From Massariosphaeria phaeospora (taxonomy: Eukaryota; Ascomycota; Dothideomycetes; Pleosporales): DNA of 64,000 nucleotides. Where the stretch lies: positions 967,511 to 1,031,510 of the forward strand of contig JAADJZ010000017.1 in assembly GCA_011032825.1 (NCBI GenBank), in the 5' to 3' direction. A program made the translations under genes and the position numbers. Positions 1-64,000 of this stretch are shown one piece after another. Every line of letters begins with the position of its first letter. Position 1 is the first letter of the stretch. Below the pieces are notes generated by a model. It was not told where the DNA came from. It ran no database searches and saw only the letters and a program-made list of their open reading frames with translations.

Positions 1-135
1 TAAAATCTTTGTCGTGCAGGCATTGTTTGTTTTGAACCAGTTGCTAGAAATGACCTAAGCTGTTAGGTCATTGTGAAGCGCCGACGAAGCGGAGGGAAAC
101 ACTGCTCGGTTCTTGCGAAATCTTAATTCAAGCGG

Positions 136-546
136 ATGCTATTAATATCCGGATTTACATGTTCGCCGGCATGGGATAGACTTAGTCTAGCATCATCCTT
201 GGAAGCCGACCCTCGACAATCGAATTTCCACCAACATCGTGCGGAGTCGGCAATGCTTCTGGTGTCAAAGACCTCAGTCAGCGGCATACAGGAGATTGCA
301 CTGCTGGATCCAGTTCCAGCGTTTCTCGATGCGCTAGGAGACTCCACGCTGACCGGACCACCTATCTGCACGACATATATTGCATACGCATTGATTCCGG
401 GGCGAGCGGACGAAGCCGGTAATCGAAAGAGCACAAAGCCCATTGATGATGACGGTCGGGGCAGAGGCCATTATCTGGAATATAGGATCTTGGTTGATCA
501 GTATTTGGGCAAGTTACTCGAAGCCGTAAGTGCAGCAAGGAAGTGA
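136..546 (+). CDS. Short open frame of unknown function
   Basis: Open frame of 136 codons beginning with an ATG near the left edge. I recognise no family, signal peptide, membrane segment or cysteine pattern. The C-terminal third is mixed charged and hydrophobic and could be real protein. It could equally be the last exon of a gene beginning outside the window or a chance frame, since a comparable frame overlaps on the other strand. It converges on the poly(A)-polymerase-like gene, which ends 132 bases further right. Confidence 0.25.
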   Translation: MLLISGFTCSPAWDRLSLASSLEADPRQSNFHQHRAESAMLLVSKTSVSGIQEIALLDPVPAFLDALGDSTLTGPPICTTYIAYALIPGRADEAGNRKSTKPIDDDGRGRGHYLEYRILVDQYLGKLLEAVSAARK

Positions 547-678
547 TGGATTGAAGCGACGAAAAGTACCTACCCACTGTAGCTAAGCGAGGCGCGAGCG
601 CCACGACGTCATGTCTACAGGCAGTCGCTGATGCCGTCCATGTCATCGCTAGTACCTGCAACCACGGCACTGCCCCTC

Positions 679-2706
679 TCATAATGCCCCTTCTCCTTCC
701 AGAATACCCGCCCCAATTCCACTCCCAAACACCCGATCCACTCTGCCCCTTCTCTCCCAAACCACGACGCCATCCCCTTTCCTCTTGAAGTACAGAATAC
801 GATGCTGCGGAATGAACTCGTCGTCCGTCTGCTCCGTCTTCCAGCGCTCGAGCGCCATCTCCTTGGCGCCGAGGAACCGGTCTTCGTAGCCGATGATGTA
901 GTTTGCGGGATCGAGATTTGGATCCCAGCGTAGGCGGTTGAGGACGTCGGAGGCGGGACGGAGCTTGGGCGTCGGGGTTGAGGAGTGTGTAGAGGCGGCG
1001 TGATGCGAGAGATCATCGGGTTGAGGGGCGGAGGGGTCATCCAGATCAAATTCGTCTTCTGAATCCGAGTCATCGTCGATTTCAGCTGTATCGTCACCCC
1101 ACTCCCGTGTGTCAAGGCGGAGGTGCTGAACTCCGCTCGGTTTTGCGAGCGAGACGCCGATCCAGCTTGAGCTTGCATCGTAGTATTTCACTTCAGACTG
1201 CAACATGCTTTGAAAGTCATCCAAGGTTTTGTCGAGAGCCTGTTGAGCGAGCTGCTTGTTCTCCTTGTTGATATGAGCAGGCTCTTGATCACGCTTTGAT
1301 AGCCCGATGAGATAGCAGCCATGGTATTCTGACTCAGAGTCGGTGATGTCTCGGTCGGTGAAGCGTGCTGGCCATATTCGTATGGTAAGGTTCGGGGCGG
1401 ATTTGTGAATGTCTACACTTGTCAGCAATTGTGATGACTAATAGACGAAGACTTACCAGCGATCAGGGGCGAGCAACGGGACTCGACCCAACCAACGAGG
1501 CTTTTTCCTTTCGCGAGTGTGCGTCCCCAAAACTGGATGTCGATTTTGACGTAGCTATCGTGTGAATGCAGAAACGCGGATGCGCATGGACTTGTTGATG
1601 GATGCCCGAAAAACTTCTGCCAGGTCATCTTTGGTGATGACAAACTTTCCTCCGCAGTTCTAAACTCATTTACCAGCGTTTCTAGCGCTGGCACCGTTGT
1701 TGTATGGCCTACATTCGCATTTGGTGCATGAAGACCAAGTACCACCATGGGTTCCCTTGCATTTCGTTGGTAGCGAGGCACTTTCTTGTGGAAGAATGCA
1801 TCAAATACGACGGAGTTGTCCCAATCAAAGTGCGCGTAGTGATGAAAGAAGGTTGCCACAAGGTCCGAGGCAGCGAATGTTGTAAGATCATTCGCAAGAC
1901 GCTTGCATACCCACGATAACATGAGAGCTATGTGCGCGCCTCTGAGATAACCAAACTTGGCGGAGTAGATACCGCGCTGGGTCACCCATAGCTTAATGCA
2001 GCGATACGCGAGGCGGAAGGTCGAAAGCGCTGGGGTCGCGCGCAGAATATGATTGTAGTCGCGGTAGGGCTTGAGTTTGCGCAACGAGACAATAGGTAGA
2101 TCAAATATGGGGTCGTCGTGACTGAGATTAGGAATCTCGGACCATCTATATTAAGGATTAGTCGTTACGTATAGGGACACACAGGGTGTTGATAAGGTAC
2201 CTCTCCACTATTCTAGCAGCCGGACAATACTGCAGATCCATGTTCACGCCGTTGACCAGTATTCTCAGCACAGTCCCTGTGCTTGCGTCAACTCTCCGAA
2301 GCAATAGCACACCCTGCGTTTCCGCTCTGCGTATGCGCTGGCGAGCCAGCTTGAAAAATGTCTTGGAGCTGATAGATCCGATGCAGAGGCAGTCGATATC
2401 GGAAGTTGTGGTCCAAACTCCGAGCGCATATGAGCCGACCGGGACGATGACCATGGGGACATCCGATGTGCTTGAGGTTGCATCATCCGAAGAGCCGAGC
2501 AAAACCTCCTTGATGAGATCGAGCGCTTGTTTACGGCCGTGACTCTCGTCTTCACTTGGAAGCATGTGACGGGCTGAAAGGACGGATGTTAGGTTTGAGT
2601 GTTCGGATAGCTGGCTCGAAGTCTTTTGATGCAACACAGGGTAGGAATCAAGGACATTCGATTTGTCTGGCCCTGTTGGGTACTGTGTTTCGTCGCTAGC
2701 CGTCAT
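679..2706 (-). CDS. Poly(A)-polymerase-like nucleotidyltransferase with C-terminal MJ1316 domain
   Basis: Three exons: 2706-2201, 2145-1457 and 1412-679. The introns (2200-2146, 1456-1413) have clean GT/AG ends and restore one 642-residue frame. The N-terminal part has the Pol-beta nucleotidyltransferase signature: GS at residues 91-92, followed by the metal-binding DID pair (D103, D105), and a third acidic residue near 157 (MDLQY). The middle exon resembles the poly(A) polymerase central domain. An acidic, disordered stretch leads to a C-terminal block (LNRLRWDP...YIIGYEDRF) typical of the MJ1316/DUF504 RNA cyclic-group end-recognition domain. The family adds untemplated nucleotides to RNA 3' ends. 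The MJ1316 tail suggests a substrate with a processed or cyclic-phosphate end, which is inference. It is divergent from the F-box-like gene, 579 bases away. Confidence 0.85.
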
Positions 2707-3285
2707 GATGGACTATGTTATCCTGTTTCCGGCTGTGATGGTTGGGGTAATTCAACGACGAACAAAACAGCGTCGTAGGATAAGAGAAAGAGGCGCGGTC
2801 TGATGACTTCGGTGCAAATTCGTTATCCACTGCTCTTCTTATGTTGCCATTCCAACCTGGGGCATCCTCTCTGTAAACCGAGCGATGACTCCTCACTTCG
2901 GCTAAGCCCAGCGGTCGATGCGCTAGTCATGAGCGAGAATGAGTGATGCATGGGGGCTAAGCCTAGTTCGGCCTGCTCCGCCACGCGCGAGGCGGCTGTG
3001 TGTGGCGGTCACCGTAGTATAGAGGATGCTGGAGTTGGCAGGATTGGAACGTCGCATAGCGAGAGGATGGCGGAGTTCGGACGTGAAGGATGGTGGAGGT
3101 TCGACTTAGACGAGGGGAGTCGGAGTCATCCCGGGGCCGGCCGGACGATGCGCCGTGCGTCCGTGCGGCTTTTTTAGGCACCGACCGACCGCGGGACATT
3201 CACCTCTCTTGTCCACCACTCTTCCACTTCATCCATACATCAACTTTCCTCCACAACTGCATCAAACTTTCCGCCCGCTATCGTC

Positions 3286-4284
3286 ATGCCCGGGTTTTTT
3301 GATCTTCCCCGAGAGTTACGGGACCAAATCCTCGACTTGACACTTTCGTCGCCTATCACGATCCCGTTGAACAGCACCCGCAAGGTCTCGAATGACCATG
3401 TGTACTGGCATGATCTGAGGCGTGTGTTCTACCCTACTTGGCATGCCGCCCATCGTCCCAACGCACTCGGCCTTCTGCTCTCCAATCGCCAGCTGTATGC
3501 GGAGACTTTCCATCTATTGAGCAAAGAACCACCCATCTTCGTACTCGATTTGGCTATTGTCAATGAGAGCTGGCTTTGGCTCACCTGGCGTTTTATCCCA
3601 CCCAACAGCCTACCACTTCTGGAGAAGGTTCAGATCAACCTAATCCCGTGTTGTACCGAGGAGGAGAGAGTGCTTCAAGTCGACTGGAGTGACCAGTATC
3701 ATCTCGGCCAACAGCTTCACAACACGATATGCAGCGTGCTAAAGAGGTTTCTAACCGTGGGCGCCGTGGGAGATCTCACCGACGCAGAGAAGCGCCGATT
3801 GGGCCGCGAATACTCCAGTGCTGCTCGGGAACCCCAGCATTTCCGGAATCTACGAGTCAAAAGCCTCGTCTTCAACATTGACACAACAAACTACGGCAGC
3901 GGAAACGACGAGTTGGCTTTCAATGACGTCCCTGCCCGGTTCATCGAAGGAATGGCGCATCTCAATAACCACCCGTTGTATCCCGTCTCTCCATGGGCCG
4001 CAGCGCAATGCCTGACTTGGTTAGCTTCTAGAATGGATGATCTCTTAGCCAAGGGTCCGTTGAAGCCGTTCAACCTAACGAAGGTCTTATACGAGCGGGT
4101 GGGGACGATTACATTCACCCTAGACGGAAAGGTAGAAAGAGTCATTGACATCACGGATTACGTGTGCAGCACATCTCTTCCCGTAAGGCAGAGCGCGAAC
4201 CATGTGCGCCACCCCCGTTTTTCAGCTTTTCGAGGGGAGAGGAGGGTCATGCGAAGCGCCCTAGGGCTCGATTCAGGTACATGA
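3286..4284 (+). CDS. F-box-like fungal protein
   Basis: Single open frame of 332 codons starting MPGFFDLPRELRDQIL, the short N-terminal helix of fungal F-box-like proteins (DLPxELRxxI). The rest is a leucine- and tryptophan-rich region usual in these lineage-expanded proteins, with no catalytic motif. Such proteins are thought to act as substrate adaptors of SCF ubiquitin ligases, but for this type that is inference. The 3' end is ambiguous. A GT at 4162 and a TTTCAG ending at 4225 could splice out 64 bases and give a different tail ending at 4264 (about 304 residues). The tail encoded after 4162 in the unspliced frame looks compositionally odd. Confidence 0.75.
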   Translation: MPGFFDLPRELRDQILDLTLSSPITIPLNSTRKVSNDHVYWHDLRRVFYPTWHAAHRPNALGLLLSNRQLYAETFHLLSKEPPIFVLDLAIVNESWLWLTWRFIPPNSLPLLEKVQINLIPCCTEEERVLQVDWSDQYHLGQQLHNTICSVLKRFLTVGAVGDLTDAEKRRLGREYSSAAREPQHFRNLRVKSLVFNIDTTNYGSGNDELAFNDVPARFIEGMAHLNNHPLYPVSPWAAAQCLTWLASRMDDLLAKGPLKPFNLTKVLYERVGTITFTLDGKVERVIDITDYVCSTSLPVRQSANHVRHPRFSAFRGERRVMRSALGLDSGT

Positions 4285-4555
4285 ACGACAGTCAGCGTGG
4301 CCATTCCATTCCATTAATTAGATAGACCTATTAACTTTCGTACCGAATCAGCCCAAACCCTGTTCTCGTATTTTCTTTAAGCGAAATTTCCAGATGATGT
4401 CGGCACACTTTGAAGACCCCTGCCGACCTGCATGTTCTGGAGGATGCGACCTCGATATTTCTAGCATGGACCACCCGGTGACTGTGACAATCAGTTGTTG
4501 TCTTACCCGAATCGTTTGCAAGACCAACAACCTGAAGTTTGCTCATGCTTTTCAT

Positions 4556-4576
4556 GCATATATAATATATACCAGC
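4556..4576 (+). promoter_or_regulatory. TATA-like element
   Basis: A TATATAATATATA run about 45-60 bases upstream of the ATG of the MYND/DUF4470 gene. Position and composition fit a core promoter. No transcript evidence is available. Confidence 0.3.
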
Positions 4577-4619
4577 GTCAACGTTCTCTTCTGAGGCTAC
4601 AACGTCAAGAACTCTGTTC

Positions 4620-6561
4620 ATGCACATCATGGAAACTAATGTATCCAACAACATCGATTTGTCCGCCTTCCTGAACCCTTCTCTTTGTGCGAACAACAAG
4701 CAGCACGTCAGCAGTGAATTACCGCAAAGCGTGAGCCCGGCGGGTTTGCGTTGCTCATCCTGCAAGTTAGTCCAGGTATGTTTTGGGGGCTTTCCACATT
4801 ACCAGAGGGAAATGACAGGGTATACTAACGGATGCTCCTCAGTACTGCTCCAAGGCATGCCAATCCGCACACTGGCGTAAACACAAGAACATCTGCAAGT
4901 CTGACTTATGGGAGAAGACCTACATGCCGGGATGGTTGAAGGACGGTCAGCCTCCCTCCTGGCTCGATGGTACTGGCCCAAGCAACTTAGGGCCATCTCA
5001 ATACTCATGGGGAAACATGCCCGCCTTGAATATATTGAAAATGAAAGACAACGAGGGTATCGACAATCTCCACCGCGACATGTCACTATTATTTGGAGCC
5101 TCTGGAGACCTTGGGAATGTGGTAAAGACTGTGGCGGAACTCCCCGAAAATTACGACGGGGAATGTTCTCTTGTCCTTAATGACATGAACTTTGCGATCG
5201 TGGCGCGCAATGCCATGCTTCTACTCACTGCGCTTACCTTTGACCCGCACACTGCAATTTCTATTATGATACATCTTTGGTATTCTGCTTCGATGCCAAG
5301 CAAGCTATTGAGGGCTTTACAGGATTATATTCTTCCTTTGATTGATGATGTATGCGGGAGAATCAATAACAAGGAACCCGACTCCTTCCAAGCGAAGACA
5401 TGGAACTTCGGAACGAGGTCTTTACGTTTACAACTACAACCGCACGAGTGGCGACAATTGAGGAATTTCGTCAAGGTCCCTGCTGGTGTCACGCCTATTC
5501 AGACTGAAGCTACCCGGCGTCGTATCATGTTGGCTCCCGAGAGGGTCGACTACCTACATCGTACATTGTTCAATCAGCCTCCAGCGGTCAGAGTCGCAAC
5601 TCTCCGATTGCGCGAGGATGGAATCCTTCTGCCTTATGGTGCTTCAAAAGCGGCATTCGACACTCCCAACCCGTGAGTCTCTACAACAATGATAACCACG
5701 CTATTTACTTGCTAAAGTCTTACAGTACCTTGTTCCAAAATCCCAAGGTCTGGCCTATGCGAGACGATGCGAGTCCCTTGGCCGGATGGGAATACAAGGA
5801 ACATATTCGATGGGCACCAATGGCTGTAAACGACGTGACTGGAAGCCTCTTTTTCTATATTAAAGACGTCTTGCTTCACTTCTGCCAGCGTGTGCATAAG
5901 CCTGGTATCCACTTCGGCTTACACTGCGTTAATGCGACAGTGTTGCCGTCGCATCTAAAGAACCACAGAGCGTTCGACCGCATCGAGGTAGAGTCACGTC
6001 CAGGGGCACTTGACGCTCACCTCAATAAGTATAGCTGCTAACGTTGAACAGATCTGGAATATTTGCGATCGAGGCTACATAGGTGCAGCGGCGGCACTCC
6101 GGACATTCGTTCCCCTCTTACAACCTATCACCGAGAACCCGCATGCGGCATTGCTATCGCTCTTCATGACCGCCGTCACGGAGAATTACGACACTATTGG
6201 AGCTGCGCAGCGCACAATTGACTCTGTCCCATACGTAAAAAGGTTCCTAGGCTCCGCGCCTCACACTCCGACCCCTTGGACTACTCCCAGCTTTATTCGT
6301 CTTACAACGTGTTACTGCATGTTCGGCGACTTTGAAAACACGTTCAAAACTTTTGTGAAAGATAATAACCTGATAGCTGAGATGCGCGCTTTAGGTGTGA
6401 AACCAAGAAAGCCGCACACAATTGTTGAGCCGTGTCCGCTGCGCATCACACTGCACACATCCCAGGAGGAATTTGAGCGTCGATGTGTAGGGCATTATTC
6501 TGGGAGCGAGAGGTACATGGAGATTGTGAGATGGGTGGGGATACCAAGTGAGGCCTTGTAA
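4620..6561 (+). CDS. MYND zinc-finger / DUF4470 protein
   Basis: Four exons: 4620-4775, 4843-5672, 5726-5987 and 6052-6561. Intron phases agree throughout and give 585 residues. The first intron splits the MYND finger; spliced, the ligands read C45, C48, C54, C58, H62, H66 and C70 (CSSCKLVQ joined to YCSKACQSAHWRKHKNIC). The following SWGNMPALNIL...NEG segment and VARNAMLLLTAL are typical of the DUF4470 domain that accompanies MYND fingers in fungi. MYND fingers mediate protein contacts; the function of DUF4470 is unknown to me. ATG 4620 is used because it is first in frame; ATG 4629 would remove only three residues. A degraded paralogue lies at about 55.9-56.8 kb on the other strand with its intron at the same place. 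Confidence 0.85.
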
Positions 6562-7686
6562 GTCTTTTTCAGCACCTCGGTTATGCCTGGATCGGCAGAT
6601 GTCGCGTCCGTGCGCGGTTCGAGAGCGGAGAGGGCCTGTTTTCGGTTACACAGATACTCCTAGTTACACGAACATGTCTTGTTACACAAACACTTATTCA
6701 CTACGTTTTGCTGTCTCTCTGCTTCCGCGACGTTTCTCTCAGCTTGGAAATTACCTGAAGCTTTGCACCTTGGTCTCGTTTTGTGTGCTTCTAGCTCTTT
6801 ACTCATTGAGGGTAGGAATCGCCGGAATTCTCTGTTGGGGTCGCTTGAAGATTTCGGCGAAGACTTCGAGCGGGTCATGATGGCGGTCACGGCAGCCCAC
6901 TGGAAGGCTGGACGGGGCGACGAGTCAGTAAAGCCCTACGGGAGATAGACCAGGAGGTAGGATTGAGTGTGGTGGAGGCAGGTTGGGTGGGATGGAGACA
7001 AGAATTTCGCGCCGCCGCTGTTTGCGGGCCGCGCGCTGCCTATCCGTCCGCTCGGTGCCTTCATCGCGCTGCAAGGCTTCGGGGAGTGAATTCCTCTGAG
7101 ACAGCGCGTGAGCGAGAGAGATAGCAGTGGATCTTCCACAGGATACTCACCTCTGCGCAGTGAACGATGCTAGAAACCGCCAGCTGAGGATAAAGAAAGA
7201 CATGTAAACTGAGCTGCTCGTGTACCGTTCGGGAGTGAAAGCCCGTTTCGTTTCGTCAGTGAAAGGGCCAGTCCCATGTCCGTGCCAGTGGCTTCGCCGC
7301 TGTCCGCCACCTCCTTCGATGCCCCTAACAGACTAAGGCCACCAAAAAGCGAGCGTAGTAGTTGTTCCGACACAACTCGATGGGAATGGCGATGATGAGA
7401 GGCAGAGCAAAGTCGCGGTGATGTAATTCCTTGCACCTTAGGCCACAAAACGGAAGTCGCAAGCCCCGCCACCATACGTAAGCCTCTCACGGCTAGCACT
7501 ATTACTAAACATGAGCTTACTTGCAAGTGCTATCCATCCCATGAATTTGATCCAGACAGCGAATCTAGGGTAAACCGGGGAGAATCAAGTGCGGCTGCGC
7601 TGACATGCTGCATAGAAGGACGGACAAAGAGAGTGTCTCCACATTTAGCGCGCCAGGCTCGATTTATTGATAAGACTTCACCCGGG
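6562..7686. other. Intergenic, no gene recognised
   Basis: After the MYND gene stop there are only unsupported short frames on both strands. No family motif, credible intron pattern or RNA gene was seen. It ends at the first dispersed repeat copy. Confidence 0.5.
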
Positions 7687-7808
7687 ACCCCGCTGATAAA
7701 ATTCATCACCCACGATCCTCTTGACAGGCTAGGAGATTTTAGCAAGACATAGATAGTATACCTCTAACTTTACAAAGCCCTATTGTATCTAGGACACTAG
7801 GTATTGTC
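7687..7808 (-). repeat. Dispersed short repeat, copy 1 (reverse)
   Basis: Read on the minus strand it runs GACAATACCTAGT, CTAGATACAATAGGGCTTTGTA, TTGCTAAAATCTCC, GTCAAGAGGATC and TTATCAGCGGGG. The same ordered blocks recur in seven other places in this window. It has no coding capacity. Confidence 0.75.
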
Positions 7809-8554
7809 TTGCAGAGGTAAGAGAAAGGTCAGGTAGGCAACTTTCACGTGCGTTGTACATTGAAGGCCCCTTTCAGGCTATGGATTTGTATGAAGCGGTG
7901 AAGACTAACTTGCCTATTGCCTAATTCCCATTTCACCAAAAGCGGTCTCAAACACTATGCGGCAAACTTCAGCAGAGATACCTATTGCCGCTTCCTTAAT
8001 ACCCTTCTCGCTCTTGAACCTCTCTTGCGACCCCTGTCACCAACACTAATGGCAGCAATCGGTCCAGGAGCCGGTAACAATCCTGGCGGGTCATCAAGCC
8101 GCTACCGAGTAGGATGATCCATGATATCTCAAAGCGTTCGTAATACTTGTTGTGGCTGTTGTCCATATGTGACCTGACATCCCTTGGACACCCTGTCCTT
8201 AGACAATGCGTTCGACTGCGGCGGGCAACGTAGGCATCGTCCATTAAAGCCCATATAAACGTAGTTTAGTTGATCAATCTGAGTCGTTCAGTTATTGCTG
8301 ACTATGTTGACTACCTATTAATTACAAACGCAACAGAAATGATTCGCAACGATATTTTTTTTTGCAGCAGATGCTGGGCAACCACGGTTCGCAGGTGTTG
8401 AAGTTTGGCTCGATAACCCAAAACGACGTCATTGCGACACCTGAGAAGAATGACGACAAAACTGAACATCGGTCTCCGGGGCCGACTGTGGCCGGTAACG
8501 AGGAAGGTACGAGACGCGGACCGGGCAGGCAGGAATCGTGCTATACTTCACCAA
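7809..8554. other. Intergenic, no gene recognised
   Basis: Separates dispersed repeat copies 1 and 2. Only short frames without recognisable content are present. Confidence 0.45.
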
Positions 8555-8651
8555 GACAATACCCACTATGCTAGATACAGCAGGGCTTTGTAAAAGCGGA
8601 CGACTTCTCTACACCGAGTGCTGAAATCGCGTACACTGTCAAGAGGATCCA
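8555..8651 (+). repeat. Dispersed short repeat, copy 2 (partial)
   Basis: Carries GACAATACC, ATGCTAGATACAG, AGGGCTTTGTA, TGCTGAAATCG and TGTCAAGAGGATC in family order. The 3' block (TCTGCCAGGG type) is not recognisable, so this copy is truncated or diverged at that end. Confidence 0.7.
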
Positions 8652-9007
8652 TACACACGCATTGGAGGCCTACAGATGCACGCGTCGACGGCCGATGGCA
8701 ATAGCAAGCCAACAGCACGCCCGAGATCTAGTTTACGTATACACAGCATCGAAACAGATGGCAAGGAGACGCGTGCTATTATCCGGACGGTCTGAGGAGG
8801 CGGCGTACTCTACGCTTTAAGGTTGTTGTTGGTGGTGTCGAGTGAACGCGGGCGCACTTTCCTTGAGTGATGCCGTTGCAACGCGGAACATCGTGCAACC
8901 GAGCTCCGGACCCCGCATCGTCAAGTGAGGGGGTCCGCCGCCCTAGCTTGATTCGTTTCGGACGCGTATCTAGCTACTAGAAGCCCATCCTCTCACGCCT
9001 GATTCCT
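8652..9007. other. Intergenic, no gene recognised
   Basis: Short stretch between two copies of the dispersed repeat. Nothing recognised. Confidence 0.45.
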
Positions 9008-9115
9008 AGACAATACCTTGTATAGTAGATACAGTAGGGCTTTGTATAGAGAAAGGTAGGTGGCTTGTGTATGCCTATAATCTTGTAGGTTATCAAAAGG
9101 ATCGCCTAAGGGAGT
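9008..9115 (+). repeat. Dispersed short repeat, copy 3 (partial)
   Basis: Starts GACAATACCTTGTATAG, continues with TAGATACAGTAGGGCTTTGTA and ends near ATCAAAAGGATCGCC. Same orientation and block order as copy 2, about 0.45 kb away. The distal block is missing. Confidence 0.7.
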
Positions 9116-9249
9116 AAAGACAACTTCAATTTGTATATTGGAATTGAAGTATAGATAGCTGATATGCGCCTATACACAGACGTCCTGCGATAAACATTTC
9201 ATGGAATTCAACAGGCGCCTCTGTTTGGATGTCTGAGAAAACATGCATC

Positions 9250-10260
9250 TCACACCATAGAGGCATGTCCGTACTTCTCAGCTTGCAATTGCGTTGCGGC
9301 TGCCACTGCAGCAAAGTTCCCACTGGCGATTGCGTGAGGTATGACCTTGAAGGGAGAGATACAATCGCCAGCCGCAAATACCCCGCGAGAGCTCGTTTGA
9401 TACGACGGCGCATGCGCCTGGATGTCACCAGTTGGAGACATTTGAAGCCCCAATTGCTGTACAACAGAGCCTTGCGGAGTCGTCAAAGGGTTGTGCACGA
9501 CAAACGCGACGACCTGTGAACTGCCATCTTGGAAGACAACTTCCACCGCTTCTTCCCGTTCGACCAGCTTGGAAATTCCTCGAGTTTCGATGGTGAAGGG
9601 GGAGTCGGCTGTCATAGCTCGGAGTTGCTGCGCGACCTCTTCTGAGCCGTTGGTGAAGATGGTCACTGAGCGAGCTAGCTGGGCGGCGTTGTCGGCCATG
9701 TGCACGGCGAGTGGTGGCATCATAGCAAGGGCTTGAACCGCGAGCACACCGGCGGATTCGGCGCCTCTGTCTTCGTACCCGAGACAGAAAAGACAATGAT
9801 AACTGCACTTTACGTAAGTGGTCGTCCGGAAAGCTGATGTGCCTCTACTCACATTCGTCTTTTCCAGAGCTTGCTATAGCTTTCGATGTCTGGAAGTACA
9901 TCACTAGATCCCAGAGCCAATATGACCTTTTTCACTTCCCAACGCTTGCCCTGTTCATCGTGAAGAAAGAAACAAGAGTCTCCGATCTTTTCCATTGAAG
10001 AGATGCTTGTATTGGCGAACTGGATGGTGTCATAGCTGGTCTCGATTTGGCGGCGCGACGTTTCGCGAAACTCCTGCAAGTCTTTTGATCTCCAATTCCG
10101 GCACTATGGATCCGGTGCGTGGACCCATTTCGATGTTTTCCGCTCTCGGATACCACAGCCGTGTGGAGCTGTCGTGCCAATGTTGCCGCCGCGGTCAGTC
10201 CTGCGGGACCGCCGTTTAGGATATTTACGTCAACCGATGCCTTGGCGGGGAGAAAATACT
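9250..10260 (-). pseudogene. FAD-dependent thioredoxin-reductase-like oxidoreductase, broken
   Basis: Minus-strand coding blocks match the fungal GliT/thioredoxin-reductase-like family. In order they are a dinucleotide-binding loop (ILNGGPAGL, first glycine replaced by N), [24 protein letters not shown], a spliced exon with the active-site pair YHCLFCLGYED (CxxC), and the terminal FAD loop GVFAAGDC. A 50-base intron (9852-9803) joins KLWKRR to YHC exactly. Two faults appear. A one-base frame change lies at about 10,098-10,105, and no in-frame ATG precedes the FAD loop before a stop. Family members oxidise or reduce dithiols, often within secondary-metabolite clusters. A sequencing error could explain one fault but is less likely to explain both. 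Confidence 0.7.
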
Positions 10261-11266
10261 GATGTGGTAGAATAAGTAGCTGATATGCAGCCAGCGGCGA
10301 TGAAGTGCTACTGGTGTCATGCTCCTTCTTTGAGCTTCAGTTAGATGTGGGGAACTGAATCTTGCGGCATTGCAGAACTGCGACTCCCCGCTTTTGCGGA
10401 AAGTGGTACGAAGGTTGCAAAACATGGTTGGGGGCCGAACTGGGAGCCCACAGATACTATCTATGTACGGCGCAGTTCCTACACCCACGAAGGTACTCTA
10501 GCGTACATAGTTACGTTATGCGGTTGCCTCAGTCCCGTAGACCAGCATGCATCGGTCTTAAGTCATATCTGCCGGGCCGGGTCTATCTACTCAAACTCCG
10601 ATAATAAAAGGAAGGGTGAGATCTACGATCGAGATTTCTATAGCCATCGCGGGGCAAGTTTTAAGGCGGACACTACATTTACGGTATAGGTCATACGGAC
10701 TTCTTCATTGCTGCGCCGCACTTTAGAACAACCAATAGCTGATAAGATGTTTGATTGTGGCATATCACATCCTGCCTCAATAAGATCGTCTATCCTATGA
10801 ACGCCTGCATCGCTACCACACTATTATTCTGCATAATTACGCCGCATTTCAAGGAACCTTCTCGATTTATCCGGCGCAAGAAAGATGGCATCGGACACGA
10901 TGTGATGCATCTCCGGATTGAGGCATCGCTAACATATCTTCGGGGAGTACAAGTCAGCAGGCATACACGATAACAGGGTGAACGGGTATCGGTCTCTATG
11001 GGAGCTTTGAGGGATTGTGTGTCTGGAATGCTTAGCAAGAGAAGACGAAGTCCGTTTAAAAGTGGCGAATGCGAACCACTGAAACTCGTACCACACGAGT
11101 CTCGAAAGAGATCCATGGATAGCTTGTCACATCTCTGTTGCCTTATCATATGATTATAAGAGACTGCAGTGCACTTCAGTCACGGTTGCTTATGAAATTA
11201 AACCCATTCCGGTGCAACCGTCCCACATCTCGCTTTTGCCACGCGACACCACATCTCAGAATCATC
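10261..11266. other. Intergenic, no gene recognised
   Basis: Contains short frames on both strands with no family resemblance. It includes whatever promoter serves the receptor gene starting at 11,267. Confidence 0.45.
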
Positions 11267-12553
11267 ATGACCAGCGGACCTAGTTGGGTTTCCCTGCCTT
11301 TCAGCTTCGTTTCACCAGGGGAAGTGCTTGCCGCCGGTATTGTGCTTCCTTTGGTATGTACAGTCGTTGTCGTTTTGAGGATCTACACGAGATCATTGCA
11401 GAAACAGGCTTTGAAAATAGACGACTGGCTTATAATTCCCGCATGTGTGCGTTTCTCAAAAGAGACTCAAATGGTGGTGATTGACCTGGTGTAGGTTTTG
11501 ATCATCTGTCTCGGTGCGGCATTAGTCACGGGGTATGTGATGAAAGTGATGGGTTATCCCACTCCGCTTCCGTACGGCGTGGACCCCGAGAAAGCAGCAC
11601 ATATCTTCCTGGAGTCCTACGAGAAGGAAGCAAAGGTAATACGTCAAACTTCTCAATGGAATGCCCACTAATCATCGATGCAGATCGAATTCGCTTTCCA
11701 AATTTGTCAATGTCTCGCTCTTGGACTTGTTAGACTTAGCGTGATATGCTTCTGTCGTCGTATCTTCATCGTTTACCGAGGCTCTCCAATGGACTTGGCC
11801 ACCAAAACTCTTATTGCGATGAACATATGTTGGACATTGGCGTTCTTGCTACTCCAGATATTTGTCTGCAAACTGGAACTCTGGTTACATTGGTCGCCTC
11901 TTCAAGATGAGCTTGTCCTTCGAGATTGTGGAGATCTCAGGAAGCCTATCTTGGCGGCTGTGATATCTGACTTCGCTCTTGAGGTAATGGCTTTGCTGTT
12001 GCCTCTTCCAAGTGTAAGTGGTACCACCCTCCTTCGATCTCTTCTAACATACTTCTCAGATTTGGCGTCTTCAAGTCTCTGCTGCACGGCGGCTTGAAAT
12101 TACTGGGGTGTTTTTGCTTGGTTTGATGTCGGTTATAGGGTCCCTTATCAAGTTGGTATACTTCACCATCGTCCTTAGTAAACCTTATGACGCTGGATAC
12201 GATGTCAATCGTAAGTTTGGTCGGAAGTTTGAGGTGCGCTAGCGTCTAACATGGACGCAGAGATGGTTACTACGATGCTGTGGTGGGGTATGCTATCTGC
12301 CTCACTTGCGGTAATCGCGGCTTGCCTTCCCACAGTCTACGCACTTCGCAAGCGTATGAAGTGGCAATTCTCTCAGTCTAGTAACCATTCCTGGCCACGT
12401 AGCTGGCAGAAGATCATCTCATCCGGTGAGGAAGCTAGCTCAGGAAAAAGCGATGGAAAGGATCCAGAGATGTCTCGAGAACATGTCACGTTGGAACTCC
12501 AAGAAGTGCACTTTGCTTCTAATGGGAACTTAATGTCCAGGGGTGAGCTTTAG
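11267..12553 (+). CDS. PTH11-like integral membrane receptor (fungal rhodopsin-type domain)
   Basis: Five exons: 11267-11446, 11495-11635, 11684-12013, 12060-12210 and 12261-12553. Phases agree and give 364 residues. The protein has about seven hydrophobic helices, beginning VLAAGIVLPLVCTVVVVLRIY. Family landmarks are ALKIDDW after TM1, FAFQICQCLALGLVRLSVICF in the middle and a polar cytoplasmic C-terminal tail rich in S, E and K. The architecture is that of the fungal rhodopsin-like/PTH11-type GPCR family, proposed surface sensors at the plasma membrane. No CFEM domain is present. The ligand cannot be told from sequence. The copia element begins 168 bases after the stop. Confidence 0.85.
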
Positions 12554-12720
12554 CGCGAGATAAGCTGAGCACTTTTGCGGATCTAGGGGAGATAGAGTTG
12601 ACACGCACGGACGGGGCTGTATGTCTTTAGGTAGCATTGGTTCTAGGGCAAATGTTGCTTTATACAGTCTGTAACCACTCCATTCCCCTGGCATACTTCG
12701 TTTCTGATGCGCACCTTAGG

Positions 12721-12884
12721 TGTCGCGGTCAGTGCAAGCAGTGCGTAGGGAATTGAGGATTGAACTGAGGTTGTATTATCTAGAAGCTACGGAGTTTGTA
12801 GGTGCGAAAGCACAGACAGCGCTAGTCCTAGATAAGCGTAGTACCCTTATCCATCTCATAGGGTAAGAGCTATAAACCGTGACA
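12721..12884 (-). repeat. 3' LTR of the copia element
   Basis: 164 bases, TGTCGCGGTC to ACCGTGACA. It is identical to the other LTR except at three sites, each G here and A in the other LTR on the plus strand. It is preceded by the TTAGG duplication. Confidence 0.93.
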
Positions 12885-12900
12885 CACCCCCCAGCTGGCG
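12885..12900 (-). other. Polypurine tract of the copia element
   Basis: On the element's sense strand the bases just before the 3' LTR read CTGGGGGGTG, a purine-rich run where plus-strand priming is expected. Confidence 0.6.
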
Positions 12901-12939
12901 TAGGCTCAAAGGCATTGAGTGGACGACAGCTGATTAGTA

Positions 12940-15900
12940 TCAGTGTATGTAGAGGGCGTCGAGGTCGTCCCCAGCAGCCTGACGTAGGCCCTTCAGGCGC
13001 TCTGTGATGTCAACGAGGTTGAGTTGGCGGACGAACTCTGTAAACTTCTGCTTTGGTAGTATCTTTGTGAGTCCATCAGCAGGCATACGATCAGTAGGAA
13101 CCTATTGGACGTTGATTCGTGAGGCAGTGACCTCCTGTCGAATCCAGAGCTGGTGGATGTCGACGTGCTTGACCTTCGTATGAAGCTTGTCGTGCTTTTT
13201 CGTAACAATACCAACAGTCTGCTGATTGTCACACCAAATTGTAGGTGTACAGTCGAGCGTAAGGTTGATTCTATTAAAGAATCGCATCCATTCCTCCATT
13301 TGCGAGGCAGCGAGAGATAACGAGAGCAATTTAGACTCTGTAGTTGATTTTGTGACTGTGCGCTGTATAGTCGATTTCCAGTCAATCATAAGTCCACCGA
13401 ATTTGAACGCGTAACCCTGAGAGCTCCGGCGAGTCTTAGGCTCGTCAGCGTACGAGGCGTCAGATGATCCAAAGAAGAGAGGATCGCGATATAGAGAATC
13501 GTTAGAGAGATACTCGGCTATGTTCTGTGCGCTAGCAGAGGCTTCAAGAGCGAGAGCCTTCGTGCTAAGCAGGTAGCGCTAGGTTTGGCAGATCTTCGAG
13601 ACGTGTAACTGTCCTGGGTTGGTAAGGTAGCAGGCAAAGACGACGTGCGTTCGGGCGACGTTAGGCCTGCCCTAGACAGCAATGTATGCCAAGAAGCTAA
13701 CTAGTTGCTAATAGAGCTTCGTTCGAGTAGCGTTAAGCTTCTCGATAGACTGCGGCAGCTAGTTCTTTATTAGTAGAACGTCTAGAGCCTTGCCTACAGC
13801 CTTAATACTAAATCGAGCGCACACTTTATTAATAAAGGCGTCTTGAACAAGCTAAGTCTTGTGTAGAGCTCGATCGCGCACAATGCAGATTTCGAGAAAC
13901 TAGGTAAAGTTTTCTATAGCTTTGATGTTGTATAGGTTTACTAGATCTTTCTCAAAGAACCTGTAGAGATAAGCGTTTGATTGATGAAATGCTATAACGA
14001 TGTCGTTAACGTAGACGAATAGAATAAGCTAGCAATTCGTGTACAGACACAGGAAGCTCTTAACTAGTTTTAAGCCTAGCTTGATAAGCTTGCAGCGTAG
14101 CTCGTTGTACTATAGTACAGGTAACTCTTTTAGGCCGTACAAAGCGCAAAGCACTATTATAATTTCGCCTTTAATTAAGCGGAAGGCCTTAGGTGTTTTA
14201 GCATACAGTGTCTGATTAATCTTTGCGTTTAGAAAAGTAGTTGGGACGTCGTACTGCTTTAGCTCTAAGTTAAAGTAGTTGGCAATCGCGATAAGAGCGC
14301 GGAAGCTGCGTATCGCAAGCGTAGCAGCGTACGTGTTGTCAAGCGAAGCTTGGAAGTTGCCTTAGACAACTAGTTGAGCCTTGAAGCGTAAGAGATTTTT
14401 ATCTCTGTTTGTCTTGTATGTAAAGATCTAAATTAGCGGTAGCACCTCGCTATTAGCTGTAGCTCTCTTTTGGTTCGTCTTTCTAAATACGCCTTTAGCG
14501 CGTAGATTTCTCTATTCGATCTCTATAGCGTGTCGAAATTAACTGCCATGTATGTGTGTATCTAGCTGCCTTACTGCCTTCGGCGAAAGCAGCAGCTGTA
14601 ATTAATAGATTCGCGGTATCTCATCTATCGCAGCAGGTATCGAGGCGATCTCGGTTGAAAACGCTCGCAGGTAATTGACTAGAAGCTTAGGTCCTAGCCT
14701 CGTAGCGTAGGACTAAATAGCAAAGTTGTTTAGATTCTTTGGTTTTCGACTGCGCTTGCCTGTAATAATAAAGCTTGTGTTAGTTAAATCGAGATTAACG
14801 TCCTATAAAGCTTTCTCGCCTTGTTGGCAATAACCCTTAAGAACGACATGTATTGTGTCTCTCTCTTCAGATGCTCTAAAAGTTAGCATCTATTGTTGAT
14901 TTAATTCGAGTACGTCGTTAGATTCGAGTACGTCGTTAGTTGTTTTACTCTCTACATAGGAGCTTCTAGCTGTTAGAGCTAAAGTCACAAGTGCTGTTTA
15001 GCGGCTGCGCTAACGAGCAGTTAACAAGTCTTCGATGCTAATATCGTTGTCCTGTAGCATCTCTAGATATTCGAGTAGCTCGATTACTTTCTCGATTACT
15101 AACGTAGAGGCGTAGCCGTCCATTTCCTCGAAAAAGAGCGTAGGTTCGAACACAACGTTACGTGTAACAATAACAGTATCCTTTGTAAGCAGCTATATAC
15201 GGAAGATATTAGTGCCTTGGTAGCCAACTAGGTAGCCAATAAGAGTACGCGATTCGAGCTTGTTAGCAGCTCTTAGATCGCGGTTGTAGACGTAGGCGCG
15301 ACAGCCAATAGGCCTCATATAAGCGACGAGTAGCTTTCGTTCTTATACAACCTCGTACGGTGTCTTCTAACCTAGTGCTTTAGTAGGCGTTCGATTGAGA
15401 ATGTACGCGGCTGTGCGATACATCTTATGTAATAGATCCTTTAGTAGGTTCGCGTGTATGCGCATAGCGCGAGCTTGCTAAGTAAAAACTCCGCTTGCGC
15501 GCTTAATAAGTCCATTCGGCTTCTTTGTGCTAGGCGGAGCTAGCTCGTACAGCATTCCTAGTTCGTCTGTAGTGTTAATTAGATCGTTGCCAAATTCCTT
15601 TTCGTTGTCGCATTGGATAGCGACTACGTTAGCATTGTTCACGCGCTGAATCTTGCGAATCAAGGCTATGAACTAGCGTGTGAGAGTCAACTTGTCCTTT
15701 CGCTTAATTGTAGCTATTTTATGCCATTTTGAGTACTCGTCTATCGAGTGCGAAGCGTATTTGCTACCGTCGATACACTCCTCTCCTATAGAGATAATGT
15801 AGATCAAGTCTATCGCGATTCGATAGAATAGTCGTTGTGCACGGCTCTCAGCCAGGCGCCTTAAAATAATATAAGTTATTCGAGCTTCGATACACGTCTA

Positions 15901-17745
15901 GCAGAGACAGTCTATATAGTCTCCTGTTAGTTGAACGCCAGTGACGTTTGGTTCGAGTTGATCAATAGCCTTCCGGCCTAGGTAGCTTTATATTAGATAA
16001 GCAGCACGTTGATCGACGACATTAGTAGGCTTTGGCGCGTACAACGAGCGGTACGATGCTCTAAAAGTACTTAATCGTAAATGTAAAAGTAATAGAGGGG
16101 GTCGGCGTGATAGCTTTGCATCAATAAGCTAGTGTCCCCTATTGTACTCAAGTTGCGCGATAACGTTCGATGTCTGTCGCATGTACAGAACGTTGCGGCT
16201 AGAGTCGAAGTAAATTAACTCTGTACAGCAGCGAGCGAGTTTTAAGACGCTTGTAAGAAAGCCTTCAACGTACGCAACGTGCGTTAGCTCTAGCGTTAGC
16301 AATTCATGTAGCGTACAAGCTACGAGGTCCATCGTGCCCCAAGCTGTAATAGGAATACAGCTATTGCCAGCATTAACAAAGCAGCGCTTTAGGTTGTTGC
16401 TCGTTCTCTTCTAGCCTTTCTATGTCTCTAAGTTAACAACGTGTGTATTGGATCCAGGATCAACAATCCATCGATTAAGTAGGTTAGTCTAAGTAGTGTC
16501 ATCAACAGCTATTGTTGTAAGAGTTCCAACAAACTCGGTAAGAGCTTCGATCGCGATACTGTCATAACTGTCGTAACTGTCGTAGCCAGGTGTCATGAGT
16601 AATAGGCTAGTTGATATCACGAACGTGTTAGTGTTGGCAGGTAGCTTGCCGTCGTTAACCCGTAGTGAGCCAGCGTTCTGTCCAGCGCTCTGAGGTTAGC
16701 AGGCTGCCTACCTCTCAAGAGCAGTCTTGATGCGCGCGTTGATCTTAGAATCCTTCCGCGCTTCTTCAACCTTGCGTATAGCCTCAGCTGCAGGTTGATA
16801 AGACTTCGGACGCTCCGGGTAGCGTGTATTCAGAATGAAGCAGTTGGTGTACCAATGCTTCTTTTTACAGATACAGGTAGGCGTTGGTCGTGCGCCGTCA
16901 CGGTAGCGCTGTCTTTGATTGCCTGTTAATTGAAGCTCAATCGAGTGCGCGATACCGAGCTTAGCGGCAGTAACTACTAGGCCAGTAGAGTAAAGCTTCG
17001 TACGGCGTAGATATGTAGTCATCTCAGCGACGTAGGTCTCTAGAGATAAGATCTTAGCAGTAGTGCCTCGCGCTTCATGCTTGAATATCTCGCGCAGGCA
17101 AGTCGTAGCGTATTCTTAATCAAGTGCTTTGCAGGCGATTAGAAAGTCCTCTTGTAGTCAATTGCCGTTAGTCTCTAGCAGATTAACAGCCTTGCCTTGA
17201 GCTGTGATGAATATCCAGTTAGATAGCCATTGTTCGACTTTCTTCGCAGCTCGTGGAGCAGTCTTGAGTGTAGTGTATTTATTAGCGAGCTCGCGGCAGC
17301 GAGTCGCGTCTGTTGGGCAAAAGAACTTCTTAAGAGCAACTAGTCGGTCGTAGAGTGTCTCGTAATCCTTAATGAGGTGTATGTAGCGTACAGCAATCGT
17401 CTTGCTAATATTCGTGTTCAAGTCGGCCAAAGCTTTTTTCTAGGTACGGTACTTAGAGCGGCGTCGCTTCCATCGATCGCATTCCTATCGGTAAGACTCT
17501 CGGTTGTCTGCATTAAAGTTAGAGAGCCTAATAGCTCCAGCCGTGTAGTCGATGAGTTGAGGCTCGATAGCCTTCGTCAGCTTAGAGAGAAGCTCCCTAG
17601 CTACGTTAGAATTGATATACTGCCAAAGACCGTAGCGATTGGCAACGTCTCGGCGAATGAACAGCTAGGTAAACTAGTCGTTAAGCGTGTTCAGTATGAC
17701 TGTGACGCGCGTTACAGCGAGGTTAGACTTAGTAGCCATTGTAGA
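12940..17745 (-). pseudogene. copia gag-pol, multiply interrupted
   Basis: Fragments in one frame along the minus strand. A gag-like block lies at about 17,430-17,158. A zinc knuckle (CICKKKHWYTNC) lies near 16,870. An integrase segment (QCDNEKEFGN) lies near 15,600. The reverse-transcriptase core is near 14,005, where the YVDD box reads YVND. An RNase H block with STTESKLLSLS lies near 13,340, and the terminus (PADGLTKILP, ALYIH) near 12,950-13,080. YVND is explained by one G-to-A change and would itself abolish polymerase activity. Numerous TAG/TAA codons replace what family comparison suggests were Gln or Trp codons. Confidence 0.85.
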
Positions 17746-17919
17746 GGCTATAGTCGTATGTGATTGGATTTAGGCTGAGATCCAGGCAATGTGCGTCGTG
17801 GGTAAACGCGGTAACAGGTGCGCTGTAGTGGACGCGGTAACAGGTGCGTTGTAGTGAACGCGGTATAGCAACGTGCGACTCGAGTAGAGTAACGATTGCA
17901 CTAGGTAAGAACAATCCTA

Positions 17920-17940
17920 GGTTGCAGCCGGGCTTATAAC
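17920..17940 (-). other. Probable primer-binding site of the copia element
   Basis: Directly inside the 5' LTR the plus strand reads CCGGGCTTATAAC. This resembles the anticodon arm of eukaryotic initiator tRNA-Met (GGGCTCATAAC) with a C-to-T change. The element sense strand is therefore complementary to an internal tRNA segment, as in Drosophila copia, which primes from an initiator tRNA half-molecule. The tRNA comparison is from general knowledge; the match is by eye. Confidence 0.5.
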
Positions 17941-18104
17941 TGTCGCGGTCAGTGCAAGCAGTGCGTAGGGAATTGAGAATTGAACTAAGGTTGTATTATC
18001 TAGAAGCTACGGAGTTTGTAGGTGCAAAAGCACAGACAGCGCTAGTCCTAGATAAGCGTAGTACCCTTATCCATCTCATAGGGTAAGAGCTATAAACCGT
18101 GACA
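17941..18104 (-). repeat. 5' LTR of the copia element
   Basis: 164 bases, TG...CA ends, followed by the TTAGG target duplication. It carries A at the three positions where the other LTR has G, consistent with deamination-type change after insertion. Confidence 0.93.
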
Positions 18105-18144
18105 TTAGGTGTAATTGCACCTTTCTACCTCTACAAGCCCTACT

Positions 18145-18282
18145 AGACATTACCTAGTATGCTAGATACAATAGAGCTTTGTAGGGGCAGAGGTACACTT
18201 TCTACCTATTATTACATATTTATATACTGTCAAGAGGGTTCCCCCAAGTCTATCGTTATCAGAATTGGATTCTGCCAAGGGG
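18145..18282 (+). repeat. Dispersed short repeat, copy 4, with an inverted arm
   Basis: Contains GACATTACCTAGTATGCTAG, ATACAATAGAGCTTTGTA, CTGTCAAGAGG and GGATTCTGCCAAGGGG in family order. Just upstream (about 18,124-18,143) TACCTCTACAAGCCCTAC is an inverted match of the internal GCTTTGTAGGGGCAGAGGTA, so this copy could fold as a hairpin. It abuts the copia 5' LTR. Confidence 0.75.
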
Positions 18283-19295
18283 TTGGCTTAGACCATTCTA
18301 TTTTCTAGTCGATTTAGACCCCCGATGACACTACGAGAAAACTTCGCAGTCTCATACATCGTCAAAGCTCTGTACGAAGATTGAGTTAAGGATAAATTGA
18401 TCTCCATACACACATAGAGGACGATGATGTCAAGAAAGATAGATACAGGTTTTCGCGTGCTCCCTGAAGAAAGGTTCTACCTACACTTCGAACCCTGTAT
18501 ATGTTCGATCTCAGGATCACTATACTTTTGGGGCTATCTCTGGAGAGGCACTTCGAGAGTAGTCGCACCTCTAGGTGGTACATTTAGCCTAGAGAAAAGA
18601 TGCCATGGGCGGACCAAGCCCGAGACATTTTTGAACCTAGTTAGGTGAACGATAGTTTTAGTGCAGCATGCAATGCACGACTTTTGACGGAAGGTTGACT
18701 TGTAAAAAGGAAAGACGGAGCGATGCTGCATACCGGATGTCCCGCTTCCGGTAGTTCGCGATGGGTTGTTTCGGCCCGAGCATTCACCCCACCGATCAGT
18801 CCATCCTTGACAATCATCACTTCCAAGCCGGCCATTGATTGCGGCACAGCGCTCGTGTGCATCGCCTGCGGCACAGAATGAAGTCCGGACGGGGTAAAGT
18901 GACAACGTAGACACTGATTGGGTAGGGATCGCGCTAGAACCTCCCGCCACAATGGATCAGCAGCGCTGGTTGTTCCATTGACTCTCACTCTCTCGGGACT
19001 CTGAACCATGCCTGGAAGCACATATTCTGGGATCCTCTTATAGCTGCTGCCTTTAGCTTCGCCTCTTTTCATCTATCCTGTCCGACTTGGCCTTGCCTTG
19101 TTTTCGTCGTCCCCCAGTTATTCCCTTCCCTCGATCATGGAGCGAATTTATTTGCATGCCTAGTCCAAGCCATCGCCGGCTGCGCGATACTCAACTACAT
19201 GAACCTTCAATAGCAGACTACGAGAGTGGATCCTTTGACCTAGATACCCCATCGACTCCGAAAACTTCTCACGATCCACCCCGCGTATCTTAATT
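18283..19295. other. Intergenic, no gene recognised
   Basis: Overlapping minus-strand frames occupy 18,534-19,072 but have neither family motif nor coherent splicing. Upstream region of the efflux-carrier gene. Confidence 0.45.
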
Positions 19296-20956
19296 ATGGC
19301 CTCAAACAACCATCGCGATGTTAGCACTACAAAGTTGGTGCTCATCATGATTGGGTTATGTCTCGCTGTCTTTTTAACAGGAATGGTCGGTTATCCCTCA
19401 CGCTCCTCACGAACTATCACTCACATTGCTTAGGACCAAACTATTCTTGCAACAGCTGCACCAACGATTAGTGAAGAATTCGATGCGTTGAACGACATTG
19501 CGTGGTGGACAAACATCTATCTGCTCACCCTTAGCAGTTTCCAACTCTTCTACGGCAAGCTTTACAGTTTATTCTCGATCAAACTGGTCTACATTCTTGC
19601 TATCGTAGTATTCGAAATCGGGTCCCTTATATGCACGACCGCACCCAACTCAATCGCGCTGATACTTGGCCGTGCAATCTCAGGCCTAGGAGCCTCAGGG
19701 ATATGTTCCGGCGGCGTTCTAATCACGACGAAAATCATACCACTTTCCCGTCGACCGGCATATCTGGGCATCATGTCGGCTGTTTTCGGCGTCGCCGCTA
19801 TCGCTGGACCGTTCATTGGTGGCGCCTTGACCGACAGATCGACCTGGAGATGGTGCTTCGGTATCAATCTTCCAATCGGTGCCTTGACAATCGTCATCTG
19901 TATTCTTCTGGTTCATCTTCCGCCTGAGGCGCGTGCTCAGTCGCTTCAACTCAAAGACAAGATCCGAGAGTTCGATGTGCCCGGGACGTTGCTCATGGTT
20001 GCGGGCCTGGTATGTCTTCTACTTGGACTGCAATGGGGAGGCAGCATGTACCCATGGAGCAACGGGCGTGTCATCTCGGTGCTCGTCGTCTCTGCAGTAT
20101 TACTACTTGCTTTCATCGCGTTGCAGGTTTTCAGCCAGCCTTCGAAGTCAAAGACCATCCGTCAACCATCAGTAAGAACCGCGACATCTGGTTTGCGGCA
20201 AGCTACGCCGTCACCCTCACCGGCGGTATCTACGTGGTCATGCTCTATCTCCCGTTCTGGTTCCAGATTGTTCGCAACGGCAATGCTCTTACCTCAGGAG
20301 TACTATTGACGCCAACCATCGGCGCATACGTCGTGGGCTCTATACTGGCCGGCGGAATGACGAGCGCCATTGGATACTACAACCCGGGAATGATTCTCGG
20401 CACAATCTGTCTGATTCCCGGCGCGGTGCTCTTAGCGACTTTGAAGCCCAGCACGTCCACCAAGAATATCATAGGCTTCGAATTGCTTTACGGCTTTGGG
20501 GCTGGCTTCGGATTCGGTCAGCCAAGCTACGTAGTTCAGACCCTTCTTCCGGATTCCGACGTTCCCATCGGCGTCACTTTCATCACGCTGGTGCAGAACC
20601 TCAGCGCGTCGATATTTGTCGCAGTTGGACAGAGCGTGTTCCAAAACAGTCTGCATGAAGGACTTACAGATGTGTCTCAAGGAGGGATCAGCCAGGAATC
20701 ACTTCAGACCGGTGCAAAGGACTTGATCGCCTCTTTGCCAGCGGACGATCGGCTCAAAGCACTGGGAATTTTCAGTGACTCTCTCATTCGCACCATGTAC
20801 ATTCCTCTTGCATTAGCCTGTGCGACCACAATCGGAGCGTTAGGTACGCGCTGGTCTTCAATGAAGAAGGCCCAGCCTTCCTCTTCTGAGGCGCGCGAAC
20901 CTAACAAGGAGGAAAGCGAGAAACCGATATCTGACACTAGTGTAACCGCAGCTTAG
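19296..20956 (+). pseudogene. MFS DHA2-type (14-TM) efflux transporter with a frameshift
   Basis: Exon 1 is 19296-19385 (MASNNHRDV...LTGM). A 48-base intron follows, then DQTILATAAPTISEEF from 19434. DHA2 landmarks are clear: DQTILATA in TM1, GRAISGLGASGI, the antiporter motif GPFIGGALTDRSTWRWCF, INLPIGAL, and a polar C-terminus ending about 20,954. Around 20,120-20,132 the frame changes by one base within GGTTTTCAGCC. The first frame carries ...LLLAFIALQV; the next carries FQPAFEV, then the TM segments with YLPFWFQI. No GT/AG intron reconciles the two. Either the gene is broken after about TM6-7 or the assembly has a one-base error there. Family members export toxins or drugs and often sit beside biosynthetic genes. 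Confidence 0.8.
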
Positions 20957-21130
20957 TGATACGTTGGTAGATTATAATTAATAAGTTCAAGTATTGCTGC
21001 GATCTTTGCCTATCTAGTTGCGGATCTTGTCAAGACCATTCGTCACTTCGACCGCAATTCGCAAAAAGACACGTGCTGACTAATCCAAACATCGGAGCTT
21101 GTGTCACCACATCCACGTGACTAGAATTAC
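20957..21130. other. 3' flank of the efflux gene
   Basis: A+T-rich, no gene. Confidence 0.4.
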
Positions 21131-21272
21131 CCCACCCTGCTAATATAATTTATTGCTAATACAGAGATCGTAGGCGAACTCCTTAACAGTGTATAGGATT
21201 TTAGCAATACATAGGTTATCTACCTTTCCCTCTACAAAGCCCTACTGTATCTTCTATACAGGGTATGGTCTA
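21131..21272 (-). repeat. Dispersed short repeat, copy 5 (reverse)
   Basis: Read on the minus strand it runs ACCCTGTATAGAAGATACAG, TAGGGCTTTGTAGAGG, TATTGCTAAAATCC, then the distal block AATAAATTATATTAGCAGGG, which matches the distal block of the copy at 39.2-39.3 kb. This helps fix the full repeat length at about 140 bases. Confidence 0.75.
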
Positions 21273-21531
21273 GAAAGAGGATGTAAGAGGAAGTGCGTAT
21301 GATAACTGACTACGCGTCCCAAGGATGATACGAAATTGGATCAGCATTGCCAGTCGCTAGCGAGATTGCCTGAGCATAGTGAGCACGTAGTGACAGCCCG
21401 ATGAAAATACGAGGATCTTCGCCGACGCCTATCTTTTTAGTTATCTAAACCGGCTGATATCATCAGGAAATATCTAAGAAAACAACAGCCGTGACTATAT
21501 CCATCGACAGATATCAATCGTCGGTCGACTT

Positions 21532-23268
21532 CTACTTCGTACCTCCGGTACGCTTTGAAACTGTAATAGGCAAGTCCTCCGCCATATACAAATTGAAGTT
21601 GTGCTTTACTCCATGCTCCAATTTCCTCATAGCCTCATCTCTTGTTCTCTCCCATGCCAACCCTCGATCTCCGTTCACAGCCGCCAGCGTACTTTCCTCA
21701 ACTGCAAGCTCCACGTTGTAATCTTTGAAGATAGTTGCCACAGCCCCCATCAACTGCATCTGCGCGAATGGCTTCCCGGGACATTTGCGGAACCCCAATG
21801 CGAACGGCCAGTAGTACGATTCGTCACAATCCGAACGATCCACCCATCGCTGTGGATCGAAATCGATCGCATGGGAATGGTGGAGTTCGGCTCGGCGTTG
21901 CTCGGATACGTCCTTCCGTGGAGGCCACGCGGACCGCTTTTGGAACCCTGCGGGGAAGTCGATCATGCATTTCGTCTCGGGAGGAATGACATGCTGTTTG
22001 CCAAGGGAGTCGTGGACAGTGACCGGTGCGACGGTTTTGCGCACACCAAACCCTATCACGGCATATACTCGCATGACCTCTTTCAAGCAGGCGCCCGCAA
22101 AGCCATCCTGGAGTGCCGCAACGTCTTGGGTTGTCCAGTCTTCGTGTTTTCGATCGCCTAGTTGGCGGTCCAGTTCTTTTTATACCTCTTCTTGATAGTT
22201 TGGATACACTGCCATAAGGAAGATCATGAAGGAAAGGGTGTTGCCCGTTGTGTCATGCCCAGCCAGTAAGGTCACAAACAAGTTTCCATACACGCTTCCT
22301 TCTGGTAGGGCGGGGTGTCGTCCATCGGATGTCCCGGCTACCACGATAGCTTCCAGCAGACTCTTCGCTAGTCTTGGCTGTTGCTTATCTATTCTTTCCA
22401 AAGTCTTAGCCCGCATATCTTTCAAATGGCCGGTCAAAGCCTGCAGAGCGTTTTATGCTTTCCGCAGCCCTTTGATGGGGAGCTTGAGAATCTTTCGTGG
22501 TACCATGAAGATCAGTCCAGCCCGTTCGATAACGGTGAACAGCGCAGTCTCGAAATCGGTTTCGTCCACTTTCTCCTCTTCCTTCCAGTCAAGTTTCCGA
22601 TCGAAGAAGACACTGGAAAGTACGTGTAGCACCAGGCACGATGTCGAGCTCTTCACATTCGCGATATACCCGGGATTGTTGCCGCGAAACCAATGGGCAA
22701 TCAGGCCCTCGGCTTCCTGAATCGTCTCTCTCCATACCATCTCGTTCATGGAAGGATTGAGTGCCGAGGTTATGATCTTGCGGTGGTATTTCCACTCGTC
22801 ACCTTCGACGGTCGATATATTGGGTCCCCAGATGTTCAGGAATTGCAAGTTTTCGATCGCGGCTTGCACTTTCGGCGACGAGTAAAGTTGTTTCACGACG
22901 ACCGGATCACAAGTATAGAACATGGTGGCGCTGGGAGTAGCGAACATGACGTTGTCGCTACCCACTTTCTCGAATGGCTTATGTCCGACATCCCACAGTT
23001 TCCAGATCTGCAGCAACCTGCTTGTGTTAGCTCGCCACACAAAAAGAGGTACAGGCGCCTTACGGAAGCCAAGGGTGTGTCCAAGATTCAGGAAGCAATT
23101 CGATGTAAGGCGCCACGAGGGATTGAAGAACCAACCACCATAAATCGTTAATATGTACGCTACGGGTCGGTCAGAAAATGCGTCAACTGAGTGCAGCTTT
23201 GAGCAGCTTACGGTGAAAGAAACGCCGGGAATCCAGTCGCTTGGGCGAGATGAAAATTCCTTCGCCAT
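21532..23268 (-). pseudogene. Cytochrome P450 with two in-frame stops
   Basis: All core P450 landmarks are present on the minus strand: the I-helix AGHDTTG, the K-helix ExxR (LKEVMRVYA) and the haem loop FALGFRKCPGKPFA with its cysteine. Two TAA codons sit in otherwise continuous frame. One, at 22453-22455, lies between GLRKA and NALQALTGHL. The other, at 22180-22182, lies between EEV and KELDRQLGDRK. Both fit a single C-to-T change of CAA (Gln). A 46-base intron (23063-23018) joins LLPESWTHPWLP to LLQIWKLWD. The MAKEFSSRP first exon (from 23268) can be joined through a GTAAGC...CGTAG intron, but one base out of phase, so either that exon is misassigned or there is a third lesion. It was probably a membrane-bound monooxygenase; the substrate is unknown. 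Confidence 0.8.
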
Positions 23269-24377
23269 GGTAGAATCTTCAAAGTCAGAGCTGAAATGAA
23301 GATGCAAGTCAGTGCAATAGCAATCGACAGATACATAACGATATAGAGGAAACTGCTCAATGTCTAGCACTCGTAACAGTATTTGGCAGGTCGCGGATGT
23401 TATATTATCAAACTGCGATGGCGCAATGAACGTGATAGACGAGGATAAAAGAGATATAAGAAGGGGCTTTGGCCAGGAGAGTGCCTTGACGGACTGATAA
23501 CGCAGCACGGATTCTCGCACGAGCCAAGCTTCGGGAACAGACGGATAGACAATTCGAGTCAGGTAACAGCCAACATGCAGCTCATTTTCGCTCTGTCTAT
23601 ATAGGCAGAATACTGGCTTTGGCGGATACTTGCTTGTTGGGCATGCGCCTCATGCAGTGTCGCGGCGTACTTTGATAAGAAACGCGGCGGAGGTCCGATC
23701 GGTGAGCATAGCATATGCTGGGTTACTGCACAAACGCTAATATGAACTGAGTTGTAGTCAAGCTTGGGGCAGGTTGCTGTGACTTGGTGTTGCGGGAATG
23801 TGAGGCAAGTGGTAACTACTTCTGAGCTACATCTGTGGCGCCATAGAGAACTCTAGTGTTGTCTGACCGCAACTACCTAGGTATGGTCTCATGCGGCACG
23901 GTCGAGGCACGGAAAATTTTCTTTACGTGCACTACGATTAACCATGAGTAAGCCAGAATCACGATATGGTATTTGAAGAAATCGTGACGCATATTGCTAT
24001 CCAGACGATGTAAATATCCGATCCCCGTCTATCCAAGACGGATACTATCCAAATGTTGTCTACAATTGTTCTTCAGCTCTTGTAACTGAGACGTCGAAAT
24101 CATGGCGAGGAAGATGATCACATCCAAAGCGAAAGAGCTGCCCGTCCACGCTTCACTAAGTATGGGGGAGTTCAAGCAAGGGCCAAGGCTTACCTCCTCC
24201 CTTCCATGACGTATAAATTGAACCGCTAACAGTAGGATGGAGTTTAGGAAAGCACAGTCAATGAAAAGTGCTGCAGACGTTCGACAGTAGATTTTCGCGT
24301 AGCCCCCCAAACACTGACAGCCGCAACCCTTATCCGGACCGCAACGGCAAGTCTTCGAGTTAAGAACAGCTGCAGGA
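23269..24377. other. Intergenic, no gene recognised
   Basis: Lies between the P450 start and the methyltransferase stop. A minus frame at 24,029-24,418 is probably 3' flank. Nothing else seen. Confidence 0.45.
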
Positions 24378-25391
24378 TTAAATAGTCTTACGACTAACGA
24401 CGCACGTCCACTTGACATCTACATAGGCACCCGCAGCATGTTCGCCGGCTAACTGCTCGATGTATTCCTCAATATTCGGGTTTGCGTAAAGATACTCCGA
24501 AAGCCCAAGCAGAACTGTCTGCGCGCCGACAGGAAGGTAGTGCTGCGAATTTTCATGCTTCTCTTCTACTAGGACTTCGAGCTTTAGCTCCTCGAAAAGC
24601 TGTGGGAGAGCATGCACCCAGCTGCATTTATTAGCGGGGGGATTTTAAGAGTGGCCGAAATCGATTTGAACTCACTCATAGGAGCTGCGCGGCGTAGGCT
24701 TGTCCCAGGTCTTGACTAGCTTGTCACACGCTGGAGTCGGCGCTCCGCCGTTCCGGGCCAGCACATATGCCGTCCGTGGCAATGGCTCCATCCATTGTAG
24801 GTACCCCCCGGGCTCTACCACATAGTCAGTACTTTGTTTGGACATGTACAACCAACCATACTTAGAAGTGTGAGCAAGTTCTCCATTAATGGCTTGGCAA
24901 CATCATCGTTGATGATGCATAGCCAAAATCTTGCGTGGACAATGTCAAACTGCCCGAGGTATTCATCAGGGAATGGTTTGAAACAGTCATGGGTCCAGAA
25001 GTGGGTGTTGGATTTGCGGAACGGCGCTGGGGGGAATTGAGCCGCGGAAATATCGATGGCATCGATTTTGGCATCGGGCAACTGGACTGCTATCTCGCCC
25101 GCCCAGATGCTTTTCATGACTCCTGTCAGCACATATGCATCGAAAAGGCGTCAGTTACGGCCTTGTCTTACCCTGTGCCAGTTCCAACATCAGCAATACG
25201 GAGGTTATCCTTTTCCGTAGGAATCTCGGGATGTAGGAGATATCCGGTAATCCCCTTCATCCAGAAATGGTTGAAGTTAAGTCTAAAACAAGTCAGACCA
25301 AACGAGCGCGTAGCGGAGTGCATTGATTTGCCGACCTTGTAGACGCCAGAGCATTGCGCTTGAGAGGGTACGGCAAGCTGTCGGACGCCAT
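24378..25391 (-). CDS. SAM-dependent class I methyltransferase
   Basis: Five exons: 25391-25336, 25282-25172, 25109-24862, 24814-24676 and 24621-24378. All introns are GT/AG with consistent phases, giving 265 residues. The SAM-binding motif I reads DVGTGTGIW (residues 50-58), with the acidic strand-2 region AIDIS near 74. Motif III/post-I is represented by LKPGGYLQW (138-146). This is the small fungal methyltransferase family common in secondary-metabolite loci. Whether it modifies small molecules or protein cannot be told. Unlike its neighbours the efflux gene and the P450, it has no lesion. The start is the first ATG giving a short N-terminus before the fold. Confidence 0.87.
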
Positions 25392-26336
25392 GATAAACTC
25401 AATATTCTCATGAGCGCGTGAAAAGTACAGCCAGCTCAGCCATCATAAAGTCTAGCCATAGACTTTATATCAAGTACCCCGCTTCGGCTACAGATGTCAG
25501 TGCTTGGAAAGGATGGACACGCGCGAGTGCTTCGCGCGAGCAGCTCATAGCGGGGCCCTAGGTGGTGTGGGATCGCTGGAATCGAAAGAATGCCCGCTCG
25601 GTATGAGACGTGCTCCAATTGTAGCGACAAGCTCACAATACTTAGCATCGCTCGAATAATAGTTCGAGGCACAGAACTTTAAGAACCTCATGTAGGTCCA
25701 AATTGAGCTGTATATCAGAGCTAGAGGCTGTCTTCACTCCCCAGTAAGGTTCAAGCGATACTACATCTCTTAATTTAGCAGGTCATTGTCTCCCCGCGTG
25801 CTGAGAAGCGTGCGATAAGCAGAGTAAATCTAGGAATAGAAATTGTGCAAGCAGCAGGATGATAGATCGTACTTGTTCGAGCAGCCACGTCCTACATAGA
25901 CGAACACTCCACCCAAGCCGCCTCCGCGCGTCTCCGCTGTAAATGTTCGATAGATTCCCTCTTGTTATTAGCCCAGTAGCATCGAAGGATTTAACTTAAC
26001 GTTCGTAGGATTCCGCCCTGCCCTGCTTCCCGCCCTAACCCCTCGTTGTGGTGCTACATGACAAATAGGATCGCTAGCCTGAAGAAGTTACTATGACCAT
26101 AAAATTAGGGTTAGCACCCAAATGGACGGAGCCGGAGGATTCACCAAGGAGCGGCCGATGCGCACTGGTGGAGATCTCAGTCGGGACCAATGACGAGTTG
26201 GGACGCACCACTCACGTGACGAGTGACATTCCAAGGCTGCGGCAACTGACCCTGCATCCGTGGCTCATCCGCCAGGAGTTACTAATTTCTACGCCCGGGG
26301 CGTAGTAGCGTTGGGGGCCGTATTTATCGACGCGGG
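25392..26336. other. Intergenic, no gene recognised
   Basis: Between divergent methyltransferase and hydrolase genes. Short frames only. Confidence 0.45.
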
Positions 26337-26339
26337 GCG

Positions 26340-26346
26340 TATAAAC
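26340..26346 (+). promoter_or_regulatory. TATA box
   Basis: TATAAAC about 40 bases upstream of the hydrolase ATG (26386), inside a near-palindromic GGCGTATAAACC...TATATACGCC context. Position fits a core promoter with a short leader. Confidence 0.4.
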
Positions 26347-26385
26347 CAGTATATACGCCGTCATTTCTCTTCTCAACACCCAAAC

Positions 26386-27746
26386 ATGGAGCACGTCGCC
26401 CAAATTTATTCTCAGGCGGCGTCTTTGTGGGACGGCCTTTCGCAGAATAACGCATCCAGCATCATGTCTCTCGCAAACCTGACCTCCTACGGCGCATTAG
26501 GAACGAGCGGTTTTTCCAGTCCAGTGTTCGAATATTCCGCTGGCAGTAAAGCAGTGTGTGTCGCTGGCACACTGTGTAAGTTGACTCCCTGCCTGCACCA
26601 AGCTACCAGACTTCGCTGATTCCAGTTTAGCCATTCCCGTAGTCGGCGAAACCACAAACATCCTCTCCAAAGCACCAGCCAACAACTTCGAGCTCACCGA
26701 GCTAATAACCGACTTCACGCGCCGCAACAGCGACACCGTCGCCCGCTACAGCGGAGAGCAAGTCAGCGTATCGACCATATACGACATCTATGCAAAGCTC
26801 TGCGTCCCAACACACGACACGAAGAAGACAGACAGTCCCACCGCCGTGCAATTCCTCTCCCACGGCGGTACACTCGACCTCTCGTACTGGGACTTCGCCG
26901 AGGGCTACAGCTACATCGACGCGGCAGCCGAGCAGGGCTTCGCAAGCTTCGCGTACGACCGGCTCGGATCTGGCCGATCAGAGCACCCAGATGCCATTCA
27001 AGCTGTGCAAGTGCCACTGCAGGTCGATCTCGCGCATGCGCTGATCCAACAACTGCGCAACGGCGACATCGGGAATATGGCGTTTGAGAAAGTGGTTGGC
27101 GTAGGCCACTCGCTCGGCTCGGCGCTCACGCAGAGCCTCACCGCGCGGTATCCAGAGGACCTCGATGCCGCGATTCTGACGGGCCATTCGGCGTTCTTTG
27201 CGGGCGCGATGGCGGGATTCGCGTCGGCGGGTTGGCAGATTGCGAAGACGTTGTCTGATCGACCGGAGCTTGGCGAGCTTCCCAATGGCTACTTCGCTCA
27301 TGCAGCTATTCCACAGGCCTTGCAGTTTTCCTTCTACTACTATCCGCATTTCGACGAGAAGAGTATGTCCAAGCGCCCTGCATCCCCACGCAATCAACAT
27401 TCGCTAACCAGACGCAGTCTTCTTCCGCGCAATGGAATCCCGTGGGTGCAACGCCATCGGCGAAACGCTCACCTTGACCAGCGTCTACGTGCCCGCAACC
27501 GACTATGCAAAGCCAGTTCTGGTCTTGAACGGGCAGCAGGACTATTTCTACTGCCAGGGGAACTGTTTGGCGCCGACGGATGTCACGGCGGAAGCGCTAG
27601 CAGTGTTCTTCCCGAATGCGCTGAAGGACGTTTCCCAAGCCGTCACGTTGCCGAATATCGGCCATAACATTAACTTCCATCTGGGTCGCCAGGAAGCGTT
27701 TGATGCCATGTTGAAGTTCCTGGCAGGAGCGGGTATCAAAGCGTGA
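26386..27746 (+). CDS. Alpha/beta-hydrolase fold enzyme
   Basis: Three exons: 26386-26575, 26631-27362 and 27418-27746, giving 416 residues. The fold landmarks are an oxyanion-type HGG (SHGGTLDL, about residue 142), the nucleophile elbow GHSLG (Ser about 223), an acid candidate in NGQQDYF (about 348) and the catalytic His in NIGHNINFH (about 389). This set fits a fungal esterase/hydrolase of the AB_hydrolase-1 type. The first acceptor could be TCCAG or TTTAG five bases later; the GTAAGT donor with the TTTAG acceptor keeps frame. No convincing signal peptide was seen. The substrate is unknown. It lies next to the methyltransferase in a head-to-head pair. Confidence 0.85.
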
Positions 27747-27916
27747 GATATCCTGCGTCTGATGCCGCGGAGCGCATTGAATGCAGTATCGGGCTCGAAG
27801 GATACGAGGTTACTAGAGTGAAGTAGATTAGTATAGTAGCTTCTATCATACTTCCTTCGGCATTACCTGGACCTTCTCAAAGAGACGAGTCCTCACTCTG
27901 CCCTCTCCCCCGCCCC

Positions 27917-28722
27917 TTACTCATCTTCCCACGGTCTCCTCACCTTCCCCCCTTCCCCCACACCCCCTTTCGGCAACCACATCGTCCAAAACACAATCTC
28001 ACCCATCTCCTGCTCAATCTGGCTCCACTTCGCATCGGGCCGCACCGTCGTCGGCACCAGCGGATTCCGCACCACAACCTCAAACCCGTACTTCTCATAC
28101 AGCGGCTTCCCCTGCGGTGTAGCGTTCAGCCAGACCTCCACGCCCAAGTCCTTCGCCGTCTGCAAACCCCACTCCAACAGCATCGACCCGATGCCGCGCC
28201 GGCGATAGCCCGGGTGCGTGAACAAGATGTTGAGAACTAAACGCGTTTTGATCAACCGTTAGCGCGATGATGATAGCTTCGAAGCGGTAATAGCACGACG
28301 ACGGCAGCATAGTACGCACAAACCTGCGGCCTCCTCCCCTTCTCCACCCGCGGCCTTTCCATCTGCGCAATAGCCTGCGTCGCGAACTCCCTCGTACTAT
28401 CCTCCGGATACCAGTCCGCGACCTCGTCCTCGTCCTCGCCCTGCGCAAACGGATCCGCCTCGTAAATCTTATACCACGCCGCGCCCACGATGCGTCCCGA
28501 CGCCGCCTCGGTGACTTTCAACCACCGCGCATGCGCATCGTGCTGGTGCCAGGCTGCGAAGCGCGCCGTCGATTCACGCAGCGAGGCGTCGCGGTCGGCG
28601 TGCAGGATCGGGCAGAAGAGGCGGAAGAAGGGCTGCGGGGGGGATTCGTGCGCGGCCCACATACAGGACATGAGCTCAGCGAAGTCGGTGGCGACGTCGA
28701 CTTCGGAGAGGATGAATGCCAT
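27917..28722 (-). CDS. GNAT-family N-acetyltransferase
   Basis: Two exons, 28722-28320 and 28236-27917, with an 83-base intron joining PQVF to LNILFTHPGY; 240 residues. The acetyl-CoA loop RRRGIG in HPGYRRRGIGSMLL (motif A) is followed by GVEVWLNATPQGKPLYEKYGF, the usual GNAT C-terminal strand and helix. The substrate cannot be predicted; such fungal GNATs act on small molecules or proteins. MAFILSEVD at 28722 is preferred as start because family members begin a few residues before the first strand. The longer in-frame extension upstream looks non-coding. Convergent with the hydrolase, 170 bases apart. Confidence 0.85.
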
Positions 28723-29518
28723 GACTAGGGAGTGCGAAAGAAGCGGATGTAGAGCGATGCTTGAGACGGTTGTCAGTAGTAGGTACGAAATGTGCGAGAG
28801 TAGCGACGAGCAGTTGCGGGGTTCGGGAGAGGTGCCGCGAACGCGGTGGTATGCTGTGCTACTCACTTACATATTCGAAAGTAAAATGCCAAACTAGAGC
28901 ATTATCCCGCAGTATGCAGGGTAATGTAAGCTGCCTTCCCAGTCCAGCGACGTGCCGCCGCACACTCTACGCAAAACCTATCACTCACCAACCCAGTCCA
29001 TACGGCACAGCTCAGCAAGCAAGCGCCGCCAACCGCCTATCTGCACCAATCCCGAGGCAGCGGTACCACCGATCGACAAGCACGCCATGCATGAGCCCGT
29101 CGTATTTCTTCGATAATGCTACGGCAGAGCCCTTTCAGAAAGTGTTGGGAATAGACAGCTATAATTTCGGAGGACGGGATAGGATATGTATGGTGGGATG
29201 CTGTAAATCCAGGATGAGCAGATACCTGGTACTTCTATACGGCTCGGATCAAGGCAACACTGCCGATTGGAAGCCCCTTGAAGCTCCGCTTTGCTCAGCT
29301 CATTTGATGCGGGTAAGTCGAGTGGAAAGGATGTCCCACTCCATCGCCATCGCCATCCTGCGTCGACAACAAAGCAGAGTCCTGATTGTGTCGGGCCCGG
29401 AGAGGCGCGGAAGATGACCGATCATCTCCATATTCTACGCATCCCCTATACAAATCTGATCAATGTCGCGTAACTCAGTCAAATCGATACTCCAAATATC
29501 ATCGTCGCCATTCTCACC
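28723..29518. other. Intergenic, no gene recognised
   Basis: A long plus frame (28,761-29,417) has arginine/serine-rich composition and no family likeness. Upstream region of the second receptor gene. Confidence 0.45.
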
Positions 29519-30662
29519 ATGTCGCAAACCATCGTCTCGGCCACAAACCGCACTCCAGTCATCCAGATCGTCACCTGGCTCTGTCTCATCACAAGCACAC
29601 TCGCCTTCACGGCCCACGCATGCATCAAGATCTTCAGTTTGCGCGTTTGCAGTGCAGAGACGTTATTAGGCGGTTTGTCCTTGGTGAGTGATATGCCAGC
29701 CCCCTTGCTCCACTCATGTAATTTGAGACTGAAGTGTACGCAAAGGTATTCAGCGCTGCGCAATCGGTTGCGGTGACCATCCAAGCCGCCAATGGATTCG
29801 GGCAGCCAGCAGAGTCGCTGAGTGAAGCGCAGGTGCGCGCTAGTATCAAGAGTGGGTATGCGGCGGAGATCTTTCTCATGGTGGCAATGGGGCTTTCGAA
29901 GATGGCGATGGTTGCTTTCATCCATGGCTTGACGCCGCGGAAAGTGGACCGAGGATTCAACTACGCTCTAGGCGGGTTCGCTGTCTTGTGGACGGCGTCT
30001 TCAGTGTTGGTGTCGGCTTTCCAGTGCGGAGCATCGCAGCCGTGGGACTTGCGATCGAGCGCGTGCATCGATCGTGTAGGTTGGCCGATTTTTCTATGGC
30101 ACTCTCCAAGGCTGACTGGCTTGTAGTTTGCGTGGTGGTATGCGGTCGGAATATTGAATATTGGTTCTGAAGTTGCGATCGTGGCGCTTGAAGTGGGCAT
30201 GATGGTTCCTCTTCATATCACCCGCTTGAGAAAACTGTCTATCATTAGTCTGTTCGCATGCCGATTATTGTATGCACCCAGTTCGTCTTATTTCTGAAAC
30301 CATCGCTGACGGCACGCAGCTTCCCAGTTGCCGCAGCGGTACAGCTACATGTCTTTCAACAAGACAGCAAAGGAGAGCTCCGATATGACTTCATGCTCGG
30401 ATACTGGCGGTCGACGATCTGTACCCAGGTCATGCAGTGTCTCGCCATCGTCACGACGGCGCTGCCGTACGCCAAACTGTTCATGGACACCTTTGATTCG
30501 GGCCTGGTCCGTGTAGACGACTTGCGACGACGCGCAGAGCAGACGACGGGCGACGGCAGTGCCCGAGAGTATAAATTGCTGGAGGTTTCTGGCTCTGGCC
30601 AAACGTCCCAGGCCGCGGACGGAATCAGGCGCACGCAGACTTGGACGGTGGAGCGGACCTAG
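29519..30662 (+). CDS. PTH11-like integral membrane receptor (second)
   Basis: Four exons: 29519-29683, 29746-30075, 30127-30269 and 30320-30662; 326 residues. The first intron uses the acceptor CAAAG at 29745, which keeps frame and gives SLVFSAAQSVAV, the family's second helix. A nearer AG would shift the frame. About seven hydrophobic helices, a FAWWYAVGILNIGSEVAI helix and a short polar tail place it with fungal rhodopsin-like membrane proteins. It is shorter and divergent from the receptor at 11.3 kb, so not a recent duplicate. Plasma-membrane sensing is the family proposal; no ligand is known. Confidence 0.8.
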
Positions 30663-30708
30663 GATAGATAATGCCGCCGCCCTGATTCATTTCCAATGGG
30701 CACCTAAA

Positions 30709-30843
30709 CACACTCTTACTGTAGTGGATACAATAGGCCTTTGCAGAGACAGAGATAGCCTGTCTACTAGTTGCTAAAAACTCTTAAGCTGTCCAAAGGA
30801 TCGCCCGAAGTCTTCTTTATCGGAGATAAATTATGGCAGGGGG
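30709..30843 (+). repeat. Dispersed short repeat, copy 6
   Basis: Blocks CTTACTGTAGTGGATACAAT, AGGCCTTTGCAGAGACAGAG, GTTGCTAAAAACTC, CTGTCCAAAGGATCGCCC and ATAAATTATGGCAGGGGG, in family order. It lies 47 bases downstream of the receptor stop. Confidence 0.72.
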
Positions 30844-31161
30844 ATGACGCTGGATGTCTTGATGCTTTCTCAAGATGGGAGACTCACCGCGGCTGCACAC
30901 CACTCCCTCACGCGCGGGTCGGCAGAATTGTTTTTCTTGGATAATGTATCCCATGTGGCACAGCATCTGCAGTCGTGCAAGGGCATATCATCAACACGGG
31001 ATAGCTCGCATGAGAACCAGTCTGTCGGAAGCGCCGAACCCTTTAGCATATGAAGCCCTCGGCGCGCGATTATTGTAAATACCCGCGCGTCGCTCGAGCA
31101 ATTCACGTCTCCATACGCGAAAAACTTCCATCCGTTTCGTTCGAATATTGTTAACATCGAG
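30844..31161. other. Permease upstream region
   Basis: No gene recognised; leads into the permease ATG at 31162. Confidence 0.4.
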
Positions 31162-33242
31162 ATGGCGCCTTCCACCGAGCCCCATGTCGTGGAACTCGGC
31201 GAAATCCGGACGAGATCGAAGGCGGCGGAAACGGACGAGGCCGCGCTGAGCAGGCTGGGGAAGAAAACGGTGCTCAAGGTGAGTGGCGTACAAGCTACGA
31301 GGGTGTCGACGAAGAAGGAAAGCTAACAGAAAGGGAGTAGAGGAGATTCGGATTCCTGTCGACTCTGGGATTCAGTTGTACGGTTTTGATCACTTGGGAA
31401 GCGTCGTTGATGTGAGTCGCGCCAACTCAGCTATGGGCAATAAAGCTGATCTTCAGGCAGTTTGTTTCTTGTCGGATTGCAGAAGTAGGTCTCGTGGATA
31501 TGTATTCGCGTTGATGGGATGCTGATGATTCCACCAGCGGCGGACCCGCAGGCGTGGTTTACGGGTACCTTGTCGTATGGGCGGGAACTATTTCGACGTT
31601 CATGGTGCTTTGTGAGTTGGTGTCAATGTGAGGAAGTCCATGCATCCTTTACCGCCGCCACCCTGCTAACTGCTTCGTAGGGCTCCGACATCGGGCGGAC
31701 AGTACCATTGGGTTGCGATGCTTGCGCCTCGATCACAGCGTAAGGTGCTAAGCTACGTATCAGGTATGCATCACCACTCATACTGTATGCGAACAGTGGC
31801 TAATCCGGTGTCACAATCAGGCTGGCTTACCGTGTGCGGTTGGCAAGCCTCCGTCGGTTCTGGTGCATACCTGACGGGAACAATGGTCCAAGGACTTATC
31901 ATCTTGACGCGGCCGGATTATATTCCTGAGAACTGGCATGGCACGTTGCTCTACTGGGCAGTTATGCTCTTCTGTGTCATCATCAACGTGGCAGCCGGCT
32001 GGCTCCTGCCAAAATACGAGGGTGCAATGATTGTGCTCCACATTTTAGGCTTTTTTGGTATTATGATCCCTTTATTGACGTTGGGGCCGAAGGGCAGTCC
32101 CGGAGACGTCTTCACGACGTTCATGAACCTCGGCGAGTGGAAATCGCAAGGGTTGTCGTTCTGTATTGGAATTATGGGAACCGTGTTCGCGTTTGTTGGT
32201 AAGCGCCCCATTCGAGGCAGTTTACTCCGTAACAGTGCCGAATAATGACTGACTTGACTGCCCAGGCGGAGATGGCCCGATTCACGTAAGTCAAACGTCA
32301 GTAGCGGAAGTTCAACTGTCATCCTAACCCGTCAGATGTGCGAAGAAATCCAAAACGCAGCTATCGTTGTGCCCAGATCCATCTTGACCGGCGTTATGAT
32401 CAACGGTTCCCTCGGTTTCGCAATGGTACTCACTATCCTCTTCCGAGCTGGTGACATCGACCAGGCAATCGTAGAAAACCCGGCCTACCCATACATGGCG
32501 ATTTTCAAGCACGCAGTCAACTCGACATCCGGAGCAGCCGCGATGGCTTCGTTGATCATGGTACTGGCCATGAGTTCGAACGTCGGGCTGTTGGCTTCGT
32601 CGTCCCGCGTGTTTTGGGCATTCTCGCGGGACAAAGGCCTTCCAGGATGGCGCACATTGAGCAAGGTGAGTTTGGAGATGCACTGGGAGCACATGGCATG
32701 CGACTGACAGCGAGTGATAGATCAGCCCAAGGACATCCATTCCCGTGTACTCTGTTACGGCCACTACCGTGATCGCATGCATCCTAGCTCTTGTGAACAT
32801 CGGCTCGTCAACTGCATTCAACGGCATTATCTCAATTGCCATTGCCGGGCTCTTCTCATCGTACCTCCTAGTCACTGCCCTCTTGTTATACCGACGCTGC
32901 ACTGGCGGCGTGGTGCCTGCCAACGCGAGTGTCGAAGGTAGCTCCATAGCGGATGGTGCCACGTACACGCCAATCATCTGGGGACCTTGGAGATTGCCTG
33001 GGGTGGTTGGCATCGCAAACAACGTCTTCGCTTGTGCCTATCTGGCATTCGTGCTATTCTTCAGCTTCTGGCCCAGTTACGCGGCGGTCACACCCAAGAC
33101 AATGAACTGGTCCATACTGGTGACTGGCTTCGTGGCGGTGTTCAGCACGCTCTACTACGTTGTTTGGGCGAGGAAGACGTATAACGGCCCCATTGTCGAG
33201 GTGGAGCCGCACTATGTAGACGATGTGTCTTCGAAGTATTAG
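31162..33242 (+). CDS. APC-superfamily amino-acid/GABA/choline-type permease
   Basis: Nine exons: 31162-31278, 31341-31411, 31461-31484, 31538-31627, 31681-31763, 31821-32198, 32266-32285, 32336-32665 and 32721-33242. Every junction is in phase and the product is 544 residues. Two exons are very short (24 and 20 bases). About twelve membrane helices are visible. Family landmarks are FLSTLGFSCTVLITWEAS, NGGPAGVVYGYLV, SGGQYHWVAMLAP, GPIHMCEEIQNAA, the MSSNVGLLASSSRVFWAFSR helix and RDKGLPGW, all typical of the fungal ACT/GABA-permease group. It is predicted to move amino acids or choline across the plasma membrane with protons. No lesion seen. Confidence 0.9.
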
Positions 33243-33434
33243 GGAAAGAGGAGCGTCATGCACCGGAGCAGTGGCTTGGGAATGGCTGGGGACGGAAGGA
33301 AGAAAGTAAGGTCCGTGGGAAATTCTCGACGCCGGGAGAGGAAGACTCGGAGTGAGCACAGGCCGAGGGTAATATCTAGCTCAGAGTTATCAGGCCGTGA
33401 AGTTGTTAAACAGTAGCAGTCAGTTTTTCGTACT

Positions 33435-34255
33435 CTACTGAACTCGTCTGTCCTGTATGGTGCCGTATGTTTCGCCAAACCTGGACCGTTGCTCTGTCAG
33501 TCTCGGGGTAGAGAGCACCAGGGACGCCATATCTTGATCTTGATTTATAACACCCTCACCTTCAAGGACTTGTCGGGATATTCCGTCGAAAGCGAAACGC
33601 GGTTCAGTGGCCTGATGTGTGTACTTATGGATGCCTTCGGGACCGGACAGCATGCCCTCTTCATCCTGCAATACGGCCGTAGCGTGATAGTTGCCAACGA
33701 TCAGTTGGTCGAGAGCGTTGCTCGAAGTCGTGGCATTATGAGAACACTTCGGGATGATCTGCTGGAGAGCAGTGCGTGTTACCTTCTTAACGAGTAGGAC
33801 TTTCTCTCGTTCCAACTTGTTGTTGGATTTCCAGTCCGCGTTCGCATCCCGGAGCGGAGTCAGTAGAGTGTACAAGGCAGCCTGCTCAGCATCGCTGAAC
33901 GTGTTGAACACGACATCTGTCATGGTGTCGAGCCCCGCCAGCTGCAAAACGACGTGAGCGCCCGAGTCCTTGATGTTCTTGACCCGACTGTCGTGAGTGG
34001 TGAAGTACTTCTTCCCGAGCTTGAATTGTTGCTCTGCGAGGCGTAGGACAGACAGCACCCTCATCTTTGAGGAATTCAGCGGACATTCCATCAAAATCGA
34101 AACGCGGATCAGTGGCCTTGAGGGCGATAGATCGCTCGATCGAGCCGGCGAACAAACGGCATTGCAGAATCCTAAGCAGGTAGACCTATGGCATCGGTCA
34201 ATGCATCCAGTTCGTCCTTGACCTTTGGTAAGACGTCGTTGACTTCTCGTTCCAT
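33435..34255 (-). pseudogene. Decayed hypothetical gene with a repeated module
   Basis: Minus-strand coding is spread over three frames. MEREVNDVLPKVKDELDAL begins near 34255. A second frame carries ATDPRFDFDGMSAEFLKDEG near 34,100. A third runs from LRLAEQQFKLGKKYF onward to a second similar block, ATEPRFAFDGISRQVLEGEG. I find no introns that reconcile the frames, so at least two indels are likely. The two PRFxFDG blocks about 190 codons apart suggest an internally duplicated module. I recognise no family or catalytic motif. Confidence 0.45.
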
Positions 34256-34517
34256 ACAGAGGATGCGTCCCTTGACGCAGGCCTGGGTACGTTATTGGCA
34301 GGTGCATCTTCTTGATTGTCGACAGGGAAATCTTCCAACTATCTGGCAGCTGCACGTGCAGGACGCGGTGACGGGGTAGCTCAGCTGGTGGGTAGACACG
34401 AGATGGTTGCGTAGGCGCGTAGGTGGGTGTGAAGACTGGGCGTGTGGCTTAAGCTTACGTACTAGCGCCGACGTCATAATCCGTTTCCATATCCTCTTTG
34501 CAAGCTCTACTCTGTGC
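34256..34517. other. Intergenic, no gene recognised
   Basis: Between the decayed gene and dispersed repeat copy 7. A tRNA A-box-like string lies near 34,373 without a partner B box. Confidence 0.4.
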
Positions 34518-34654
34518 AGACATTACCCTGTATGGTAGATACAGTACAGCTTCGTGAGAACAGAGACAGACTGTCTGCCTATTGCTGATATCGTATATAC
34601 CTCCAAGAGGATCGCCAAAGTCTACTCCGTTTCCTGACCGGATTCTGCCAGGGC
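34518..34654 (+). repeat. Dispersed short repeat, copy 7
   Basis: Blocks GACATTACCCTGTATGGTAG, ATACAGTACAGCTTCGTGAG, ATTGCTGATATCG, CCAAGAGGATCGCCAAAGTC and GGATTCTGCCAGGGCGG. Ends about 120 bases before the next gene's ATG, so it lies in a likely promoter region. Confidence 0.73.
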
Positions 34655-34774
34655 GGTGAGCAGCGGTGTCGGGCCGAGGCATCCGAGCTAGCTCCGTCAG
34701 CGCTTTCACAACTCAGGCGTGTTTGGAAAAAAAAAGGACGAAGGTAACACGCGTCACAATTCTCCAGCTCCACG

Positions 34775-35605
34775 ATGGACACTCCCAGCTCCATCGCGTT
34801 GCAAAACGAACCGCCATCCGCACCTGCCGCAGAGCCGCCTCCCGCAGCCGCACCCGCCGCCGAACCCCCCGAATGGCGCGCCTACGTCCACCTCTACCTG
34901 CCACTACTCACCAGCGTGCTCGTCTACCTCCTCATACGGCCTCCTCCCCCGGGCCTTGAGTCTGGTGAGCGCATCGCTAGCGCTCCCCCCTTGCTAGTCT
35001 CCTTCCCCGCAGCCCTCGTAACGCACATGGCCGCCTCACTCGTCTACCCCCGGGAGCGCCCTCCCGACGCCGCCCCCCAGCGATTCTCGCGCAAAAGCGA
35101 CACCTACCGCGCTGCCATCCTCCTCACGTACGGCCGCCTGTTCGGCACGCCGTTCCGGCTCGCATTCTACCTGGTGGACCTGGTCTCGAGCTACGTGCTC
35201 AGCGCCGTCATGGGCGAGCGGCCGGCCGGCACGCGGCAGCGACGGTCGGAGTTCTTCGTGCACTTGTTGCTGGTGGCTGCGGGTCGGGTGGCTACGATGT
35301 TTGTTTCGCCCGCGTGGCCAACGGTGTGGAATGTGGTGCTCGGGGTGGATCGGACGCTCTGGCGAGCGGCGTATATTGCGCTGGTGGATGACGTCGTGGG
35401 GGTACTGACGAGGCCGCAGGTGAAGAGTTGGAAGGGGAGGGGCGTCGTGGTGCTGGTACAGGCGTTTACCATCATGGTCTGCTCGACGCTGTTGTTGTTG
35501 CATTTGGGCGATCAGCCTGCAGTTCAGGGGCCAGGGCGGGAGGCGAGGTGGTCGGCTCTGCTGAGCGACGAGGAGATGCGCGTTGCGCGGACGGGTCAAT
35601 TCTGA
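34775..35605 (+). CDS. Hypothetical multi-pass membrane protein
   Basis: Single open frame of 276 codons. The N-terminus is low-complexity Pro/Ala (about residues 10-33). Hydrophobic helices follow: YVHLYLPLLTSVLVYLLI, PPLLVSFPAALVTHMAA, RLAFYLVDLVSSYVL, a middle segment FFVHLLLVAAGRVATMFV, and VVVLVQAFTIMVCSTLLLLHL near the C-terminus. Around five membrane segments are predicted; no family recognised. A possible 33-base GT/AG segment after LES is in frame and too short to be a confident intron. The G+C-rich codon choice matches its neighbours. Confidence 0.65.
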   Translation: MDTPSSIALQNEPPSAPAAEPPPAAAPAAEPPEWRAYVHLYLPLLTSVLVYLLIRPPPPGLESGERIASAPPLLVSFPAALVTHMAASLVYPRERPPDAAPQRFSRKSDTYRAAILLTYGRLFGTPFRLAFYLVDLVSSYVLSAVMGERPAGTRQRRSEFFVHLLLVAAGRVATMFVSPAWPTVWNVVLGVDRTLWRAAYIALVDDVVGVLTRPQVKSWKGRGVVVLVQAFTIMVCSTLLLLHLGDQPAVQGPGREARWSALLSDEEMRVARTGQF

Positions 35606-35740
35606 AAACGTCTTGTAGCAGCCCCGAGTGGGAGAAATACAGCACATCGACACCGTATATTACTCGAGCACCAGCGAAGTCGAAAGACAAATAAACCCAT
35701 GCTAGATGCAAGATTTGGTAGTCCGACTATGAGCGAGGAA

Positions 35741-36925
35741 TCATCGCATCGACGGGTATGCTCCGATCGCAGCCGTGCCCCCTGTGTGGATAAACAACAC
35801 ATTCTCGCTCTCGCCAAACGCACCTTCCCTGACCAGCGTGATGAGCCCGGTAATAGCTTTGCCAGTATACACGGGATCCGTCAGAATGCCCTCCGTCCCC
35901 GCGAGCAGCTTGATACCCTCGCGCGTCTTATCGTCGAGCCACCCATACGCGCCGCCATTGAACCTCCCCACCAGCTCAAAGTCGTCCTTTGTCACATCGT
36001 CCTCCTGCAGACCTATCAGCTTCGCCGTGTTTTTCGCCGACTTCAGCACCACTCGTTCCGTCTCCTCGAGACCGCAGCTCGTGGCTTGGATGCCGATGAG
36101 TCTTCGGCTGGACGTATTGCCACTGACCCTGCCCCGCTCTCTCTCGATCAACTTGAAGCCGGCAGCAATGCCGCCCAGCGTGCTACCGCTCGCGCACGCA
36201 ACGACGATTGTATCCCACCGCACGCCCATGTCCGCCTCCTGCAGCTCCAGCTCGAAGGCCAAGCGCGCAAAGCCCAACCCGCCCAGTGGATGCAGCGACG
36301 CGCCTGACGGGATGAAGTATGGAATGTGGCCCTCGGCCTTCAGGCGGTCCATCTCACGAAAAGCAGCGACTTCGTACGCGATGCCGTCTGTGGCGCTCGC
36401 GCGTTCCTTGTCCGCCGGCGTAGACGGGACCCACGAGGCGCCGAGGATGGCGCCGATCTGCACGTTTCCCGCGGTGTCGTAGGCTGAGCGGTCTCTTTCG
36501 GGAGGGCTTCCGATTGTGGGATCTGGGGTGAGTACCGTCTGCGTCGGTGTCAGCAATGGGATCGTCTTCCAACGGGAGCCACTTTTCTCCCAAATATATC
36601 CTACCTTCAACCTGTACCGATTCCCCGCCGCAACGACCTGCCGTTGACTGTTGCTCTGCACGCCGCCGACCGTGACCAGGTGCGTTGCGCCTATCTCCAG
36701 CGCGTCGGCAATTACGTACTCGAACTTGCGCACTTTGTTCCCGCCGTAGGCAAGCGGGCTGTTCGTGTCTTCATGCTTTATCCAGAGCTTCGGGCCCTTC
36801 TTTTCGCCGACGATGTGCTTGGTGAGGTTGTTCAGGGGCTCGATGTGCGTGGCCTGCGGGTACATCAGGGCGACGCGCTTGATGTCGGCGAAAGGGCGCG
36901 GTAGCGGGACTCGCGCGGCGGCCAT
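35741..36925 (-). CDS. 1-aminocyclopropane-1-carboxylate (ACC) deaminase
   Basis: PLP-dependent fold-type II enzyme. GGNKVRKFEY holds the PLP-binding lysine (K64), GGVQSNSQRQV the adjacent phosphate-side loop, and TEGILTDPVYTGKAITGL the ACC-deaminase C-terminal motif. The enzyme opens ACC, the ethylene precursor, to 2-oxobutyrate and ammonia. D-cysteine desulfhydrases share this fold and remain possible. The 394-codon frame hides a probable 66-base intron (36604-36539, GTAGG...GACGCAG) that is an exact multiple of three. Removing it gives 372 residues and restores family spacing between RLK and TVL. ATG 36925 gives MAAARVPLPRPFADIKR, a usual start. Cytosolic; no targeting signal seen. Confidence 0.87.
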   Translation of the reverse strand: MAAARVPLPRPFADIKRVALMYPQATHIEPLNNLTKHIVGEKKGPKLWIKHEDTNSPLAYGGNKVRKFEYVIADALEIGATHLVTVGGVQSNSQRQVVAAGNRYRLKVGYIWEKSGSRWKTIPLLTPTQTVLTPDPTIGSPPERDRSAYDTAGNVQIGAILGASWVPSTPADKERASATDGIAYEVAAFREMDRLKAEGHIPYFIPSGASLHPLGGLGFARLAFELELQEADMGVRWDTIVVACASGSTLGGIAAGFKLIERERGRVSGNTSSRRLIGIQATSCGLEETERVVLKSAKNTAKLIGLQEDDVTKDDFELVGRFNGGAYGWLDDKTREGIKLLAGTEGILTDPVYTGKAITGLITLVREGAFGESENVLFIHTGGTAAIGAYPSMR

Positions 36926-37357
36926 GGCGATGCTCTTTGGTAGCAGCGAGGGCTGAGCGAGGGTGGGTGCAAATGCATCGTGGAGGTGCGAGGCGGATTA
37001 CTGCGTTCTTGTATTGTGCGTGCGAAGCCTTGGAGAGTTGATGACGGTGACGTCTCGCGTAGTGCGGGGCTGATTAATCTCCGCATTATGCCATACGACG
37101 ATAGTTTCTGTCGCTCCGGGGTTCGTATAACTATTTTGTTTAGCTTAGAAGCGCTGACGGATGACACCTGAGGATTCGTCTTACCAAGGGTAGCGATTTG
37201 GGAGCTTGCATAACCGCATGCAAAGGGAAATAGCCAGGTAATTGGAGGGATAGGCAAGTAGACTGACGGCAGGAAATTAATTGGAGCTCTGGAAAAACAG
37301 TCTTGCTAGCCTTTGGCAAGTGTTGCCAATTTATACGGTATCCAAGTTCATACGCTC
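36926..37357. other. Intergenic, no gene recognised
   Basis: Upstream of the ACC deaminase and downstream of the ankyrin gene. Nothing recognised. Confidence 0.4.
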
Positions 37358-39027
37358 TCAGTCAGACAAGTTCATGCGCTCTCTGTAAAAATACCTGTCC
37401 AGTGGCTGACGCAACAACAGCCCTTGATAAACCGTACCAATATGCTCGCGCGATCCCGGCTCCTCCATCACCTCATCAACCCGCCACCTATACTTCAGCA
37501 GGAGCACCTTCAGCTCCGCGCGTATGCCGCCGTCCGCTACCTCGAGAAGAGTCTTTCCATCGTAGACGCCGCGAGGATCTGCGTCTCTCTTGAGCAAAAA
37601 CTCGACGTTCACCAGGCGCCCGTGCTGCGCGGCAACGAACAACGGGGGCAACCACGGGCGCTCTCGGCTGGGCAGGTTCGGGTCCGCGCCTTGGTCGATC
37701 AGAGCGCCGAGCAGTTCCGGAGCGTTCTCCTTGTCGGAGGCGGCGACAATGTGTAGGGGAGCTTTGGAGTCGGCGGCGTCAAACATGCGGCGGTTGGGGT
37801 CGGCGCCTTTCTCGAGGAGCACGCGTATCACGTGCATCTGCTGCACGGGGCGGTTATTGCCCGAGGTCTGTTCTATGCTAGTGTCGACCGCTTTCTTGAA
37901 TATGGCGAAGGGAGCCTTGGGATAGATGGATTGACCATGGCGATGTACCTCGTCGCCTAAAAGGTACGCCAATTGGAAGTGGCCGCTGCGAACAGCACTC
38001 TCTAGCATGGATGTCAAGATCTCTTGTTTCTTGGATATACTGTAGGGTTCACCGAGGTTCATACGCTCCCAGAGGGCAAGTGCTATCGAGATGTAGGTAT
38101 TGTCAGCACCCAAACAGTATAAGCTTCCGAGGAGACTGAAGTGTAGATCGCCGGGTACCTGCTGCATGATGCTGGCAAGCACTTGCCCGACGAATCCCGA
38201 GCATGCGTTGAGCCGCGAAGCGGCAATTCGCAATAGATTGACTATCTCTCTTTTGTTCGAAAAGTCGATTTTGGGAACTAGACACTTCGTCCGCTCAATC
38301 ACCATCGCAATGACGTCGATGCTAGCATAGGCAATGGCGAACTTGAGAAGCGAGGTACCAAAGGTGAGGTTCTCTCGGTCGACCGAGACATCTCGAGAGC
38401 GAGCTACCTCCAGGAAGGAGGATGAGTCTGGACCAAGCATGGTGAAGCAAATCCGAGCGAACGCGCAATCCTCATTCACTTGCTTCTCACGCCATCCCTG
38501 ACCCCACGGGTTGGACGCCTTGGAGAAGTGATTGTTTTTCAAGTTGTCGAAGTCGGTAGATTCGTGTGCGACGATCCAGACCAAATCTTTCTGGTGCATG
38601 GGGATCCGAAGCAACTCTGTTGTAAGGCCTGATTTCGCTTCGTTGTCATCTGCGGATATCTCTCGAGCCCTCATCTCTTCCTCTAGCACTGGTTGAAAAA
38701 GGTAGGCGAAGATGCTCGGCTCTGCGTTGTACATTTGCACCTTAAAAGAAAGGTATTTCCGTTGTAGGCTCCACGGCAGGCCGTCCCAAGACTTTTGGTT
38801 AATCACACACGGTTCGTCATTGGATCGACAGCGGCCAGTAAAGACAACATACAATACTTCCTCGTCGAAAGTCCCTAGCACAGTTAGTTGGATGATGAAG
38901 AGCTATGGCACATGGTTGCCTGAAATAACGCACTGTTAGCGAGTCTCAACTTGAACAGTTGGGCTAGCGTAAACTGTTTTTCGGCTTGCGAAATGACCAG
39001 TCGGACAATCTCTAGTGGCAGGCGCAT
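37358..39027 (-). CDS. F-box-like / ankyrin-repeat protein
   Basis: Two exons: 39027-38934 and 38874-37358. The 59-base intron has an ACTAAC branch site and a GCTAG acceptor, and joins LRLAN to RTFDEEV; 536 residues. The N-terminus MRLPLEIVRLVISQAEKQFTL is an F-box-like helix. The C-terminal part has ankyrin units: VIRVLLEKGADPNRRMF, APLHIVAAS, LLGALIDQGADPNLPS, LPPLFVAAQHGRLVNVEFLL and DGKTLLEVA. This arrangement is common in fungal adaptor proteins thought to recruit substrates to ubiquitin ligases. The partner is unknown. An upstream in-frame ATG (39099) exists but adds a segment unlike the family. Confidence 0.83.
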
Positions 39028-39194
39028 GGTTTCTGAGTACAGAATGCAGATGGTGGTGTTGTGGAGAAGAATGAAGACTTCCGAGGTCCCATGTGGCACA
39101 GGAGCCTAGGCTTGGCGGTATTAGGTAATCAACTTTCAAGAGGCGCACCCCCTTGGCATGATTCGCTTCCTTCTCACCTCTGCAAACTCTGATA

Positions 39195-39333
39195 AGACAA
39201 TACCTAGTATGCTAGATACACTGGGGCTTTGTAGGGATGGAGGTAGACTATCTATATATTGCTGAAATCTCCTAGGCTGTCAAGAGGATCACCTAATAGA
39301 GGCTTGTCAGCAATGAATTATGTCAGCAGGGTG
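39195..39333 (+). repeat. Dispersed short repeat, copy 8
   Basis: Best-preserved copy: GACAATACCTAGTATGCTAG, ATACACTGGGGCTTTGTAGG, ATATTGCTGAAATCTCC, GGCTGTCAAGAGGATCACC and CAATGAATTATGTCAGCAGG. Confidence 0.78.
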
Positions 39334-39733
39334 CGCGAGTGCGACTGGTTCGGGAGACATGAGACTTGTCAGTTGATACTCGCGCTCGCGAGGTCCCATC
39401 GTACGTCTTGGAACCCCGAGAACATGTTGGCGTGTTTGCCTTTGTTTCCGTGAAAGGCTTTGGCGCGCTTCCAGTGATTGCAAATGTTAATTGTGACAAC
39501 AAATTCAGACGTTTTGTTGCGAAGAGACGTTTCCGAAACTACGCAGCCTGAGTGAGATACACGAAGCAATCAACTCGAGGAACCATGGTTTCAATGACTC
39601 TGCCAGAACAGATAACCCAAGGGTCCCACTGACGATGATATATTCTTTGTAGAAGGAGTGAAAATGACTTATATAGCGGACAAGGTGGTTGACTTGTCGC
39701 ACCCGAGTGAGGTTGATTGAAGCACCTCCGTTG
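39334..39733. other. Intergenic, no gene recognised
   Basis: 3' flank of the secreted-protein gene. Short frames only. Confidence 0.4.
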
Positions 39734-40663
39734 CTAGACACTCAAAGGAAGCTTGACAAAGTCTTCGTAGCTATGGATGGCAACGCCCGCAAACCCGCTA
39801 TACGCCGTAGCATTTCTCTCCACCGCAGCCAGATCGCGCATCAGGTCCCCCACGCTCTTCCCCGTATAGCTGATCTCGGCCACCTCGGGGTCACACGCCT
39901 CGCACGTCTCCACAGCCAACCACGTCGGCTTCCCCGGGTGCGCCTTCTCAACGGCCTTCAGCAGCGGCGTCGCCATGTCAAGCACCGCCGCACTCGTCTG
40001 CCGGTACGTCATGAATGTCACCGAGTCGAGGTACCCCAGCAGACACGTCGCCAGCGTCGCATCCTCGCAGGGCACAGAGGTCGCGAAAAACGGCAGGTCA
40101 GCTGCGGCGGTAATGGAGAGGCGATTGGCGACGTGCGCGACCTTGTCGGCGATGGCGACCAACGAGCCGACCAGCGACTGCACGTGCGCTGCATTCTCTT
40201 TCACCTCCCAGCCTGGGAGGCCCCACGGCTCAACGTCCATGTGGATGCCCGCGAACTTGGCGCGCGCCGACGCCTTGGTTTGATACTGCTCGATCCAGTC
40301 GAGCTGGCGCTGCAACGTCGGGCCCTGTGGGGCGGTCGTGCTTCCCAACACCCACTGCTTGTCGCCCATCAACGCCTCGACCGCGACACCGCGTGCGCCG
40401 CATTCCTCGATAAAGGAGCCCCACTCCGCGTTCGCCACGTTGCGGTCGATGTGAGCATGCACTCTCGTGATCGCGTTGTCCGGGTTCGCGACGACGGATA
40501 GGAACTTTGTGAGATGGGCCGGGTCTTGGATGATTTCGGCGGATTTCCAGAGCCAGAGGGCGTGGCTGGGGGTCGACGTGGAGGCTGGCTGCGGCGAAGA
40601 AACGGGCGCGGAGAGAGCAGGCGCTGCGGCGGCGAGCGCGACGAAAATTGTGCACCAGTGCAT
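39734..40663 (-). CDS. Secreted TIM-barrel-like (glycosidase-like) protein
   Basis: Single frame of 309 residues from ATG 40663. MHWCTIFVALAAAAPALSA is a standard signal peptide and is followed by a Ser/Pro/Thr linker. The body has repeated beta-strand/helix units, and FAGIHMDVEPWGLPGW contains a DxE-type pair at a strand end, as in several glycoside hydrolase barrels. VTFMTYRQTS and KPTWLAVETCE would be later barrel strands. I cannot place it in a numbered GH family. Cysteine pairs near the C-terminus (ETCEACDPE) suit an extracellular protein. An ATG ten codons upstream is in frame but would bury the signal peptide. Confidence 0.75.
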   Translation of the reverse strand: MHWCTIFVALAAAAPALSAPVSSPQPASTSTPSHALWLWKSAEIIQDPAHLTKFLSVVANPDNAITRVHAHIDRNVANAEWGSFIEECGARGVAVEALMGDKQWVLGSTTAPQGPTLQRQLDWIEQYQTKASARAKFAGIHMDVEPWGLPGWEVKENAAHVQSLVGSLVAIADKVAHVANRLSITAAADLPFFATSVPCEDATLATCLLGYLDSVTFMTYRQTSAAVLDMATPLLKAVEKAHPGKPTWLAVETCEACDPEVAEISYTGKSVGDLMRDLAAVERNATAYSGFAGVAIHSYEDFVKLPLSV

Positions 40664-42203
40664 TTTGTTTTGTTGAAAGGAGTGGCTACGCAAGACGAGC
40701 TGCGTAAAGCTTTTCTGAAAAGACCGACTTGGGCGAACGACAAAGAAGAAGAGAGCGACTGTAAGTGAAATTACCTAACCTCGCGAGATGGGCTTCCTGT
40801 TATGAGTCTTCCTGGAAATTGAAGTTAGCGTACTAGGCCGGCCTTGGGCAGATTATTTATGTTTCAGAGAGAGCGCCGGCGTAGAGGAAAAGCAACGGCG
40901 TTGATGAACACGTCTCCTACGCTAGGACGTGGGGCGCGCGAAAGCATACTGACCTACGGACTCCAGGCGACGTTTCCGAACACCGAGTCCACTCTGTTAG
41001 AACGCGCGAAGAGGAGATATCAGCAAACTGTGGGGTCGCCTATGGCAATCATCGTAGCCTGTAGCACCGCTATTCCAAAGTGCAGCCGTTCCATCAGCTC
41101 TAGAGTCCAGCCCCAGCCCTCGCCGAAGCGATGGAGCACGCGTGGAATAGGTATCGCGATAGCTGATCCGTGCAGTCTCTGAAAATAATAGCCTCTTTAG
41201 GTCGACGTAGCGGTTTCGGCTTCGACGCTTACTGCTCGACGGCGGGTAAGAAAGGCGAAGGTAAGGTGCTCTATTCGCTGCAGGACTAGGCCGCTGTAGG
41301 CTTGAACCACATACAGACTGTCGGGCTTCAACGAGTGGCCTCGCAAGAAGAGTGATGATGGGCGTGCCCAGGTGGAGGTTGAAGTTGGAGTTGGAGTCTG
41401 GCAATTGCGGGGGATCTGACCTGCTGACTAAGCGCCCCACTCGTCCCCCCTGATGCGTTCAGATGACGACACACGCTACACGCCTCCTCACCAGACATCA
41501 ACCAGCTCTGAAGAGATGCATCGTCCATGGAAAACGCCGCACATTCAAATGCCCTTTGCGCTTTTCACTACAGCTGCTCTCGCCCTCAGCTCCCTCTTCA
41601 CCGGTCCATCCCATCCCAGCCTCGCCACTATGCCTCTCGACGCTGACTTGCTGCATGCCCGTATCGCCTGCAAGCACGGAGCGAATAAGCTCGCGACGTA
41701 GGTACTCCACAGTGCCAAAGAGCCAGCTGCTGACCAGCGCGGTTTTTGCCTTTTCGCCCTGGGCATTTAGGGCAAAATAGTTTTGCCCCGGCGTAGGCAG
41801 GGCAGAGCCGCGTTTTCACCGAGTATATGATACGAGCATGTTGCTGGACCTTTCTAGGGGACGCCCCTCGTTTGTTCAAGTGTGCGCGAAGTAGTCTGTT
41901 TTTGCAGACCACGCTATTAAAACTATGAGTCGACTCTTCGTGCGGCACGATAAGGCCACAGCGGAGACTTGGCCCTCGCGGGCTGAGCTGATAGCCTATT
42001 TCTTCGGTAGCGGGTATTCATTACCCATCTGGCCCATTATTCGATTCCTCATATTCCTGGCGAGACGACTTCAGACGCTCCTTCTCCGTGTCGATCATCA
42101 TTCAGATCGTTTTTCAGAATTCCCAAATAAGCGCCGCCCGCCATGCACGACAATGCCATGGAACATTTGGCCAGCGCTGGTCGTTTTATGGGGCGTCTGC
42201 TGG
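40664..42203. other. Intergenic, no gene recognised
   Basis: Short overlapping frames on both strands. One (41,453-41,701) has a signal-peptide-like stretch but no other support. Near 41,745-41,800 the pieces GCCCTGGGCATTTAGGGC form a small hairpin. Confidence 0.4.
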
Positions 42204-43396
42204 ATGTTCTATACTCCGCCAACCACTCCTCGACCGGGCGAACCTTTTGCCCCCTTTCAAAGCGAGAACTTCGATCTGTTGCCAGACACTACCAACCCTG
42301 GTGAGGCCTCAACGATCATCTCCTCTCTAACGCGCACCTAACAGCAATCTGTAGATCTCAGCTTTATTGGGCTATGGGATTTCTCCGGAGCAGACTTTAC
42401 GACGGATGACTTCGCACCGAACAACGACGACGTTTGGATGGCTTCTCTCCCACAAGGTGAGCTTCAATCAGGACCTGTAGCGAAACATAGCTGACCTTTA
42501 CGTTCAGGTCTCAGATTGTCCGACCAGGGGATCATAAGCCAAACTCCAGCTTTCTCAATACCCCAAATCCAAGGTCCACCGGCTATGCCCTCACCCGAAT
42601 TTGCGCCAATCATTTCGAATGAGTCCGGCGAGATGGATCCTCAACCGCCAACCGAAAATAACCAGGTTATACAGCCGTCCTGCGATGGTCCAGGCGAAAT
42701 GATCTGTGGACGCCACGAATGCCACGGCATCACGTTCGCGAAACGGAGTGATTGGAAGTGAGTTCATCCCCCATCATGCATCCGCGCGAAGCAGTAGTAA
42801 CGTAAACGCATAGAAAACACATGGACAAACACAACCGGCCATGGAAATGTCTCGTCGCCGGCTGCATCCACCCCCACGGCGGCTTGACTACTAAAAGGGA
42901 CCTCGACAGACACAGGAATTCTCGTCATTCCGACATCGTCGAACAATCAAGCCGCCGCAATTACTTCTGCCTAGAACAAGGCTGCCTGGCGAAAGGCCCC
43001 TTCCGCCGAAAAGACAAGCTGCAAGACCATGTGAAGCGAGTACACAGCGACCGCCCCGTACAAGCTCCAATGACCGCGGATCACGACAATACTTCGGTTT
43101 TCGCACATTCGGATGCTCCGGCCTTATATGGGAACGGGTCAGGAACGCCTGGGCGTCTATTGGATGTGGGTGAGCTTGCTACACGCAAGCGCAGACGCTT
43201 GAACCAACCACCAGATACTGTTGGCCCAGCGACTCTGCAGCCCTGCGGACAAGAAGGAGAACTAGAGCAGATGAAGATAGAAAACGCCAACTTGAAGAAG
43301 CGAAACGTTGATCTAACCGAAGAGCTCAAATCTAAGGAAGCTACAATAGCAACGTTAGGCGAACTGGTTAGCCGTCTCACCCGGCTGAAAGAGTAG
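42204..43396 (+). CDS. C2H2 zinc-finger transcription factor, possible frameshift in exon 2
   Basis: Exons 42508-42757 and 42814-43396 are clear. Spliced they give C2H2-type fingers: CGRHECHGITFAKRSDWKKH, CLVAGCIHPHGG...DLDRHRNSRH, and CLEQGCLAKGPFRRKDKLQDH with VKRVH. A basic segment (RKRRRL) and a C-terminal coiled coil (KIENANLKKRNVDLTEELKS) follow. Two upstream exons (42204-42300, 42355-42457) encode an acidic/hydrophobic region (FDLLPDTTNP, then DLSFIGLWDFSGADFTTDDF). Within exon 2 an AAA at about 42,420 puts the end of the exon one base out of phase with exon 3. Dropping out of the acidic frame there gives NNDDVWMASLPQG, which splices correctly. Either a base error or mutation, or the 5' exons differ from this model. 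Nuclear DNA-binding regulator by family. Confidence 0.7.
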
Positions 43397-43583
43397 CCAA
43401 ATGAGATTCAGAAGCCGCTCTTCACTACCGAGGTGTAGGAATATGATGGTTTGTATGGTTTGTGGTCAGAGTCTGCCAAGTGCGGGGAATTGATGAGTCA
43501 TCCACGTAAAGTCTTTCACGGCACGGATTTGTGGCACCGCACTCTTCGTTACATGTCATCAGGTTTCTTGACACCCACCAACT

Positions 43584-44540
43584 ATGTCGTCGGCAAAATC
43601 TAAGGCTCTGGAGTACCTCCCACCTCTGGTCGTCTCACCTCAGCAAACGCACAAAACAACTCTGATAATTCTCCATGGCCGTGGCTCCACAGCACACAAG
43701 TTCGCAGAACCATTGCTCGCGCACCCAGTCTCTCATTTGACGACAGCAACCACTCCAACTCCAAGCTCATCCGCGCAACCTCTAGCGTCCTTCCGCGATC
43801 ACTTTCCCAATACTAAATTCGTCTTTCCGACTGCGCCCTTGCGCCGCGCACTCGTGTTCAAGCGCAGCCTCATACACCAATGGTTCGACAATTGGTCATT
43901 GACACAGCCGGAACTCAAGCAGCACTTGCAGGTTGCAGGCCTACGTGAGACTAGCGCCTTCATACACGACATGGTTCGGAAAGAGATGGAGATTGTGGGG
44001 GCAGGAAATGTAGTTCTCATGGGGCTCAGTCAAGGGTGTGCGGCCAGCATTGTTGCGACGCTTCTTTGGGAGGGAGAGGCATTCGGCGCGTTGGTGGGCA
44101 TGTGCGGCTATCTGCCGTTTCGGAAGGGTATGCATGATTGTGTAGATGATGCAGGAGATGGAGAGAAAGACTCATCAGGTGAAGCTGGGGATGACGGAGA
44201 AGACATGTTTGAGCGAGATGATGAAGACTCTGGGGGTGGGACGAAATTCGAGAGGGCTGTTGCCTGGCTGCGCGAGGAGCTACAAGCAAGTAAGCACGGA
44301 GGCGAGATTGCTCCGATGCAGTCGATATCGGTTTTCATGGGCCATGGAACGGATGACGACAAGGTTCCGTGTGAAATCGGCAGATCAGCTGCAGAGTTTC
44401 TGGGAGGTATAGACGTGAAGGTGGATTGGAAAGAGTTTGAGGGGCTGGGCCACTGGTACTCAGAAGATATGCTACGCGATGTAGTCCAATTCTTGAAGGG
44501 TCTGAAGGCATGGGAGGATCCTGTTACCGCTGGGAACTGA
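43584..44540 (+). CDS. Phospholipase/carboxylesterase (acyl-protein-thioesterase-like)
   Basis: Single uninterrupted frame of 318 residues. The family motifs are LHGRGS (30-35), the nucleophile elbow GLSQG (Ser 149) followed by CAAS, an acid-bearing GHGTDDDKVP (about 255-264) and the catalytic His in GLGHWYS (about 291). This is the Abhydrolase_2 family of cytosolic serine esterases that remove acyl groups from proteins or hydrolyse lysophospholipids. An acidic insertion (DDAGDGEKDSSGEAGDDGED, about 184-205) before the last third is unusual for the minimal family and probably a surface loop. Substrate not predictable. No targeting signal seen. Confidence 0.88.
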   Translation: MSSAKSKALEYLPPLVVSPQQTHKTTLIILHGRGSTAHKFAEPLLAHPVSHLTTATTPTPSSSAQPLASFRDHFPNTKFVFPTAPLRRALVFKRSLIHQWFDNWSLTQPELKQHLQVAGLRETSAFIHDMVRKEMEIVGAGNVVLMGLSQGCAASIVATLLWEGEAFGALVGMCGYLPFRKGMHDCVDDAGDGEKDSSGEAGDDGEDMFERDDEDSGGGTKFERAVAWLREELQASKHGGEIAPMQSISVFMGHGTDDDKVPCEIGRSAAEFLGGIDVKVDWKEFEGLGHWYSEDMLRDVVQFLKGLKAWEDPVTAGN

Positions 44541-45315
44541 AGTACAAAGGGCGCTAATCTGAGTCAAGCGTCTTCTCGTGGAATGTTTCTGGCGCTCTGG
44601 AATTTAGACAGCGGCTGCCGTGTTGGGTTCGAGAGAGCATCACGCTGCGGCGTAGTTCGATTGCGCATTATTTGTGATGGATTTGTAGGCTTACTTGGTG
44701 AGAGACCTTGATTTCCTCACTTGCAATAACTAACTCAGACCTCTCCTTCAGCTACTCAACTGAACGTGACGACTGTTGAAGCTGTGTGTACTCCGGACTC
44801 TCAACAATCTCGATGTGACGCTCTTGTTGTAAACTCCCTATGCGTCTTGAAGCGCTTATTTATCTTGGCTGCTGTGCCGCATCGCAGTCTCTCACATCCC
44901 GCGCGAGCTGTGCCACATAGCCTCTTCCGATCCAGCTCGAGTGCTTGAATAGCGCGCGCATATCAACCGCGAAATGATTGGTATCGCAATCTTCTTCTTG
45001 TCTCTTACGGCCGATGGATTGTATCATCAAGCGCTGTGAGTTGAAATGGCCGGCGCATCTCTCTCCTTCGACGACTACCTGTGGGATGAGTGTCAGCCTT
45101 GAGGAGTACAAGAAGTCGGAATGATCACATTGCAAGTGTTGTATAACAATCAAATCTCGCTATCTTAGCATCCTATTATCAGTTCAGTGTGGTTCACCCG
45201 CCAATCTCCCCACCATTCCTTCGAATCCTGCATAACTGTCACACCATCGCATCGTCTTCATTTTACGCTTTTCGACCAAATATTCCTCGGACGAACCGCG
45301 AATCCTAGTTCTTAG
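44541..45315. other. Intergenic, no gene recognised
   Basis: No coding or RNA feature recognised. Confidence 0.4.
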
Positions 45316-45535
45316 ATGTCGGCCGAATCTCTCGACGTGTATGTGGCATTCGGACAGCGACGGGGCACCGACCCCCTCCACTGGATGTTGCTGGTCGTGC
45401 CGCGAGGTGTCGATCGATGCACATATTATCATGTCACTGGGGGTCCGACTCAAGGGACGGGATACACGCTCATGATCCAAGCCAACAAGAGAGTGGGCAG
45501 CACTGGAATCGCTTCAATGGAGCTCGTCGGCACAG
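45316..45535 (+). pseudogene. 5' part of a small conserved fungal protein, cut by a hAT element
   Basis: The frame MSAESLDVYVAFGQRRG, LHWMLLVVPRG, YYHVTGG, SMELVGTVA resembles the N-terminal half of a family of small fungal proteins I know only as hypothetical (pattern Y-A-F, HW-LLV, YHV-G, VG-V). Family members continue with a WNC-type segment. Here the match stops at about 45,530, where the hAT terminal inverted repeat begins, and the frame runs into element sequence and ends at 45,582. I could not find the missing 3' half beyond the element. Confidence 0.5.
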
Positions 45536-48500
45536 TTGCTATCAATCAAATCAGTCAGGCCGAGGCCTCTGGCCTGATTTGACTGGTGTTTTCAAGAGAG
45601 GTGAATTGAATTGATTGACTGACTAATCAACAACTCTCGGCCTGATTGAGATCGGATTGATAGACTGCAAACAGATTGATAGACTGTAATCCAAATAGCG
45701 GAAATTGCCGGCAGATGGGAGGGAGGTTAGATTTGTATGAGATTGCCTAGGCGCTATTACCCCAGTCCCATATACTGTACAATTGATCGATTGCCTCTTC
45801 AGTAAGCGGAGTTGTAGCTCTATCCTTGAAGCTAGCCCTGAGCCAGCATCGTACACAGTGAATTGCCGCGAGTAATTGAGGCAACAGAGCTCTACGCTTT
45901 GGCTCTAGGAGATCGCCGACCTCACTAAACATACGTTCACACTCACAGCTAGATGCCGGAATTGATAGTACGTCAATAGCCAGCTGGCTGAGGTTGGGAT
46001 AGAGCTGCTTCATGCCTATCCAATAGGCAATCGGGTCAATTGAATGGGGGTGATCCGATGGGAGATGAGGCTCTCGTCTCCAAAGCTCGTACTCGTTACT
46101 GCTATCGGCAACTGCTCTGCCTTGTACCGGATTTGTAAGCAGATCAATGCTTGCCTGTATATCTAATACCTTGACTTTCTTGCGTAGGCGTTCCAAATCT
46201 AGAGTCTCCTTCGGCTTGTACTCACTCCATAGCGCCTGAAAAGCAGCATCTGATAAGGCAATCCAGCCGGGTTGATCTGCCCATGAGTTTTGACAGTAGA
46301 ACTTCGTGTTTGGGTGCAGTATTGTAGCGGCGTAGTACGCTGGTGAGTTATTAAGTTTCTCTTAGTACTTTTGAAGCTTTTGCCACGCTGCGCGTACGTT
46401 GATAGCTAGATGATCCTCTAGCGAGTCTGCCTGGTTGTAATTGACGCTCTCGTATTGCTGCGCAATCTGCTCGTAGGTGTTGAGTACGTACTCAAAGGTA
46501 GAGATAACGTTATGTAGCGCACCAAATCTTCTACTGTTGCCTCTGCCTTCAAGGCGCTTTGTAGCAACCTTCAACGGCTGTAGAACCTCAATGTACTAAG
46601 TAATAACACTCTAATCTGCTGCGCTCAATCCAGTTGACGTTATCTACGCCGGAGACTTAGCTATCTGATTCCCGCGGGCAGAGGCGTACGCAGCGGCCGT
46701 ACGCGTATTCTCGATATGGTACTGTATGTAGGCATCAAGCGGATTCTTAAGCCTCTCAACGGCTCGCTCAAACGCAGAGCAGAAGGAGTTCTATCTAGTT
46801 ACTACTAGCTTAATCGGCTCAATCTGTTTATATGGCTTCTGTTGAGCTTCTGCCTCCTTGCGTACAAAGCTGTACAGCAAATCGTACTGTTAAGGTGTTT
46901 TGATGTAGTGGAGAACATCTATGAGAACACCTAGCGAGCCATGTTTGCGCCAATCTAGCAACAATCTCTCTTCAAGCGCATGCTAAGTTTCCTCGTTTTC
47001 AAAGGCCTCTTTATTTACCCCAAACATGATTGTTTGGCCTATAAGATTGAGAGTGTAGGGGCCGCAGCGAAGTTGCCGGTGATCTGCATTAAAGCTATAC
47101 ACCTTCGCCAAATAATCTACGGCAGTGTTGTTATTGCCTGCGTTATTTAAAATAAAGTATCCTATTTTTTTAGAGTGAATATTGAAGCTCCGGAGAGTTT
47201 TTTGTATTACTAGAGCAATCTTTTTACCTGTGTGAGCACTAGATAGCTGTGAAAAAGAAATCGGGAGATCTTGAATGCGACCCGCCGAATCCGCGTAGTG
47301 AGCAACAACACCAAGATAGCCTTTCTTGCCTCCTTTTACAGTCCAGCTGTCAAACGATAGGTGTATTTTACTCAGCGCGTTCGACAGGTCCTCTATTACT
47401 TAGAGTTGTAGGTAATTGAACAGTCGCATTGTATATCTAGCTACACTTTGATGATTCTTCTATAGCGCCCCGAGAGCCTTCGGATTAGCTATCTGCAGCA
47501 GATTCCTAAAAGCAGGCGTCTCAAACTCCCTCAGAGGGTAATTGTTTGCCACTAGCTACTTAATAGCTGCTATTTGAAACCTCTGTACGTCAAAGTTGCC
47601 TAGCGCGTTGCCTACTGCTTGCGGGATAACGATGCCGCTGTGTATGAGTTGCTGTATTGTACGCTGGCCACCTAGCAAAGGTGCCTCTATCTGCTCGCCC
47701 GACGGCGTGAGGTTGTGGCCTCGTTTTTGGCCTGTAGATGAGCTGCAGCAGATAAAGTTGATGTACTGACGTCGTACAACCTACCGCCTCTCCGGTCTAT
47801 CGTTTTATCTCTATGGCAGTACGCGCACACGAAAAATATCCGCTCAGAGGCCCGGCGGAGGCATACGCGATAGCCATGACGATAAATCCACGACTTCCGG
47901 TGTTTCTGTGTACGCAGCGGCGCCATATAGTCGGGCAACCGATCCCAGTCAATCCCATTAAAGTTATCTTCAAATCGTGCGTCGAGAGCTTTGTCGGGGG
48001 CAGGCAATTCACCCTCTGTAGCGGATGGGGCGACTGAGGTTGCAGCGGGTGCAGGCGATGGATCACGGCGCTCACGCATCTCCACTTCGAAAGTTTGGGT
48101 ACTCTGCGTATCGGCGGCGGCGAGTGGGACGTTGGCTCATTGTAAATACGGCTAACAAAGTGAATGGGGGCAATTGACAGTGATGGGCGAAAATTTGCGG
48201 GTGCAGAGTACTCAGGGGCGTGCGCTACACTACCGGTAGTTGACTCGTACGCCTGCCGATCGGGGGCCAAAACAAACACCAGAAATCCTATCACGAACTC
48301 GCCATACGCTAATCTCTACAGCCTCAAAAACGGCCCCATCTGTACGAGTGCTATATGGGCCCTTTGGCTAGCTCAGATCTTTGATAGAAAAAACAATCAA
48401 TCCGTTTCTAACTTTCCAATCAGGCTGGCCATCACTGATTGATTTGACTGCAAAAAATCAAGAGAGTGGATTGATTTGATTGACTTATTACATAATCAAT

Positions 48501-48548
48501 CAATCAATTAGTCGACTGCAACGAGACTGATTGTTAGCATCTGTGCCA
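45529..48548 (-). mobile_element. hAT-family DNA transposon, RIP-damaged
   Basis: A roughly 3.0-kb element. The left end GGCACAGTTGCTATCAATCA matches the inverted right end GGCACAGATGCTAACAATCA (18 of 20), which I take as terminal repeats. Inside, the minus strand encodes a hAT transposase. No clear 8-base target duplication flanks these ends, so the exact borders could differ by some bases. TAG codons and TpA-rich stretches indicate RIP-type decay. Confidence 0.8.
45747..48085 (-). pseudogene. hAT transposase, interrupted
   Basis: The N-terminal block (about 48,085-47,687) has a BED-like finger region (KSWIYRHGYRV, VCAYCHRDK, STLSAAAHL). A middle segment near 47,350 carries IHLSFDSWTV, part of the catalytic core. 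The C-terminal dimerisation domain reads DPIAYWIGMKQLYPNLSQLA, then PASSCECERMFSEVGDLL. Several TAG stops and a frame difference between the first and last blocks make it non-functional as it stands. An intron could explain part of the frame change. Confidence 0.8.
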
Positions 48549-48743
48549 TTGTCTGAATAATTACTGTTTGGAGTGTTATGGATGCTGCGCGAGAGCGAAG
48601 GCAAAGCATGAGAAAGTATTAGAGTCTCATTTACAGAGTCTAGAATGTCATGAAAGAAAGACAGCATTATTGTATTACTCAATATATTCTTCCCTATCAT
48701 GGTCTACTTGCCCACAGGTCAAAACTGCTCCTATTTCTCCTCT

Positions 48744-49943
48744 TCAGATCGCAGCGCCGAAAAGCTCAGCACAACTCATCCAGAACTTAGCCTGGGCAAG
48801 GTAAAACGGTTTGATCCCTATCTTGTTGGAGATGGACCAGTACCCTGTAAACATAGGCTCAGATCGCGAACGTGGTAAACGCCTAATCGCTGAGCAGGCA
48901 TCCGCCCAAGCAGGATACCAACCCATGTATTCCCAGTCGATAAGGCAGAGATCGTAGTCCTCGATGCGGCCCGAGGTGCTCGATGCCGACGGTGTGAAAA
49001 TCATATTCTCGAGCTTGAGATCCATATGTGAGAGCGTTGATGCCCCACTCGCCGAGTTTTCCTCAAGGCAGTGGAAGAAGTTGTCGGCGTGTATTTGGTG
49101 CTCGGGGTTTATTGGCCTTTCGACGATGTCGAATACTTGGTATATGAAATTGATCTCAAACGTTTCCCAAGCATGCTTGAGAAAAGCTCCATAGCTATGA
49201 AAAGGACCGTTTATAGCGTTTTTTCGGTGGCTTGCGATCATGCAAAAGGAACCATAACCCTGACTATTGACACGACCGAAGAAACCTGGATGCGGAGGTG
49301 GAATAGAGCGGAGGAGCTGTAGTTGTTCACCGATCTTGCCGTAAAGCTTGAGCCTAGTCTCAAACGGCAATTTCTCCCACTTCTCATCATCGAGAGGAAT
49401 ACCATCGATGAATTCCATGACCATGTAATAATAGGTAGGTAGCGTGGCACGAGTTGCCTTTCGAAAAAACTTGAGATAGCCGGCCGGGTCTGCGCCTTGG
49501 TGCGAAAAGGTCGCATATAGTTTTGGAGTCCGGACATTATGGTCCTGAAGAAAGAGGAGGTTTTCAGCTTCCTGAAAGTATCGTGTTAGTACTTATCGTT
49601 TCCTGGTAAGATTATAGCTTACCTGGAGGAGCGCGGATCTATTTGTAGAGAATTTAACCGCGTATACTTTGTTGATACGATAGAGCACGGGGGTGGGGTC
49701 CGCACGAACGAGTTCTGGGGGTCGAGCGTTTTCAACATCCTCAGCCGTAGGCAATGGAGCTGGAAGAGACTCGCTAGGCGCGGTATAGGGGAAGGGCATC
49801 TTGATGCATTCCTCTATTAGTAAGTTCTTTCCCGCCTTTTCATCTTCAGCCCGCATAGCCTTGGCCTTTGCCCAATCATCGGTTCTATAATACTTCAGTA
49901 GAAGGGCTGGCCCGTCTAGCATGATTACTAGCAAGGGTAACAC
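48744..49943 (-). CDS. APH-family (aminoglycoside-phosphotransferase-like) kinase
   Basis: Two exons, 49943-49623 and 49571-48744, with a 51-base intron containing a perfect TACTAAC branch site; 382 residues. The kinase-like fold is shown by AVKFSTNRSALLQEAEN (Lys and helix C region), MVMEFIDGIPL (hinge), the catalytic loop LSHMDLKLENMIF (HxDxxxxN) and the metal-binding LIDWEYMGWYP. This is the APH/choline-kinase-like family that is greatly expanded in fungi. Most members have unknown substrates and are not antibiotic-resistance enzymes. It is intact despite lying between decayed transposons, with its stop about 195 bases from the hAT end. Confidence 0.85.
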
Positions 49944-51176
49944 AGAGTAGAGATATAAGGGATAAGAGTAGATTAGCGTAAGCTGTGGTGCACGACGTAA
50001 AGCGAGAAAGAGATAAAAAGCAAAGTTGTTAGGCGTAGAGAGGGTTTATATAGTTAAAGGCACACTCTGCGAGTGAACATAGCACTCCTTTCAGACACAA
50101 GCCACAATACTAGAGCGAAGTTGACTTCTTGTCGTGATCCTGAACCCGGAATGCCGAGAGCCTTCTTCTTTGTTACGAAGCCCACTAGGGCGCATTTATA
50201 TTCTGCAATTGCTTTAGCAGTCTACGGTACGCTTTGTTATTATGACGATCAACGTTGGAGTAGGTAACGATGAAAGTATTTCTCAGTAGTAGCGTGATGT
50301 TTGCGTCAGCTTTTGGATTTGTGAATGGAGTGTTCTATCCCATGGCCCGGATTGCACCGTTATAAGAGTGCAATACTTTGTTAAGAATAGAGGCTACGCA
50401 TACAGCGGGTATATCTGAGTTTCCAAAGGTACAGTGCAATACTTTTTTTTAGTGTACAGTGCCTATACGCTCCCTTGGCAGATTTAGTTTAAATTTAGAC
50501 ACATAGCTCAACGCACGTAGACGCACAATTTAAGTAAGTTGCAGCGCAAACATCTTTGTAGTTAAAAAGCTAATATTTTGATGTTCGTAGACGCGCTGCG
50601 GGTTTGTGACGTCTAAAAGAGCTATTGTAATTAACTTTAAGTAAGCGCCGATCTAACGCGTACGTTACGCGTTAGGTCTGAAATATTTAGCTAAAAGCAG
50701 AGCGCGTAGGTACAAGACGCAGGTACACGCAGGTACATGCAGGCATTGCCAAAGACTGCGTTCAGCAATTTAACATGTCCGAACATAATATTGCATGTCA
50801 GCATTTTGAGCATGTGGTTGAGTACCGCGTAGCAGCGTGCAGAGAGTGCAGGTATGCAGTATAGCCAAATCAAATTGAAGGCTATTTACAGGAGCAGCAC
50901 AGGATCCGTCGCAAGAAAGCAGAAGCAATTGGCTAGCAGATTCGCAGCTGGCCAGGGTTAGTCCTGTATCCCAGCGAGCTCGAGCTGCTAGGCGGCGTGC
51001 CAAGGCTTGTACCGCAGCTGCCAGTGTATGCAGATGGGTTATCATGTCAGCTAGGCTTAGGTCAGTGTCTGCGGGTGTTCTAGAGCATTAAGAGTATAAA
51101 AAAACATTGGCGTACAGATCACGGATGGTCAGCAAGCGGCAGGCAAGGACAGCCAAGTTGAACAAGGCAGAAGAGA
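49944..51176. other. A+T-rich intergenic sequence, no gene recognised
   Basis: Composition becomes TpA-rich towards the right, like RIP-affected repeats. A TATATAAA-like string at about 50,045-50,052 on the minus strand could serve the kinase gene. Confidence 0.4.
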
Positions 51177-51536
51177 GTGCAGGCGCAGACAGAGAAGGGA
51201 TACCAGCAAGTACATTGCCAACGACTTTTCGGCAGCCGGCACGGTTCCCAGTACTTCCAGGTGCAGCCGTCTGGCGACGATGGCCTAGACGTCGTACCTG
51301 TCGACGGTAACGCAGCGTGGGCGCGTGTAGGCGAGGCGATGGCGCAGGCGTGGGCGAACGTCGGGAAGCGCACGCAGACTACAATCCAGGCAGGCGAGCG
51401 CGACGAGGTGAACCCGTGGGTCGAGCGGACGCAGTGGCTGCCGTACCTAGTGGGCATGGACAGAGCGGACTTAATAGTGTGTGTTGAGGAGCCAGTCGTA
51501 ACCCTAAACCCTAAACCTTACAAAGCGCTGCTTTAA
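51177..51536 (+). pseudogene. Fragment of a repeat-associated (DUF3505/RecQ-type helicase-like) fungal protein
   Basis: The segment GSQYFQVQPSGDDG followed by NPWVERTQWLPYLVGMDRAD resembles the region upstream of the helicase in multi-copy fungal proteins found near chromosome ends. The similarity is from memory of the family pattern and not verified. No helicase motifs follow; the right side passes into RIP-decayed A+T-rich DNA. The frame end contains two CCCTAAA units. Confidence 0.4.
51489..51510 (+). repeat. Short telomere-like CCCTAAA tandem
   Basis: AACCCTAAACCCTAAACC, a little over two units. Fungal telomeres are usually CCCTAA; this has an extra A, so it may be chance. Confidence 0.3.
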
Positions 51537-51949
51537 AATCTACAAAGAAGCGTCGTGTTGTAGGTGCTAAAAGTGGTGTTGATGCTGCACCTCCGCCGCT
51601 ATCGCTTCCACCTAAAACCACCACGCGCGGCCGCCAAATTAAGGTACTACAAAAATTTAAGTAGTTAGTACAAAAGCTGCGCAAGGCTCTATATAGTACT
51701 ACACTAGAAAATCTTATAATAAAACAATTTGTATGTAGCTCTACAGCTTTATTTTTGCGCGCGCTAATTTTAAACGAGGTAGCTCGTGTACTGTAATAGC
51801 TCGTGTAGCGCACGGGCACTCTAACGTGTCTGTGCGCGTGCCAAGCTACTTCGCGTGCCAAGCTACTTAATACTATCACGAATTAATTAGAATTGAGGCT
51901 GTAGAGCCGCCTATAATTAATATTATCGCAAGATATTTTTTAGAAGTAC

Positions 51950-53860
51950 TATATTGATACTCGCGATTAAATTGTACTACTTATATTTATCTAGAAGCTT
52001 GACGCTGCGGCCGCGACGCGTTAGAATAGCTAGAGTAGCAGATACGCTCTCTAAGGCCTTCGTAGCATCTCTAGTATCAACGCTGCGTTTGTAACGCTTT
52101 TTGCTTTGTAAAAATAGCTGCAAAGCTTTTCTCTTACTTTTTTGTAAAGATTGTAGAGCTTTTGTAGCGTCGCAAGCTTCTTTCTAGCGAGCGCGCTCTG
52201 CTGCCTTTTCTGCTATCTTTTTCTTTCTAGCTACTTTAGCTGCTTCTCGCGCTATACGCTTTTTCTTTGCAATTTTCTTTTTGTATAGCTTAGCTACTTT
52301 CTTTAGCTCTGCTGTTTTTGCTTTTTGAAGCTGCTGCTTTTTCTCTTTCTACTCTCTAACAGATTAACAAACACGTGCTTCTTTTCTCTTCCTTAGTAAC
52401 TAGAAAACAGCTCTACTATAATATTCCTAGCGCTGTTAGAAATCTAGAGCTTTGCTTTTTTTCTTGCGCTTCTCTTTAATAGATAGCGCTTGCTTAATTC
52501 TATTTATTTTATGCTTAAGTAGCTTATTCTAAACAAATAGGTAGTAGAGCGATTAGCGAAGCTTTTGTGTATTTTAATTACTTTAATTCTTTACTACTAA
52601 TTGTACAAGCTTATCTATTTTTCTTTAGTTATAATTGCTAAGCTCTAATAAAAAGCTATTGCCTAATTCTTTATTCTATGCGAACCTATTAAGAATAGGC
52701 TTAGAATTAGGTAGTAATATGCTTGTAGCTCTAAAAGAGCTAAGAATAGTTAATTTCTTAAAAAAAGCTTTCTACGCATTCTAGAATAGAGAAAAGAAGT
52801 TGCTTTTAGTAATAGAAGCTAGGCCCTAGCTTCTATAAAAGTATTCTAATAGCTTTGCTAAGTAAGCCGTTGATAGAAGCTTAAACATTGCTACATTAAG
52901 TAGCTAAAGCGTATAAGTCGAATAAGAAAGTAGAATAGCAAAAAGAATTTTATTCTAATTACAGTAGTTGATAAAATCTATAGTAATATAGAATTCGTAG
53001 CTATCTAGAGTTAAGAGTTAATAGAATCGTTAGGTTTTTTCTTTTGTACAGCGATTAAATACTTGCTTAAGCTAAGCAAGTTCAATATCGTTGTTGTCTA
53101 GCTAGAAAGTAATAAGGTAATAATACTAGGTGTTTTTCTGCCTAAATATCGTTTACCTAGCTTAATTAAATGCCTTTGTTAGCAGCTTTATAGATAAAGC
53201 TTAAAAGCAAAGCATTCTATTGCGTATATACATGCTAGAAGTATAATCTATGCGCAGCTTCTATTCTAAAGCAATGCTCTAACTTTTTTCTTTTTCTACA
53301 TTCGTTAGCTGAATATTTTCTTTAATCTGCTTACAATACTAATTATAAAGCTTTTTCATCTATATTGTACGTATAACGAGAATTTATTGATATTAATCAA
53401 TCTTGCTATGTAGAAGCTAAAAATAGAAGCAATATTTATTTTCTAAATTAGCTTTGTAGCGATCCTGGTCCATCTCTCTCTGCCAGCGTGAAATGAGATA
53501 GCTCAGGTTTCTGCAGAGGAAGCGGGTAACCTAGCTTTCTGAAACCTCTCTACTAGCTAAAGTAGACGCAAAGCCGCGTATCATCTCTCTCGTAGGGGGT
53601 GTACGCCTCTTAGTCAAGGTTTCAATATACTGTACGAGCTCGGTTTCGCGTTGTGGGTCGAGGAGGAGGTGGGAATCGGTGCGGGTGCGCATTTGATTTC
53701 GGTGGCGGCGTTGCAGTGTAGACCGTACAACACCATACTTTTTTGCGATTTGGCGGTAGCTGAAATTATCTCCAGCTTCACGCGATTCTATTTCTTCAAT
53801 CGCTTTCTGAATTGGATCCATATTGGTGGAGTTATGGGGCGTCGCAATTACGTGTAATTA
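51950..53860 (-). mobile_element. Fot1/pogo-type Tc1-mariner DNA transposon, RIP-decayed
   Basis: Starts with a pogo N-terminus (53821-53531) and ends with a lysine-rich tail on the minus strand near 52,370-52,140 (KKKIAKKKRIAR, RKKKIAEKAAERAR), as in Fot1/pogo transposases. The body is extremely TpA-rich with frequent stops. Terminal repeats could not be fixed; borders are approximate. Confidence 0.65.
53531..53821 (-). pseudogene. N-terminal HTH part of a pogo-type transposase
   Basis: MDPIQKAIEEIESRE, then YRQIAKKYGVVRSTLQRRH, is the Psq-type helix-turn-helix. A CENP-B-like second helix region begins at LDPQRETELVQYIE. The frame closes on a TAG at 53,531. Continuing through it gives VTRFLCRN and LISRWQREMDQDRYKA, matching the family's WVTRFL...R pattern, so the stop is a former TGG (Trp). 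Confidence 0.75.
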
Positions 53861-54489
53861 TGTTGGGGTGGCGCGTTACGCGACCTGGCGCACTGCGCGC
53901 ACGGGCATGGTAACGCGTCTGCAGATACCAACCTCAAACAACGAGATATTATTATTGCTTTCTGCAACCTTTTTAGAGACTATACTAGGGCCGCCTAAGG
54001 GACTATCATACGCGCTGTTCTCGATAAGTATGAAATATCCCGAAAGTTCTACTGCTTTGTAGGCGATATTGTGCAGTGCGAAATACCGTCCATACCCAAA
54101 AATAGCGAAACAAGCCCCGGGAGATCCTCAGATCAGCAGGCAATGTCCGCGGGCCATCAAGCAGGGTCTGCTAGCGTGTAAACAACTCTATGAGATCATC
54201 CAGCCCCATAGAAAAGTGAAGGGCAACGGATGTCCCGCCGGAAGTGGCGCATCCGAGTTCCCTATCGAGTATGGTAGCTCCTTAACCTCGCGCTATGCTA
54301 ATTTTGGGGTATGGAAGGTATTTCGCACTGCACCAATAACGCGACTAACTAGCAACAACGGCAAGCTTATCGCGAGCCTCAACCTGCACCTTAACATCAA
54401 CATCACGGCGAACAACCGCATACGCTGTGCCAGCATATTATCAACCTCGTCGTTAAGGCAACGATATACGGGAAGGAAGTAAGCGAGTG
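53861..54489. other. Inter-element sequence, no gene recognised
   Basis: Contains a plus frame (54,069-54,482) without recognisable content. It may be non-coding DNA between two transposon remnants. Confidence 0.35.
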
Positions 54490-55640
54490 AAAACAGCAAC
54501 TAGCTAAAGCTGCTCTTAGTAAGCAGTTTTAGCTTTGGAGGAACTTTGGTGTTGTTGGCTAGCTTTACAACTTCGTAAATGCAGTGTGTGCATCTTACAA
54601 GCGTCGCGAGCTCTTCAACACGGTGCAATTAGAGGTAAACAACAAGCTGCTGTACTATTCAACACTCTAGAGCTTCGTCAAGATAGTAGCGTTCGCTAGA
54701 ACAGCGTCTATCTTATGCTCTTCCGCTGCTACGAACTTAAGGAACATATTAATCGCTTCATCGCCGGCTCGCCGGCTATGAAGCTTCTGCGACGAGCTCG
54801 ATTACAGCCCCTCTACGACACGATTACTAAAGACGACTAGAATAACGTGAAAGATCTCATCGACTTCCTCGAGGCTCTATACTAGATAACGAAGCAGCTA
54901 GAGAGCAACAACAGCGGCAATAGCTTCGATTACTTTGGCAAACACTGCTAAACTTGCAAGCTTTGTAGGTGCACTTTGAGGAAGCTCGCGAGCAGCCTCA
55001 CAGTGAGTACATAGCTTCTGCGATTGCCCTCGGCTTCGAGAAGCTCAACACCTACTTCACAACTCTTATCTATAAGCCTAACGTCAGCTACTACACCATC
55101 GCTACTGCCTCAACCTAGCGCTCCGCTTGAACTAGTTTCAAACCCAGTAGAAGCACTATCTCCAGTGGGTAACCAAGGCGCAGAAGTCGCTCAAGAAGGT
55201 GTTTGATGACTACGTAAAGCAGGACGCCGCAGCTGACAACGACAAGCTCTGAGAACCACCTCCATCACGCTGCAAGCTCCTAGCCAACGACCTCTACTTA
55301 CGGGCCACTGCCGTCGACACTCACCTTCTCACCGGCAGCAAAACAAACAGCAGCGACGCTTTAGGCAGGTTGATGAGTACTTCGAAGCACTTTGCGCTGA
55401 CCTCAATACTACAAACGAGAGAGAGACCGCTTTTAGAGGAGCCGTACGAGTGGTGGCAGGCTCACGGCCGTAACCGGTACCCCATCCTCTTTAAAATGGC
55501 TACCGACTACCTCGCCATCCCATCTACGAGCTGCGACTGCGAGCGCGCCTTCAGCTCCGCGCGACGAACTATCATGACGACCGAAACGGGCTTAGCGGCA
55601 GCACAATCGAGGCACTACAATTGCAGAAGAACTAGGTAAG
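54490..55640 (+). mobile_element. C-terminal part of a second hAT transposon, RIP-decayed
   Basis: In shifting frames on the plus strand: LWRNFGVVG and LYNFVNAVCASYKRR, then NSVYLMLFRCYELKEHINRF, and finally the dimerisation domain EPYEWWQAHGRNRYPILF with PSTSCDCERAFSSARRTI (55,430-55,600). The N-terminal half with the zinc finger is not present. Its orientation is opposite to the hAT at 45.5 kb. Terminal repeats not identified. Confidence 0.72.
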
Positions 55641-55954
55641 GAGAGGTGTTGTGAAGAGCAGTATCACGGAGCTCGCAAAACGGGTGGAGAGCCTCACCAA
55701 AACGAGCGATTTTGGATCGATCGATTCCGCCTTGCGCTGCTCTTTCAGCTCCTCCCAAAACGTCACCCTGAGCCAATAGGCGGCCTGTGCCACCTACGGC
55801 AGTACCTACGGTTACGACAGCCTCCCATACCCAAACCTTCACCACCGTACGTAGCGTAGGCCCAATCGGGCCGTAGCGTAGGCTGACTACCCACTAGTAG
55901 CCGTACTACGGACTGCTGGCCACGCTGTGTCGACATTCAGCATTAGTCGAAGCC

Positions 55955-56820
55955 TTAAAGCAATAGGACGGTCAAGGAAAGCCGCCAGCGGCCATCCGTC
56001 TTCGGAAGCGTTACGGCAAGAACCCTTGATCGAGAAAACGTCCAGGTCTTTCTGATCATACCATCATGTGCGGCCTCAACAGTATGTATACAGCTGTCTT
56101 GCAGCAGGCTCCCGATTTGGTTTTTCGGCGAAGTGACCAAACTGCTTTGGACAAAGGCCGAGTACCACACATGGATCAGGTCTTCGGCTACTGAGCCATA
56201 TGAAGCGTGGCTAGAAGACATGTCGTCCAAGAAAGCAAAACCAAAAGGAGTATCACCGCGTTACGCGCGACAACGTCAAACTCCCAATCAGTGGCCGTCA
56301 TATCGACGTGTTTGTTGAAAGACTCCGGTAGGCCACGCAGTGTTTTGATCATATTTCTGAGATCACCGGAGACTACGAAGAATCAGTTTCAGAAAGTCGA
56401 CTGTCCTTGTGGTAAGCTCACCAGCAAACGTCAGTTGTGTATTTCTATCGTAGCTCTCGCCTTCGTTTCAAGAATTCCGTAGAATGTCGATTGCTGGGAC
56501 GTTACCCCATAGATACTTGCTAGATCCAAAGGGATTGTGCAGATTCTGAGAGGCTTCACCGATCGCCCATATTGGCGCTCTATCTGTCCGGCCCCACTCA
56601 GGGACCAGCTTGACTTGTTGAGAGGGCTTCTGCACCCCAATTTGTGACTGGGCCAGTGAAGCTTTTGACAAATTGTTCCACAGTACTTTGTAGGATTGGA
56701 AATTGCCCTATAATGTGGGTTCGCGAGGCTTACCGCAACAGCTTGCAATCCTTGCAGACAAAAGAGCCTTCTTACGTGCAAGATCTAGTTGCACATCTGA
56801 CAGGTACTATGGGGATCCAA
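55955..56820 (-). pseudogene. Degraded MYND/DUF4470 paralogue
   Basis: Minus-strand pieces mirror the intact gene at 4.6-6.6 kb. CKDCKLL is followed by an intron-like GTAAGC...ACAAAG and then YCGTICQKLHWPSHKLGC, the MYND finger with the intron at the same place. YLWGNVPAIDIL matches YSWGNMPALNIL, and FDVVARNAVILLL matches VARNAMLLL. EDLIHVWYSAFV matches SIMIHLWYSASM. The frames change repeatedly and stops intervene, so it is non-functional. It lies between hAT remnants and non-coding DNA. Confidence 0.75.
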
Positions 56821-58591
56821 CTCATTGTCGTGTAGCTGGAGTTCGTTTGACGAATGCTGGGTTGAGCTGAGCTTTGTTTACACGAGGCGAAATATCGAAT
56901 CCAAATTTTCTCGTGATAGTTACGGAATGACAGCTTACTGGTCTGCTTCGTGTCACCTATGACATGAACTGGGATGTCTTGTCCCGACCTTCAGTATCCA
57001 CTTCGTCGCTGCGGGCAGCCATAACCGTGACACAGACTGCTAACGGTGGGGGCGCGTAAAAGCGATCTAATAAGCTTCAGGATGTAGACCGTGGGTCTCC
57101 TGTAAGAGGTACATGAAGCACCTTATGGTCTGGATTTGTCCTTCATCGTTTCTCATCATAGATATTTCGCTAGTGATTGAGCGCATGCGCACCGTAGAGT
57201 GAAGTGACATGAGCGGAGAACAACATTTCCAATCACGGATGCGTAGTTGTGGGCAACGCCCGTCTGGGAGAGTCTGCGTTGCCAGTACCGCATTCCCTAG
57301 TGCGCAACGTTATTGCTGCACGGGACTACAGGTCATGACCGTATTTTACTGATGAAGAGACGTAAATTGATCCATGATGGGTGCACCGTCAAGCGTCAAG
57401 CGCGAGGAAACTGGAGGTGCAGCGAGTGAAAACATTTAAGAATGGTGGAAATAGAAAGGAGCACAGTCGCTCTAGTTCAACAGAGCGGCGAATTATCGAG
57501 CGGACCGACAGGGCCGACTAAGATTCTAATATCAGAACCCCAAACTCGTCAGTCTCTTCGTCTTCATCTTTGGATATCGAAAGCTTTGTGGATCTATCAG
57601 ACAACGATGATACATCGACCAAAACTTCCCAAACATCTGAGCCACGGATCCTGAGCGTAAGCCTCTTACTGCCATTAGGAAGATCTGAATCATAGAGAAG
57701 CGAGGCCGTTTTGCGCTAGCAAAGGCTCAGCTCCTCGCTTGAGCGAATGTCATAATCAAGCAGGGTAATTATCCCACCTCATTCCGCTGCCCATCCCAAT
57801 ACTTCGCTTGTGAAACTGTGGAAAATCCAACTTCCTTTTTGCTATTGTACTGTAGCGTCACTTCAGACGCGACGACTTCAAAGTTTAGCAGTGTTACCAC
57901 TTATTAGGACAAAACTACTGAGGCCAGAACGGATGCACGTAATTAGCTGTGTCGAAACCATACAAAGCACAAAATTATTGTGACCAGTGTAAGTTCGATT
58001 CTTGGTTCATGAAGAGTTCGCCTACTTGAACCTAGGTGTGAATAGACTAGCGTCATGGTTGCCGTCAGGCGCCAGCGGTGTTCTAGTTTCTGAATGGATC
58101 AGGCTTCTGCTTGGAGTATTAGTGCTTGCGGTACCAAAACTTGCCGCCACAGTAAGTTAACACCCTTTTTTTCATCTTAGGTTCCAAAACAGTCATTAGG
58201 ACCCCTGGGCTAATGCTATATCCTGTCGTACGATTCAATTAGTGTTTTTGTAAGTGAGCAATTTTGAAGGATGTGTATCAAGGCTGTGAGGGAGGACACG
58301 ATGGAGTTGTACGTTTGGATCTCAACGAGTCGAAGAGGTCGCTAAGTGCATAAGTCTTATATCGAGCGAAAGAGCAAAGGTTTCAGATCAGCGAAAGTAG
58401 TCTAATTTGACGTCCCTCAACAATATATAGACAACGAGGAAACAAACTTAGCCTCAAATGTCAGCATCTACGTCACTCAGGAGTAGCGTGTTTCATCACT
58501 GATTATGTAACAGGAAGATATATATTCGCTCTCTCGATAGACTCTATCAATCAACCAACTACTTCCTCAATCTCCTCCTTATATGTTGACA
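56821..58591. other. Intergenic, no gene recognised
   Basis: Composition is closer to unique DNA than to the RIP-decayed blocks. A frame around 57,540-57,650 is serine/aspartate-rich but has no family match. Confidence 0.4.
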
Positions 58592-58993
58592 TCAAATGAT
58601 GGAAAGTTGAGCCAAGAGTCCCACAAGGTCGCTGTTGACTGTGATCTGCCGAAGGTCCGCGTCCCTAGCGGGTGCGTAGAAGTCACACGCCCCCAATCTA
58701 CATACATAGTGCACCCCACGAGGGACCTGCGTCTCTGGACCCGCAACCTGCCTTTTACTTGAGGTCCCACAATTGCATGGTGGGTTGTTCGGATCGTTCC
58801 CTCGATCATCTGCGAAGCCAAGGAACTTTCCGCAAGGCACACATTTGTTGTAGTGCCGTCCTGCATTCCCTTTGCGGTTCGAGCATCGGGTGATGAACTT
58901 TGCGCTTGGTCCACTGCATAGAAAGCATTTGGGTGGCACCTCTGGAGGTGGGGTGAGGTTTATCCTTTCAAGACTTGATAGGTCGAAGGACAT
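58592..58993 (-). CDS. Small GRF-like zinc-finger protein
   Basis: Complete 133-residue frame from ATG 58993. Cysteines at 23, 26, 37, 51, 54, 73, 75, 98 and 103, with the pattern RCSNRKGNAGRHYNKCVPCGKFLGF, resemble GRF-type zinc fingers (N-x-GR-x-Y-x-C). These bind nucleic acid or protein in topoisomerase III, NEIL3 and APE2-like proteins. Here the finger stands alone in a short protein, as often seen in fungal genomes near repeats. Function unknown; DNA or RNA binding is inference. It has no stops or frameshifts although surrounded by decayed elements. Confidence 0.65.
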   Translation of the reverse strand: MSFDLSSLERINLTPPPEVPPKCFLCSGPSAKFITRCSNRKGNAGRHYNKCVPCGKFLGFADDRGNDPNNPPCNCGTSSKRQVAGPETQVPRGVHYVCRLGACDFYAPARDADLRQITVNSDLVGLLAQLSII

Positions 58994-60225
58994 ATGGTTC
59001 TGATCACATGTTAGCCAGCCTTGTAAAGGTGAAAAAGCACGGGGTGATTACGGTCATAACGGGAGCCGGCCTAACAGGTTCAATGTAGGTGTGAGAGTAT
59101 CTCGTATTCGATAGGTGTGGATTTGAAGACTGATGAGGAGCAAGTGCGGAAGTGAGAGCTCTATATACGCTATGAAACAAGTGCACAAACACCTAGAAGG
59201 TCCTGGAACTCTGTGTGAACTTATATGGCAAACATACCTAGAACACAAACACGCAGAAGACCATAGAGTATTCTGGAGCATGATAGCTCACATAATTAAA
59301 GTAAGAGGAAGCGTGTGAACGTGAAGTTGTGTGTTTGTTTGTCTCAAGCACGCGCTCACGCCATCGATAGCTAGCCCCACGTCGCTCGTGCCGAGCTCGC
59401 CGCCGCAGATCTACTTCATTACTGGATCTACTCATCCTCGAGGCCTCGCTGCACTCCGAGTAACTGACCCTCCACACGCGCCACCGCCAGAACACATTCG
59501 TCCTGATGCCTACGCTTGGATGTCTCAGGCTTCTGTCCTTCACAAAAAGTTTGCGTCTCCCAGTCTGCGAGTGAGAGGACCACAGTCTTCCAAGACGCTT
59601 CTGCTGTGTTGTGATCTATGTGTACAGGAGCTCTCGGTTCAGAGGTAAGTGCACTTGCCCACCGGGCAGTGCCTGCTACAATAGAACATCATGTGATTCA
59701 GCCCACGTGGTTACAAATGGGCGTATCAACTCTTCCACCTTGTAGATGCAGCAAGACACTTCTGGCACAGAGACTGCGGGGTAATACGTTGTATCACCAG
59801 TGACGTGGCAATCTCAAGCCGCGGGCCCCACTATTTGGATCAAACTAGTTTCGCGGAGAACTATAGACAGTAGGCAAGCGATGACTACGTTGTGTTCGCC
59901 AACTTGTCGCAGCTATAGATGTTGCTGTCATGAGCGTCGCATGCAGGAGTTGTCGTCGAACATCTCCTGCGCTGCCGCCAGCTCGACAGCCAGCGCGCAC
60001 ACCCATCCTACCGTATACTCTTCGCGGCGTAGCTGGCGCGGCATTTGGGGCCGTTGCTAAGGAGAAGGAGACTGGCTGAGTGTGTCTCAGGTGTTGGGTG
60101 TTAAATATTGATGGCTGCAGAAAATGCGCGGAGGTCATTGTCTGACAGGAACAAGCGTGGTCAACGCATGCTGTCGCTCAGGCTCAGGCTGAGCTGAGCC
60201 ACAGCCTTTTGTCGTGTGCAAAATT
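58994..60225. other. Intergenic, no gene recognised
   Basis: A plus frame at 59,331-59,648 lacks any motif. Ends where the long terminal inverted repeat begins. Confidence 0.4.
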
Positions 60226-60388
60226 ACGCGAATTCTTGGCGGATGCGCGCGCGTCAACGCGCACGACTATATCTTCATAGAAATCAAGACAGCCAGCCAT
60301 CCACCTACGGTCGCTTTATCAGTACTCAGGCTAGTGAGGCTATAGAGTTTGGTGTAGGCGCCTATACGTACTGATTTTTTGGCGTTTT
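60226..60388 (+). repeat. Left terminal inverted repeat
   Basis: Outer block ACGCGAATTCTTGGCGGATG...CAAGACAGCCA (about 70 bases) matches the inverted right end with about two differences. A divergent stretch of about 60 bases follows. The inner block GAGTTTGGTGTAGGCGCC...ATTTTTTGGCGTTTT then matches again. Confidence 0.88.
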
Positions 60389-60398
60389 AGAGGCCACC

Positions 60399-61553
60399 AT
60401 GCTCCGCGCCGGCGACCACAGCAGAGCTCCGCAGCGCGCCCGCGCTACCCTTCCTGAACGCGCTGTTCCTGCTCATGGACCTGTTGCCTCTCGCCATGGT
60501 CAGAAATTCGCCTATAAACGCGCCTAGATATACCATTACCTCAGGCAGGGCGTCCTAATAAGCGAAGTACAGAGTCGGGTGGATTGCGGCAAGACTATGG
60601 TGTACAACGTGCACCTGAACCTCATGAAGTATAGGTCGATTCAGGCGCCGCGCTGGTTGAAGCTGGGGCGCCGCCCGAAGCTAACTGAGGCGGATAAATC
60701 TGCGCTGTATGAAGAGCTTTGTGCCTACGGGTGGAGATACCAGGATGAGATGGCGTTTTGGCTGTGGGCGGAGCGAGGAGTGATTGTTGATCGCTCTACA
60801 ATCTCGCGGTTGATAAAAGCAGAGAAATGGAGCTCTCAGGCAATCCATGTTACTGCTCTTGGGCGCAGCGAGGACCTGCACGACGATTACAGGCAAACAA
60901 TGCAGCGCTACGCCGCGGATGAGGTGGTGTTTATCGACGAGTCCATTTTCAACGAGAAGACTGGCTGGAGGCACCGAGCGTACGGACCAATTGGTGGCGA
61001 TAACCGATGGGTAGGCGACGCGCGGAGAGGCAATACGTGGTCGATTTTGCCTGCCTATACGATTAACCATGGCTATCTGGATTGTACTGCCGTGAGACGC
61101 GGTTACTTCAACCTGGAGGCCTTTATGGAGTGGATTGAGCAGTCTCTGCTGCTAGCGATTAATCGACAGATAAAGCGCGCGGTGTGTGTTGTACTAGATA
61201 ACTGCTCTACGCATTAGAATAAGGTTGTCGCTGAAACGATTCGCCGCGCCGGCTACACAGTACAATATTTGCCACCGTACTCACCCGACTACAATCCAAT
61301 CGAGCTCACGTTTGCGGTGTTGAAGGCCTAGGTGCGTAGGCACTTCTATTTCCGGCGTTACGAGTTTCCTAACTTCGGCGCCTTTATAAGATATGCTGTA
61401 GTAGCGAGTAAGTGCAATAGGTTTGCGAGAGACTACTTTCGGCATGCAGCAGAAAGTGGATTGTACGTTGAAAAGGCAGTGTTGAATCGGGCGAGAAATT
61501 TGATGCGGGCGTACGAGCGTAGCGAGGTTAACGCGTTTGAGATGCAAGTGTAG
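60399..61553 (+). pseudogene. Tc1/mariner-type DDE transposase with three TAG stops
   Basis: One 385-codon frame from ATG 60399, which sits in a GCCACCATG context just inside the left TIR. It is interrupted only by TAG at 60525, 61215 and 61329, with no frameshift. The catalytic triad reads FIDES, VLDN (as VVLDNCSTH) and YNPIE, with 34 residues between the last two (DD34E). The N-terminal half has helix-turn-helix character (RPKLTEADKSALYEEL; DRSTISRLI). The contexts CSTH-TAG-NK and LKA-TAG-VRRH suggest former CAG or TGG codons. The distal LPPYSPDYNP motif is the family hallmark. It would have excised and inserted the element. Confidence 0.85.
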
Positions 61554-61588
61554 CAGAGAGGTAGCAAGGCAAGATAGATTTCAACTGT

Positions 61589-63796
61589 CTATCTAATAAA
61601 CCCACTTGGACCGTGTTGCCTATCAACTTGCTCGTTAACTAACTTGCTGCGTTTATACTTAGATTTAAACTGTCGCGCGAGGCGCCTAAATTCTCTTACT
61701 ATACCGTTAGGCAACTCGTAGCTAGGTCCCGTCGCTGTTTTGTACAAGGCCGAGTTAATGTTAGACATTGCCTGTAGATTCTCTATCGTCTAGTAACGCT
61801 TTGTAGCAACTGCCTTTGCTCTATCGTAGTCTCTTTTCCGTTGCTCTGTCCTCTGTCGAGAGATTACCTAGTTAAAGAAAGATTTGACGATATCGTACTC
61901 GTCTGCTGTAGAGTCGACAGGACTAGATAGCTGCGGTATTAACGAGAGTATAGGTATCTCATAGCGGTACGGATTTAGCAAGGTAATTGGCAGCGAATGT
62001 AGCAACATAGGTAAGACAAGCAGCAGCAAAGAAAGTCTATCTGCTGCAATTAACGGCGGCAGAGATTGCGACACTTTACGCTTTTCGTCGTCTCGTTCAA
62101 ATCTCTTCTACAGCTTCTGCTTTCGCTTCTTTTTCCGCTGCTCTATACGCTCTTGCATGACCTCTACTTTCTCCTTTATATCAATCGCTTTGTACTTTAT
62201 CTGCATTTCTTTTATCTTGTCTAGTTGCTCTTCCATTCTAGTTTTTATACGCTAATAAGAGTTCGGTTTAGCAAAGGTAAAGTTGCCGCGCTCTACTAGT
62301 TCTTTCTAGTACAAAAAGTTTTTCGTTTGTACAGTAGGCACCTCTATTATAACTAGCGGTTTACGTTTCTCTAGAGCAGACGCCTAGCCGTTAACGTCAG
62401 CGCTACCTAGTTTGAAATAGAAGCCAGGTTTCTCTGCGTAGTTGTAGTAACAGTAGTTTATTCTGTTTACGCAATCTGCGTCGAGACACTTCTATTAACT
62501 GTATAGCGAGCTCGCTAGCTCTTTTCGCTACTTGTATCTCTCTAACTTCTGCACGGCGTTCTAATCTCGTAGGTATGCTAACCGATTATAGCGACTACCT
62601 ACTCTAGGCGTCGCCGGAGCGAGAGAACCTACGGCCGAAGCTACAGAGGTTTCTGCGCGCTGCTTCAAATTCTTCTTTAGTTTTGCCGCTGCGTTGAGAC
62701 TATCGCACTCAACTTTTACCTCAAACGTCAATCGGATTGGCCAAGTCGAGGCGTTGAAGTGCTCTGCGTCCGCTAGGTTAAGTATCCGCTGCAGAGTTGC
62801 CTTATTGAAGTATTGAAAAGTCTGATATTTGTTAACAGCGCGCGCGGCTAGCGACCGGACAATTACCTGCAGCAGGTCGAACTCGAAATTCTCGTTTTCT
62901 ATTTTGGCAGTGACTTTTTCTATAACGAGACTTTCTAGATTAGTAAAGCTACCCTTAAGCAACGCAGAGCGTCGAATATCCCCTCTACTGTCGTTACAAA
63001 TGTTAGCTTTGTTAACTTATATTTTTACTAGTACGTTCACTACATACTCGACGTCGACATTACGGCTAGTGCGGTAGTCAATCTTCTCCTCTACTATAAA
63101 ATCCTAGGCGGCGAGAGTATCTAGCGTATTCTTTGCGCGTTAGCGTAGCTTTTGCTGCAAATCCTTTTTCGCCTGCTCTCTCCGCAAGCCTTCGGCAGAA
63201 AGCAGCTGGCCGTCATAACCTACGGTGCGTAGAGGGCCAATTGTCGTTGTTTAGCGCTGACGGGGAGTATTGATCTCGTCGTAAATATCCTCATCTTCAA
63301 CCTCCGAACTGACGTCGATAGTCTTACCAGATCGCCCTTTCGACATTATATACTTAGACGCTGCTAAGGCCTCTCCGCCTGACAACTCCGTAAGCATAAG
63401 GCGCCGCCTGGCAGCAAGTTTCTCCAGGTGCGCGAGCTCCGCTCGTTTCTGCTCCAAATCCACAGCCAATCCCACCTCGCGATGGCCTCACAAACGGATT
63501 CTGCGATGGCTCAGCAGTTGGGCCTACCAAGGTTACCTAGCGCAGCTATAGCAGACGCCGGGCGTCTCTGGATTGGCGGCGGGACTGGTATAGATTTGGA
63601 CCCACTGCGTCCCGCGCAACGCGCAAGCACCACCTCGAGGAGTACCAATAGGCGTACGCTCTTCAAACAGAGTGATGCCTTTAGTAGCGCAAGTGGATTT
63701 TCTGGTGCCTACCAGCGGCGCCAGCTGTACGAGTTGGGCGGGCGGCGTTCTTCGTGCCTTTTTTAGGTAGCATTTCTGGGTGACGATGGTCTGCAA
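61589..63796 (-). pseudogene. Unknown second protein of the long-TIR element, interrupted
   Basis: The open stretches at 63796-63533, 63475-63251, 62962-62561 and 62074-61868, and the final stop at 61589, all lie in the same minus-strand frame. This implies one original frame of up to about 736 codons with only point nonsense changes. Visible features are a helical, charged segment (EQKRAELAHLEKLAARRR), a mixed alpha/beta-looking block (SLVIEKVTAKIENENFEFDL), a possible Cys-rich patch (CLDADC near 62,490) and a long Lys/Glu/Arg coiled coil near 62,250-62,110. I recognise no family. It may be an accessory DNA-binding or assembly protein, which is inference. Confidence 0.55.
63428..63766 (+). 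CDS. Plus-strand frame overlapping the element's second gene
   Basis: A 112-codon open frame without stops on the plus strand, opposite the start region of the minus-strand second gene. From MASQTDSAM its composition (GIDLDPLRPAQRASTTSRS) is protein-like. It could be a third small gene of the element or a chance frame opposite decayed coding DNA. I favour chance. Confidence 0.2.
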   Translation: MRELRSFLLQIHSQSHLAMASQTDSAMAQQLGLPRLPSAAIADAGRLWIGGGTGIDLDPLRPAQRASTTSRSTNRRTLFKQSDAFSSASGFSGAYQRRQLYELGGRRSSCLF

Positions 63797-63822
63797 AACG
63801 GTGTAGTACTCAAAATCTCTGC

Positions 63823-64000
63823 GGAAAACACCAGAAAATTAGTACGTATAGGCGCCTATACCAAACTCTACGGCCTCAACTTACTAAACGACGTCCCTCT
63901 CCCATACGGCGGATATACAGGTCAGATAGATGGCTGTCTTGATTTCTATGAGGATTTAGTCGTGCGCGTTGACGCGCGCGCATCCGCCAAGAATTCGCGT
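63823..64000 (-). repeat. Right terminal inverted repeat (reaches window edge)
   Basis: Inverted match of the left repeat. Its inner block includes the perfect 16-base palindrome GTATAGGCGCCTATAC at 63846-63861. The last bases, read inverted, are ACGCGAATTCTTGG, identical to the left outer end. Confidence 0.88.

Follow-up and report, generated by a model that had tools for sequence, protein, structure and literature searches.

A RIP-decayed two-gene Tc1/mariner-like element with a convergent second gene in the fungus Massariosphaeria phaeospora

In textbooks, Tc1/mariner elements stand for the self-sufficient transposon with one gene, and they underlie gene-transfer tools. In fungi they are described, in the available parts of two accounts, as having a single ORF (PMC4188875, PMC4112212); the first gives a general length of 1.3–2.4 kb, TA duplications and, for Sclerotinia, repeats of 36–70 bp. 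Fungal Mariner families are also treated in PMC9910759 and PMC3017866, the accessible text of which does not describe a second gene. Among the literature titles and opening lines of abstracts listed, none concerned a fungal two-gene Tc1/mariner family; Repbase Reports and most subscription papers lie outside this coverage, and no priority is claimed. The element described here comes from a 64,000-nt stretch of the genome of M. phaeospora, a member of the Pleosporales in the Dothideomycetes (the window is that stretch), and resembles these fungal elements in its DD34E transposase with a DDE_3 domain, its terminal inverted repeats and its 2-bp target duplication. It differs from them in having two convergent genes, in its size (two-gene elements in this genome are 3.3–3.8 kb long) and in the TT and AT duplications of its family; its repeats, and those of its relatives on contigs C14 and C12, are at least 100 bp long, unlike those of Sclerotinia.

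The ciliate Tec and TBE elements also belong to the Tc1/mariner superfamily and, in the available part of one account, carry a DD34E transposase together with extra ORFs; in Tec one of these lies on the complementary strand, and TBE encodes a zinc-finger protein (PMC7325037). The present element likewise combines a DD34E transposase with a further ORF, a likeness of layout. It differs from Tec and TBE in its fungal host and its two genes, those elements being confined to ciliates and having three ORFs and repeats of ~80 or ~700 bp. A two-gene design is found too in PIF/Harbinger elements, which have a Harbinger-type transposase and a 3-bp target duplication. In Harbinger, the repeats are bound by the Myb-like protein, which goes into the nucleus along with the transposase; the accessible text describes this second protein as diverging far more than the transposase and as following its phylogeny (PMC9179366). 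The elements studied here share with PIF/Harbinger the two genes and a second protein that evolves faster than the transposase, but their transposase belongs to another superfamily (DDE_3), their duplications are of 2 bp and the second protein matches no Myb/SANT model in Pfam.

The element is best explained as a member, decayed by repeat-induced point mutation (RIP), of a two-gene Tc1/mariner-like group whose second gene encodes an accessory protein for transposition; we give this reading a probability of about 0.55. That we are dealing with a two-gene Tc1/mariner-like (DD34E) family with long inverted repeats and a convergent second gene is nearly certain. Retention of such a gene in a clade over deep divergences would mean that Tc1/mariner elements are able to evolve two-component transposition, and a two-gene group of this kind offers a natural comparison with Harbinger.

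Structure, copies and decay of the element

The window is the terminal stretch of contig C9 (C9:967511–1031510) in a genome of 42 Mb. The element occupies positions 60209–64000. Inverted repeats of ~180 bp enclose its two genes, one for a DD34E transposase and the other, the second gene, convergent to it on the minus strand. The left repeat (60209–60388, plus strand) has an outer part at 60209–60301 and an inner part at 60335–60388. The right repeat (63825–64000, minus strand) is cut by the end of the contig, and its last 17 bp are absent from the window and present in a second copy, on contig C2. Complementarity between the two repeats extends in the window over 76 nt at 95% and 54 nt at 89%. 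The outer arm measures 93 nt (95.7%) in the complete C2 copy, which places the left end of the element at 60209 and not at 60226, where the original prediction had begun it; its estimate of about 165–180 bases for the repeats flanking both genes stands. Terminal inverted repeats are present in the window, C2, C14, C12 and L071 elements; none were found in the stretch examined around locus L070, which may end before the right end.

The transposase frame (60399–61553, plus strand) contains three internal TAG codons and, with stops read as X, matches DDE_3 at E 3.9e-29 (about 60924–61358). The distance from the second D to the third catalytic position is 34 residues in the window and in four of the five copies examined overall, the third position being a stop in C14 and the C31 copy being too decayed to match. 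The assignment to DD34E is thereby borne out. The DDE_3 domain was also found in the C14, C12 and L070 transposases; that of C14 is the closest other transposase in the genome, at 48% identity. The transposases match HTH models themselves, so that the need for a DNA-binding helper is not obvious.

Thirty-five base pairs (61554–61588) separate the stop codon of the transposase from that of the second gene, and the convergent pair is exactly as first described. The minus-strand frame at 63796–61589 spans 736 codons and holds 18 stops including the terminal one, against 29–54 in each of the other five frames, in agreement with the claim that its open stretches share one frame. By analogy with the N-termini of its relatives, the likely start of the gene is the ATG at 63346, giving 586 codons including the stop (61589–63346) and 15 stops including the terminal one, hence 14 internal; the same N-termini make 63347–63824 a probable leader between right repeat and gene on the minus strand.

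A search of the genome with repeat, transposase and second gene as queries found three copies of the window family, each with both genes: the window element, C2:29703–33507 and C31:265036–278502. The C31 copy retains both ends and is split by insertions of ~9.3 kb and ~0.3 kb. The window and C2 copies have common flanks (99.88% over 5 kb, with similarity reaching at least window position 54519) and thus represent one insertion, which makes two independent insertions in total. These duplicate flanks reflect either duplication of the region or an artefact of assembly, with one insertion event in both cases. A simple overlap of the end of C9 with the start of C2 was rejected: window 29500–32500 is unmatched at the C2 start, and C2:1–800 and C2:14000–14800 have no match in the window, though C2:24000–24800 matches 54519–55313 at 99.1%.

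The proposal of a single two-gene unit came through two checks. A degenerate repeat pattern with ≤3 mismatches detected five ends in the genome, three left and two right, with zero in the control, and each end belongs to a two-gene copy; neither solo repeats nor transposase-only copies of the window family were found with this pattern, which more decayed ends could escape. Nor is the second frame alone bounded by further inverted repeats of ≥20 nt, as it might be if it were an independent insert.

Target-site duplications were read by eye at five insertions, with element ends set at conserved TTG/CTG and no empty sites seen. They are TT (window/C2), AT (C31), AT (C14), TA (C12) and TA (L071). 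In the window the left TT is at 60207–60208, and the right copy is visible only in the C2 copy. All five are of 2 bp; being palindromic, AT and TA may instead be part of the repeats, and TT alone is a plain duplication. Where TA had been anticipated, the window family thus shows TT and AT instead. Its lineage seems to depart from the TA target, for which five cases read by eye are suggestive only.

C>T and G>A changes, all towards C31, account for 456 of the 470 substitutions between window 60209–62930 and the C31 copy. This direction fits RIP, and the preference for the CpA context is moderate only (48% of sites changed in CpA, 25% in CpC, 34% in CpG and 31% in CpT). The TpA/ApT ratio is 1.82 in the second gene of the window, 1.03 in its transposase and 0.90 in window 1–58000. 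RIP-like stops break both genes of the window element, and they are common to the two copies: in the C31-aligned part of the second gene each of the 10 stops of the window, and in the transposase all three internal ones, are also stops in C31. The copies may go back to an ancestor that was broken before it was moved in trans, or RIP may have acted in parallel at the same sites. The second gene had been thought to encode a single protein until recent decay; its one frame agrees with a single protein, but the common stops leave recency unproven. The stops are mostly TAG, and an alternative decoding of this codon was considered; it was rejected because the differences between the copies are almost all of RIP type and because long open frames are present in the less decayed relatives C12 and C14.

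Pairing of the two genes and its age

Merged matches from this one genome gave 40 transposase loci and 33 second-gene loci, both lower bounds. A second gene lies within 10 kb of the transposase at 25 of the 40 loci (24 distinct second genes) and is convergent in 25 of 25, where about 0.16 pairs would be expected under a uniform chance distribution. In 23 of the pairs the two genes lie within 1.4 kb of each other; the remaining two pairs are separated by 6.6 and 7.9 kb. The usual single-gene description of Tc1/mariner does not fit these loci, as it does not fit Tec/TBE, and the case for a dedicated accessory gene, originally made from one element, is strengthened by homologues convergent to related transposases. 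In each copy found, the same repeats enclose both genes, and their pairing and orientation recur across the transposase clade of the genome. At the remaining 15 transposase loci no second gene was found within 10 kb; some of these are remote (24% identity) or fragments, and one, C37:37796, with 83% identity to the L070 transposase, looks like a copy that has the transposase alone. Nine second-gene loci lack a listed transposase, one of them being the split part of the C31 copy.

A tree was built from 26 of 31 transposase matches (those left out are L047, L050, L053, L058 and a match that has no locus), and L057, at 7.9 kb from its second gene, was labelled as paired. The window and C14 families fall on one side of a branch with 100/100 support and the rest on the opposite side, with the paired state on both. 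The pair therefore spans the deepest split of the tree under midpoint rooting; the program warns of long branches to C14 and C12. The four unpaired rows sit at four separate tips; the paired/unpaired label needs four changes, as low as in 500 of 500 shuffles, and absence is not clustered. The simplest reading is one ancient association of the two genes with scattered losses.

The second gene is constrained, yet evolves faster than the transposase. Between L070 and L071, dN/dS is 0.30 for the second gene (474 codons) and 0.12 for the transposase (297 codons), calculated with our own Nei–Gojobori script with stops skipped and with RIP adding noise; the window–C31 values, 0.41 and 0.31, are mostly RIP.

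The second protein and its relatives

As read, the second protein of the window has a basic, low-complexity N-terminus, perhaps nuclear, followed by a conserved domain A (62681–63055, minus strand), a Cys motif, a basic stretch and a C-terminal segment (61625–61909, minus strand). The basic tail, judged by eye, is probably helical. The Cys motif (62387–62491, minus strand) has the form C-x4-C-x-N-x4-C, then an aromatic residue and then a stop where relatives have Trp; it may bind zinc. The C-terminal segment is 29% identical to a C14 segment that is read in another frame.

The C14 element (locus L023) has 106-nt repeats and a convergent, minus-strand second gene spread over several frames. The middle part of its second protein aligns with that of the window over ~300 residues (BLASTP 3e-07; z 12.2, with 0 of 200 shuffles as high), and the Cys motif, followed in the relatives by an aromatic residue or His and then Trp, lies within this alignment. 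The C12 element (L072) has 128-nt repeats that are 100% identical and an unbroken second gene of ~612 codons, if its start is the ATG inside the repeats; its variant of the motif is C-x5-C-x-H-x4-C. L071, on contig C23, has 36-nt repeats, and L070 lies on C2. The Cys motif also occurs opposite the transposase in L037, L043, L050, L051 and L056, picked by eye from a loose six-frame scan whose listing includes chance matches. A candidate relative at C4:316194 was discarded (weak match, E 0.129; L073 is without inverted repeats).

C14 and L070 are linked by BLASTP at 1e-04 (shuffle z 7.0), and C12 and L070 at 3e-05 (z 4.8). The window protein shows little similarity to that of C12 (z 2.4) and no direct similarity to the L070 type (z −0.5). 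In a local profile comparison the best probability, 37%, was for C14 with the window, followed by 22% for the L070 group with C14, and the other four pairs stayed below 2%. The putative homology of the window second gene to the L070 type thus rests on the C14 bridge, the common motif and the common position.

Searches with the second protein stayed below every cut-off in Pfam (best E 0.014) and in NCBIfam (one match at E 0.062), and a PDB sequence search returned nothing better than E 0.5; the same search with the C14 transposase gave no match at E 0.01. Scans of viral and prokaryote sequences found no relatives, as expected of fungal DNA. The AlphaFold model of the second protein (P0001, five sequences) has a pLDDT of 38 and is useless for the fold.

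Possible roles of the second protein

The second gene appears to have been retained over a long time as a functional part of the element, not as a passenger. An accessory factor is its likeliest role, because the fixed partner, the faster evolution, the basic protein and the long repeats match the Harbinger pattern. Such a protein would bind DNA or the transposase and would help to build the cut-and-paste complex at the long repeats or to carry it into the nucleus. A mechanism comparable to that of the Harbinger Myb-like protein is proposed tentatively, the odds being somewhat against so close an analogy. Doubtful is a bolder version, in which these elements form a distinct two-component branch of fungal Tc1/mariner, the second protein being an obligate subunit that binds the long repeats, with a target that, in the window/C14 lineage, has widened from TA to AT-rich dinucleotides of any kind.

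VANC counters host silencing for VANDAL elements, and the second protein of the two-gene unit might counter host silencing or RIP/methylation rather than help catalysis. The strong RIP-like decay in this host, seen in the directional substitutions between the window and C31 copies, would suit such a function, and TET/JBP dioxygenases are carried by some fungal DNA transposons, according to the available part of PMC12730594. This is nevertheless unlikely: no enzyme domain reaches the cut-off in the second protein, and RIP-type stops occur in many copies, so that any protection must be poor. Somewhat less likely again is a self-encoded repressor or regulator of copy number. The few copies per family (three found for the window, one each for C14 and C12) would be consistent with one, but RIP explains low copy number equally well and nothing in the sequence points to repression.

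The proposed accessory role has also to be weighed against a captured host gene or passenger without a part in transposition, which would account for a second protein without family assignment and for the transposase loci that lack it. This is improbable, as place and orientation are kept across transposases only ~30–48% identical to that of the window, the dN/dS of the second gene is 0.30, and unpaired rows occur at tree tips only. Two independent elements nested by chance can be dismissed, nothing having been found in favour and the same arrangement recurring in three of three copies and 25 paired loci, all convergent.

The relatives of the second protein at NCBI are the hypothetical proteins BDV95DRAFT_164000, BDV95DRAFT_594117, BDV95DRAFT_613603 and BDV95DRAFT_664650. 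Database searches with the second proteins of related elements returned M. phaeospora proteins only, one and three respectively, and one of these is 99% identical to the C14 second-gene product. The pairing gives a place to a group of ‘hypothetical proteins’ annotated in the M. phaeospora genome.

Transposases and second-protein genes outside the window

The transposase at C37:37796-38761, elsewhere in the same genome, is 83% identical to that of L070, a locus on contig C2 in which a related transposase accompanies the second gene. No second gene was found within 10 kb of the C37 transposase, which is apparently a transposase-only copy. Three transposase remnants, at C14:749221, C17:654514 and C18:3433, are identical to one another in score, length and stop counts; the first lies 3.4 kb from the contig end and the last 3.4 kb from the start of its contig, and the three are possibly subtelomeric duplicates.

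The NCBI gene model of the second protein of L070 (P0002; C2:57267-58808) lacks most of the cysteine motif, which it apparently omits to avoid an in-frame stop.

Repetition and interruption of the element

The end of the contig bearing the window (54519-64000) is repeated near the start of C2 (C2:24000-33490) with an identity of about 99-99.9%, being 99.1% at window positions 54519-55313 and 99.88% around the element. No match to the window was found for C2:14000-14800. The repetition is either a segmental duplication or an assembly artefact.

The copy of the element on C31 is interrupted by a 9.3-kb insertion (L022; C31:267755-277076). The insertion has inverted similarity of ~76 bp (87%) near its own ends and, further inside, a direct repeat of 184 bp (93%), and from its sequence looks like another mobile element.

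An additional open frame

An open frame of 112 codons lies on the plus strand of the window (63428-63766), within the GC-richer DNA that separates the second gene from the right repeat.
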